From assembly GCA_030407005.1 (NCBI GenBank), contig JAUDYN010000009.1, positions 620,001 to 684,000 on the forward strand: DNA of 64,000 bases. Reading direction: 5' to 3'. The notes under the pieces were generated by a model, which saw only the letters and a program-made list of their open reading frames with translations, was not told where the DNA came from and did no database searches. The DNA comes from Desarmillaria ectypa (taxonomy: Eukaryota > Basidiomycota > Agaricomycetes > Agaricales > Physalacriaceae). Positions 1-64,000 of the stretch are shown piece after piece. Position 1 is the stretch's first letter, and every line of letters begins with the position of its first letter. A program made the position numbers and the translations under genes.

Positions 1-242
1 CAATTGACCTTGAAGCCTGGGCCTGAGCTCATAAGACTTTCTGGCAGAATGATTGCAAGACTCCGTCACTTGCAACTTGGTCCATCGATGTCCCAAGACT
101 TCCTCCCTCATCTCAGCCAAGTAGGCTATTTCAAGCGGCCTATATAAGGCATTTATATTATTCACTTCCCAGTAAGTTCTGCTCACCTACCTCTCACCTG
201 ACCAACACGTAAATACAGACAGCAGCTGCTGACGTTAACAGC

Positions 243-593
243 ATGTCTTCCACAGTCCTCGATATCACCCTCTTCATCAATTCGTCTGACCTCGATGTTT
301 TCTGGTCTCACTTCGAGCCACTGCACAAAAAATGCTGTGCTGAACCGGAGTGCAAGCTCTTTGAAGTAGCTATCAGTCACGACAAAAGTGCTGGCGAGAC
401 AACTATCAAGCTTTTCGAGATATGGGCGTATTCAGTCGAACAGTTCCTTGAGGTGATCATCAGAGTTTATGCAAGACGATTTTTCTCATTGTGGCGTTCC
501 TAGACACAAGTTAAGAAGCCGTACTATGAGCCCTACAACGCCGCGACCATTCTTCTGTATTCGAAGCCCCGTGAGTTGAACCCGGTTGGTTGA
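243..593 (+). CDS. ABM-like (dimeric alpha-beta barrel) small protein, left copy
   Basis: Two exons, 243-452 and 504-593, join in frame to give 99 residues. The intron starts GTGATC and ends CCTAG. The protein opens with MSSTVLDITLF and contains the phrases FWSHFEPLHKKC, SVEQFLE and KKPYYEPYNAATILLYSKP. This resembles fungal antibiotic-biosynthesis-monooxygenase-like proteins, which are small beta-alpha-beta barrels that dimerise. Their substrates are mostly unknown and no catalytic residue can be assigned here. It lies in the inverted repeat about 2 kb downstream of the end of the MFS gene, on the opposite strand. An identical mirror copy lies at 44158-44508. The family call rests on recognition of the fold-like pattern, not on a search. 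Confidence 0.6.
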
Positions 594-750
594 TGTTTAG
601 CAGTGCTTCACTGCCCAAACTTTCAGGCATCGTGGAGCTCTATGAACGTGTAGGAAAATATTCCTACCAGTAGTGAAGAGGGTCATCGTATCCCATTTGA
701 ACACCGTGTACATAATGTCAAATGAACGAGAAACACGATGAACGCAATAA

Positions 751-1736
751 TGGGACATCATGGAAAGTGTGTCGCTCACTAATCATGTTTGTGGCCAACA
801 TTGCCGCATCGGAGACACAAGGGTCGAAAGGATTCGTACGATTGAAGCTATCCCGTTGATTGACATCATAGGGAGCAAATCGTTTGGACATCGGTCCTCC
901 CATTGCCTTCCCGACGGGACGTCTCGGTCTGCTCTCTCCACCAAGCTGAGCCTCCTACTGCTCGAGGAGATAATTGTCCTTGGCTGTCTAAACGCTATCC
1001 GACCAACTCCTAGCAGTTGGATCAGAGATGAAAGGATCCTTGAAAAGTTTCACCTGAAAATCCTTGTCAAACTGTTTATATGCTTCGAACCACATAGAAA
1101 ATAAGGATCAGAGAGTATGGTATGCAGACGTTCATTTAGGCCTTGAAGCGTCTGTTCATCGAAGAATGAACTTCAGACGGTGCCTTGGAAGTGTCGATGA
1201 CGCTAAAGTTTTTGCTTGTACCATCTGCAGTCATGCGAGTGATCTTGATCCGAGGTAGAGTGTCGTGGTTAAACACTAAGGCTTTGTAATCCCCGTGTGA
1301 AAAGTGGTGCCATTACTAGGGTTGTATGCCTGTTTATTCTTCTCCGTTGAAGTGTCTGCAAACAAGGAATAGCATCTATCGACGTTGCTGACGCTGCAGC
1401 AACAACAGCCAGTGCAGAGGCACTACCCCTACATCGAGCCTACGAAGAGGTGAAGGATTTGCTTTGGCTTGGGCAGCTTTCTCCACGGTTTGCACAATGA
1501 GGTCGAACTCATCTTTTTCATCTTCTTGAGACATCCTTGGGATCCCCTCCCTTCAACAGCAGATCCTTCCTTCTCTATACTCGCTTAAAATTCCTATCCG
1601 TTACGTCCTTGTTCATCTTGGGGCGTAATTTACCCATGTTCATCTCCTCTGGATTTTCGACGGGTTACTGGGATTAAGAGTTGTGTTGTTGGGGCCATTG
1701 GTTTGGCCGCTTGCAGCAACACCGGATTGGGACATC
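751..1736 (-). pseudogene. Degenerate gag-like retroelement ORF, left copy
   Basis: Read on the minus strand, this begins MSQSGVAASGQTNG and is then broken by frameshifts and stops. Recognisable islands follow in order: SQEDEKDEFDLIVQTVEKAA, YKALVFNHDTLPRIKITRMT, DKDFQVKLFKDPFISDPTAR and SKRFAPYDVNQRDSF. The pattern matches gag-like first ORFs of agaricomycete retroelements as I remember them, which I hold with moderate confidence only. There is no intact reading frame, and the relic is duplicated exactly in the right arm at 43015-44000. It therefore died before the arms were last made identical. Confidence 0.45.
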
Positions 1737-2630
1737 GAGTTAAGAACAAGGATAAAGAAATAGATTAAAAGCAGAGAATACAAGTCGAAGACTAGCGATT
1801 TTGGTACGGGCAATTCGTTCGCTTAGTCAGCACCTTATGTGCACTACCCACTTAACGTCCGGATTTTCTGGGCCAGCAAAACGTCCCACAATTTTGCTTT
1901 CATGATTTAAGCTTCCAGAAACTTGCTTGACAGCTGCTCGCTAAAGTCAAGACCTTACATCCTGATAGAGACAATATATCTGGGGGTGGAAGGAGAATAA
2001 AGCAGCCCTACCAATGGACAAAGTTGGTTGATCGATATTTTTTCCGCTGTATCCAAGATACTCATAATTAACTCTATTCGACATGTTCAACTCGGAGTAA
2101 TAATCTTAGAATGTTCAAGCCTCAAGTACGAACCGGCTTCACATAGGCTGTGTTCATTGACGATCCGTTGAAAAGGATGAGAAGCATACTGGGTCAATAA
2201 GCAGTAGATGTAGGTATCTTTATTTCAAATTTCCAAGCTTTACTGACGAAATGGTTAATTTTTTAGTGTTTGCTTTCGGAATAGATACACGGTGCTCGGG
2301 TGCGTATGCTGATGTTCTACCTCGTCTACCTTTTTCAGGATCTCTCCAGCTCATCTCTGGCCCTCGGATGTGCTGCTATCACCCCGTTAATGCAGTGTGC
2401 GCCATCTTCATCCTCTTGTTATTTTAGGCTCACGACGGAGCTATTGAGGTGCCATATGAGGGTGCAAGGCAAACAACCGACATATTCTATTCTCTTGTTC
2501 TACACTTTCATTGTAACGGTCATCACAACGACCTAGGTTTCATTCGGGTAATATTTCTTTCTCCAGCTTTTTAAGAGTGTGGATGCGAGACTCTCTCGTC
2601 TCCGGTATATAGAATTTGCGGCATTACAAT

Positions 2631-4677
2631 CTACAGTAATCTAATATGCCGGATAAAGCTGTGAGCAACAGGCTTATCCCCAACGTAGAAGAAAGCCACG
2701 ACCACAGAAAGCCCAAGTAACCCGGTCGCCAATAAACAAATTGCCAGCCATCCTTTGCTGATATGATCGTACATCTAGGATGGCGAATTATCAGTAAATC
2801 GATTATACCCAGAACAAGAACGAGAACAAGAACGAGAAACCAACCTGACCGCCAACGACAGGTCCAACTGAAAGGGAGATAAGCTAGGAGGAATGGGTTG
2901 AAGAAAACACACCTGTCGTGCCCATTCCATATGCAAGATTGAAAGTACCGTAGACATGGGCATCTAAATAAACAAGGTTAGCCACAGAGAGTAAGAGAGC
3001 TATGGTTCACACACATCCAATGCCATCTATACTGCGAGCGACAGAAGCGAGCTCGACAGTTAGCGGGGACAGGACCCCAGCACCGAAGAAGTCTGTAATC
3101 CATTATCAGAACCTCAATAAAACAGTCACAGGCCCACTCACAAGCGCATGCAAAAGCGATGATAAACAGTGCCAGATGTCCATCTATAATCATCACAACG
3201 TACCACGGCACAGCGAGAACCAAAGAAACCATGATGACCACGGATGGTCCTTGACGGTCCGAGAACCAGCCCGAGAGCGGGGACGCTACCGTTGAGAGTA
3301 GAACCGGATGCATGGTACGCAGGCGGAATTCACACACCAAAAAGGGTTGGAACGACCGATGCCAGAAGGACCAGACCAACTTTTGAGGATTTCAAGCCCC
3401 AGACGCTGTTCAAGTGGCTCGAAATGACGGGTTCTTGGGTACTGTAGATGACGCTGTGGAATGTGTGAGATTACGCTCCTGGGTGAATCGAAGTTATGAA
3501 AATGACGGACCCATACACGAATGTGAGGAAAGCCGCCGCAAGCGCACGATGCGATCGGAACAACAGACGGAGAACCTGCACGAATGAGACCTTGTTTTGC
3601 GCGTCGGCGTCTGCCAGGCTGTTATGATCGTTCGCCTCCAATGCGATCTCGTTGTCGGGTTTCTCGGTAGTGCTGGACCGGAGTTTGCTAGCGCTCTGGC
3701 CTTCGATGATGAGGAACCGGAAGGCCAGGTCCAGAAAAGCGATGATGATACCAAAGATGAATGGTCCACGGAAGCCGAACCGTGTGTATAGCCCTCCGCC
3801 TACGGGGGGCCCGACAAGGGCACTGGGAGGGAGTTATGGTCTGGTTCAAGGGAGTAAGTCTTGTGATGCGTACCCGAGAGAAAGACCGGACATTGCAATA
3901 CCGAGTTGTCCTAGGACTGGCATTAAATTCGAGAAAGGTGAACCGGAGATTACTCACTTCCAACGAGTTCTGGGGGAGTTTCATCACATCTATGAAGTGG
4001 TATGTGAGTCATAGCAATATAATCTCCGAATTCTCTGAATATGGCTCACAATAGAGCCAGCCCGACGACCCATACCATGGTGGATCCTATACCTTGAAGA
4101 ACTCGTGCAAGACACATCATCCAGTATGCTGGTGCCTCCATGAACATGATTTGCGAGCCAATGAGTATGATTACTCCTGCGACAAGAGGAAGCTTTCGCG
4201 CATCGTATTTCTCAGACCACACCGCGACAGGAATAGTAGCTTGTACCCAAATTTAATGACCGAAGCTATTTCTGGAATCGAACGTACCCATCGCAAGACC
4301 TCCGGACTATTTGCCGGGTAGTCAGCCAGATTGAATAGAGAAGGAAACAAGGATGAATTATCATACGTATGCAAAAAGTAGCCAGCCGGTCAGAGAAGCC
4401 ACGTCCTTGTAACCAAGCTTTTCGAGCTGGAAAGGCACGACTGGGATAACCATAGAGTATACGAGCAGATCCGTGGCTATACCTGATTTGCGATTCAGAA
4501 GGTCAGGCGGTCCTGAGATCGAGAATTAGGTAAATTATAGAACGTACCTAGCCATACCACGAATGTCACGAACCAGTATGACGATCTCCATGTCAATCCC
4601 CAGGGTCTAATCTGTGGTTCCCCGTGCGGACAGCTGGAAGGGTTGTCGGTTGGGCTTGAGGTACTTGGTGGTTGCAT
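2631..4677 (-). CDS. Major facilitator superfamily transporter, left copy
   Basis: Thirteen exons, at the mirror positions of the right copy (40074-42120), splice in frame to 465 residues. All introns are GT-AG. The protein has about 12 hydrophobic segments, with the first near residue 33. The motif SGWFSDRQGP near residue 325 is the MFS loop signature (G-x-x-x-D-R-x-G) in the second half, and SEKYDARK near residue 98 is its first-half counterpart. It should sit in the plasma or vacuolar membrane as a drug/H+ antiporter-type exporter. The substrate cannot be read from sequence. Exon 1 differs from the right copy at two residues (P versus A, T versus R). The promoter has diverged far more than the coding sequence. 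Confidence 0.85.
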
Positions 4678-5270
4678 GAGAGATTATTTGATGCGTTCTT
4701 CGGGTGGTTAGATTTTTTTTTATAAGCGGAACCTCAGAGGTTTCTGATTTGTCAATGGTGATCCCCGGGTGCTACTGACAGATATATACTGACTCATCAA
4801 TATTGCTGATTCACGTATCCGAAGGGCCTCAACTGTTAGAGCTAACAATGACGCTGGTTGGTGTAAAGCTTTATTATCGATGGAGGGACGGTGCGATTTC
4901 AAACTTGGCGAACGGTTACGGTTGAAGGTTGGCTTGGAAAATCCTGCTGGTGGTTTACGATGGCTCAGCTACAGCCTGCAGGTGTTCAGCGTATGTTCAA
5001 CATTCTGAACTCCAAACGGTGAACTCAACAGCTACAGCTACAAAAGCGACCCTCGTCCTATTCCTGTAGCCACCGTAGACATCGAAGACTAGAGCAGATG
5101 CACTGGAAATAGCCCAACGATGATGGGTCGACCGCAGAAGCAGCTCAGCTCTTGGTTATTGATACTGAGCGCTGAAAGATGCCCTCAGCGTGTCATCATG
5201 GAAGGGAACAAAGAGATGTACTGGATGCTGTCGCAGTACGCGCACTGCCAAGCCACACCACTGTGCTACA
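4591..5270. repeat. Diverged inner flank of the inverted repeat, left side
   Basis: Aligning this stretch with the reverse complement of ~39480-40160 still gives clear homology, such as shared blocks around the phrase AACTCCAAACGGTGAACTCA. There are many substitutions and several small indels. It contains the MFS promoter. The homology fades at about 5270. I see no gene in it. Confidence 0.8.
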
Positions 5271-5670
5271 GCTGCCTAAGCTGCTTTCGAGGAATCAGAG
5301 TCCGAATTGGGGGTGAGAGGATAAGAGGTTACCGGGAAATATCCCTTCTCTCTCGCGATGAGATTCCAAAGGATACGAGCTCCCCCAACCCATAACTCGA
5401 TGTTCTTCAGAATTTCGAATACAGCCGGAAACCTCTGGAATCTGACTCAACCCATCTCAATTCAGGATGGGCACTGTAACCAAGAACATAGCAGTGACAC
5501 GAATAAACACAGCCCGCAGCTGTACTAGTACACGAGCCGTGTACTAGGATCTATGGGGTTTTCAATTATACCAAAGACGTGAGCCACGTCAGCTCCAAAT
5601 GTGCGAACGCTATCCAATACTACCACAAAGGCCGCAAACACACGAGCCATGTGAGTGGTGCCTCATACCG

Positions 5671-5982
5671 TCAGTTGGAAGGAATATAGGATATATACTC
5701 ACCCGCTTCTTTAAACATGCTCGCTGTATACCATTTTTGTGGGCCAAGCTTTCGCATCAATCCACGAGATGGTAGAACACCCGTCTGCTTCGGAAAGATT
5801 ATGGACGACTCGCGGTTTTCCTCTTCTATTGTTAGTCCTTCCCCTATCTGACCAGCTGCAATCTCATCCTTCAAATACTTCTCAATCACATCAGGATGTT
5901 CCAACGCGATTGGAGAACCATAAGTTAAGTCGTATACGAGATTAGGATACTTGTCAAATACATTCTTAGAGTCTGTTCCCAT
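5671..5982 (-). pseudogene. Reverse-transcriptase-associated ORF fragment
   Basis: This is a 103-codon minus-strand fragment containing DKYPNLVYDLTYGSPI, then KDEIAAGQIGEGLTIEE, then a Pro-rich turn. The YPxLVYDLxYGSPI phrase is, from memory, typical of the segment just upstream of reverse transcriptase palms in a family of agaricomycete retroelements. No palm motifs follow, so it is a stub. It is probably related to the gag-like relic in the arms but belongs to a separate insertion. The identification is by pattern memory only. Confidence 0.35.
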
Positions 5983-6079
5983 TCCTTGGCGTTGTACGGG
6001 GTGACAGCTCGGTGCGCCTCAGTTACAACGCATCGTGGTGAGGGTCGGCGCACAAGGAACAGATATGGACTCCGTGACG

Positions 6080-6570
6080 GGATTGGTTCAGCTCAGCAAT
6101 TGGTGAGATTGAAGCGGATGCAGTCAATTTTGTGATCCGACATCCGGACAATAGAGTCGTCCTTCCATTCGACGAGAAAGGGACTTCCGGGTTTGCTTGG
6201 AGAAGGGGCAAAACAGGAGTCGGCGTGGTGGCCCCTGACGGTAAGTCGTCGTCATGTTTCGCCAAATTTCTAAAACCTTTAAATGTCAGTTTCAGGCAAA
6301 TTTTGTCACGCCACACGTAAGAAATAAAGGTAGTGGCGCTAGGCCTTCTGTGGAATTCGTTTTGCGGATCACACCTGATTCAACTGGCTACGTGTCTTTC
6401 GTCTGTGATCTAATATCTTTTTCATCCACCTTTGCTCGCCAAGCTACTCGGATTGGGGGAAGACACTGCTAAGCTGGTTTATAGCTCCGGCATCTTCGCT
6501 GCCGCTATCGGTTTGTTTAGCCAACGCTGGCAGAGAAACATGAGCTTGCTACGCTTTAGTGTTTTAGTAA
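6080..6570 (+). other. Unassigned coding-like segments
   Basis: One frame reads GEIEADAVNFVIRHPDNRVV, then an intron-like GTAAGT...TTTCAG, then a short end KFCHATRKK and a stop. It looks like the last exons of a gene. A second segment, 6432-6560, reads AKLLGLGEDTAKLVYSSGIF and on. I do not recognise either, and no convincing start exon lies upstream. These are either gene remnants or an unrecognised gene. The rest of 5990-7200 shows nothing I can support. Confidence 0.25.
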
Positions 6571-7216
6571 GTAAAGCTCCACTGAACCAATGCATTATCC
6601 CATTATTTGACAAAATAAATATCGAAATTTTGAGGCACGCTTCGTATGTATTCGACTTTTAACTTTTAAAACATTTGACGACACCCAGAAGTAGAAGTGC
6701 TGGTCTTAATTGAGGAATGAATTGATGAAAAATGGAGCGATATCAGCTTAAATGATGACGGAGATGGCACAGTGTAGGGCCGTTAAATGAGGTTTCTTAG
6801 CTACCCGCTGACCATGGTGATTCGCCAAGGAAGGGGGAAGGAACTCTTACTTCCGAAAAGGAACGGATCAAGGATGGCATCTGACAAGGAGAAGGAACAC
6901 TCTTTACCTTGGAAACAAAGGTGGTCGGGAATTGCAGGTTGGGTCTATTGGAGATGATAAACTTGTTTTAGTGAATGAAGTGTGAATGCTCCTGATACGG
7001 ATGGATCATGAATGTACAAGCTACGAGAAATATGAGGAATGAATGAAGTAGTATTAGTAGAGCGCCGTTCTTTGATTGGTCCATTTGCAGTTCCGACCCG
7101 GACCGATTGATTCCGGATCTATCCCGTTGGAAACGGAACTGTCACATGACGTCAGAGGAGTATGTGTCTTTTTGCGAAACCGATCCAGTTGGAGACCTCC
7201 TTGACCATGGACTACG

Positions 7217-7909
7217 ATGACACTCACACTCTCGCCAATAATTAAGCCCCAACCGCGCCGCCTCTCGCTGTCGCCCCGCTCGCTGTCGTCGTCGTCGATA
7301 CCGTCGTCGCCATCGTCGGTGCACTCGTCGAGCTCGGCCATTTTTGAGCGTGATATTGAGCCCATTTCACTGCCCCTGCCACCAGCACATCCGAATCCTC
7401 ACCGCATACCTCGTGCAAAGGCCACAGAGAGCTCCGTGCCATCCGTCCTCGACTCAGCAGCGGCAATCCTGGTAGATTCGCGTGCAGGCGATGTCGACGT
7501 CGAGGTGCTCACTCCAGCTGTCAGCCCGCTGGTGAGCCGCAGTCCGTCTCCAAGGGCCTCGTTGCTGCTCGCCACGTCATCGTTGGGCCCGCCATCTCCC
7601 ACGAGCATCGCTCGTGAGCTCTCTCCGTCACCTTCTCCCAAGACCGTGACCAAGCGATTATCATTTTTGTCGTACAGCGATCTCCTTGCTTCCAATCCGA
7701 CAAACACAGTGATGCTGTCCTCTTTGACTTTGGAACCGCTCACCCCGCCGCACATCCTGACTTTGATGGACGGTGGCACCTTGAAAGGCTTTGATGAGTG
7801 GGAGAAAGAGGGGCTTGGTATGGGGCTGGAAGAAAGACTCGAAGCTGTCAGCGGGGCGACGAGTCCCATGTCAATCAGGAGCCGTCCTGTGAGCGTTGTG
7901 AGATGTTGA
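7217..7909 (+). CDS. Ser/Pro-rich basidiomycete hypothetical protein
   Basis: A single uninterrupted 230-codon frame begins MTLTLSPIIKPQPRRLSLSP. The N-terminal two thirds are low complexity, rich in Ser, Pro and Leu, with repeated SPSP-type motifs that suit proline-directed kinases. The block RLSFLSYSDLLASNPTNTV at about residues 154-172 looks like the conserved core of a basidiomycete-specific family that I recall without a known function. The C-terminus has an amphipathic acidic stretch (FDEWEKEGLGMGLEERLEAV). There is no signal peptide or membrane segment. A GTCGTC-rich run near 7275-7330 encodes the Ser tract. The antisense frames here are shadows. Confidence 0.65.
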   Translation: MTLTLSPIIKPQPRRLSLSPRSLSSSSIPSSPSSVHSSSSAIFERDIEPISLPLPPAHPNPHRIPRAKATESSVPSVLDSAAAILVDSRAGDVDVEVLTPAVSPLVSRSPSPRASLLLATSSLGPPSPTSIARELSPSPSPKTVTKRLSFLSYSDLLASNPTNTVMLSSLTLEPLTPPHILTLMDGGTLKGFDEWEKEGLGMGLEERLEAVSGATSPMSIRSRPVSVVRC

Positions 7910-8628
7910 GCGGTTTTCTATACCCCACGCTGCTGCTGTTCCATTCGCCATTCCGCCATCTTGTTTAAACCATGCCTCGTCCTCTTTGCTTGGAATTTTA
8001 AGTATGTGCTTTCGTTTATTTATCTACATAGTGCCGCCAGTCATCTTATCGTACGTGTATGTACCAACTACGAACCTGTCCTTCTACGATACATAATGTA
8101 CATGCATTCCTTTGTGAAGTGTTTATTATTTCTTACCATTTCGTCTGTCTAGGTTGGGATTATACATATGTTGATTAATTGAGGAGAAATATATATTGAG
8201 ATCAAGAAATACATAACTTGCAAACCAAGCAAGGCAGGCCAAGCGGTCGTTATTCCAGGAGGATACCGCGGTGTTACTGCGGACGTTTGCAAACTGAATA
8301 TTAAAGCAAATGTCCGCTCTGAGCCTCGACGACAAAGCCATTGTCGTGATCACACAAGTTTTGATACAGGTCGCTCTGTCCAATAAAATACAGGAGCTAT
8401 CAAAATGATTATTGTAGACCACAGCATCAATGTGTGACTCTGGTCACTTTCCTTCTTAGGGACAGCGATCAGAATAAGATATTCCTCCCCCTCCTCCTTG
8501 GATGTCATCAAACTTGGTCACCATTGCTAGACATTGCTACTTCGTCGGGAAGAGCTTTTCTAGCGCGGTGCTGTCTAGCCCAATGCAATAGAACGGGCAG
8601 CGACTGCACTATCACCAAGCACTTTTCT

Positions 8629-11475
8629 TCAGTCCATCACCCCCCGAACCGGTCGTACGTCGGGGGTCGTACTAGACCTATAGGTATCCGTTCCGAGTTC
8701 TATACAATTTTGTTCGATGAGAGCCTTGAGATCTGCGATGTATTGGGGTATCTCGAGGGTACGGAAGGCCGTAGGATCAGGAAAGTCTGCCTCTTGAAGA
8801 CTCTGCAAACATCGAGGCCAAACAGGGAGTGCGAGTTGATGAAGTGCTGTGATGTTTCCCTGAGTGAGTAGAACAGCACAAGCTGTGTGAAGGGACCCTG
8901 GCTCATGGAGGTATTCCAAAGATCTCTGGCGTATCTGAGGATCCACTTCCCCAGACGACAGCCCTGCGACAAAGGCGCCTATAAGTTCTGATAGACCCCA
9001 GGTAGTGGCAGGGATGGAGACAGTGCTGAGGCTCCTAGTGAACGAGTCGAAGAGCCGCTTGTCAACAAAATGAGCAAAGGCCGCATTTATGGTGGATGAA
9101 TGCTCAAATAGAAAAATGATCGGTTCAGCCGCTTCTGTGGTGTAATGTAAGCTATCGGCAGAGTACTTTAGGGGTGTCGATAACCATGCATCATCCTGGA
9201 AAGCCGTGGACGCGAATTTTGAAGACAACTCTGCAGGAAAGCTATCTACAGGAGGGCGAGGGGATACGCAGCTGAGTACTCGAAAGAAAGCGATCAAGGT
9301 GATATGCTGATCTTTAACGAACATTGAATTGCTGCCAACGCCGCACGAGTCCGATAAAACCAACACGTAGAGTAGCTTTAGGACGGCGGAGCGATTGCGG
9401 TCAAGGGGAATGGGTGCTACATTGCCTTCAGGTTGATGGATTCGATATTTTTCGACACCCATATAAACTATAATGCTTCGTAGGACCGCACTGAAAAGTG
9501 TTCCCAGAGAAGAATCGAGTGTATTCATCCTGTGTATCGAAGGAGAACCTGCTATGGCCAAGAGGAAACGAACTCGACGATCGTTGGGTTCAGGGAGCTG
9601 AGATGTGGGATCGTTATCTTGGACCACAAAATCGGCACAGCCTTCAAGCAAGATATGGCCGATGCATACGAATAGATATTCGAGGATGGCTATGAAAAGA
9701 GTGTCCGCACGATCACCTGTTGGTATCATCGATATCGGCAATCCTTTATCTGGATAGAAATGGGGAGAAAGTTCACAATCGGAATGCCAGTAGATTGTCG
9801 GAAGTGCATGGAATAAAAGTTCATACACTTCCCGGTCGAGGGGTAGGATATTGGAAAGAAGACAACCCCATACGATGGGTTGCAGACGTAGGCTCTGACT
9901 GTCTGGCGGGGTTCGCAGAGTAGCTACAATTAGGTCACGGGCCTTTTGGCTTCCCCGTAGGTTTCAGCAGCCAAAAGCTCTGCACGAAGATCTGGAGCCA
10001 ATTGGTCCCGCTTGTTATATGTTCCAATAAGGACATCTCAAAACTGAAAGCGAAGGTGTGCACGGATACAGGGGTCCATTTTGCTTGTGTCAACAAGAGC
10101 ATCGCTTCGATGGGCATCAAATAGAAGTTCTTGGAGTGTAAAGGCGCAGACACTTGGGAGCCCTTCTGCATAACGTTGTAAGGAGTTCACAGATCGGATC
10201 GGTAAAGCACCGGTTGACTCTGCAACGATTCCTTGAACGCTAGGGTTGGATGACACGGAGAACAACTAGGACAAGGTGTGCGCGTCCGTTTCATCGGCAC
10301 TCAGCTTAACAGCTCCACGCTCTGCTTCTCGAAGTGTACGAATGGAAGACTTTTTTGGAACTGGTGAGGAGGAGGACCAGTATCTGGAAATCAGAGAGAT
10401 GACTGAAGTGAAGAAACCGTCATGGGCAACATAAGTGTAGAGGGAAGATGTACTGCGACAGCGGCGTCTTGTATGGGAATGAGGGGTGTATAATGGGCAG
10501 GAAGTTGGTGACAAAGTACGCAGCGAAGGATATGAATGTGATAGACCCAACGACGGATGCAATCGACACCTGTAGCGGAACCAGAAAAACAACCAGACCC
10601 ACTAAAAAGGCGCAAAGCGACACGCTCATCAGGACTGGCAGTAGTCCAATAATGAAAGCCACGCGCCACTTCTACAGTCCCATGTATCGGAATTGACGTA
10701 CATAGCATTTATCCTTAGGCGTGCCCGATGGAACTGCCATGTATTGATGGATCCATTGTTTCGTCAGGACAGCGAAGAGCGCGGTAGTCAGACTGAATAA
10801 AAGACTGGTGAACCACAGTCCATTGACCAATGAATCAGAAGTCGTGGGACGAAAGTCTAAGAATGGAGTAAGGCCTGAACGAGGAGCGTCGAGGGAACCA
10901 TTGGCTGCTGCGCGCTGGACATCGATGAGCTCGAACAGTAGTGACGATATGACCTGACCGTAGTCGACTTGAAGGCTCTGCGACGTCTGTGCGACGAACG
11001 TAGTGACCACCGCAGAAAAAGACCTGCCTGTTCGTCTATTAACGAAGGTAAATTGGATTTATTAGCATTTGTATTTATGAAAACTAGGAAAACATCCAAT
11101 CCGTCCCTCCATCCCTCCACCATCTCAATGTCAAATCCAGCGTACTCCTCAAGGTATGCTCTCTATACCCTAGCAGCAGGCCCTAGTTCTTCATACCGCT
11201 TGTCTTCGGGGAATTTTTATTCGTAGTCGAATGGATCATTCCCTTAATTTTCAGTGGGCTTCATGACGCTAAGGCGAAGTTTAATAACACACACCCTTGA
11301 CTAGATATTCGCGTGTCCTCACGCCCATCAGTCCTCTAGTAGATTTTCTTCTTTTGCGCGACGAGTAGTAGGTCGAATTCTCAACCTCAGGCCCCTGGTC
11401 ATTGTCGGACTGAGTGGCCCCTTCAGCAGATTTCTTCTCCCTTGCATCGTCGGATACGGCCGCAGAGGAAGACAT
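8629..11475 (-). pseudogene. Broken DUF6535 membrane protein gene (copy D1)
   Basis: The start is MSSSAAVSDDAREKKS at 11475. The DUF6535 core is recognisable: FVAQTSQSLQ, then VNGLWFTSL, KQWIHQYMAVPSGTP and IIGLLPVLMSVSL. Four hydrophobic helices are expected, followed by a ~450-residue C-terminal helical region ending in the open 399-codon segment 8629-9828. The gene is dead. There is TAA at the position of Q/E before the first helix, TAG for Trp in the conserved VWRxYLEE phrase, a lost base in AGLFSAVV, and TAG for Trp in the ALSWL phrase near 10270. It is about 70% similar by eye to copy D2 and oriented opposite to it. The family's function is unknown. Confidence 0.8.
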
Positions 11476-11887
11476 GGGAGATGGTGCTACCAGGCAAGCA
11501 CTGCGAAGGCGCTGGTACCGCATGTTGAAGGCAGCTTCGGACAAACCGGTCCGGAGTTCCGTTGCAGTGTTTTCTTTTTGAACTCCGCACGGGCCTGCCT
11601 GGTGCATTCCCTTCTGAATGAAGCTGCCTGCTGGTTGGGTCTGTATGGGTCCAATCCTTCCAAGGTGGCCAATCCCATGAATTTATAGATTTTGTATTCA
11701 AGATAACAAAAACCTAGAATATATAACGACAGAAGACGAATGAAAGCGACAATTCTAAGAGTATGTACGTTACATATTCAAAAAAAGCAAGGATAACAAA
11801 GGCAAACGAGTCATAGAAATAGTTAATCAACGGTGTCCGTTTTTTAGTCGTACATGTCGTTACGCTTCTCTTCCCTTCCAACACGGC

Positions 11888-14800
11888 TCAAATGTGCAAC
11901 CCCCAATCGTGGACGTCGGACTTTGTTCCGCCGCTGCTCCCAGGATGGTCATACATCCCTAGGGCCCTCCCTAGTGTCTCATCATTCAAACCCCTCAACC
12001 TCAAACATTTTTGGAATAACCGTTTCTCTACCCCCCATCCGACACGGCTAGCCACATGTTGTCCGGCCACGAGACGCTTGATCACCTTTGCCCGCATTCG
12101 CTGCTTATGCACGTTGATCAACGGCTCCATCTGTATCCCAGCCGATAATGGCTGCAGCGCGCTGAACACCTCGGGGTGAGAGAGCGTGTCGTAACTGTAT
12201 GTGACGAAATCGATGGACACAGGTGTGGTGGGAGATGTAGGATCAATCAGATCGGGCAGATGAGAATACTCCGTCAGCTGAGAAAGATATATCCCGATAA
12301 AAGGAATACATTCAGTGATATCAGCCTGTTTGGCTGAAGTGCTAGTGCTATTATGAGCGGAATGCGTAGGCTTCGCTTTGGTTGGTGCGCCGCTGGTTCT
12401 GTCCCCATTAGCTGCATGGGCAGTTCCATTCGTCGTCCCAACTCCGCCACTGACGATGGACGTAGCATGTGAAGATGGCTCAATTGGCTTTGCATCAACA
12501 ATTGTGTCCACTGCACGTCGAATGTGCATGAAATTACCGTCGCTCGTTGTCCACAATTTCAAATCATCGAAGGTACGCTTGTCTTGATGCGAGAGGCTCT
12601 CCCACCTGCGCTTCATAGCCCTCTTTACCCAAGGACTTTGCAAGGCGCTCACGATAGCAACGACGGTGTTATAGCTACCCATTTCATACGATTTCTATGC
12701 ATGTCACGTAAGGTTATTGGGGTGCCGTCACACTAATAATGAACACTTACGATGGCGATCTTGAGGAACTTAGCAACCACCTTTAAACGCTCAATTGGGG
12801 GCGTCAATACAACTTCGGAGACCGTGAAATTAGCCATCAGATTGAACCTCGCCCTCACGGCTGCGAGCGCACTCGTCTTCTCAGGGAACCTCCCCTCCGC
12901 CTTCCATCTTGCCCTGTCTTTGAGGTATTGCGCCCAATCCAATACATCTACCTCATTCTCTCGACCAATCCAATCGTCCAATATGAGCTCTTCAAATTTG
13001 ATGCTAATGAACAGTTCTCGATCAATCATACCAAAATGCTGAGCAAGACACTCAGCCGTATAGCTGAGAATGAACGATTTATGAGAGCGGGGTGCTTCAT
13101 GGGGAGGGAACTTAGATGAACGGGGCAGAATGGTACTGGGGGTGTTGGAACTTGCAGAAGACGCGGTCGCAGCATTAGATGTCGAAGTTGATGGGAGATC
13201 GTTCGGCATACGGCTCTGGAGGATTTCCAAAGGAACCGCGTCTTCGGGAGCAGGCCTTGCTTGCGGAGAACGCTGAGAAGAGGATTCCCCAGGGCTTGGA
13301 ATACTATGCGACGCTTGCGTTGCTATTGGCGTCGTCACAACGTCAGTCGTAGGACTATCGGCAGCCAGGAATTGTTCAGCATCTGTGTACGATGAAGCAA
13401 TAGAGGCAGCATCGATATTATCAGAGGGTGAACGTAAGCTCCCCGTTTCATCTTCGCCCCCGTCGCTGCCGTCATCTTCATCAGCTTCACCATCATAGAT
13501 ATCTTCATCTGAGAAACGTGGTTCCTCATCCTCATAATCACCCGTAGCCATGCGAGCTTGCATGGTCTTAACCCAACCATCCACCTTCGATGCCTTCTCC
13601 TGCTGACGTTTGGGATTGATCTGACCCTCCAAGCGACGCAGGGCGTCTTCCACGTCACCAGCTTCGCCATCATCACTCAAGGAGTCGACTAGTGCATTAA
13701 CCTGCCACTGTTGGATAGCCCCTCCGAGGCCTACCCCAGACGCAGACGAGGCGGCCGAACTCGCTCCTGACTCAGATGCCATCGATTCATGCGATACTAT
13801 TCCCATCGATGAAACGCTCTCTGATCGACGCACAAACTCAAAGTCTCGGCGGAGCGGTAACCTCCGTATAGGCATTCGTAAACCAGGCGGTGAAGCAGGA
13901 CTTCCAGCAGCATGTTCAGATGATGTATCTGATAGGTCAAGCTCATCAATCGATACGACGTCAAACTGCCAAGGGGATTGGAACGCCGGGAACTTGGCTG
14001 AGTTCCGATCGGCGGATAGAGGTTCACCAAAGGAGTCTGTGGAAGATGTTCGCGCCAGAGAGACAGTATCAGCCTCTGGTGTCTGAGGGCGTATTTCATC
14101 ATCTATCGTAGAGGCGCTAGAGAAAGAAGGAGTGCCAGCGTGGGTATAGGAAGGCGGTGCCTCTATGGACATTGAAGGTGGCGAGCCTGAAGCCTCACCT
14201 GAAGACGTGTTGGCTTCATCGGGAACATCAGCAGACGAATGCGTGGGAATTGGAGAAGATTCGCGAGCCTGTGCTGGTATAGCAGTAACTTCGGGTTTAG
14301 TCGATGCCGCAGAGGAAGTAGGTGCGACGGTACTGGAAGAGGTGACTGCATTTGAATTATCTGGCGGCGGCTCTATAAGCTTAAGATATTGTTCAACGCC
14401 ACCTTGAACTGTCAATAGATCCCGAGAAACCGAGAGCTCCAAATCAAAAGCAGACAGATGGGTGGTGTAAGCACCCAAAGGTGCTCGAGGAGTTGTCCTA
14501 TTGTTCAAGACACGCTTCCATCGACCAAGACGTCCAATGGTCTTCACCAAAGCTGTCTTCACGAACGCGCGGGATAATGCGTTGTGATGGATAGGTAATG
14601 TCGCCGAGGTTTGTACGAACGGGACGGTAGCTTCTTCACCGAGGCCAGAGATGTGATCCGGTCGTGGCAATATAGATAACGATGAAAAACCTATTGAGTT
14701 GGTCCCTGAGGGTGATAGATTGGGACCGAAGTGAATGTTGCTGATGTGCGCGTTGGGTGGATGGTTTGGGGCATATATAGGCACATCATCATCCTCTGGT

Positions 14801-17071
14801 ACGAAGTCCAAATCCAACTCGCCATCATCTTCCTCCCCGTGAAGCTTCTTAGTTGCCTCAGCAAACTTTTCTCCAAGTAGATGCTCTTGTTTCCCTGAAG
14901 AGTTTTCCTGTTGAACACTTGTACTAGTAGGCCGGGATTTCGCTTTCGAAGATGTACGCGTGTGTGCCCTCTTACAGTCCTGCGCAATCTTCTTTAACTT
15001 CTTGACAATATTCTGGATAAAAAAAGATGAGTTTCGCGACCCTTAAAGAATTACGGAAAGAAGCTTACTAGGCCGTCACTATGCTTCTCCAATATAGGAT
15101 CACAGATCAAAGCATTTAACCAACTCGCAAGAAGCAACCTCAACTCCCGATTCGGCAAAAAGTCTACTGTGAAGAAGGTCAAAAGCCAATATCGAAACGC
15201 AACAAATGTCCGAACGCGGACGATTCTCCGGACCATCTCGTCACTCGGTGAAGTGGGTTTCTGAAGGGCCCAATGAAATCGACAAATTAGAAGATGACAC
15301 AGATCAACCGCGCCGATATAAGTGCGGTAGGTGAGGAAAAAGTCTAGCAATTCATCGTAGTTCAATTCGCTCGTCAACTGTGCGATCCATCGTTCGATGG
15401 ATGCAGCGACAAGAATCTTCTGGAGCTCATCTCTTGGTGAAGTCTTTAACTGGGGAACCTCTGGACTCTTCCCCTTGCGACTGCGACGTCTCGAAAGGCT
15501 CGAGGCGGACGAGTAGCTATCTTGCGAAACAGACCTATCGTCACCATCATGTCTGACTTCGCCCCATATGACAAATCGAGGATCATTACGCGGTGCGGCT
15601 ATGTTGCCTTCAGACAGTGTCAATCTGATGACTGCCGTCTCTTCAGCCTGAGCGGAAAGCTTATCAATAAGCGGAACTCCCCGATATGTCTGAATGACAT
15701 CGAAAACGTCAGTTGAAAATCGAGAGTGCATGGTCGTCTCAGGGCTAGGCATATATGGATCCGGTCCGGGCTCCGCATCATCGGGTGGTCGTAGGCGGAT
15801 AGCAGAGGGAGAGCGAGTAAGCTCTTTCTGCTCAGACGGTATGGGGGATATCGGCACATTGCTAGTAGATGCTAGTTTTCTCGGAGACTCGGACTGGCGA
15901 GCTGTTAAACCAGATTCAAAGGACTGCATCTCACGTAAATGTCGAGTTGAACGGAGGGGGTCGAGACCGGGTTTTCGTGGTGAATCGAAATGTACTCCGG
16001 GTCCAAAGGGGTGTATGATAGGTGTAACAGGAATGTATGGGACAGAAGGACCAATGTCGACCTCCTCCTCAAGACTTTGTGATGACGTGCTGAGAGATTC
16101 GATGGGTGTCCAATCCATGACTTTGCTAAACAAGTCCATTCCTCCATTATTAAGGGATGCGTCGATTTCCGGGAGTCGAGGAGCATCAGCTGAGGTGACG
16201 CTGTTAGAATATGGGCGGGTGAGCACAGAATCCCCTTCCTCTGTACGGGGATTAACTATGTCCGGTATCGACCGCGTCTTCCTCAATTTCCTAGGACCGG
16301 TGTTGCTCGTTGTTGTCGCCGTTGTGGAACTACTATTCCTGAACAAATTCGGAAGTGCGTGTACACTCATCCGTGAACGGCGTTTTGACCGGCTGGGACG
16401 AGACTGCGCCGGCCCGCGTTGAATGGTGAACTCTACCTCGGCCGCTGAGGCGGCAGGGGCTGACTGATCTCGATGGCTGTCATGAGGCGCCGTCAGTTGT
16501 AATTCTTAGAGACGGGCAAAGGGACACGCACCCAACTCGGTACATTTGCTTCCCGTGTTGATTCACGAATGCTGTGATGGCGTATGGTGACCTCACGTCC
16601 TTCCCTACACCGTAATGTTGGTCATACCGACGCTTAAGCTCGCGTGCTGCGGGACCGGAAGATGTTTCAACAAAGCTTCCATCGGCTAGAAGGCCCTCAT
16701 CAGTCTTGAAGAAATAGTTGAAAGGAACTGGGATGAAAGGAAATTCACTCACGAGCGATGGATATGTCGGCGGTAGCAATGTCGGGAGGCAGCGGGTCTA
16801 AACTGGTGCCCTCGTCACAGGATTCTGGGTAGGTAAACGAGGCCTGGGATACATTCGTCGATGGTGTCGGTATGGGAAGTAGTTGAGAAGAGCTGGTTGA
16901 GGACGTAGGTGACTGTGCCGCGGAAGAGGAGGGTGATACAGGTACGATAGTGGACAGATCTGGCATGGTATTACGGCTAGACGATGCCTGTGGTGGTCCT
17001 GCACGCGAATGGCCGTCAATGCCTGGATTTGAAGGCCCGCCCAGACCGGTCATGATGAGATATGGATGCAA
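11888..17071 (-). CDS. Ras-family guanine nucleotide exchange factor (RasGEF_N + RasGEF, Lte1/CDC25 class)
   Basis: I propose five exons: 17071-16819, 16727-16532, 16476-15069, 15012-12751 and 12694-11888. They total about 1641 residues, all in frame. The first intron (donor GTGACG) is tentative, and ATG 17053 is an alternative start. A low-complexity N-terminus precedes a RasGEF_N module near residues 485-620 (ERWIAQLTSELNYDELLDFF). A long acidic Ser-rich linker follows, then the CDC25 catalytic domain from about residue 1262 to the end (LAQHFGMIDRELFISI, NFTVSEVV, NTVVAIVSALQS, CIPFIGIYLSQLT). It should catalyse GDP release from a small Ras-like GTPase at membranes. The far-apart N and catalytic modules recall Lte1. 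A Thr/Ser/Ala-rich insertion sits inside the catalytic domain. Confidence 0.85.
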
Positions 17072-17473
17072 GAATTACAGTAACAAATGTGGAGACAAAG
17101 GACGAGAAACTATTGAAGCATTCTATACAGAGACCGAATATATCGCAGGAGGTGTCGTTAATTTGGTTTACAGCTCGTGAAGAGAAAATGAAAGCGAATT
17201 GGCGCTGGGATGGCAGGGTAGTGGGGTCGACAGAACAGGTGCCGGCAGGTAAAGGTTGAGGAAGAATGACGTTACTGAGTGAGCGAAGAGGTCGTCGTCG
17301 CGATCAACGTCGTCCGCCGTCGTCCAATGTGGTCGTCGTCGATGATGGTGGTGGTAGATGGACAAGATTGTTGGGACGACGAAAACAAAAGGGTACCACG
17401 TGATTTCACTTCGCGTCCAGATTTTTCTGCCGTTAAGTTGTTGCCACCTACCACCACCACCAACACCAGCGAA
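17072..17473. promoter_or_regulatory. Divergent intergenic region RasGEF / ASF1
   Basis: About 400 bases separate the two start codons, which point away from each other, so both promoters must lie here or overlap. It contains GTCGTC-rich runs near 17280-17345 and CCACCACCA runs near 17447-17465. I see no specific regulatory site I can name. Confidence 0.4.
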
Positions 17474-18206
17474 ATGTCTATCGTTACGATACGAGTACGT
17501 CTTTTCTCTCGCCAGACTTTGAGATACCTGATATCTCTTCAGAACGTAGAATTTATCAACAATCCAGCTCGGTTTTCCGACGTGTATCGCTTTCGAGTCA
17601 CCTTTGAGTGCATAGCACCACTGAAAGACGGTACGGTGGAATCCAGAACGCCAGGCGCGCGCATATCAGGCTCACTCTACTGCCAGATCTCGAATGGAAG
17701 CTCATTTACGTGTCGTCTCCCGGCAACGAAGAGCTGGACCAAGAACTTGATGATTGCCTCGTTGGACCTGTGCCAGCCGGCGTCAACTCATTTGAGTTTG
17801 AAGGCTCTCCCCCAGACCCCTCAAAAATACCCTTAGAAGACGTCCTTGGAGTGGCGGCTCTAATCTTAACAGGCTCTTACAAGGACCAGGAATTTGTTCG
17901 GGTAGGATATTATCAGAATACGGAGTATGACAACGAGGAGATGAAAGAGACACCCCCGTCGAAAGTCATGTTCGAGCGGCTGGTGAGAGATATCAGTCTC
18001 AAGCCCCGTGTTACGCGATTTCAGATTAAATGGTGCGTTTGAACCTGCCACCTGAGGTATTCTTCTGTTCATAGCCTTTTAGGGATGTCGCACCTCCGCG
18101 ACAGGAGGGTGTAGCTACTGGCGCTGCTGCATCTGCTCCTGTCCCTTCTGCCGACGATTTAGACGGTTCTGGGGAAACACCAGCACCCAATGGTGCACCC
18201 TCATAG
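17474..18206 (+). CDS. ASF1: Histone chaperone Asf1
   Basis: Four exons, 17474-17494, 17543-17630, 17687-18032 and 18083-18206, join in frame to 192 residues. The N-terminal immunoglobulin-like core is nearly textbook: NVEFINNPARFSD, LEWKLIYVSSP, DQELDDCLVGPVPAGVNSF, EFVRVGYYQNTEY and KPRVTRFQIKWDV. Asf1 binds the H3-H4 dimer and hands it to CAF-1 or HIR during replication, transcription and repair in the nucleus. The C-terminal tail after residue ~155 is short and Ala/Pro-rich, with only a few acidic residues. Budding yeast has a long acidic tail instead. The first exon codes just seven residues. Confidence is very high from motif order and length. Confidence 0.96.
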
Positions 18207-18512
18207 CATCGGTCATACCAATCATTCGTACTTGGAGTTGTTTCTACGATAGTGGGTGTAAGATGTGTGCTTCAGGTTGGTACTATATCCCTTTCTTGGA
18301 CCTGTTGTAGCATATGTAAGATTGGTATCGACGCAGTTTCCTTGACATTGGAATAAAGGGTATCCTGTGGAATGGTTTTCGGTAACGAATAAACTAAATG
18401 TACAAAAATCGTCGATTCTTGGTATATTGTCTCGGGAATCACTTCTAACAACACAAGATTAGCCTTCTAGAACGCATCAAGAGAAAATATCCTACCTCGA
18501 AAGAAATAAATA

Positions 18513-18983
18513 TCAATATTCTTCAACTTTCCTCCAGCTCTCTGACACCCCCTGCCGTCTTTCTTGCGCGCTCCGTAGGACAAGCGCTAGCAAGATGAGC
18601 GCTTCCACAGGCGCGATACAGCATTGTACAATGAGGATCCACAATTCGTCATTGTCCTCCTTAATAGCCTTGGTCCCAAGCAGGACTGTAACCAACAAAA
18701 CGACGGTAAAAGCCCCCAACCACATCGCACCCACCACTGCTCCACATATGATACTCCCCAGCGTCGTCGACGAAGCAGGGTCCAGGCGGGCGCTATTCCG
18801 GTACTCCAGAATAAGAATTGCCGTATGGTAAATGAGGGTGATCGCATAGACTGCTGGGATCGTGAAGAATGAGTCGTATCCCAGATGCAGCATGGAGAAT
18901 ATGAAAACGATGCTGGAGATAAAGAGCGATGTGCATGTCAACAAGAACAACGGCGGCCCGCACTCGCGTGTAAGTTTTGGCAT
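18513..18983 (-). CDS. Four-TM hypothetical membrane protein
   Basis: A single 156-codon frame begins MPKLTRECGPPLFLLTCTSL. Four hydrophobic segments are evident, near residues 10-32, 40-60, 78-103 and 112-135, with short loops and a charged C-terminus (RSAQERRQGVSESWRKVEEY). The topology is MARVEL-like in size, but I see no diagnostic motif and assign no function. It lies tail-to-tail with ASF1, whose stop is at 18206. No upstream exon is convincing, though a first exon within 18990-19100 cannot be excluded. Confidence 0.55.
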   Translation of the reverse strand: MPKLTRECGPPLFLLTCTSLFISSIVFIFSMLHLGYDSFFTIPAVYAITLIYHTAILILEYRNSARLDPASSTTLGSIICGAVVGAMWLGAFTVVLLVTVLLGTKAIKEDNDELWILIVQCCIAPVEALILLALVLRSAQERRQGVSESWRKVEEY

Positions 18984-19478
18984 CGATGTTGGGCGCTAGC
19001 GCTCAACGCTCCTGAGGGTCACTGAATGTGTGGTAGAATAGGAACCTCATGTCATCCCTGTAAATATATATCGGAGGCGGCGATGATTCCGTTTCCATCT
19101 CATCAAGATAGATAGTCTTGGGAAAACATGGCAACAGCGCGATGATGCCGGATCCACTGCCCAACAGCAGCCAGTAGCTGTGCGCACAGTGCTTGGTTGC
19201 CGGCTTGTGTGCGCTTATAGTCTTCTAGAGGAAATACAGAATGGTCCATCAGCTCACAATGATCCTGAAGGGCTAGTTCTGCCTGTATATGGACTTCCGA
19301 CCGTGATGGTAGCAAGAAGCAGACAAATGGAAGTCGAAGAAAACAGTTTATGTTACAACGAACATTAACGGTGTATTTACCAAGGGTCACAAGTTTCCGT
19401 CGAGACGGTTTGCAATTACACCAATTACAGGCAATGACGATAACTTGTACACATGATAATTTTTGCAGGTTTCTATCT

Positions 19479-21382
19479 CTACACGAATCGACTTCGATAC
19501 ACCAAAACATACGCTGAGGAATCTTCTCCGCCGCCGTCCAGAGTACCCAATTTGTCCTTGGGAAACGCGGATACTTTGTCGTCGTCAAACTTGTACCAGT
19601 CTTCATCAGCTTCAATGATATCGAGAGCATTGATGTCCATGTCGGCGACCGGAGCTGTACAGAAATACATTAACAAATGTACCCGTGAAATGGAACAGAC
19701 GTACCTCCAGAGTATGATGGGTCGTGAAACACGCTTTTCTTAGCGAATCCGATATAATGACCCGAGTCTGCAGCTGCACCTTTATGCGTCACGATGGCTT
19801 GGAATATGTAATTAGCCAGGTGATTCAACAGAGCCATGATGATGAAGTTCTTACCTACGAGATCATACAACCCACTCCAACTTGCTCCGATGTCGGCTTT
19901 GATGGCGGGATCCACAAGATTATCAATCTCTTCCCGTTCTTTGGCTCTCTTAACTGGTTCCGGTTCTCCATCATCAACATCCATGGCTTGAGCTTCCGCA
20001 CCACCGGCCAAGCCCCGACGCCTCATTCGAGCCTTCCGACGTTCCGCTCGACTCTTCTCGATCTCCACCAGTCGTCGGCTCACTTTCGTAAGTTTACCTT
20101 TGAGGTCGTCCGATACAATTTCCAGGGCGTCATAAGTGGTTGGAAACTTGACTTTACGCTGCAGTCCCATCAAGTTAGATTGGCAGCAGGAACAAGGAGA
20201 TTTCACGTACCATGATCTTCGCTTTGCGTCCAACATCGGCCCTCCACGCGAACCGGACCATGTGAACGGTAAGGTACGCAGGTAGACGCGTAAGGCGCGT
20301 TGTTTGGATATACGACGCGTCATGTCCGAGACTAGGGGAGTGTTTCGTTAGGGTTGTTTTTAGGGACTATTGGAGGTATCAGCATGTTGATGGTATGTAA
20401 TCGTACAAGAACTCACATTAGTGATTCCAGTGGCCATATAATTCGTATTGATTGAGATATGGCACTCCAATTTCATGATCTTCTCGGTGCTAATAGTAGG
20501 AGGTTCGGGTGTTTCTGATGGGTCCACTTCGAGCTTCGTCACCCGCTGGATCTCACCGGCCATCCATTGATCAAGGAACTTCTTGCTTGGATCATCCGAG
20601 TCGGGGACATCACGCAGAGAGTTGAGGATCTGGCTGTAAGCTTCTTCCGCATCTTGCTGAGCGAACCCACGAGGTGCCCCGCCGCCACCGCTTCTGTCCA
20701 TCTCGCCAAATTGGGGATGCACCTGCCGAAGAGCGGTCAGGAAGGCATACGGGACGACAGGTTCAGTGGTACGAGACATGCTGTTGAAAAGGTCGCGAAT
20801 GGTCAATACGAGAGGTGGCGTAGTGGATGCTTTGTTGAGTGCTAATTGGAGGGGTGGTATGGCGCGGATAGCTTGAATCGTAGAGTTCATGTAACATGTA
20901 TTTCCTAAGCTAAAGAAGTTCAGTGGAAAGATACGGTATCGTTACAACGGAAAGTACTTTTTGAGACCCACGGGCATCGCTAGTGCTTCCGCAAGTTCAG
21001 AGTCATCCATATCTGCAGTGAGACAGTCATTAGACCGTGACATTGACATTCAGGGTATATTGTCGTACCTTCGAGGAAAGTAATAGGCTTTTCCGGAGGC
21101 TTGGGTAGTTCTCCGGCAGTACCAATGACCATGAACGTCTGTCCAGCCTTAGGATTTATTTTCTTCCAGTCTGTGTCATCCTAGCGGTTGATCAGGCTAA
21201 CATCGATGAAAGATTTCTTGCAGGCTCCTCACCTTGAGAACGCCGCCTTTTACCATGACCTTCATGCGGTCTACCGGAACCCCAGTGGCCTGGTAAATTG
21301 CCTCCTTGAAGTGTAGGGGCGGTAATTCGGGATTGAGGACAACATTGTGTGTCTTGCCAGCGTGCTTGATGTTCACGTCCAT
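19479..21382 (-). CDS. UBP6: Proteasome-associated deubiquitinase Ubp6/USP14
   Basis: Eight exons join in frame to 512 residues: 21382-21233, 21180-21069, 21012-20958, 20909-20417, 20366-20211, 20158-19855, 19797-19705 and 19654-19479. A ubiquitin-like domain opens the protein (residues ~1-75, with VPVDRMKVMVKGG), as in Ubp6/USP14. The Cys box GLKNLGNTCYMNS puts the catalytic Cys at ~111. The QQDAEE box and the His box DSGHYIGF (His ~437) follow, and the end YVLVYRS is typical of USP enzymes. It trims ubiquitin chains at the 26S proteasome base, docked through the UBL domain. Length matches the family. It is divergent from BAP31. Confidence 0.95.
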
Positions 21383-21669
21383 CTTACGCGTCGTCAGTCA
21401 CAGTCACGGAGAGAATATATGGTAATGCACGTGACCCATCGGCAATGACCGAATTCAAGGTGAAAAGGAGCATCTTAAGTCTAGAATTATTCCGAATGAG
21501 TACCTTTCACTGCACGAATTCCAGAGATATGCAATTATCTGCTCTTAAAATTCTTGTCCCAGTTTCGCTCCCATTCCGGGTAGTCCCAAAATGGATATGT
21601 GACGTCACGCTATTACCATACACTCCATGCCGCACAGCCTGACGTATACGTGTTTCTCTTTCATTCACT
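21383..21669. promoter_or_regulatory. Divergent intergenic region UBP6 / BAP31
   Basis: Only 287 bases lie between two outward-pointing start codons, so the promoters probably overlap. A TGACGTCAC palindrome-like element occurs at about 21599-21607, in the form of a CRE/ATF site. Its use is an inference. Confidence 0.4.
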
Positions 21670-22453
21670 ATGACCATCTACTACTCTCTCACTTTTTTCT
21701 TGCTCGCCGCAGAAATGGGCACTTTTTGCCTCATCGTGTTGCCTCTGCCACACACCGTCAAGAAGCGTGTTTTCAGCTTCCTATCAACCTCGCCATTCGT
21801 CGCCAAAATCGCCTACGCCTTGAAGATATCCTTCATCTTCGTTGGAATTCTATTCTTCGATGCTCTTCAGCGAATGTTCCGTGTCACCGCGGAAGCTGAT
21901 CTCGCAAAGTCGGGCCAACAGGGTATTTCGGACGTGCGCACGGAGACCAACCTTGCTGCGCGTAAATTCTAGTACGTTTCTCGGCTCGGTGTGGAACATG
22001 GTCTGACGTGTTTCTTGACACAGTTCTCAAAGAAACGTGTACCTTACCGGGTTCACCCTGTTCTTGTCTCTCGTTCTTACGCGCACCTTTTCCATCATTC
22101 TCGATCTCATTCAAGCCCAGGAGGAGCTGTTGAAACACAAAGGCAATGTGAGGCACCATTTTCCTTCTTTGTGAAAGTATATCTGAGATGTCTGGTAGGG
22201 CGACGTTGATTCATCGAAGAAGGAGTTGGAGAAGCTGCGAAAGAAAGCAGATGAATCGGTATGCCACTGACTGTTCTTTTGTCGTCACCCCACTCACTTT
22301 CTCTAGGATGCCTTGAAGCGTGATTTAGAGAAAGCAAACCGAGACCTTGAGGCCCTCAAATCTCAGGCCCTCTCTCAGGCAGCTGAGTATGACCGCTTGT
22401 CCGATGACTACAACAAGGCTTCCGGGTCGTCTCCCAGGAGCAAGTCAGATTGA
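21670..22453 (+). CDS. BAP29/BAP31-like ER membrane protein (Yet family)
   Basis: Four exons, 21670-21971, 22024-22147, 22199-22258 and 22307-22453, join in frame to 210 residues. Three N-terminal membrane helices are visible: MTIYYSLTFFLLAAEMGTFC, a second near residues 43-63 (KISFIFVGILFFDALQRMFR) and a third near 107-127 (LTGFTLFLSLVLTRTFSII). A charged C-terminal coiled coil follows, with heptad-like LEKLRKKADESDALKRDLEK. This is the Bap31/Yet1-Yet3 layout. These proteins sit in the ER membrane and act in export and retention of membrane cargo. The C-terminus ends KSD rather than a clear dilysine signal. Confidence 0.9.
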
Positions 22454-22690
22454 GTGGCCCTCCTAGAAGTTCTAGTATGCGCCTCTACAATATTTTTCTC
22501 ATTGTCGTAAAATGGAAAATGTACGATGTTATTGTACATATGATGGACAGTAATCGACATTGCTCTGAATACTAGTAGTGGACGATCGGATACATCCGCA
22601 TCTATAATGGTAAATAGAGAACAATATGCTTGCTAATCTTGTTTTCCTCGAACTTACACACTCCTAACCAAAGGCTGTCGAAACACCTTG

Positions 22691-25563
22691 ATGTCGTCTG
22701 AGCGTGTCAATACGTCCGCTCAGGGGCCGCAAGCAGAAAATATAACCTACCAGTCTCCTCGAAGTCGCAGGCAGTCAAGGCGTGGACTACTGGGCATCAA
22801 GAGCCGCGATTTTATCATGAAAGGTAATATTTTCTGCCCTCGAACAAAGCAAAGTCTTACAAGCCAAGGAAACGATTCCTTTGACTACGAACAGAAGCTC
22901 CCGGAGGACAGGCAATATGAAGAACTGGGGCCAGCAGCCCGGTATGGAGGACATACCTCGAAGAATGTGCAGCGTTCGACCATGAATGATAGAAGGATGG
23001 AAGGATGGCCTAGATGTGTTGCTCGTCTTTGTCGGTGCTAGTACCATACGTACTGCTTCCTCGCTAACCCGCACCAGGCCGGTCTTTTCTCAGCCGTGGT
23101 TACGACCTTCGTTGCGCAAACGTCGCAAAGCTTACAGCTCAACTATACCCAGGTCACGGCGTCGCTTCTGTACGAACTGATTAGCGTCCAACGAGCGGCT
23201 GCAAACGATGCACTTGTGGACGATATTCCTCGCTCAGGTCTCACGCCTTTCTCCGATTTTCCACCAGCAACATCCGACTCGTGGGTCAACGGACTCTGGT
23301 TTACAAGTCTCTCTCTCAGTCTCGCCGCCGCACTGACCGCGGTACTAATGAAACAATGGATCCATCTGTACATGGCGGTTCCATCTGGAACGCCTCGCGA
23401 CCGTTGTCGCGTACGCCAATTCCGATACATGGGTCTGCAGGAGTGGCACGTGCCTTTCATCATTGGACTCCTTCCTGTCCTGATGAGCACATCTCTTGGA
23501 ATTTTTCTTGCTGGCCTGATAATATTTTTGGTGCCCCTACGTCTAGCAATCACATCCGTAGTCGGGGCCATCACGTTCACTGTATTCGCAGGATACACAA
23601 TCACTGACTTTCTTCCCATTCTCTATCCATCATGCCCTTACAAAACTCCACTCTCCCAATATGTTTTTTTCTCTTTACACACATATCATTCATAATGACC
23701 TGCTCAATTGGCTCATCTTACCCATCTTCAAACCGCAAATCTCAGAGCAACATCGTGTTCGTACTCTCAGAGATGCGGAACAGGATGTTGTCAGACGTAG
23801 TGCTGAGAGCACGGACGTTTATGCCCTATCATGGCTGTCCTCGATGTCATCCAATCCCAGCGTCCAAAGCATTATCGCTCAGTCCATCGGTGCTCTGCCA
23901 CTAAAGTCTGTAGACTTATTGAAGCAGCACATGAAGGGTGTTTCTCTAGTGTGTGTCGAGGTTATCAACAATTGTGTTGGTACTCGAACTGTCCTTGAAC
24001 TAACTCAACAAGCCAAGGTCGAGCGTTTGATTCGCACCCATCTTCGCGTCCTAAGACGCGACGATAAGACATGGCTCTACATATCAACGGCACTTGACCT
24101 GGGTTACATCCAGCCGGACCTGTTTGCTGGTATCGTTGCCTCTACGCCTTTCTGGATAAGAGGCTATGAGGCTCGAGAAGTAATCAGAAGGAGTCTTTCG
24201 GGCTCTCCTGCAGAACGGCAATCGCGTTTGCAGCCGATCGTTTGGATCAACCTCCTTCGTAGTTCCTTGAGTGCTGGCGGAGTGGGGCTGAGTCGTAGTT
24301 TTCTAGATACCCTCCCGAATTACTACTGGAGACAGGACTGGATTTGTCCTGCTCCAGTGTTCGCGGTCCATGGCGAGGCACCCCCATTCATCTGTGATTC
24401 GGTTGATCACAACGACGCTCTAACATTCCCAGAAGCTGTGCGAAGCTACATTTACCCTTATGTGGCTGAATCTATCATCTCCTATCATCCGCCTGTGGAA
24501 GTTCCACGGGATTCAAATTATATTCTCCCTGAAGACCGACGGCTGAATTTTCTTCTAGCTATGATCACACCCTCCTTTTCATCACGGGCCAGTATCCAAG
24601 CTGCTCTGATGAACAAAATGATGGAATACATCGAAATTAACCTGAATGTTGACATGCTTCCGCTCGGATCACTACCCTCCTCAGGTCTAGACAGTAATCG
24701 CCATGCAGCCCTGGAGGCGCTGTACTCGCTCATCCTCTCCGACGTGTTTGGGAATGCTTCAGTTCTTGGATGGGCATGGACAGCGCAACGCGCTACGCGT
24801 TTTCCTGCGACTTATTACTTCCACGAGTCCACTTCCCCGCCATTTTTCAGATGACGAGTGGTGTACACTGGCTGTAACTGCAAAGTTCATCCATGTCGTC
24901 TTTGGAATAGGTTCAACCGATGATTGGTCATCCAGTGATCAGTACCATGACTTGCGGACGGTATCAGAAATAATGGGGTACCTCTTCAAATTTAGCCCCA
25001 CTGCTAATGAGGCATATTCGATCTTTGTGAAAATGTGCTATTTCGATGTCGTAGAACGCTCGTCGCAGCTATCCCTGCCGAGTGAAAACGTTCATGGCTT
25101 CATTGCTGGGCTGGATTCTAGTCTACTAGATCCGCACATACGCCAAGAGGCCCTGGATTACTTGCATGAACCCCGCAGTCTTATCATTGCCTGCACTGCC
25201 TTATTCCAGGGTTCTGATGAAAGCACCCTCCGGCAACTGGCCTTGATTCGACCCAATGACCCTGCGTGGCCTGTGTGCTTGCAGCATTTCGATTCAGTTG
25301 TCGCTATCCCGCAACCAGACTGTCTTTCGGCTATCAGCAGAATTGTTTCCCCGGCGTTCATTGCAGGGGAACCTAGTCCGACTCATGGCACGCTGCCTGA
25401 AACGCGGATGCCTCACAGGGATAATTCCTTACCACAATCTCTATCACACGGCGATACATCTGGAAACATATTGAACCGAATTATCACGTTCACAGGACAG
25501 TGGCGACGCAAGGACAAGTTGCTTGGAGATACGGTATCTTCGTCATTGAATGGGAATGTGTGA
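22691..25563 (+). pseudogene. Broken DUF6535 membrane protein gene (copy D2)
   Basis: The start is MSSERVNTSAQGPQAENITY. The core runs FVAQTSQSLQLNYTQ, VNGLWFTSLSLSL, KQWIHLYMAVPSGTPRDR and a helix pair around IIGLLPVLMSTSL. A long helical C-terminal region follows, up to 25563. The best preserved of the three copies, it still has four frame breaks by my reading. One base is missing before VWRTYLEE, another in the HEMIEGW phrase near 22985, there is a break at the T7 run near 23663, and another near 24775 before GQRNALRVFLRL. Few stops occur within the correct frames, so it died recently or some breaks are sequence errors. Function of the family is unknown. Confidence 0.75.
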
Positions 25564-25859
25564 GACGGTCCCCTGTGCAGAGAAAAATGAAGTGGGTTTG
25601 TCAAAAACAGATGGTAAAATCTAATACGTCTTCATCCTTTCTGGCAAAAGATCTAGTTGCCACTTCGACAGATCTTCCATTGGGCTGTACAGAAACCCAG
25701 AGCGGGGACGCCCCATGAACAGATGCAGATGGCCAGAGAAACATTTCGACGGAGACTCAGCACGATATCATTGATCACGTCTTTGGCACAGCCCTCCTGC
25801 GGAAATTTATTCACTGATGTACGAGTGTAAATACTTTCAAAAAATCCGGTGATGGAGTA
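25564..25859. other. Gene-free interval
   Basis: This lies between the end of DUF6535 copy D2 and the exonuclease fragment C. I see no coding or RNA signal in it. Confidence 0.5.
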
Positions 25860-26480
25860 CTAGTCTGCCGGAAGTACCCAAGTAGGTTTAGTGAAAGGCT
25901 CTTCTCTGTCCATCATATGATGGAATAGCATGCGCTTTGTCTTCCCCATCTCAATGTACTCTTCGAGAATGCGATATTGATGTTGAAGTACCAGTGGTAT
26001 ATACGAATCCTTCAACTGATTGTCAGATGACAAGTCAAAGTATTGGATATCAAATACGCATCTGAAGACAGTACACTGCCAATTCTCGTCGAGTAGAGGA
26101 GTTGGCATCTAGGCCAGCCTGTAGTTTCGGTACATCGCTATATGCAACATCCCCTTTCAGTATCCCGGGCTCATCGCACAGCAACTTTGAGGCGACTTTT
26201 CCAAGCCCGTAACTGCGGAGTTTGAACTTGTCATGATTGCAAGCAGAGTGGCGGAACATATCAAGCACCACTTTGCCTGGAATGGAAACCATTCGGTCCA
26301 TCCAGCGTTTATGCTCTAAGCTATACCATATTTTCAGTTTCGAGGTGTTGTGAAAAACGGGGGATGAATAGATCAGTTCGTTCCCAGTTAGTACATGCGC
26401 GGTGTCAGGCCAATAGTATTGCGCTTGGCTGAGCTCTGCAAACGCATGCAGATGTACACTACTGTACCTACTTATATACT
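25860..26480 (-). pseudogene. Fragment of a DNA polymerase delta exonuclease domain (copy C)
   Basis: Only the last third of the exonuclease module is present. MVSIPGKVVLDMFRHS is followed by KFKLRSYGLGKVASKL and the Exo III region RRELAVYCLQ. After an intron relic come DSYIPLVLQHQYRILEEYIE and the stop at 25860. The intron donor that is GTGCGC in the intact copy has become ATGCGT, so the Exo III motif can no longer be spliced together. The piece ends where the intact copy ends, without a polymerase palm. It lies in tandem, same strand, with copies A and B. Confidence 0.75.
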
Positions 26481-26595
26481 AAATACTAATTTACTAGAAT
26501 GTTCTACGAGTTTCCTAATATCTCTCTCTTAATCAGCAAGCTCGGCATGATGCCGGATTGCCATCATCTCGGCTCAACTCTCAAATCCCAACAAA

Positions 26596-28824
26596 TTAGA
26601 TTGTCCCGAAATTTTTTGACGGGCCTTTCCATTTCAGTACGAGTAGCACCTCCGGGAAACGTGGATAGTAAGTTGCCAGTGGAAGCGGCGATGGGCCACT
26701 GGAAAATAGCCTGAGATCTGAAGCTACAAGAAAAGAATAAGTGCAATATCTAGCAGCAAAATAAAACCGGCTACCCATGGCACCTGACAGGTGGTTGTCC
26801 TCGTGGACAGCAAATCTGAAAAGCGCCAAGGCATCGCGGGACTCACAACCAACAACATCGATCGACGTGACAATATTGTACTTATGCATAAGCTTCAAAG
26901 GCACCTTAGCATCCTTTATGAATCCTAACGTTAGTCCGTGCATCCAAGTCGCAAAGACTAAGACGATTGTCACCCGGAGACAGTACACCGCTAGTTCGCG
27001 GCGGGCCGCATCATTCGCGTTCGGACCCTCTTGCAGTCCAGGTATACTCTCATAGCTAAGATCTATCTTCTGTGAATCGGGGCCACCATAAAGAAGACGT
27101 TGCACGACATTTTTCACACCATAACTCAGGAGCTTAAATGTAGAGTGATTCGAGAGAGATGTCGAAATAAGTCCAGGACGACTCGGCCTGGTATCTGGAC
27201 ATTTTTCCTTGTCTGAATCCATATTTATCAGAATGAAAGAAGTAGTTGGCATGTTTCGTCAAAGATCCTACGAAATAGTCATGTCGACAGGTTTGGGAGG
27301 GGGACGCTACCTCTTCGTACCTTTGGAGCGACTGAGTTCCACATTAAAGATGGCCAGCTTCTGAGCCCTCTCGATGATGAACCACAGATCAAAATTCAGG
27401 ATGTTAAAACCTGTTAGAACATCGAGACCCACATCGTGATGAAGTCCTACCGAGCAGCTCACTCTCAGATCAGTATGAATGAACGTAGACGTCTTCGATC
27501 GAATCACACGACTTAAGCGTGAAAATGACACGCAGAAAGGGTTCAGACTCTCCTGGAAGATATAGTCAGATCTCAGGAATCATTCGATCTCTCGAAACGC
27601 TCACCCATTCGAATGACCATGTTCGAAATCTGAATGATAGGATGAATAGACGGTACCGATTTGTTCTGTGTATCTTACATGCATTCGATGTCGAAGAACA
27701 GAACTCTCAGCGGGGCATTACCACGGCCCTCGCAGGCCTCCACCTCATTGTGCCTGTGGAAGAATCAATACAAGGAACATGACCCGTTGCATTAGCAACG
27801 ACAAATGTACGAGATTTCAATCCCGATTTGAGGCCTACATTTGCGTTCAGCGTCTGGAATGACTTGGTATTTTTTGGTCGGGAACTTCACCCAGCCACAA
27901 GTCCTGGTAACTGTGCATGAACGTAAGAACGGAATCGAGCCGTGGCATCTAGCGAATCTCATGCTCTACCAAGAACCACGTCGGGTAGTCTACGTTTGCT
28001 TCGACAGCTTCGTAAGGACACGTTGCATGGAACATTCGTGGAGAGAGAACGATGGAAGTCAGTTGAAGTAAATTGCTAGAGATGTTCAGTGAAAAGACTC
28101 ATCTCGAATAGTGCCAAGACTTCCTATGTCTTCGAAAGTTATTTTGACAAGCATGCGCGTCTTTCCCACCAGAAATTTGTTAAGCACCTTCAGCTCTGGG
28201 TGGTATCCTTGAGCGCCCTATACGAATTGCCGTTCAATAATAAGAATCATGAAAGCAGCGAGAAGCATGCGTCAAGAAATAGTTCCAGCGCATCGAGGTC
28301 CTTGTCGCTGCTGTAGAACTCTGAATACTTGGGACGGGCATAAAAGTAGGGGGGAAAACCACTGATGAAAGCTGATACGCTATTTCCGGTCTGTAAACCA
28401 CGAATTGAGACACGTTACAAACTGGATAATCCAAAGAGAGCTTGCCTCGGTAGAGCCTGTAATGATAATAATCAGGTGAGCAGAGTCAGGTATCTCGTGA
28501 ACATCAACAATCTGAATAACTATCCAAGCATTAATATTGCAAAGCTGAGAGCATAGATAAAGCGTACCAAGGTCGTCTGTCTCTAGGTCAAGCTCCGGGG
28601 ACGCAGGACGTTTTAGCATTTCCTTGAGAGCAGGTCGACTCTTGACTTCATGCTCCAGTTTCTGCCGCTTTGAAGAAGGTATAGGGCCTGATGGTGGTGG
28701 GGAAGCATCGCGCTTTTCTGCAGAGCTAGAAGAGAGCATAAATAGAGTAAAGAGTGAGTTGAGTGGGAGGAGATACACCTCCCCCAGTAAGCTTTGATTG
28801 ATCCCAGGCATCAGTTCGTTTCAT
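26596..28824 (-). pseudogene. Decayed Pol-delta-like exonuclease gene (copy A)
   Basis: The start MKRTDAWDQSK at 28824 parallels MKRNNTWDL of the intact copy. The landmarks follow in polymerase delta order: DIHEIPD-like (VDVHEIPDSAH), GFPPYFYARP, EANVDYPTWFLVEHE, APLRVLFFDIEC (Exo I, intact D-x-E), HPIIQISNMV, GLDVLTGFNILNFDL (Exo II) and RRELAVYCLR plus DAKVPLKL (Exo III). At least two splice donors are altered (GC and AT in place of GT near 28230 and 27960). Stops and frameshifts interrupt the frame, for example before the Exo II segment. The end again lacks a polymerase domain. It is a pseudogene of the same exonuclease-only design as copy B. Confidence 0.8.
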
Positions 28825-30200
28825 TATCTATGGATGATGTGGTAGAGCTGTCAGTATATATTGTCGTGGTGGTATAAGGTCAAGTACAAATCCCGGAAAC
28901 GATTTAGGTGCTGCGTCGCTGCCGATTCGTCGGGACTCGGGAATACCCGAAGTTATGCCACCAACCTGTCTCTTCGACGCTCACAGTATGATATGGCATA
29001 CGTATTATGCTGTGAATGGATTACATTTGTTTCTGCATAAATATATGTTCTGATCATCGACGATATAACTACCCTTCGTACGCTGTTTATTACTGACAAT
29101 GCCATAATTTTGATGTGATTTCAAGTTGTCGAATTGTCCTTCAGTGAAGAAATAAGTGATGCATTTAGCCGCTGTCGCAGTATACATCGATGCTGACGTA
29201 GACGGTTTCGCGAGGTCGTGAATTGCTTGCTGCTCGGCCGGGTGTGGATGGAAAAGGAGTTTATTGGCAGTTTAAATGTATCTAGAAGAAGAATCAATAC
29301 AGATATTAATTGGACCACTTACTTGGCTCAAAGGGGAAGGTTCGTCGCTCGCTCAAAGGCTCTGTGCTCGTGGTGAGAAGGTAAGAAAGGTAAAATTCAA
29401 ATTGTCTTGTCAATCGGATACAAACGGCAAAAAAGGGGTAGCCGCACGCGTACTCTCGTGTCGCCAGAGCCCATAGGTAACAGGGAAAGATAAATAAAAG
29501 TATCTAAAATTTCAACATGTCAGATGAAGTAGAATATCGTAGCTCAATTACCTCGGCCTCAAGCAAGACTTAACCAACCAGGATACGTGCAAATACGGCA
29601 TAGGGAGAGCTCGCTGCCCCACTCAGCGTACGAACGGTGGCACAAGCCGTCGTATCTCAATCCCAAGCACGTTCCGAGACGGTGTCGTCCGCCATTGGCA
29701 TTGATCTTTGCATCGGATAGGGTAGGGAGGGGAATGGTGATGGAACAAAACTAGAGAGAGAAATAAGTGAATTTAGAAAAAGGTAACGAACTGGTATTAG
29801 CAAGCCACACCCATACGACCCATACCAATCCTTCCACCATTGCTTGAGATAGCTCAATTGTCGGTGAGATGAGCTACCTCAATATTGGTATCGAGATCTT
29901 GAGCCTTGGTGTCCTAAGGCAGAAATGTTGGTATGCATGCTCCTCGATCTTGGAACTATGCATGGTCGCAGGTAGAGAGAGGGTGTACCTGTAAAGAAGA
30001 AACGGCAGTAATTTGAAGTAGATGTAGTGGAAAAGAGGAAAGAGACGTAGCAAACCGAAAAAGGAAGTACGAGTCAGCCAGCTCGAGACGTTGAGTCTAC
30101 GAGCATGGCAACTCGTACTACCACACCACGTTCGATACATTAGAACACATAGTATCGTAAATATTTTACAGATGATAATACATAAAAGCGGTCCTTGCCA
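28825..30200. other. Interval between exonuclease copies A and B
   Basis: I see no convincing gene. Short frames such as 29657-29857 lack family features. The interval is moderately AT-rich, with pyrimidine tracts. Confidence 0.45.
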
Positions 30201-32250
30201 TCAGTTGATGATGACTGATTGGACAGACCGTGCTTTAGCGAGCTGGACACCTAGATCCTCAAGCCAAGGCGTCGGAGCTAACAAATTTGCGAAAGGAACC
30301 TGTTTCTCCTTACCCTTCCTCAGGTAATCCTCCAAAATATGAAGCCTATTCAAAAGCTGCAGGGGCACCTTCGCATCCTTCATATAACCAAGTATGATCA
30401 GTAATCTTGATCAAGAAGAATACACGATGCGCACCTGCAGACAGTATATCGCTAGATGGCGCCGACTAGCGGAGCCTTCGTTCTGGAGCTTTGGTATATC
30501 TGTGTATTCCACGTCTAACTTCTGTGAGTCTGGATCATCAGAAAGGAAGTTCTGCGCGACGTTCTTAAGAGAGTAACTGTCAAGTTGGAACCGGGTGTGG
30601 TTCCGGGTAAAATGCCGGTACAAGTCCAAGACAACTCGGCCTTCGACTTCAACATACTTACCAGGGCGGCCATTCTTATAGAACCCCTTGGCACGGAACA
30701 ATTCTTCATAGAAATATGGTTCCGACCAATTCATTGAAGATTCTGAATGACAAGGATGAGTACGTTTCGTTTATCCAATATGTGATTCGCACCTTTCCAT
30801 CGGCCCAAGTTCAAATCAAAGTCTGGCATCGTCAAACGAACCCGATCTATGATGTACGAGAGGTCGAAATGCATGATGTTGTAGCCTGTGAGCACATCGG
30901 GGTCGACAGCGAGTATAAAATTCTGCCATGCCAGAAGCATTTCCCTCTCGGTATCGTATGAGCATACATAAACGTCAACATCGATGGGATCACACGAATC
31001 AAGAGTGAAAATGACGCGGAGAAATGGATTCGCGTCTCCTATAATATTATTTATTAATATCAACTGACACCATTTTGCTTGAACCGACCTGGGCGAGAAA
31101 CCATGTTTGATATTTGAATGATTGGATCCGTCAATGGTTTCGAATTCCTCGCCTTGAGATTAAACAAGGTTTCGAAATCAAAGGATAACACTCTCAATGG
31201 AGCCGTGGGGTAGTCATCATCACAATTTGTTACAGCGTTGTGTCTGTAAATGTGGTGAACAATATTATTGGTCGATCAAATGAAGAAGCCGACTTACGAG
31301 ATCAAGATCTCAACTTGAGAGTGAGATTTGGCGTCACTGTCGGCCACGATTTTGTACTTCCCGGCAGGAAACCTGACCCAGCCGCCCAGTCCTGGTAGCT
31401 ATCAAACCTGAGAACATCTCATATAGTAAGAGGCAGATCTGTCACCTCGTGATCTACTAGAAATCGAGTAGCAAAATCCACATTTGCTTCATAGACATTA
31501 TATCGGGCACCCAGAAGTGTATTTTGGACGACACAAAGACTTTCTGAACCCTCGAAAGTCAACTTGAAGAGCATACATGCCTTTTCAGTCACGCCCGTGA
31601 TTACTTTGGAAACAATTTCTATGTTGATTACGCCAGTAGCGGCCTGCATCGGTCATGTCCAAACGTTTCATTGATAGTAAGCGAAAGAGGACGCACATTA
31701 AGGAGGGCATGAAGTGCCTCCATTTGATCAGATGAGCCAAAGGGGCCAGATTCGTTAGGTAGAGCATAGAAATATGGCGTAAAACCAAGGATACGAGCTG
31801 TCACGCTGTTCCCTCGCTGTATTTCCTCTGTTCAAGGTAAATGTAGCGTGCAGTTCACTAAATAGCATACCTGTGTAGAACCAGTGAGAATCAAATCCCC
31901 AGAGTTTGGTACTCCATGCAAATCAACGATTTGAACAACTGATAGTATGAGCTTGTCAGCCTGCATTGTACTTCCACGAATGAACAGGGTACATACTTAG
32001 GTCGTCCTTCTCAGCATCCAACTGCTGACGTGGAGGGCGTCGTTGTACCTCCTCAAGCGGGGCCCTTACCCTCATCTGCCACTCCAGTCTCCGTCTCTTC
32101 TGTGAGGGCATGGCATGCGTTCCTTGGCTACTACCCCTAGTCACGGTGCTACACGTCGAATGTGGGTGAGAAATGAGCGCCAGCACAACCAAACATGGCG
32201 CACCTCGTCCCGGTCTGTCCAATCAAATCCCAGGTATTATTTCGTTTCAT
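30201..32250 (-). CDS. Stand-alone 3'-5' exonuclease derived from DNA polymerase delta (copy B, polymerase domain absent)
   Basis: Ten exons splice in frame to 526 residues with no stop: 32250-32204, 32148-31997, 31938-31871, 31825-31697, 31643-31446, 31398-31298, 31243-31089, 31038-30793, 30742-30435 and 30377-30201. The N-terminal half follows the Pol delta N-terminal domain (GFTPYFYALP, YEANVDFATRFLV, RFPAGKYKIV). Exo I is RVLSFDFET (Asp254, Glu256). Exo II is GYNIMHFDL (Asn337, Phe341, Asp342). Exo III is YCLQD (Tyr465, Asp469). All metal-binding acids of a DnaQ-like fold are kept. The protein ends 57 residues after Asp469, so no palm, fingers or zinc modules exist. Expected activity is 3'-5' DNA exonuclease. 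Its role is unknown. SHMT diverges 265 bases upstream. Confidence 0.88.
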
Positions 32251-32515
32251 TATTCGTGAATAGCGTGGAAGATAAATTAAGAAAGGTTGGTATAGGTTGT
32301 GGTGGTCCGATCGATATCAAAAAGGACACGCGACTCGAGTACCACAGAGGCACCTTACATAAGGCAGTGTACTTCCCGTTCGGAGATACCCGGCCGATCT
32401 CCCACCATTTTTTTTTTCGCTCACCATGATTCGACTGCTCCTCCCTCGACCACCACTATCTCGGTTACCCTCCTTCCCTCCATACTCCCGTTTCTCCCGT
32501 CTAAGTATCAGAAAC
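32251..32515. promoter_or_regulatory. Divergent intergenic region exonuclease / SHMT
   Basis: There are 265 bases between outward-facing starts. A T9 run (32411-32419) followed by pyrimidine-rich sequence leads into the SHMT start, as is common in fungal promoters. The two genes may be co-regulated from here. Confidence 0.4.
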
Positions 32516-34375
32516 ATGGCCACGTCATCGACGCCTGAATTCGTAGGTCTGGTCTGAATGCAGAAGACGTGGTCTGATTCTCTATTGCAGAACAAAATGC
32601 TTTATGCCCCCTTGGCACAGATCGATCCAGAGGTGCAGAACATCATCGATAAGGAGACATGGAGGCAACTTTCTGGGCTGGAGTTGATTGCTTCAGAGGT
32701 CGGTTGTTCTTCGTAGGAGTAAGGGGTTCATGACGCTGAAACACATAACAGAACCTTACCAGTCTGTCTGTCATGGAGGCGAACGGGTCCATCTTGACGA
32801 ATAAGTACTCCGAGGGTCTCCCATCGGCCCGTTACTATGGTGGTAATGAATACATCGATGAGCTTGAGAACCTGTGCCGCAAACGAGCACTTAAAGCATT
32901 CAATCTAGATCCCGCACAGTGGGGTGTTAACGTGCAGCCCTACTCCGGAAGCGTCAGTCCTGTACCTTTTACATTTTTATTTATTATTAACTCCCCCCCC
33001 CCTCCCCATCTATAGACAGCCAAGTTAGTTTACCACATCATTACCTGACTTTTCTCTGACTTTACTGCAGCTTCGCCGCATTTACCGCTCTCCTCCAACC
33101 TCAAGATCGTCTCATGGGTCTTGGTCTTCCCGACGGCGGCCATCTCACTCATGGTTACTATGTCCGTATTCATTCAATTCATGTTAAGGGAAGCTACCTA
33201 ATGTTGCTGAAACTAACAGACGGCTAAGAAGAAAATGACCGCGTCTTCCATCTACTTCCAGTCGCTACCTTATGCTATCACTCCCGACACCAACCTCGTT
33301 GACTATCCTGCCCTCGCTGCCCAGGCCAAGATCTTCAAGCCAAAAATGATTGTCTGTGGTGCCTCTGCGTACCCTCGCGACTGGGACTACGCTGAGCTTA
33401 AGAAGACGGCGACAAAGGAAGGTGCTTGGCTACTATGTGATATGGCCCACACTAGCGGTCTCGTCGCCGCCCAGGAGCTCAATAGCCCCTTCGACTATTG
33501 TGACGTCGTCACTACTACGACGTAAGACCCTTCTACTGCTGTCTTCTGTTTGTGTGTTGACCTATCCTGCTAGTCACAAGACTCTCCGTGGTCCTCGTGC
33601 TGGTTTGATCTTCTTCCGCAAGGACCTCGAGAACGCCAAAGATCTTGAGAAACGCGTCAACGAGGCCGTTTTCCCTGCATGTCAAGGCGGTCCCCACAAC
33701 AATGTATGTCTTCCAATTGTTTCATTGCTCCCGTACCCATCTGCCGTTAGACTATTGCCGCTGTCGCCACTGCCCTCCTCCAGGTTGCTCAACCCGCATT
33801 CAAGGAGTATGCTAAGCAGGTTGTCCTCAATGCTCGTGCCCTCGCGGCATCCCTCTCGGCACACGGCTACAAACTCCAAACTGGCGGAACCGACAACCAC
33901 CTCGTTCTCTGGGACTTGCGCCCTCTCGGCTTGACTGGCAGCAAGATTGAGAAGGTCTGTGACCTCATGGGTATTACCATCAACAGTCCGTTCTTTTCTC
34001 TTTCATTGTCTTCCATCCCGGCTGATTGACTCACTAGAAAACGCCGTTTCTGGTGACGCCTCTGCCCAGGTTCCGGGTGGTATTCGCTTAGGCACATCTG
34101 CGCTGACGTCGCGTAACATGCTCGAGTCCGACATGAAGGTCGTCGCCGACTTCTTGCACCGAGCTGTGCAGCTATCGCTAGTCCTACAGAAGGAGGCCGG
34201 AACAAAGATGTTGAAGGACTTTGTTCGGGTTGCTACGACGCAAGAAGAGGGCAAGGAGGGCTTCGCCAAGGTTAAGCAGCTGAGGGATGAGGTTCGGGAG
34301 TTCGCTAAGCAGTGGCCACTCCCGGGTGTGGATGCAGCGATGTTCAAGAAGCCTGAGGGTATTCATGAGGATTGA
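32516..34375 (+). CDS. SHM2: Serine hydroxymethyltransferase, cytosolic
   Basis: Nine exons join in frame to 479 residues: 32516-32542, 32591-32698, 32752-32952, 33016-33023, 33071-33161, 33220-33521, 33574-33703, 33751-33985 and 34038-34375. The enzyme moves the serine hydroxymethyl group to tetrahydrofolate, giving glycine and 5,10-methylene-THF, with PLP as cofactor. Diagnostic phrases are [57 protein letters not shown] and the PLP-lysine site [14 protein letters not shown] (Lys ~248). The start MATSSTPEF has no mitochondrial presequence, so the cytosolic isoform is inferred. The fourth exon is only 8 nt. The symbol follows yeast usage for the cytosolic enzyme and is tentative. Confidence 0.95.
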
Positions 34376-36890
34376 GTTTGATACGACGCGTATAGAGAAG
34401 ATTCAACGTCTGTATTTGTAGTCATCCATTTGTTAGCGGGACATTCAACATCGTCCCAGTGTTTTGTAGTACTAGTGTTCCTGCCATTAGAGTTTGTTGT
34501 TATGACGTAAAAGCAACTACAGCAGCCGGAGGACAAATATGAAATTCAAATTTTTGAAGCTGACACCCACTGACACCCACAAGAAATTAGAGAAGCCTTC
34601 TGTAACATGCAAAACCTGCCCATCGGTGTCTGATATCATCCCATCCACGCTTATACTCGATATGCATGGTACATACTTTATGGTTATTGGGGTTATTTGC
34701 GTCTGTGTACCATCACCAAGACTCCGTCTTTGTCGTAAAACGTCTGGGTACGAGGACGGCACTAGCATTCAGGTTGGAGCTTCGACACGGACCCAAGTTA
34801 AATGTGCCAGGTCTGCTTCAAGGGGATCTCGCGAATGAGGGTCCTCGCAGCAAGGGCGCACTAGGACTGTTCTCTGCCAGACGTTTCAAAGGAAGGGGTG
34901 TTTCAGCTCGTCGTAATGAACTTCTGTCAACGTATCGTCTAGAACTTCAGGATTTGAACAGAAATGTCGAGACGGATCAAGATACCATGGGTGAAGAGCT
35001 CGATCCTTTTGCAGGAGTCTAGAGGACCTGCCAGGGTCAACACGCACCAGTCTCTGATCCCGAACTTGTACAACTATCATAGACAGAAACGTCCCCCCTC
35101 CTTTGTCTTTTCCTGGAGATACGGCTTTTCTTGTCGCTCACAGGCTGATGTTTTCTCTGCCGTCGTTGCTATATTTGTGGTTAAAGTCGTCTCTAGAGCC
35201 TCCGCGCAAATTACGGAAGCCTTTGCCTTTTTTCATATACGAGCTCCGGAGTCTTCGGCATTCGATGAGCCTTTGCCAAAGGTACCTCCTTGCCTGATCG
35301 TGACCTATTCTTTTTGCCATCACCTACATTAAATATTATGTCAACCCTAAGCGTAGTACATCTTTAAAGGGGAAAGGTCTACTCCGTGTCGGAAGCACGT
35401 TCCATTCGGTTTCCGACAGTATTAGCAAGCCTTTTGGCTTCGACTTCAGTACGGATTTTGTTCTGACCTGGGATAGTCGGTGATTGGGTTCACCAGTTAC
35501 CATTGGTCGTAGGCCTAAGCGATGATGTTCATCCCGACATCTTGGCGCAATGTTACCCAGGGCGGAACAATTGCAGAGATCACTTGATGTAATGGAACTT
35601 AGAGCGATGTCTTCGGAGGACCATTCAACTCCACTTTTATGAAGTGAAATCCACATGTGGCGCATTCACAGCGTCTTCAATCAATCACCTGTTTGATCGC
35701 TCGTCCTTGTCGAGCCGCCGATTCACAATCCGTCTGCGGTTGTCTGCTATATGATGTGGCTCTTCTTCTCATGGGCTGCTGCTTATGTTGCGATGCAGCT
35801 TCTATGTAGGGCTAGCGAGTCTTTGCAGAGTTTTGCTTCAATTTATGCGGTGGTATCCAGGTAAATAGTTGTCTACATACAATCATTGGGAGAGAATTTT
35901 GAGTCTAGAACTAACCGCTCTCATTTTGAACCTATAAGAATGGTCAGGAATTACGAATTGCGAAGCATGTTCGTTCGTATCCGGGGCAATTGTCAAGACA
36001 CCGTCGACTCGTATTTTTTGTCAAGTCACACTGTACAGTGTCGGATTTTTACATCGATGCACTTCCCTCTCATAACCCGACGCACTTTCTTTTCATGGAA
36101 TAGACCTCTCGAACAAAAGAACGGACATATCGTATAATTTTGAGACTTGTCGAAAATGCGGCTGTGTAAGGAATATTTATAGCGCTAACGTCTATTCTTT
36201 CAATAGTGTGGGGTATTGACCATTGAGACGCGTCGTTAAGCGGCCTAATTATAGGGACTACTATACCATCATATAGTTTCGCCAAGTTTTCGCTTACCAT
36301 TTTAGACGCCTTTAGGCGATGTCAGCTAGTTTTGCGATCAATGATGGCGGGTCACCGGGCTGATGCAGCCGGCGGAGCGTCCTAACTCAGACAACACCTT
36401 GGTAGACATCTCAAGAATATTACTTTCAATATCGCCGTCATATTTCAACAACCTTGACACCAAGCTCAAGGTTCGGCCCCCTCCTGTTCAAAAAAAGAGT
36501 TGCTAAATAAGGTTATCCTTGCTACGTGCCGATAAATTGCCGAAAGCCGGGGCAAATTTCAAGCTGGCCGCCTAGGCTCGAGAAATTGAGCGAATAAAAA
36601 TCGGACGGCCATTAGTGTTACTCCATTTGAGAGGCTAGGCGATTATTTAAGCGTCGTGAGAGAGCGCATCGATCAAGGACTATCACACGAAGAACGATCT
36701 GTTGTTGTTGACTCACGGGCGTTGCCGAACCCAGTGCCCCGCTACAACACCTTCTCGACCACGTCGTTCAAATTGGTTCCTTTTACTGCGAGGCCCGTGT
36801 TATTTTTCTCTTCCGCCAATCCGGCTCACTCTCACTACTCATAACTTACTGAAAAAAATCTTTTCTCTCTCTCTCCTTACTCCTTTCTGC
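34376..36890. other. Gene-poor interval
   Basis: About 2.5 kb without a gene I can support. A frame near 35100-35300 has hydrophobic and basic stretches but no start, splice pattern or family motif. A pyrimidine-rich stretch at 36850-36880 is probably the promoter of the gene that follows. Confidence 0.5.
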
Positions 36891-37917
36891 ATGATGAATC
36901 TGGACGGGCCTATCATGTCCGGTTTATCGTTCCGGAGCAAAGTCGTTCAGTTATCGCATGGTCTTTCCTCTGTAGATAGCTACGTAGATGCAGCACACGA
37001 ACTGTTGTGCTGTTCAAGATTTTCTCCCCAGGAATTCCAAGACCATTGTACGAAGGTGAATTTGCTGTAGTCCTGGTCTCAGTTTCACGCTAACGCAATG
37101 CGCTACTACCATGCAGATTCTTGAACTTGTCGAAGTGAGTTGAATTCTCGTTGATTTAGGATAGATCGAAATGACTATGTATCCACCTATACCTACTGGT
37201 TTCAGTCCATGGCAAACATACGAATACTGAATGATGCATGTCACAGATATCACGCGATACCCTCTTGCGACTAGACGTACGGCTACACAGCTTCTGCTCA
37301 TGCCCGCCCTATTACCAGCCGTTGAAAGAAGTCTACTATGACCTCCTGCGCATGCTGAAGTCTCGGTGTAAATTATTTCCCCTCAGTCTTCGAGGTAATC
37401 TGGTCTTACTGTTGATGCTTCGGAAAATTACAGCTGACCAAACAACACTCATAGACCATGTGGCAAGACTGACCCTACCTCTTGCAACTACATTTCGTAT
37501 ATGTGCCGGTCTCCATGATCACGAGCAATGCATGCGAAACGAGCTTCATCTGAGGCCTCAGCATTTCGCCCTGGCAGAAAACGAGGCATATTGGAGCGAC
37601 GAAGATTTAATGCCGCGTAAGAAAACACAGAAGTACTCAAAACATTTCTGATACTCAGCTTAATTTTATCTGTAGCCCCGGACAAAATTTCACGGTCACA
37701 AGATACTACCTTTACCTGTCAGTGGACACCAAGAAAGCCACGAGGCCCGCCCATGGTATTCCCGCTGTACGTCATGGAAGAGTTAGAACGCTCCGACGAA
37801 GAAGGAATGGAGGATAATTCGGAGGAAGAAGCGTTCCGACCAGTATTGCTGAGGCCCATGACAAGGCATTTTGGTATATTTTGCAGCAATAATTCCTCTA
37901 TGTTTCGTTTGCATTAA
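36891..37917 (+). CDS. Hypothetical 264-aa protein
   Basis: Four exons, 36891-37055, 37117-37134, 37247-37616 and 37676-37917, join in frame to 264 residues. The second exon is only 18 nt (ILELVE). The protein is mostly helical and basic in the middle (LKSRCKLFPLSLRGNLVLLL) and has a Cys-containing stretch LHSFCSCPPYYQPLKEVYYD. An acidic run follows (ELERSDEEGMEDNSEEEAF), then a short C-terminal tail. I do not recognise the family, and there is no signal peptide or clear membrane helix. The consistent splice frames argue for a real gene. A second in-frame ATG follows the first (MMNLDG), so the start is uncertain by one codon. Confidence 0.6.
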
Positions 37918-38043
37918 TTAGCCCAGTTTTCATACGAACGTTCTTCATGGATATATTCTTTGTTTCTTTCTTCTCTGTGTATCGGTGTATATGTATTTTT
38001 CTCTTATGCTGTGCAATACGGGATTTTTTGATGTTAGGGGAAA

Positions 38044-38328
38044 TCAATCCACAAATAACCCTCCATCTGTGTCGCGTTCGGGGGATACATGAGTGTGCGT
38101 CAGGACCTTTTTCCCAGTCCGGATTCTGTCCAGCTCGTCCCTCATATCCATAAACTTCCTCAACAGTCGATTGTTGGCTTCCGGCGCCTCCTCCTGCTCT
38201 AGAATCTGGATGACATGTCCAAGGGAGCTATCAAGCTTTCCCAGTGCGTCATTCAGGAAGAATGGGTTCCCAACGAGTGGTTCAGACGTGCGTTGCAGGG
38301 GCGGAGTTTTTGCTACATTGACTGGCAT
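38044..38328 (-). CDS. Small coiled-coil hypothetical protein
   Basis: A 94-codon frame begins MPVNVAKTPPLQRTSEPLVG. Residues 27-70 look like a helical coiled coil (LGKLDSSLGHVIQILEQEEA and NRLLRKFMDMRDELDRIR). Size and helix layout would fit a small structural subunit such as a kinetochore or DASH-type protein, but no family motif lets me say so. An upstream exon within 38329-38440 is possible. It converges with the preceding gene, with a gap of 126 bases. Confidence 0.4.
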   Translation of the reverse strand: MPVNVAKTPPLQRTSEPLVGNPFFLNDALGKLDSSLGHVIQILEQEEAPEANNRLLRKFMDMRDELDRIRTGKKVLTHTHVSPERDTDGGLFVD

Positions 38329-39479
38329 GTGAGTCTGCCAAGTATGTCTCGGGGGTTTGAAAAGGTACCTTTATTAGGATCGGTGTGGGGGAATACCTGG
38401 AGAAGGTTGAGTAGTATGAAAAGCATGTACTAAGGATATTTACCTGCCCCGGGTTCTCGGGGCAAGGGTGCGGTGGGAGCCCGGAGCTCCTAGTATGGGG
38501 ATACTTGACATCATACCAGTCTACGTGGAAAGTCAGCTATGGGCTGGTATCTAGAATATTCTGGAAAAAAGCGACAGTCACCAGCAGACATGACAGAAAA
38601 TTTAATAGCAACGAAGGAGTATGTGTGTACGGTACTTCTTTATATATATGCTGGAAACTGTGCATTAATATCCGAGACCATTCAGTCAAGGTGAGACACC
38701 GTTCAGAGCCGCAAGTCAAGCTGACTGATGGTTTTCTTTACGTCGCAACGTTAGCCAGAAAACTCCATGCAAGAATCGACAAGCCGAGCTCGACCTGCAT
38801 AAAGGGTTGGGTAGACGCTAAAAGAAGCGCTCTGCCGACTGCAAAAACAAAGGCTTGATGTCACCTGGGCGTAGCGTGTCATCCTGACGCGTGACTGGAA
38901 CCAATGACCATGAGAATAAATACTGGTCAAGCGGCCTCATATTTTCAAATTGACGCTTCGTAAGGTACCGCCGGACCGAACTCTTACGTTCCAAAAATAG
39001 AATACTTGCCCAGAAAAACTGGATTCTTCGTGCTCGAGTACAGGCCTTTATATACTTTCTAGCTAAGCTATTTTAGATACTTCGAAGCTTACACCTCCTG
39101 TTTTGCCAGGGCGCGCGTCGCCTCCTGAGATTGATACTGTTTGGGATGCTGTTTCCTGCCGTCTAACGCGTCATCTGCTGCGGCTTGGCATACTCATATC
39201 TCTGCCTAAATGTCTCCCCTTTTCGAGTTTCATATCGGTCCGGGAACTGGCCTGACGGAAAACTAGAAAAGTAGATTGATTAGTTACCCTCTGCTGATAC
39301 AGCTCAGGTAAATCAGTGTCAACTATCTACCTCGGTAGCTCGTTGTAAGTATAGTACAGTGATGTAAGGAAAAGGCATCATAAATAGAAAGGATGTCAAG
39401 GGGATGAAATATGAGATAGGAAAGATGGCAACTGGATGACGAGATCGTTGTGCCGGCCCGGACACTCCCGAACAGAAAG
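38329..39479. other. Gene-poor interval before the right repeat arm
   Basis: No gene is recognised. It holds short frames only and AT-rich patches, for example TATATATA near 38640. The homology to the left inner flank begins at about 39480. Confidence 0.45.
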
Positions 39480-40160
39480 TGTGGCGCACGGTGGTGCAGC
39501 TTGACGGCGCACAACATCCAGTACGTCTCTGGTCCCTTCCACGATGACACGCTGAGGGCATCTTTCAGCGCTCAATATCAATAACCAGGGGCTGAGCTGC
39601 TTCTGCGGTCGACCCATCATCGTTGGACTATTTCCAGTGCGTCTGCTCTAGTCTTCGATGTCTACGGTTGCTACAGGAATAGGACAAGGGTCGCTTTTGT
39701 AGCTGTAGCTGTTGAGTTCACCGTTTGGAGTTCAGAACGTTGAACATACGCTGAACATCTGCAGGCTGCAGCCGGGCCATCGTAAGCTGCCGGCAGAATA
39801 TGCCAAGCCAGCCTTCAACAGTCGCCAAGTTTGAAATTGCACCGTCCCCTCATCGAGAATACGGCTTCGCACGGACAGACTAGCTGCCAAGATTCACGGA
39901 AACTAGCTTCATCGTTCGCTCTGACAGCTGAGGACTCGGATCCGCGAACCCGTGAAATCAGTGAGTCAGTATGTATCTACCGGGCGGGGATCACCGTTGA
40001 CAAATCGGAAACCTCTGAGGTTCCGCTTATAAAAAAAATTCAACCACCCGAAGAGCGCATCAAATAATCTTTCATGCAACCACCAAGTACCTCAAGCCCA
40101 ACCGACAACCCTTCCAGCTGTCCGCACGGGGAACCACAGATTAGAGCCTGGGGATTGAGG
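39480..40160. repeat. Diverged inner flank of the inverted repeat, right side
   Basis: This is the counterpart of 4591-5270 with many substitutions and indels. It holds the promoter of the right MFS copy, including a shared AT-rich patch just before the start (TATAAAAAAAATT near 40029) whose homopolymer length differs from the left copy. Confidence 0.8.
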
Positions 40161-42120
40161 TGGAGATCGTCATACTGGTTCGTGACATTCGTGGTATGGC
40201 TAGGTACGTTCTATAATTTACCTAATTCTCGATCTCAGGACCGCCTGACCTTCTGAATCGCAAATCAGGTATAGCCACGGATCTGCTCGTATACTCTATG
40301 GTTATCCCAGTCGTGCCTTTCCAGCTCGAAAAGCTTGGTTACAAGGACGTGGCTTCTCTGACCGGCTGGCTACTTTTTGCATACGTATGATAATTCATCC
40401 TTGTTTCCTTCTCTATTCAATCTGGCTGACTACCCGGCAAATAGTCCGGAGGTCTTGCGATGGGTACGTTCGATTCCAGAAATAGCTTCGGTCATTAAAT
40501 TTGGGTACAAGCTACTATTCCTGTCGCGGTGTGGTCTGAGAAATACGATGCGCGAAAGCTTCCTCTTGTCGCAGGAGTAATCATACTCATTGGCTCGCAA
40601 ATCATGTTCATGGAGGCACCAGCATACTGGATGATGTGTCTTGCACGAGTTCTTCAAGGTATAGGATCCACCATGGTATGGGTCGTCGGGCTGGCTCTAT
40701 TGTGAGCCATATTCAGAGAATTCGGAGATTATATTGCTATGACTCACATACCACTTCATAGATGTGATGAAACTCCCCCAGAACTCGTTGGAAGTGAGTA
40801 ATCTCCGGTTCACCTTTCTCGAATTTAATGCCAGTCCTAGGACAACTCGGTATTGCAATGTCCGGTCTTTCTCTCGGGTACGCATCACAAGACTTACTCC
40901 CTTGAACCAGACCATAACTCCCTCCCAGTGCCCTTGTCGGGCCCCCCGTAGGCGGAGGGCTATACACACGGTTCGGCTTCCGTGGACCATTCATCTTTGG
41001 TATCATCATCGCTTTTCTGGACCTGGCCTTCCGGTTCCTCATCATCGAAGGCCAGAGCGCTAGCAAACTCCGGTCCAGCACTACCGAGAAACCCGACAAC
41101 GAGATCGCATTGGAGGCGAACGATCATAACAGCCTGGCAGACGCCGACGCGCAAAACAAGGTCTCATTCGTGCAGGTTCTCCGTCTGTTGTTCCGATCGC
41201 ATCGTGCGCTTGCGGCGGCTTTCCTCACATTCGTGTATGGGTCCGTCATTTTCATAACTTCGATTCACCCAGGAGCGTAATCTCACACATTCCACAGCGT
41301 CATCTACAGTACCCAAGAACCCGTCATTTCGAGCCACTTGAACAGCGTCTGGGGCTTGAAATCCTCAAAAGTTGGTCTGGTCCTTCTGGCATCGGTCGTT
41401 CCAACCCTTTTTGGTGTGTGAATTCCGCCTGCGTACCATGCATCCGGTTCTACTCTCAACGGTAGCGTCCCCGCTCTCGGGCTGGTTCTCGGACCGTCAA
41501 GGACCATCCGTGGTCATCATGGTTTCTTTGGTTCTCGCTGTGCCGTGGTACGTTGTGATGATTATAGATGGACATCTGGCACTGTTTATCATCGCTTTTG
41601 CATGCGCTTGTGAGTGGGCCTGTGACTGTTTTATTGAGGTTCTGATAATGGATTACAGACTTCTTCGGTGCTGGGGTCCTGTCCCCGCTAACTGTCGAGC
41701 TCGCTTCTGTCGCTCGCAGTATAGATGGCATTGGATGTGTGTGAACCATAGCTCTCTTACTCTCTGTGGCTAACCTTGTTTATTTAGATGCCCATGTCTA
41801 CGGTACTTTCAATCTTGCATATGGAATGGGCACGACAGGTGTGTTTTCTTCAACCCATTCCTCCTAGCTTATCTCCCTTTCAGTTGGACCTGTCGTTGGC
41901 GGTCAGGTTGGTTTCTCGTTCTTGTTCTCGTTCTTGTTCTGGGTATAATCGATTTACTGATAATTCGCCATCCTAGATGTACGATCATATCAGCAAAGGA
42001 TGGCTGGCAATTTGTTTATTGGCGACCGGGTTACTTGGGCTTTCTGTGGTCGTGGCTTTCTTCTACGTTGGGGATAAGCCTGTTGCTCACAGCTTTATCC
42101 GGCATATTAGATTACTGTAG
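40074..42120 (+). CDS. Major facilitator superfamily transporter, right copy
   Basis: Thirteen exons keep frame throughout: 40074-40203, 40269-40384, 40445-40463, 40512-40701, 40762-40793, 40835-40877, 40929-41240, 41298-41413, 41466-41609, 41659-41736, 41788-41838, 41884-41906 and 41977-42120. They give 465 residues. Features are as in the left copy: about 12 TM helices, a cytoplasmic loop rich in charged residues around 180-230, SGWFSDRQGP, and an end of KPVAHSFIRHIRLL. The third exon is 19 nt. The twelfth intron carries a short GTTCTCGTTCTT tandem. Two intact, near-identical transporters pointing away from each other suggest dosage doubling or recent homogenisation. Confidence 0.88.
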
Positions 42121-43014
42121 ATTGTAATGCCGCAAATTCTATATACCGGAGACGAGAGAGTCTCGCATCCACACTCTTAAAAAGCTGGAGAAAGAAATAT
42201 TACCCGGATGAAACCTAGGTCGTTGTGATGACTGTTACAATGGAAGTGTAGAACAAGAGAATAGAATATGTCGGTTGTTTGCCTTGCACCCTCATATGGC
42301 ACCTCAATAGCTCCGTCGTGAGCCTAAAATAACAAGAGGATGAAGATGGCGCACACTGCATTAACGGGGTGATAGCAGCACATCCGAGGGCCAGAGATGA
42401 GCTGGAGAGATCCTGAAAAAGGTAGACGAGGTAGAACATCAGCATACGCACCCGAGCACCGTGTATCTATTCCGAAAGCAAACACTAAAAAATTAACCAT
42501 TTCGTCAGTAAAGCTTGGAAATTTGAAATAAAGATACCTACATCTACTGCTTATTGACCCAGTATGCTTCTCATCCTTTTCAACGGATCGTCAATGAACA
42601 CAGCCTATGTGAAGCCGGTTCGTACTTGAGGCTTGAACATTCTAAGATTATTACTCCGAGTTGAACATGTCGAATAGAGTTAATTATGAGTATCTTGGAT
42701 ACAGCGGAAAAAATATCGATCAACCAACTTTGTCCATTGGTAGGGCTGCTTTATTCTCCTTCCACCCCCAGATATATTGTCTCTATCAGGATATAAGGTC
42801 TTGACTTTAGCGAGCAGCTGTCAAGCAAGTTTCTGGAAGCTTAAATCATGAAAGCAAAATTGTGGGACGTTTTGCTGGCCCAGAAAATCCGGACGTTAAG
42901 TGGGTAGTGCACATAAGGTGCTGACTAAGCGAATGAATTGCCCGTACCAAAATCGCTAGTCTTCGACTTGTATTCTCTGCTTTTAATCTATTTCTTTATC
43001 CTTCTTCTTAACTC

Positions 43015-44000
43015 GATGTCCCAATCCGGTGTTGCTGCAAGCGGCCAAACCAATGGCCCCAACAACACAACTCTTAATCCCAGTAACCCGTCGAAAATCC
43101 AGAGGAGATGAACATGGGTAAATTACGCCCCAAGATGAACAAGGACGTAACGGATAGGAATTTTAAGCGAGTATAGAGAAGGAAGGATCTGCTGTTGAAG
43201 GGAGGGGATCCCAAGGATGTCTCAAGAAGATGAAAAAGATGAGTTCGACCTCATTGTGCAAACCGTGGAGAAAGCTGCCCAAGCCAAAGCAAATCCTTCA
43301 CCTCTTCGTAGGCTCGATGTAGGGGTAGTGCCTCTGCACTGGCTGTTGTTGCTGCAGCGTCAGCAACGTCGATAGATGCTATTCCTTGTTTGCAGACACT
43401 TCAACGGAGAAGAATAAACAGGCATACAACCCTAGTAATGGCACCACTTTTCACACGGGGATTACAAAGCCTTAGTGTTTAACCACGACACTCTACCTCG
43501 GATCAAGATCACTCGCATGACTGCAGATGGTACAAGCAAAAACTTTAGCGTCATCGACACTTCCAAGGCACCGTCTGAAGTTCATTCTTCGATGAACAGA
43601 CGCTTCAAGGCCTAAATGAACGTCTGCATACCATACTCTCTGATCCTTATTTTCTATGTGGTTCGAAGCATATAAACAGTTTGACAAGGATTTTCAGGTG
43701 AAACTTTTCAAGGATCCTTTCATCTCTGATCCAACTGCTAGGAGTTGGTCGGATAGCGTTTAGACAGCCAAGGACAATTATCTCCTCGAGCAGTAGGAGG
43801 CTCAGCTTGGTGGAGAGAGCAGACCGAGACGTCCCGTCGGGAAGGCAATGGGAGGACCGATGTCCAAACGATTTGCTCCCTATGATGTCAATCAACGGGA
43901 TAGCTTCAATCGTACGAATCCTTTCGACCCTTGTGTCTCCGATGCGGCAATGTTGGCCACAAACATGATTAGTGAGCGACACACTTTCCATGATGTCCCA
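43015..44000 (+). pseudogene. Degenerate gag-like retroelement ORF, right copy
   Basis: This mirrors the relic at 751-1736, with the same start MSQSGVAASGQTNG and the same frameshifts and stops. Shared lesions in both arms show that the decay predates the duplication or conversion event. Confidence 0.45.
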
Positions 44001-44157
44001 TTATTGCGTTCATCGTGTTTCTCGTTCATTTGACATTATGTACACGGTGTTCAAATGGGATACGATGACCCTCTTCACTACTGGTAGGAATATTTTCCTA
44101 CACGTTCATAGAGCTCCACGATGCCTGAAAGTTTGGGCAGTGAAGCACTGCTAAACA

Positions 44158-44508
44158 TCAACCAACCGGGTTCAACTCACGGGGCTTCGAATACAGAAGA
44201 ATGGTCGCGGCGTTGTAGGGCTCATAGTACGGCTTCTTAACTTGTGTCTAGGAACGCCACAATGAGAAAAATCGTCTTGCATAAACTCTGATGATCACCT
44301 CAAGGAACTGTTCGACTGAATACGCCCATATCTCGAAAAGCTTGATAGTTGTCTCGCCAGCACTTTTGTCGTGACTGATAGCTACTTCAAAGAGCTTGCA
44401 CTCCGGTTCAGCACAGCATTTTTTGTGCAGTGGCTCGAAGTGAGACCAGAAAACATCGAGGTCAGACGAATTGATGAAGAGGGTGATATCGAGGACTGTG
44501 GAAGACAT
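44158..44508 (-). CDS. ABM-like (dimeric alpha-beta barrel) small protein, right copy
   Basis: Exons 44508-44299 and 44247-44158 give 99 residues, identical to the left copy as far as I can see. Convergent with the right MFS gene, it lies about 2 kb from that gene's stop, with the dead gag-like relic between. The same domain reading and the same uncertainty about substrate apply as for the left copy. Confidence 0.6.
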
Positions 44509-44750
44509 GCTGTTAACGTCAGCAGCTGCTGTCTGTATTTACGTGTTGGTCAGGTGAGAGGTAGGTGAGCAGAACTTACTGGGAAGTGAATAATATAAAT
44601 GCCTTATATAGGCCGCTTGAAATAGCCTACTTGGCTGAGATGAGGGAGGAAGTCTTGGGACATCGATGGACCAAGTTGCAAGTGACGGAGTCTTGCACTC
44701 ATTCTGCCAGAAAGTCTTATGAGCTCAGGCCCAGGCTTCAAGGTCAATTG

Positions 44751-45912
44751 GTTGAGCGTCCGCAACCGTCCTCAATGAAAGATTAAAGGTAAATGAGGAT
44801 AATACGTCCCCAGAGTCTCATTACGTTTGGCCAACGTTCGGTCGTTCTTGAGCTGAGGTGTGTACGGTTAAGCTAACGTGAAGATGGAAGGAAAGCAAAG
44901 TTCGGATAACCTAGTTCCGAGTGATCAATATCATTCGGCAAGTTCCGGTTTGAACTTTTGAAAATTTTGAACGTTCAAGAATTCCAACGACGACCATTTC
45001 CCCCTGTTATGCGCTATTATCGCTGAATTTCTGAGACCTTATTCTGTGGTCCCAAAAGCGGTAAGTCTGCACCCACAATTGAGACTTTTTTGCTGAAGGA
45101 TAGACTCGAACCAGTCTCACCACAGTTGGTTGCTGAGGAAAGGGGAAGTTAGATCAACTCCGAATCGGCAGGGCCATATCGACTGTCATTGCAGTTATGG
45201 ATGGGCTCGGTAAATGCTGCAAAATTTTGGTGAGTAGATGTTTTTTTTTCGGATACACTTCCAGCATTACGCGACGCTTCCCTTGAGGCTAAGTTTCATT
45301 TTACTAACTACTTAGTGTTGTCACAACTTCCTTCCTTTTTTCTTCACCGTCGTGTCGAGGATGCGGCTAAATCCTCTCCTTTGCGAGCCATTGCTCATGT
45401 GGCCGTTCTCCCTTCTTGGCTGTCTCGAAAATCTGTGGATCAGGTAGGAGCGCGGCTAAGACGTGCCTGACACTGTTTCTGTCTGTAGCTACGCCGAGTC
45501 CGAAGTCTTCCTGGACTACCCCTGAATTGCGGTATAATCGCCGTAGTGCTCGCTGATGGTTCCTACCCTGAATTCCATGAATAGTCCAAAGACTAATGCC
45601 AAAATTTCGACGATGCATCCTTTAACATTTTTTGACTTGGTTAAGGCGCCATATGGCCCTATGGTTCATTTCTCGTTTCTCATTCTTCGTACCTTTGGAA
45701 CCCTGGGAAGCATTCCGATCGTAACATTGGCAGGACGCGTCTCACTCCCGCGACCCAAGAGCTTGCATCTCGCTCGGATTACTTCTGGAATTCTTGTCCG
45801 AAGAATACTCCTGTCTGAGCGCTCTCTTACGTGCATGAAAATTACCCGCCCCTTAAAAAACCCCACGAACCATGAAGGAAATTAGCCAACCCCTCATTCC
45901 GGCTTCTCAAGA
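44751..45912. other. Gene-free interval before the laccase
   Basis: No coding region is supported. It presumably holds the laccase promoter. The sequence outside the right arm cannot be compared with the left side, which is off the window. Confidence 0.5.
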
Positions 45913-48133
45913 ATGCTCGCTGCTCTTGTGCTCTTTCTTCTGGTAGAGGTCTCTTTAGGCTTCGAGGTCGTTGGCCCATCTACAGGTTTGGAAATATCGA
46001 ACCAACACCTCGCACCAGATGGATTCACGCGCTCGTTCGTATACTTCCGCTGTTTTATACTTCGGATTTGCTGACTGCCCAATTAGGACTACCGTAGCTG
46101 GAGGGACATTCCCGGGTCCGTTAATCAAGGGAGTTAAGGTGTGATATTTTCTCCAAAACTAAGTGATAGAATTTTACTTAAGAATATTATTAGGGCGATC
46201 GATTCAGGATTGATGTTAAGGATTCGCTCCACGATAAAACGATGCTTCAAAGCACCAGCGTTGCAAGTATCAATTACTCTCACTATTTACAACCTTCTGA
46301 TATGCTCCCTGATAGCACTGGCATGGTATCTTTCAACGGGGTACAAATTTTGCGGACGGTACTGCTTCGGTCACTCAGTGTCCTATCACGTCGGGAAGTT
46401 CGTTCTTGTACGACTTCCCCGTACCAGATCAAGCTGGGACATTTTGGTACCATTCGCATTTGTCGGTGCAGTACTGCGATGGACTACGTGGCCCATTTGT
46501 CGTGTATGATGGTATAGATGGAGTGAATGACCCGCATAGGGCGCTATACGACGTCGATGATGGTGAGTATAGACTGTTTGGGGTTTTTGTTATTCTCATT
46601 TCCTTTCAGAGTCGACTATCATCACGTTATCGGACTGGTTTGTGTCACTGACTTCTCTGATGAGCGAAACTTTCTGATGATGAAGTGGATAGGTACCACA
46701 TTCCTACTCCAGAGCTTCTTAAGCAGCCGGGTCAAAAGCGATTCAATTCTACCCTAATCAATGGATTGGGAAGGTTTTACCAAGATGTATGTATACACTC
46801 CTCTTTTCCATAGCGTCATATTCACTCTTTCATAGCCGACTTCAGCTCTTACAGTCATCACCGTCGAGCCCGCAAAGCGGTACAGACTCCGTATAATCTC
46901 TATGTCGTGTGATCCGAACTATGTTTTCTCTATCGATGGCCACGACCTCACTATTATTGAAGCCGACGGGGAAAATACCGTGGCTCATACGGTGAACGCC
47001 ATGCGTGTCCTTGCAGGTCAGCGGTATTCCGCCATCTTACATGCCAAACAACCTGTAGACAACTACTGGATACGCGCACAACCCGACACCGAGGCCTACG
47101 GTTTCACCGGTACCCCCTTCGAGTCAGGAATCAACTCGGCCATTTTGAGGTATGTAGGTGCTTGGGAAGGAGATCCTACAACTACGCAACAGACCCCTGT
47201 TGTTCTCTTAAAGGAGGCGGATCTGCATGCCCTCGAACATCCCGGTGCCCCAGGGCTACCATATCCTGGCGGTACTGATGTGGTGCTGAACTTGACGTTG
47301 GGGATCGACCTTGCTACCAGCATGTTTTTAATCAACGACGTCCCATTTCAGCCGCCCTCGGTCCCAGTTTTGCTTCAGATCATGAGCGGGGCACAGAAAG
47401 CGCAGGACTTGTTGCCACAAGGTTCGGTATATGGTCTCCCGCTCAATAAGACCATTGAGATCAATCTTATTGGAGGAATGGCTGTCGGGGGTCCTGTGCG
47501 TACATCTCTTAATCGTCAGGAGTGCTCTAGACTTACATAATTCTAGCATCCGATGCATTTACACGGTGTAAGCTCTTAATAATCCACGATCATGGTATCT
47601 TTCTCATCAATATGATGTACAGCATGCCTTTGACGTCGTCAAAAGCGCGGATAGCGATGTAGCGAATTATATTGATCCGGTTCGTTCATTCTCTTCTTGT
47701 TAAGCGCTTCAGAAACTAACTAGTCCACAGGTTCGTCGAGATGTAGCGGGTGTTCTCCTGGGCAATACTACTACCATACGATTTGTAACTGATAATTCTG
47801 GGCCTTGGTTTCTGCATTGGTCAGTGCAGCCTCCTTTCCTTCTTCATACCATCTTTACTCATCCATCGCTTGTCATAGCCACATTGATTTTCATTTAGAA
47901 GCGTGAGTATCGTTTTATCTTCCTGTTCTCATACTGATCACTGACTTTTCTTGGATCAGCGGTATGGCCGTAGTACTCGCCGAAGCTATCGACGATGTTG
48001 CAGCATTCAATCCAACACCTGGTAAGAGATATAACAAGCTACGGTCTTTCATATCGTTGATCACGCCTGCATTACAGCTGCCTGGGATAATCTATGTCCC
48101 GAATACTACAAACTTTCCCCAGATCAACTCTAG
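45913..48133 (+). CDS. Laccase (multicopper oxidase)
   Basis: Thirteen exons join in frame to 526 residues: 45913-46034, 46087-46138, 46194-46262, 46316-46562, 46610-46637, 46693-46786, 46836-47495, 47547-47567, 47623-47679, 47731-47819, 47879-47902, 47960-48021 and 48078-48133. A secretion signal opens it ([18 protein letters not shown]). Copper ligands are complete: HWHG (His82, His84), YHSH, HPMHLHG (His425, 428, 430) and [12 protein letters not shown] (Cys480). It should oxidise phenols outside the cell and reduce O2 to water. The type 1 copper axial position is Met490, where most basidiomycete enzymes have Leu or Phe. Intron 3 is GC-AG (GCAAGT). There is no sign of decay. Confidence 0.93.
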
Positions 48134-48489
48134 TGCCGCTCTTTCGTACCCTTATATTTTTGCATTATGCTGTGCTGTTCAATATCGTGTATCAAATTAG
48201 TGCCTACTGTGGGTCAATTCTATCATTTTTCATCCACTTTTTGAGTTTCCGAAGTCTGCTTATATTCTACATCGTGTGGTTTGGGGTTTTTCTCAGACCT
48301 TCCCATTCGTGAGCCTGTGGAGTTCGAGTTCAGGGATGCGGGGTAAGGAATTTTCCTGAAAGCATGCACGAGTCATCCTAAGGTTTATCATACAAGACCG
48401 GATATTCTCACCATATCGGGCCCAGTTACTGTGTGTCCCTCAACGATACCTATAGCATCGCAAATTTTTCTCCTTACTTAGCCTTGTTT

Positions 48490-49906
48490 ACATTGTTGCA
48501 AGCCAAAGTGGTGCATAGGATGGGTAAAATATCAGATCGGTACGGATACTCCAGCGAGGAAGACATCCGTCCAAGAATATACGCCTCCAGAACTCTAGCA
48601 AATCCTGGATGCAACTGGCAGTTTGCTGACAACCGGATGCAGTCAATCTGCTCAAAGGCATCTCAATCTTATTCAACGACTGGATATGTGACCTATTTAG
48701 ACTGGACGGCATTCCGGGTAAAAGTTCAGCAAAGAACCTTTCAGCTTGGGTACGACGTGTTGCGAAAAATAGCTCGCAGATACGTACATAGCATCTGCCA
48801 GTGGCGTGCGGTAAGGGCATTGCGAGAACCAAAAGGGGAGGACATTCGTTGCAATAACAACTAGATATGCTATGGCCCCAATCCCACCGGTGATCCAAGC
48901 AATGATGGTATGCATGGGGCCAAGGAAAACGACGAGGCCTACGAAGAAGAATGCCAAGGCGAGATGCATAATGATCGGCAGGAGACCAATGATCAGAGGC
49001 ACCTACCACTGGCACAGACCCATGTATCGGTACTGTCGTATGTGACCTCGTTCCCGAGGCGTACCAGATGGAAGCTTCATATAGTGGTGGAGCCATTGCT
49101 TCACCAAAACAGATACGAGAGCCGCTGAAAGACTCAGTGCGAGACTGGTGAACCACAGCCCGTTCACCCATGCAAGATGTCGCTGGATTGAAGTTCGCCC
49201 TTCGATCCATTGAGGAAAGAGGGAGATCGAGGCTATTCCCGTTGGAAACAGCTTGTTGAATGGATATGAATTCAAAAAGCAGATAAGCGGAGATCTGGTT
49301 GTAATCCGGTTGTAGATTTTGAGAGAATTGAACCGCGAAAGCACTAACTACAGCAGAGAAGAGACCGGCCTTCCATATGGATTAGAAAGTGTGAGGAAAA
49401 AGGTCGATCGACTTACGAATACCAAAAGAATATCAACAGTGTCTCGCCAGTCGCTCACAATGTCAGCATCAAACCTTTGACTTTTGTCAAGGTAGGTTCT
49501 CCAGACTCTGGCAGTCGGTGCAGTTTCTTCGTATATGGGATCTTCCGGATATTTATCCTCGTAGTCAAATGCGGCTAAACAGTCTCGTTAGTAGTTATTC
49601 ACCATTGTCACTGGGAACGTCAAATACACCTCTCTCCGATTTTTGTTCTCCGGCACGCCGCGCGCCAAAACCCCGGTTTCTCTTGGTTTTCTTCTTGAAA
49701 GCTGGGCTCTGGAAGGGTTTTGCTCCAGTACCGCCATCTTCATTTTGGGGAACAACTTCCGGTACGGTATGCAGCGAGTACTTTGATCCCTTTTCAGATG
49801 ACAGCGGATAAAAATGTGTAAGCTGAGGTTTGAGAGCTGGGTTGTCTTCCATGTCATGTTCTCCTGATGTATCAACAGAAATGACTGAAGCGTCCTCGTC
49901 TGACAT
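48490..49906 (-). pseudogene. Truncated, broken DUF6535 gene (copy D3)
   Basis: The start MSDEDASVISVDTSGEHDME at 49906 leads through AFDYEDKYPEDPIYEE, VWRTYLDKSQRFDADIV, AGLFSAVVSAFAVQ, VNGLWFTSLALSLSAAL, KQWLHHYMKLPSGTPRER and LIIGLLPIIMHLAL. Intron junctions near 49590 and 49380 are still good. The frame breaks near 49165, a TAG interrupts the QWxVPLII phrase near 49002, and another stop follows ECRPV near 48700. The long C-terminal region present in D1 and D2 is mostly missing. A copia element sits 28 bases upstream of the start codon, cutting the gene from its promoter. Confidence 0.75.
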
Positions 49907-49929
49907 GATTCACACGAAAGCAGGCTGTG

Positions 49930-49934
49930 AAAAA
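49930..49934. repeat. Target-site duplication of the copia element, left
   Basis: AAAAA directly precedes the left LTR and is repeated at 63166-63170 after the right LTR. Being a homopolymer, it is weaker evidence than a mixed sequence. Confidence 0.6.
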
Positions 49935-50239
49935 TGTTGAAGACGCGCTCAGCCGCATATGGCAATCCGGCAATCGGAGCAACGTTGAAGCGCCCGAACC
50001 TTCGCGCACCTTCTCCTTGACTCGATCGCCTGTCTGCTCACTCAGCAATGAGTCAGACATGGACACTAGTAGATAATAGTATATTCTAGAAGTACCCACC
50101 TTGTAGTATATATACCGGGCAGACCAGCCCACTAATAATAACAGATTCATATTCTTACTCTCACCCACATCTCTCACACGGTCAAGTCTCGTAGTTTACC
50201 ACTGCACTCATAACCTCCGTTATACACTCTTTTACAACA
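49935..50239 (+). repeat. Copia left LTR
   Basis: It starts TGTTGAAGACGCGCTC and ends TTTTACAACA. It differs from the right LTR at about 17 sites by eye, all C/T or G/A, and keeps C and G at the CpG sites that the right LTR has lost. Confidence 0.95.
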
Positions 50240-50251
50240 GGTTATGGGCCC
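50240..50251 (+). other. Primer binding site, half-tRNA type
   Basis: GGTTATGGGCCC follows the left LTR directly. Its complement GGGCCCATAACC matches an initiator tRNA-Met anticodon stem-loop (consensus GGGCTCATAACCC) with one change. It does not match a tRNA 3' end. This fits the half-tRNA priming known for copia-type elements. Confidence 0.65.
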
Positions 50252-50324
50252 CGGCCCTAACTAATCTACAGAAGACTCACCATAATTAATTACCTCACTG
50301 AACTACAATCCACCCCCATATATC

Positions 50325-51200
50325 ATGTCTGACACTGCACCCTCATCATTATTCCACATTGAGCTACTCCAGGAGCACAACTGGGTTCCGTGGAAGCATC
50401 GCGTCACTGCGATCCTGCAAGAACGAGCCCTGTTGAAGTACGCCAATGGAACATTGAATAAACTGGTTCTGACAGACCCAAATTCACCAACTAAGGAAGA
50501 AATGGATGAAATCACAAAGTGGGAAGAGGGAGATGGATGAGTGCAGACCCAAATCGAGCTCACATTGAGTGACTCGCAGATGATACATATCGCAGGGGCA
50601 AAAACATTGGCTGAAATGTGGATGCAGCTCAAATTAGTAAAAGAAGCTAGAGGAAAATTGGGAATACTCGCACACCAACGCCATCTTTACTGCACTGTGG
50701 CCGACGAGTCCACAGACATTGTTGAGCACACCACAGAAATGCACTGAATCCAGGAAGAGCTTGGCATGCTGGGGAGTATCATCACTGATGAAGACTTCCT
50801 AATGCTGCTTATATCATCACTACCAGAATCCTGGGACCAGTTCACATCAGCATACCTAGGATCCACTGGAAATAACCCAACAGTCACATCACATAAGTTC
50901 ATTGCCATCATTCTGGAAGAGAACTGTCAATGGATCGAAAAATCTGGTGGAAGTGAAGCTGCTATATATGGGTGCAATAATGGAAAGACAGGCAGTGGAA
51001 GTAGCCAAGGGAACTTCACATCAGGGAAGGTCTCCTGTTGAGTGTTGGAACTGCCACAAATGAGGCCACACATCAGCACAGTGTTGGTCCAAGGATGGTG
51101 GCCAAGAAGGAAAAGGCTCAGGCAGAAAGCAGGGAAAGAAGAAGAAGGAAAGGTCTAATCAGGCAAAAGATTCAGGAAACATAAAGGATGATGTTGTTGA
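50325..51200 (+). pseudogene. Copia gag remnant
   Basis: The start is MSDTAPSSLFHIELLQEHNW. The frame contains the UBN2-like gag phrase (HNWVPWKHRV, SLPESWDQFTSAY) and a CCHC zinc knuckle CWNCHKxGHTSAQC, where x is a TGA. Further TGA stops fall after EEGDG and after TTEMH, and one frame change precedes the knuckle. Confidence 0.8.
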
Positions 51201-51229
51201 AGCTGCTTACAATGTAGAGTCTAAGCCCC

Positions 51230-53614
51230 AATTTGACTCACATTTCTCCACTTACAGCTGGCTATCTGACTCTGAAACAACCTCAGATATCTCCAATCAC
51301 CGAGAAACCTTCATAGACTTCAAGCCGCTTGAGGCTATGACTATTGCAGGCATTGGAAATACATCTGTTCAGGCACTAGGCCGAGGAACAGTCCTGTTAG
51401 ACTGCAAAGTCAATGGGAAAACTATCACTCACAAACTGAAAGATACACTCTATGCACCAAATGCTGTAAACAACCTAATCTCTATCAGCAGGCTTGACAA
51501 TGCTGGTATGGAAGCTTCATTCAAGAATGGCATAGTCCAGTTTCTTCAAAAGGATGGGAAAATCCTGGCAAAAGGAAAGAAGACACACCATTTGTATTTG
51601 ATGAATGCTTGAGCACATGACACTGTATGAGAACAGTCAAACATCGCCAACACCAAAAATACAAACACATGGGATGCTTGGCACAAATGCATGGGACATC
51701 TAGGGAAGTCAGGGTTAGAGTGATTGAAGAGGGAAGGATCGGTGGAAGGATTCATAGTCAATGATAACTCACCTCCACTCAGTCAATGTGAAGCTTGCAT
51801 CCAAGCCAAGATGACTCTTCACCCATTCCTACAAGAAGCAAAACATCAAAGTGAGAAACCAGGGGAAACCATGCATGATGACATCTGGGGACCAGCCCAA
51901 GTTGAGTCTCTGCAGAAGTCAAAATACAACATCACATTCACAGATGATGTAATCTGGTGATGTACACCTGAATTCATGAAATTGAAGTCAGAAGCATTCT
52001 AGAAAATTAAAGAATATGTCACCTTCATCAAAACACAGCATGGATTCACACTAAAGACACTACATGTTAATAATGCAAAGGAACTCACTAGTGGGGAGGT
52101 CAAACAATGGTTGAAGAAGAAAGGAATATGACTACTCACACCAGCACCATATGCACACTCATCTAATGGTGTAGCTGAATGCTTTAATCACACACTAGTG
52201 GAGCTAGCATGAGCCATGATGATAGCCAACAATGTACCATCATTCCTGTGGGAGACAGCAATAGAATAAATGGCATACATCAGAAACTGTGCACCAACAT
52301 GAGCTCTTGATGGGAAAACACCTGAAGAAGCATGGACAGGAAGAAAACCCGATGTCTCGCACCTACAAGAGTTTGGTTGTGCAGTCTGGATCAAATGGGA
52401 AGAAATCAGTCTTTCAAAGCTGGGCGGAAACTCAGGAAAAGCAAAGAAACATACCTTTGTGGGATTCACAGAGGATGCAACAGTTATCAAATACTACAAT
52501 GCAGAACTTCGCACAATCTGAGAATCCCAGAACTACAAGTTTATTGAGCCCATGGCTATAGAACAAAGCACAGACAATGTGTGGCTTGAGGGGGAGGCAG
52601 CAGAGATGAACAACCCACCATTGCCAAAGGGAGCTGAAGAAGGAAGTCAGCAAACCACATCACTACAGCCTGAAACCAAAGAAACCCCTGAGCCAACACC
52701 AGAAGCAATATGATGCACCTCATGTATCACTAGTAATCATGACTATCACAAGCTTAACAACCCCAATGCATGGAAAGCAGCACCATCATAAACTCCATTG
52801 GCCCTATCTGAACATTCCCCAGAATCAACAAATGTTGCAATGACTCAAAGCAATATTGCCAGTAACAGTGAGCACATTAATCATGACAACTTCCCATGAA
52901 GCCTTGCAGAGGCACAAGAATCAGCAGAATGGCATGAATGGAAGAAGGCTATGGATGAGGAAATGTCAATGATTAGAGAAATGGGGACTTACAAGCTTGA
53001 GAATCTACCAGAGGGACATGAAACCATAGGCTGCAGATGGACCTACATGAAGAAATATGATGAGCATGGAAAAGTCCTACACTACAAAACCTGTCTCATA
53101 GCACAAGGCTACTCACAGATTCCAGGAGTCAATTTTATGGAAACATTTGCATCAGTCATCCATCTCAAATCTGTTTATGCTGCACTAGGTATAGCTGCCA
53201 TCAAAAACCTTGAAATTGGTCAAATAGACATTAGAGGAGCTTACCTCAATGGAGAACTTGAGGAAGAAATATACATGTGCCAGCCTCCAGGCTATGATGA
53301 TGAATCGGGATGTGTCTGCAAACTATACAAGACCCTCTATAGGCTAAAACAGTCAGGACATGAGTGGAACTATGAATTCAATAGGAAACTCATCTCCATT
53401 GGATTCTCAAAGCTCGAAGTCAACCATTGCATCTATAAATGTGTCCAAAACAGCAGGACAGTATTCCTGACTGTATGGGTTGATGACCTGCTGATCTAGA
53501 CAGAGTAAAAAAGGAGTTAAAAGGGCTATTCAACATCAAGGATATGGGAGAGCTGAAAAAAATCATTGGGATTGAAATAGAGAGGAACCATGATCACAAC
53601 ACCATCTCATTATC
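51230..53614 (+). pseudogene. Copia protease, integrase and reverse transcriptase remnant
   Basis: Protease remnant YSWLSDSETTSDISNH (DSG has become DSE). The integrase zinc region has HKCMGHLGKSG and CEACIQAK, and the core holds DDIWGP. The RT begins WTYMKKYDEHGKVLHYK, keeps QIDIRGAYLNGELEEEIYMC and ends VWVDDLLI with a stop just after. Stops are mostly TGA at positions where the family has Arg, for example the codon between ELA and AMMIAN near 52210. Confidence 0.85.
53610..53614. repeat. Target-site duplication of the gypsy element, left
   Basis: TTATC immediately precedes the gypsy LTR and is repeated exactly at 62067-62071. Confidence 0.9.
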
Positions 53615-54028
53615 TGTTATGATTTTTCCATTATCTTATCTTATCTGAGTCATCCATATGACTCAGCCATCTAATCTTCCATCGATTCCAACTCGTATCC
53701 AACTACTCACTGGTACTCACCCTCATTCTCACCGTCTGTCACTCCAGACACTTTCTATTGGATATATGATGCTTCCGGACTACCATACTTCGACACCGTT
53801 TGTGCATGGACTCTAGCATTTCATCTATATATAATGCCATAGAAATAGTATATAAACAGAGTAAACTACATAGTTGTACTCTATCTCTTGACTAAATTCA
53901 CATCATATACTTTTTACACTAAAGAACTAAAGCTTCTATCTCTCAACTTGGGTAACTGTTCAAATGCGTAACAGCCCAGAGGGATTAGCTGACATTCCCA
54001 AGTCACATGCCCAAGGTGGTACCTAATA
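53615..54028 (+). repeat. Gypsy left LTR
   Basis: It starts TGTTATGATTTTTCC and ends CCTAATA. It is about 95% identical to the right LTR by eye. Confidence 0.95.
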
Positions 54029-54360
54029 TTAGTCAAGAGATTCCCTTGCTTCTTCAATGCTAGCCATAGAGAAGCACTTCTTCAAGCCTGAAGAAGAAAA
54101 CAACTGCCAAGAACCCCGCACCATCTCCCTTGGCATCGCCATCAGCGGTGCCATACTATTGACATTTTTTACAGTCCTCGCCGTACTTCTATACGAGGAA
54201 GAACTTTGAGCCTTGCTCCAGCAAAGGTGGGCTTGCCAACACCAACCCCCACCCTGACCTCCTAGACACCCAGATCATGTTGTTCCCTGGGAGTTACCCC
54301 CCACCCAACTGGGAGAGCAAGAGGCAGTACCACTCATCTGCCCCCATGCCTGGTTCATGA

Positions 54361-56700
54361 TTGCCTCCTCCTCTGAGGGGAGCACCAATGCTTCAAGGCC
54401 CCCAACTCCCAGGCCCTTCTCTGCCCATGCACATAATGTGCAGGCAGTTCTACTCTGGTACAGAATGGAATGACCCACCACTGCCATCACAGTGGCCCAG
54501 AAATATGCGCAGGACATTCAGACTGCGCTCGATGACCCCCCGCCTGCTTACCCCAGCCCTCCCCCTCGTCCCCCAACCCCTGCCCTCCACCAGCAACACT
54601 GGCACAAATGATCTCACTTGCCCTCCCCAGACAGTGACAATGGGTCCTTCCATGGACCCTGAAACCCCGATGATCCTGCAATGGATCATAGCCACCCCTA
54701 TGGCCCCTGGGACCATGAAACCTGGCTCAGCAGAGGGTCAGTCTCCACCTCTTCCCTCCCCATCATTGAGATCTCCAATGATGAGTCTGACAGGGAGCAT
54801 GACACCCTGACCCTGGCCCCTCCCCACACTCTCAATGATTCCTTTAACCCAAATGGGGGGGATTTCATATGGCCCAACCTCTCCGAGGTCGACAGAAGAA
54901 TCTTCAGTCTCTTCAAGACCACAGCATGGGAAGTTCAATGCCGAGACATTGAAGCCCAAGATCTCTAGGATGAACCCAGACCAACCATGGATGAGTGGTT
55001 GGCCCTCAACTGAGGGGAACCCATTAGAGGCTCAAATCAGGCTGCAATCATTGATGCCTGGATACGCTGAAATTGCGACTGGAGCATATTCTGCCCCTCT
55101 GCTGGGGATTTATTTCCAGGGCTTTGAGCCCAGGATTCAGAGGAGCAGGGGGAGCTGGAGCGAACCCTCTGGCACCTATGGAGGCTGGAGGTGGCAAGAG
55201 AGGAGTGATTGGGGGCAAAGGCCCCAGTATGATACTTTAACCTATGATACAGGTTATTACAGTGGGCTGGAATACCACCAGCCCCAATATGAAATATATC
55301 TGAATCACCCTCCAGATACACCAGTTGTGAACCCGTGACCACTTCCTGACTCACCCCCACATCATCAGGCATGTCACCAAGGATACCACCCCTACCAGGG
55401 TGGTAGTCTTCTCTTCGCAGGGGTGGGAGAAGATATGGAAGTAGAAGGAGCCCCTGCAGGAACCGCCACTGCAGGAGTGTCAAGAACCCCTGCCATGGCA
55501 GAAGAAATCCATCAGCAGATGAAAACCACGCTGATGGAGAAGGAATGACACATCACAGAGATGCGTGAAGAACTCAACAGGGAAGAGTCTGCCTGCAAGA
55601 TGATGACGGACTACCTCCGGGATCAAGAAAAGGGGAAGAAGCCCAAGAGGGGCAGACTGTTGGGGGAGCCGCCAAGAGGCTACCTGGGTCCCAGACTGGA
55701 TTGTTATTTGATCCCAAGACTGCCCTCCAGCAAGAGTCCTCCTGACCCTATCCCCAACCCCATCAGGAATGCCGCTGCTGATGCCCCTTATCTGGGCATT
55801 AAGCCAACTCTTGTCAAGGTCCCCTCACCATTCAAGGGGGACCATGATGACATTGAATGCTTCATAGGCGATTGCATCACCTATTTCGAAGTGTTCTGAC
55901 ACTATTTCCAGGTGCCATTGCACCTGGTACTATTCATGACATCCCACTTTGAGGGCACTGCCAAGGACTGGTGGGTCTACAAGAGACCCGAATATTGGGT
56001 TGGCAACTTGTATGATGGGACTGCTGCCCATTTCAGATACTCTGACTGGGCTAACTTTGTTGACCTGGTCACACAACAATTCTGGGATCCTGCAATCAAG
56101 AAGATCCATGAGAAGCGGATGTTCGATCTCCACATGGGAGCGCAGCCTGCCTTCCACTACTTCCAGAAGCTTGAGGAGAAAGCCAAGCTAGCAGGCCAAA
56201 AGACCGATGAAGCCGAGCATGGTGCCATGGTGAAGGCGGTATGACTGAGAGTCCCCAGTCCATACACCACCTTCATCTCAAACATGGGCATCAACATTCT
56301 GCGCTCATACCCAGAGTGGAAGGAACGCATCCTCCAGATGTATGAAGAGAGACAGTGGAAATGGGTCTTTGACCAGACCACTAGTATGCCTTGGGACGGC
56401 CAGAAGCAGGGCCAGCATCCCCAACAACAGCAGCCCAGCAGCAAGAACACTGTTGGGGTGACAAGTTCCTTGGCCCCAAAGCTGACTGCTGGCAGTAGCA
56501 CCAGTCGTGATGCTGGGACTGGTCAGTGGACAACATACAGAGGGGCAGGGAAGCCCATGGACTTAGACCAGCAATGAGCCAAGGGGTGCTGCTTCACATG
56601 CAACAAGAAAGGGCACCTGAGCAGGAATTGCCCTAAGAGAAAAGAGAAGAACATGGTAAGATTTGTGGGGCCCACTGATAAAGTGGTGCCAAGCACTTCC
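54361..56700 (+). pseudogene. Gypsy gag remnant with Pro-rich leader and zinc knuckle
   Basis: A Pro/Ser-rich leader (54361-55330) precedes a helical region (MREELNREESACKMM). The gag core follows (VPSPFKGDHDDIECF, HFEGTAKDWW, QFWDPAIKKIHEKRMFDL), then a Gln-rich tail and CCHC knuckle CFTCNKKGHLSRNC at about 56590-56630. TGA stops break it, for example after FEVF and after KAV. Confidence 0.8.
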
Positions 56701-56702
56701 AA

Positions 56703-56757
56703 GGTTGAGGAAGTAAAAGACTAGGTCGACAAGGGTTCGATTCCCCTTGCTCAACCA
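56703..56757 (+). other. tRNA-like relic inside the gypsy element
   Basis: GGTTGAG at 56703-56709 pairs perfectly with CTCAACC at 56750-56756, like a 7-bp acceptor stem. Between them is GGTTCGATTCC, the tRNA T-loop consensus, on an imperfect stem. Only 21 bases occupy the place of D and anticodon arms, so it cannot be a working tRNA. It lies between gag and the next frame. Confidence 0.4.
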
Positions 56758-56783
56758 AGTCTGAAGGTGAGTCCTCAGTTTTC

Positions 56784-57662
56784 ATGGGTCGGACTGACTA
56801 TTATAATCATAGACAATTATGCATGAAAACAAATATATATTCTATGACTTCACAGACCCTGAAGCCGAAAACCAAACAAGAATTGACAAACAAAAACAGG
56901 TACATCATCCTTCTAGAAGACGCTGACACAAGTATCTATAGTGACAATTCCCGAACCCCCAACGAGGTCAAGTGGTGGGACTTGCCAGGTGGTGCTAGTG
57001 CTGCCATAAAGCCCAATGAGCCTAGCTCACTGGATACACTGCTGAGTGATCAGCGATGGGCAGGGACTAGTAGGCAGGACTCCTTCGGGCCTCCCAGAAG
57101 TCCAAACATCTCAGTGTCCTCCTCGAGTGGAGGAACAAGTCCATCAACCTCGCCAGGGTCAGTGGGGGACCAGGATAGCGCCTCTAACCAAGGCCAGGAC
57201 CAAAACCCTGGACAAACTAGTCCAGGTGGAAGAAAACCTGACGAGGCTGAGTATCTCACTGGACTGGAGAGTCACAGGATCAAAGCCGAAAGGAAGGAAG
57301 TCACTAGTGCCCAGGCGATAGAAAGGGGGCAGATGTACCCAAACAATGGGTGCAACAGTAGCACCAGCTGGGAGTCAATAACTAAGGAAATTCAAACTCT
57401 GTCGAAAGTGGTGCTGGCCAAAGAACACAGGAGTACTGACCAGAGATATGAAGGCAAGCTGGCTGACAAATTCCCATCAACAGCTGTACTCTGCCAGGGG
57501 ATATCCCATGCTCAGGAACCCGCTAGCACCCAGGTGGTAAAAAGGGGGCATTTCAGTAGAACGACTATCATCAAAGTACCCGATGAAGAGGACAACACTG
57601 CCTTCAGGATCTGGCAAGCCAGCCAATCCAAAGCCAGTACCCCGATACCCAAAGACTTCTGA
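56784..57662 (+). CDS. Unidentified 292-codon frame between gag and protease of the gypsy element
   Basis: The frame starts MGRTDYYNHRQLCMKTN and runs 292 codons without a stop, in an element whose flanking frames are full of TGA. It is hydrophilic, Ser/Gly/Pro-rich in the middle (SSSGGTSPSTSPGSVGDQDS) and Lys/Glu-rich later. No domain is recognised. It may be the spacer between nucleocapsid and protease of the gag-pol polyprotein. The lack of CGA codons in such low-complexity sequence could explain its escape from stops. Confidence 0.4.
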   Translation: MGRTDYYNHRQLCMKTNIYSMTSQTLKPKTKQELTNKNRYIILLEDADTSIYSDNSRTPNEVKWWDLPGGASAAIKPNEPSSLDTLLSDQRWAGTSRQDSFGPPRSPNISVSSSSGGTSPSTSPGSVGDQDSASNQGQDQNPGQTSPGGRKPDEAEYLTGLESHRIKAERKEVTSAQAIERGQMYPNNGCNSSTSWESITKEIQTLSKVVLAKEHRSTDQRYEGKLADKFPSTAVLCQGISHAQEPASTQVVKRGHFSRTTIIKVPDEEDNTAFRIWQASQSKASTPIPKDF

Positions 57663-57924
57663 ACGCAAGGGGAAGCAGGATGATCTTTAATGATACAGAC
57701 CATTCGGGATCGACTGGACATTGCATACTGTGCGTAACTCTAAGAAATTGGCAGTCACCAAAGCAGTTCTCTCCATTTGGATCCATCCTAAATGACTTGG
57801 AGAGATAGACGATAAGCTCATTCAGAGCTTAAGAATGGGAGGAAGTATAGTCTGAGAACAGCTCTACAAATTACATGAACCAATCTGCTATATCTGTGGT
57901 ACCAAAAGCTTAGGACAAGACTTC

Positions 57925-60900
57925 TTGGTGGATATTCAGCTCTCCCCATGTACTGGGAAGCAGATGTTGACAACCCATGTGTTGTTGGATAGTGGCTGTA
58001 CAGGCAGCTCTATCAATCGAACCTATGTCCAGCAACACTGGTTGGACATGAGAAAGGCCACCACCCTGATACCAGTCTATAATGCTGATAGAACATGCAA
58101 TAAGGTGGGCAACGTCACAGAATTTGTGGAACTCCAAATAACCATCAGAGATCACAGCAAACGAATTGACCTCGCAGTCACTGACTTGGGCTCCAAGACT
58201 GTATACTTGGGCCACAACTGGCTTAAACACCACAACCCTTTCATGAATTGGAAGGCAGGGACCATGATATTCAGAAGATGTCAATGCATCCAGAATCATT
58301 TCGTCCTGCCTGATGCAGATGAAGAAGACTGATGGGATGAAGAGTTAGAAGAAGGAGAAAGTATTCTTGCCATCAATATGCAAGAAGAAATCATTCTTCG
58401 CACCATCCATCATGCAAACAAGTTGGCTGCAGCCACCAACACTGAAAAACTAAAACAGACATTTGAGGAGCTTGTGCCTCCTCAATATCAAAGCTTTAGA
58501 GACTTGTTCTCAAAAGAAAGCTTTGATGACCTACCTGAAAGAAGACCCTGGGACCACGCGATCGAGCTGGTCCCCAATGCAAAATTGACTTTAGACTGTA
58601 AAGTCTACCCACTCAACAGAAATGAGCAAGAACAACTGGACAAGTTCTTGGATGAGAACTTAGACTCAGGGCGAATCCAACTCTCGAAATCTCCCTTCGC
58701 CTCTCCTTTCTTCTTTGTCAAGAAAAAGGATGGCTCTCTATGACCCATTCAGGATTATCGCAAACTGAATGAAATGATGATTAAAAATTGTTATCCTCTT
58801 CCATTGATCTCCAAACTCATCAACAAGTTACGTGGAGCCAAGTACTTCTCCAAACTAGATGTTTGATGGGGATACAACAACATATGCATCAGAGACAGAG
58901 ATGAAGAAAAAGCTGCCTTCAGGACTAACCAGGGACTCTTTGAGCCAATGGTCATGTTCTTCGGGCTTATGAACTCACCAGCCACATTCCAGTGGATAAT
59001 GAACAACATATTCAAGGATTTGATTGCCGGAGGAAAAGTTATGATTTACCTCGATGATATTCTCATATTCACGAAATCCTTGACTGAACATCGAGAAATA
59101 GTTTGACAAGTACTCCAACATCTCCAAGAGAACAAGTTGTTCCTCAAAGCCGAGAAATGCAAGTTTGAAGTGCTCAAAACTGAGTACTTAGGAGTTATCA
59201 TCAGCGAAGATGCCATTTGCATGGACTCAGTCAAAATCACAGGTATAACAGAATGGCCCACTCCAATGAAGAAAAAAGAACTGCAATCATTCTTAGGATT
59301 CACAAACTTCTACCGGAACTTCATCCGGGACTACTCCAAGATTGTGCATCCCCTTACCAAGTTAACTGGGAAGGTAGACTGGACATGGGGATCAGAACAA
59401 GAATAAGCATTTAGACAACTAAAGAAGTTGATGATGACAAACATAGTCCTGACGATTCCCTTGGATGATGGAAAGTTCTGAGTAGAAGCCAACACTAGTG
59501 ATGGAGCCATTGGTGCTGTACTAAGTCAAGAACAGAATGGCAAATGGAGGCCTGTCACCTTTATGTCAAAAGCACTCACAGTCACTGAGCGTAATTATGA
59601 AATATATGACAAGGAGTTGCTAGCAATCATGCTAGCCCTAGAAGAATGGCGTCACTATCTAATGGGCACTAAAGAGACCATTGAAATCTGGACTGATCAC
59701 CAGAATCTCCAATACTTCTGGAAACCCCAGAAGTTGAACTGCTGACAAGCTCGGTGGGTCACTGAACTAGCTGAGTACCACTTTATCCTTCAACATAAAG
59801 CTGGAACCACTAACAAGAAGGCTGATCTTCTCAGCAGACAAGATGATCATGACCAGGGAAAAGAAGACAATCAAGACGTTGTCATTCTCTCCCCAGAACA
59901 TTTCCAGGCATTGATATTGCCCACAACAGAAGAACAAATCATGCGTATAAGAGACACAACATGACAGAAGGACCAGGGGGACCACAGGATCGAGAAATCC
60001 CTTAACTACGAATGAGGAATTACCCAGGAGGATGAACTCCTGTGGTATGATGGGTGAGTCTATATTCCTAATGATTCAATCTTACGCAGTGAGATCATTT
60101 CACAATTCCATGATCATATCACCGCTGGACACTCAGGAATCGCCAAGACGAAGGAACTCATTCTTCATGAGTATTGGTGGCTGAAGATGAAGAAAGACAT
60201 CGAGTCCTACATCAAAGGATGTGAAACTTGTCAATGAATGAAGAGTGATATGCAGGCCAAGGCTGCTCCTCTTCATCCAAATGCAATACCCAACACTCCA
60301 TGGACATATATTTCAGTCGATATGGTTACCAGACTCCCAGAACCAGAAAGATTTGATGCTCTACTTATCATCATAGACCAATTCTCCAAAAATATCCTCC
60401 TCATACCATGCAGTGAAGAATTATCAGCAGAAGGATGGGCATTAATGCTTCACAACCATGTATATGCAAAACATGGAATGCCGCAAGTGGTCATATCAGA
60501 CCGAGGACCTCAATTTGTCTCAGCATTCATGAAGGAACTATATCGAATGTTGAATATCACGCAGAATGCCTCAATGGCATACCATCCTCAGACAGATGGA
60601 CAGACAGAGAGAGTCAACCAGGAGGTTGAAAAATACCTTCGCATCTTTGTCAACCATAGACAAACTGACTGGGTCGCATGGTTACCCCTTGCTGAATTTG
60701 CTCACAACAACTGAGTCTATTTGGCTATGGGCAAGAGCCCATTCATGGTCCTATATGGACAGAATCCTTGACTCATTCCTGAGTCCATCCAAAAAACCAG
60801 CTTTGCAAACCCTGCAGCTGTTGACTTCACCAAAACTATGGCCAAAGTCCATAAGGAAGTTCATGACGCCTTGAAAAAGGCAGTGGTGCAAATGAAGGTG

Positions 60901-61611
60901 CAATACAACAAATGAAAACAGTCTTCACGGGAATACCAAATCAGGGATAAGGTCTGGCTCGATACTGCCAACCTTTATCTTCCATGACCAAAGAAGAAAC
61001 TCAATGACAAGTGAACAGGACCATTCGAGATCATTGAGAAGTCAGGAACAGCAGCATACAAGTTAAAATTGCCACCCCACTGGAAGATTCATCCCTGGTT
61101 CAATGAGAAACTGTTAACCCCATACATTGAACCTTCATTTCTGAATCAATAATGACTGCTGCCTCCTCCTCCAGACCTCATCGATGGTCAGGAAGAATAT
61201 GAAATCAAAGAAGTTTTGGACTCATGAACAAGGAAGGTGCACTCCAAGAGAGGACAACCATTCAGGGAAGTCACAGACTACCTGGTCAAGTGGAAAGGAT
61301 GGACCCGGGAACACAACTCATGGGTTCAAGAGAATGAGATGACGAACGCCTTGGAAGTGATCCAAGAGTATCAGGCCAGCATAAACCATGCCATATACAC
61401 TCCAAAAATCACAACCAAGAACAAGATAGTGGTCAAGATACTGGACCACAAATACTCAGAACATGGTGATGTAGCCTATCTCGCCAAAAGAAAAGATGGA
61501 TATACCAAGTGGATTGTTAATCCAAATGAAGAAATATGGAAGAAACTGATTGATCAGTACTGGATCAGTCAAATTGCAACACAGTTCGACACTCCTATAG
61601 AAGAGCCTTAG
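57925..61611 (+). pseudogene. Gypsy pol remnant: protease, RT, RNase H, integrase, chromodomain
   Basis: The protease reads VLLDSGCTGSSINRTYV. RT runs from SPFASPFFFVKKKDGSL to the palm MIYLDDILIFTK. RNase H has the region LTVTERNYEIYDKELLAI. The integrase zinc end is HSGIAKTK to CETC, and the core acids lie in SVDMVTRLPE, VISDRGPQF and TDGQTERVNQEVE. A chromodomain ends it (YLVKWKGWTREHNSW near 61275-61320). TGA interrupts at DGSLxPIQDYR, LDVxWGY, REIVxQVL, GKFxVEA, LNCxQARW and ETCQxMKS. In most of these the family has Arg. Confidence 0.9.
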
Positions 61612-61643
61612 CAGTCGGGATGACTGTTTTAATAAGGGGGTAA

Positions 61644-62066
61644 TGTTACAATTTTTCCATTATCTTATCTTATCTGAGTCATCCATATGACTCAGCCATC
61701 TAATCTTCCATCGATTCCAACTCGTATCCAACTACTCACTGGTACTCACCCTCATTCTCACCATCTGTCACCCCAGATGCTTTCTATTGGATATATGATC
61801 CTTCTGGACCACCATACTTTGACACCATTTGTGCATGGACTCTAGCATTTCATCTATATATAATGCCATAGAAATAGTATATAAACAGAGTAAACTACAT
61901 AGTTGTACTCTATCTCTTGACTAAATTCACATCATATACTCCTTACTCACACTACACTAAAGAACTAAAGCTTCTATCTCTCAACTTGGGTAACTGTTCA
62001 AACACGTAACAGCCCAGAGGGATCAGCTGACATTCCCAAGTCACATGCCTAAGGCAGTACCTAACA
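61644..62066 (+). repeat. Gypsy right LTR
   Basis: It starts TGTTACAATTTTTCC right after a purine tract (AATAAGGGGGTAA) and ends CCTAACA. The extra 9 bases against the left LTR lie in the ACTCACACTACACT stretch near 61942. Confidence 0.95.
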
Positions 62067-62071
62067 TTATC

Positions 62072-62853
62072 CCAGCAACAATACATCAAGGGAATACTCA
62101 CCCATTACCACTCCACTTGATCCTAATATCACCCTGTGAAAGCGACCAGCTGATGAACATGTTGAGCCTACCATCCAAGGCAGATATCAGTCTACTATCA
62201 GCTCATTAATATATGCCACAATTTGCACATGGCCTGACATCACATATGCCATACAATTGTTAAGCTAGTTCTCAAATAACCCAGGTCCCAAACACTGGTC
62301 AGCTGTAAAGTGAGTGTTTAGGTATCTATCTGGAACAAAGGACTTAAAGCTCACCTTCCAAGCCAACAAAGAACATGAGGTTCTCAGCACCAGTTACACA
62401 GATGCAGATTATGCATCCAATCCAGATGACCAAAAGTCAGTCTCAGGCTACACCTACCTGTTGGGAGGTGGAGCATTCGCATGGTCATCCAAGAAACAGT
62501 CGACCATTGCCTTGTCATCCACAGAAGCAGAATACATGGCTCTGACACATGCAACATGTCAAGCAATCTGGAATTGCAATTTCTTAGCCAAATTGGGTTA
62601 CATTCAAGAAGAACCTACTCTGGTATTTGAAGACAACTAATCCATGATTGCTATCATCAGAGATCCACAATATCACATGTGGTCAAAGCATTTTGACATG
62701 CAGAATCATTTTGTCTGTGAAAAAGTAGAATCCAGAGTTATTAAACTATTGTATTGCCCCACCAATGAAATGGTTGCCGACATTTTTACAAAAGCATTGC
62801 CAAGACCCAAGCATGAGAAGTTCATTCATGAATTAGGCCTATTGCCATCTTGA
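62072..62853 (+). pseudogene. Copia reverse transcriptase end and RNase H (resumes after the gypsy insert)
   Basis: The frame continues QQQYIKGIL and then the RNase H region: TSYTDADYASNPDDQKSVSG, SSKKQSTIALSSTEAEYMAL, and KHFDMQNHFVCEKVES to VADIFTKALPRPKHEKF. One TAA stop replaces the QDN-like codon after FEDN. It ends at a stop (62851-62853) directly before the polypurine tract. Confidence 0.9.
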
Positions 62854-62860
62854 GGGGGAG
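62852..62860 (+). other. Copia polypurine tract
   Basis: GAGGGGGAG lies immediately before the right LTR, the standard primer for plus-strand synthesis. Confidence 0.85.
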
Positions 62861-63165
62861 TGTTGAAGATGTGCTCAGCTGCATATGGCAATCCAGCAAT
62901 TGGAGCAATGTTGAAGCACTCAAACCTTCGCGCACCTTCTCCTTGACTCGATCGCCTGTCTGCTCACTCAGCAATGAGTCAGACATGGACACTAGTAGAT
63001 AATAGTATATTCTAGAAGTACCCATCTTGTAGTATATATACTGGACAGACCAGCCTACTAATAATAACAGATTCATATTCTTACTCTCACCCACATCTCT
63101 CACATGGTCAAGTCTCATAGTTTACCACTGCACTCATAACCTCCATTATACACTCTTTTACAATA
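62861..63165 (+). repeat. Copia right LTR
   Basis: It starts TGTTGAAGATGTGCTC and ends TTTTACAATA. It carries the T or A variant at every site where the left LTR has C or G. Confidence 0.95.
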
Positions 63166-64000
63166 AAAAAGTTTCAGGGTCACATGTGGGGGTGATGGTA
63201 TCAGTGGACATATACTCTGATGACATTCCAGTGCTATTGAACATGGTACTTACAACCCAACAAATTGCACAGGATTGATCATTCCTTCACTGCAAGGAGC
63301 ATGCTCAGTCACATCTGTCCATCCACCTTGTATTTCAAGGTTGTAAGAGGCTCATAATATGAGGCAGACAATGGAAATATGAAGACTGAGGGCACTACTA
63401 GAAGGTTTATCATCTACTGTGCAGCCCACAGTACAACTAACTACCCGAAATCATAGCCAGATTATGAAGTGAACTGGGGGTGGCCAGTTTCCAAGTCTGC
63501 AGTAAAGCAACACATGAGAATAAATTGTGATCCACATGCTAGACATACCATCAGCACTCATGGGTGGGGTCTTTGGTTCAATGTTCTGGAACTGTGTTTT
63601 ACTGGATATGACAGTCCCTACCACTACAGATACATTTAACTTGCCATACGAACATGGATATTGCTGGACTATCATCTTTGTTCATTGCATAATGCTTCTC
63701 ACTGAGACAGAACAGTAGGCCTTGATGATAATGCAAAGAGATTTGAACTCAGGAAACTGACCTTGGGTAAGAAGGTGATCAAGTGTCACCCATATCTCAT
63801 CTGAATATTTCAGGATGTAGTCCTTTCTATACATTTCTAAGATGATTGTTAAATGTTTGAGAAGCAACACTCTGCTCTTTTTGACAGGATTTTCCAGTGA
63901 CAGTATCCACCATCCCAAGATGTCAGCCATAGTGTAAGCAGGGAGCCCCATGACCTTCTCCTGCCCATGGATGTCAGTACACAGTGTCTTCAAGTGTGAA
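63166..64000. other. Unidentified, extremely CpG-poor sequence
   Basis: It begins with the copia TSD copy. I count only two CG dinucleotides in 835 bases (63446 and 63649). Minus-strand frames near 63682-63993 and 63451-63675 read on with few stops but match no family I know. It is most likely an old methylated transposon into which the copia element inserted. Confidence 0.45.

Follow-up and report, generated by a model that had tools for sequence, protein, structure and literature searches.

The proofreading exonuclease of a B-family replicative polymerase normally acts as part of the polymerase. From the phage T4 enzyme an N-terminal fragment of 388 residues (PDB 1noy) has been made in the laboratory, and this fragment alone is an active exonuclease. 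WRN and p53, which are exonucleases apart from a polymerase, are not known to derive from replicative polymerases. According to the sections of the literature cited here, separate exonucleases such as these two can remove 3' mismatches (PMC6153641, section 14), polymerase delta of yeast proofreads in trans for other polymerases (PMC4351087; PMC6153641), and the proteins of COG3298/PF10108 are predicted to be free-standing exonucleases akin to the exonuclease domain of PolB (PMC3985635). A natural family that has only the exonuclease half, carries all catalytic residues and apparently predates the split between Desarmillaria and Armillaria would offer a natural test of whether this half is of use in trans.

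Here we describe a gene of this kind, gene A, from a 64,000-nucleotide stretch of the Desarmillaria ectypa genome (the window). In our view it is probably (roughly 0.6) a partial duplicate of POL3, the gene for the catalytic subunit of DNA polymerase delta, which survives as a separate gene and whose product would be an autonomous DEDDy 3'-5' DNA exonuclease. It resembles POL3/POLD1 in the order of its N-terminal and exonuclease domains, in eight intron positions, in its catalytic residues and in the fold predicted for an orthologue. It differs in having no palm, fingers, thumb or C-terminal part, in being only 35% identical to the POL3 of its own genome (170 of 491 aligned residues) and in the lost conservation of the tail after Exo III. 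The cut is the same as that of the T4 fragment (sequence E 9e-5), here in a natural gene. Gene A shares with WRN and p53 that it stands apart from a polymerase, and differs from them in being derived from a replicative one. COG3298/PF10108 proteins, to judge from the cited part of their description, are likewise stand-alone exonucleases of the B-polymerase type (PMC3985635); they form a separate cluster, and gene A matches PF03104 only, with no match to PF10108 at E up to 0.001.

Rebuilt from the sequence, gene A lies on the minus strand (32250..30201) with ten exons and nine introns, all GT-AG and 47-58 nt long (Table 1), and its coding length of 1572 nt including the stop codon, which falls within an exon and not at an exon border, gives a protein of 523 amino acids. 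The ten in-frame exons of the first-pass annotation were recovered, but its count of 526 residues was not, 523 being backed by the deposited D. ectypa protein P0001 and the 524-aa A. ostoyae protein P0002. The Exo I-III motifs that it had listed are present under different numbers (D251-F-E253, N334/F338/D339 and Y462/D466), and we infer that an exon 4 acceptor placed nine bases upstream explains both its count and its numbering. Residues 29-516 are identical to P0001 (488 of 495 compared), which, together with a PF03104 match of 151 bits against a curated cut-off of 23, argues against a chance frame. A pseudogene test found 0 stops, frameshifts or broken splice sites. A serine hydroxymethyltransferase gene stands head to head with gene A; the two start codons are 175 bases apart and a shared promoter is possible.

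Table 1. Positions of gene A and other features (window positions, except for the last three rows, which refer to contig C30)
Feature	Position	Strand	Remark
Gene A, exon 1	32204..32250	-	start codon at 32250; N-terminus MKRN.TWD common to P0002
Gene A, exon 2	31997..32148	-	NLS-like KRRR at residues 33-36
Gene A, exon 3	31871..31938	-	rebuilt splice model
Gene A, exon 4	31697..31816	-	acceptor 9 bases downstream of one fitting the earlier count; backed by P0001 and P0002
Gene A, exon 5	31446..31643	-	rebuilt splice model
Gene A, exon 6	31298..31398	-	rebuilt splice model
Gene A, exon 7	31089..31243	-	Exo I (D251, E253)
Gene A, exon 8	30793..31038	-	Exo II (N334, F338, D339)
Gene A, exon 9	30435..30742	-	extends to Exo III Y462
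Gene A, exon 10	30201..30377	-	Exo III D466, tail, stop codon (30201-30203)
Interval between start codons	32251-32425		gene A and serine hydroxymethyltransferase gene
Serine hydroxymethyltransferase gene	33217-33522, 33751-34026		PF00464 pieces; ATG 32426 by eye
Public model P0001	32166-26600		726 aa
Subfamily B copy, pseudogene	26836..28824	-	two in-frame stops, three frame changes inside exons
Subfamily C remnant, N-terminal part	26597..26852	-	matches P0179 residues 1-66
Subfamily C remnant, 3' part with Exo III	25881..26346	-	matches P0179 residues 420-557
ORF	23562-25563	+	paralogue-like to the next by eye
ORF	8629-9963	-	paralogue-like to the previous by eye
Pol alpha-like partial copy	2962199-2963816		full 1618-base query
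Pol alpha-like partial copy	2933198-2934523		1326 bases at 100%
Pol alpha-like partial copy	3014444-3015770		1326 bases at 98%

The first-pass annotation had described a POL3-derived exonuclease without a polymerase, and this description stands: PF03104 (B-family exonuclease) is the single Pfam domain in the protein and is matched over its full profile (1-242). A polymerase domain joined by splicing further downstream, which would have spoken against that description, was not found in the window. It is ruled out because a query with the palm and C-terminal part of POL3 (residues 541-1081, thus covering the cysteine-rich C-terminal region) found no match in the window better than chance (best E 2.1), and because none of the 21 listed matches of PF00136 (the palm/fingers/thumb polymerase domain) lies on contig C32. 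In a sequence alignment the motifs of gene A fall opposite those of yeast Pol3, which we take to be the metal ligands of that enzyme. Gene A carries KRRR near the position of KKRK in POL3, which makes nuclear entry of its protein plausible. A PCNA-binding pattern is absent, but it is equally absent from the A. borealis POL3 used as a control, so that this result carries no information.

A full-length POL3 elsewhere in the genome, still to be confirmed at the first pass, was found on contig C30 as a 1081-aa model of 25 exons, guided by the A. borealis protein and with the palm motifs present by eye. One of its introns was re-read by eye as GC-AG before intron positions were compared, because the A. 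borealis protein fits this reading. Eight of the nine gene A introns share alignment column and phase with POL3 introns, the exception being the N-terminal leader intron; of the nine POL3 introns in the shared span one is absent from gene A, and the neighbouring B pseudogene has a gap of ~70 bases there. With eight of nine POL3 introns retained, gene A represents the first half of POL3 copied at the level of DNA, and an origin as a retrocopy is ruled out. On the VIA-align and sequence comparisons, an origin from a viral or mobile-element polymerase is rejected too, since viral polymerases rank below cellular Pol delta, which provides the top four VIA-align rows and the top four sequence matches, and since the introns match those of POL3.

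In a tree of 50 rows that includes Phlegmacium P0186, the A/B/C family to which gene A belongs is nested within Agaricomycete POL3. When P0186 and two long-branch POL3 rows are omitted (47 rows), the family sits at the base beside the animal outgroup, which looks like long-branch attraction; judged by branch lengths, the gene A protein evolves several times faster than POL3. If the family is constrained to group with Physalacriaceae POL3, the cost is 0.06 log-likelihood units (p-AU 0.51) for four rows and 3.67 units (p-AU 0.35) for three of them, without Hymenopellis; neither placement is rejected. P0186 itself (534 aa, Phlegmacium glaucopus) has PF03104 only, with catalytic motifs and end point alike by eye. 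It differs in being a very long branch in a distant agaric (in a tree that omits the A/B/C family its end branch is 9.5 and its position lacks support), and is perhaps an independent case of the same truncation. The Cytidiella protein P0181 (722 aa) is no such case, as it matches part of PF00136 and groups with the POL3 of that species.

All close relatives recovered by single-protein and nine-sequence-profile searches belong to Armillaria, Desarmillaria or Guyanagaster. In both searches, the proteins covered share exact words with the query and measure 0.55-1.75 times its length. The first, which scored the best 7997 candidates, found 58 proteins, among them 11 close relatives (10 with a species name), and the second (41 proteins) added P0179 and P0180 and the fragments P0182 and P0193 without species name. 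They form three supported subfamilies, A (with the target), B and C, in one clade (100/100 in the 50-row tree), and a polymerase domain is absent from every member examined. Orthologues with a common end point, which the first-pass annotation had proposed to look for, do exist: gene A and three A orthologues share their last alignment column. By eye, B proteins extend one residue further in five of six cases, P0180 being the exception with an earlier end, and all three C proteins finish about 12-15 residues before A. The head-to-tail arrangement of A, B and C in the window, the consecutive locus numbers of the A. ostoyae A and B genes on contigs of equal size and the likewise equal-size contigs of B and C in D. 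tabescens make the family look like a single old tandem array. Both lineages of the Desarmillaria-Armillaria split carry A and B, and C is also present in Guyanagaster; if inherited vertically, the array is thus at least as old as the split, dated in the cited part of a published clock to 41.3 (24.5-59.1) million years, with the armillarioid ancestor at 50.8 (30.0-72.3) million years (PMC5264464). A/B/C is a real and old family of POL3-derived exonuclease-only genes that is apparently restricted to this lineage, and among the matches listed in open-licence PubMed Central searches, most of them seen as entries only, we found no publication on it.

Both decayed neighbours seen at the first pass are real, the B copy through its stops and frame changes and the C copy through a large internal loss relative to the 557-aa P0179, which has removed Exo I and Exo II. 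The public D. ectypa model P0001 fuses the intact gene A with the dead B copy downstream, which is probably a gene-finder or annotation error. Near 18.9 kb, another C-like fragment (E 0.007-0.018) was judged to be a chance match. The N-termini of subfamily C (P0008, P0009, P0179 and the remnant at 26597-26852) are presequence-like, unlike those of A and B: those of the C proteins are rich in arginine, their first 50 residues contain few acidic ones (2, 1 and 0), and their helical moments are 0.35-0.40 versus 0.21-0.24 in A and B. This suggests that C may be a mitochondrial branch of the family.

Constraint on the gene A protein was assessed by proxies at the protein level. Compared with the A. 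ostoyae orthologue, 436 residues are identical and 87 different, with one gap column, and the replacements are more conservative than in 300 of 300 neutral runs in each of four mutation settings (z 4.3-4.8). Gene A has 0 stops versus 4.5-5.6 expected, and 0-4 of 300 neutral runs remained stop-free; the A. ostoyae side is a gene model and could mask a lesion, of which length and alignment show no sign. Residues invariant in B and C also change less in A (13/156 versus 64/343, p 0.003). The selection suggested at the first pass is supported by these proxies for the comparison with A. ostoyae, but it is not general, as two of the four subfamily-A proteins compared look frameshifted: the gene models of A. 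luteobubalina P0004 and A. novae-zelandiae P0003 seem to step round a lesion, a reading made from the proteins that sequencing error could also produce. Raw values are 104 differences and a mean BLOSUM of 0.00 for the former and 120 differences and 0.08 for the latter. Open introns, which had been taken as a sign of selection, are weak evidence by themselves, since neighbour B was also intact until fairly recently. Thus, gene A seems to have been retained along the lines of D. ectypa and A. ostoyae, and other lines seem able to dispense with it.

The strongest alternative, itself rather unlikely, is that the family was once functional and that gene A in D. ectypa is a relic under little or no selection that has not yet been hit. 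In this species the other two genes of the array, B and C, have already decayed, the two A copies just mentioned look broken, and changes in A follow POL3 conservation weakly (Spearman 0.10, p 0.03; 0.15 for B, 0.18-0.22 for C and 0.56 for POL3 itself over its whole length). These proxies average over the whole time since the split, and a very recent relaxation would be compatible with them. Against a relic speak the lack of any stop, the single gap column and the conservative replacements relative to A. ostoyae over ~41 million years, and the retention of all catalytic residues.

Where conservation was kept bears on a second, quite improbable alternative, in which the protein would be a non-catalytic or dominant-negative regulator, bound to 3' ends or to partners of the polymerase and restraining polymerase delta, with a merely incidental nuclease activity. 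Measured against columns with at least 95% invariance in 33 POL3 rows, the set left after exclusion of two long-branch ones, gene A retains 25 of 38 in the N-terminal region; that this domain is kept as well as the exonuclease speaks for such a regulator. In the exonuclease region it retains 68 of 102, and 49 of these 102 are retained in all seven full-length A/B/C proteins, including 7/7 motif columns (p 0.005). All seven motif columns of gene A are as in 33/33 POL3 rows (Exo I D-x-E, Exo II D, Exo III Y...D), and that the family keeps every one of them against about half of the other invariant exonuclease columns points to catalysis. Among 15 A/B/C/X rows there are two deviations, missing Exo I columns in one row and A in place of the Exo III tyrosine in one row, and by eye both belong to the odd partial model P0180. 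In the tail after Exo III, which leads into the palm in POL3, gene A keeps 6 of 25 invariant columns and all seven proteins together 0 of 25. That gene A is part of a longer protein, as P0001 would have it by joining it to B-copy sequence, is very unlikely indeed, as the joined part is a pseudogene with stops and frame changes and three orthologues end where gene A ends.

The preferred reading of gene A is a surviving POL3 duplicate with a probably active product. POL3 was partially duplicated at the DNA level, and the duplicate lost all sequence after the exonuclease domain and persisted as a gene of its own. In its protein D251, E253, D339 and D466, with Y462, would hold the metals, and nucleotides would be removed from single-stranded or frayed 3' ends. 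Because palm, thumb and C-terminal parts are missing, distributive action in trans would be expected, probably in the nucleus, with the exonuclease reaching free or frayed 3' ends from outside in the absence of palm or clamp contact. Proofreading in trans or trimming of 3' ends would be the most likely mechanism. Since D. ectypa has lost B and C, and two further species have apparently lost A, a vital role is disfavoured.

A wider version, to which we give little credence, would have nuclear A/B and mitochondrial C enzymes, the latter imported through their presequence-like N-termini, clear the 3' mismatches of other polymerases as a dedicated trans-proofreading system that contributes to the reportedly very low mutation rate of long-lived Armillaria individuals. 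Armillaria gallica is cited for unusually few somatic mutations in the portions of PMC7403608 and PMC7385547 used here, and a link of the gene family to this low rate is speculation.

Signs of expression come from relatives. Three proteins encoded on short contigs of an 'lgn' source run unbroken through intron sites: P0005 (517 aa, contig of 1816 nt), P0182 (206 aa, contig of 1806 nt) and P0193 (188 aa, contig of 915 nt). P0182 matches A. luteobubalina at 100%, and P0193 does so over 173 residues. In the A. ostoyae model P0007, which is close to P0005, 22 additional residues stand exactly at the expected intron site. The simplest reading is that these contigs represent spliced RNA, and by extension gene A would be transcribed and spliced as well. 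The start of P0182 falls inside the frameshift-like stretch of A. luteobubalina, so the broken copy of that species may still be transcribed.

Two further long ORFs in the window look like paralogues by eye, with common RLQPIVW and YLHEP stretches; for the parts scanned, 23562-24851 and 8632-9963, Pfam gave no family at E up to 0.01. Contig C30 has, within ~82 kb, three copies of the later part of a different B-family polymerase gene, Pol alpha-like by eye, which reflects either recent duplications or an assembly effect.
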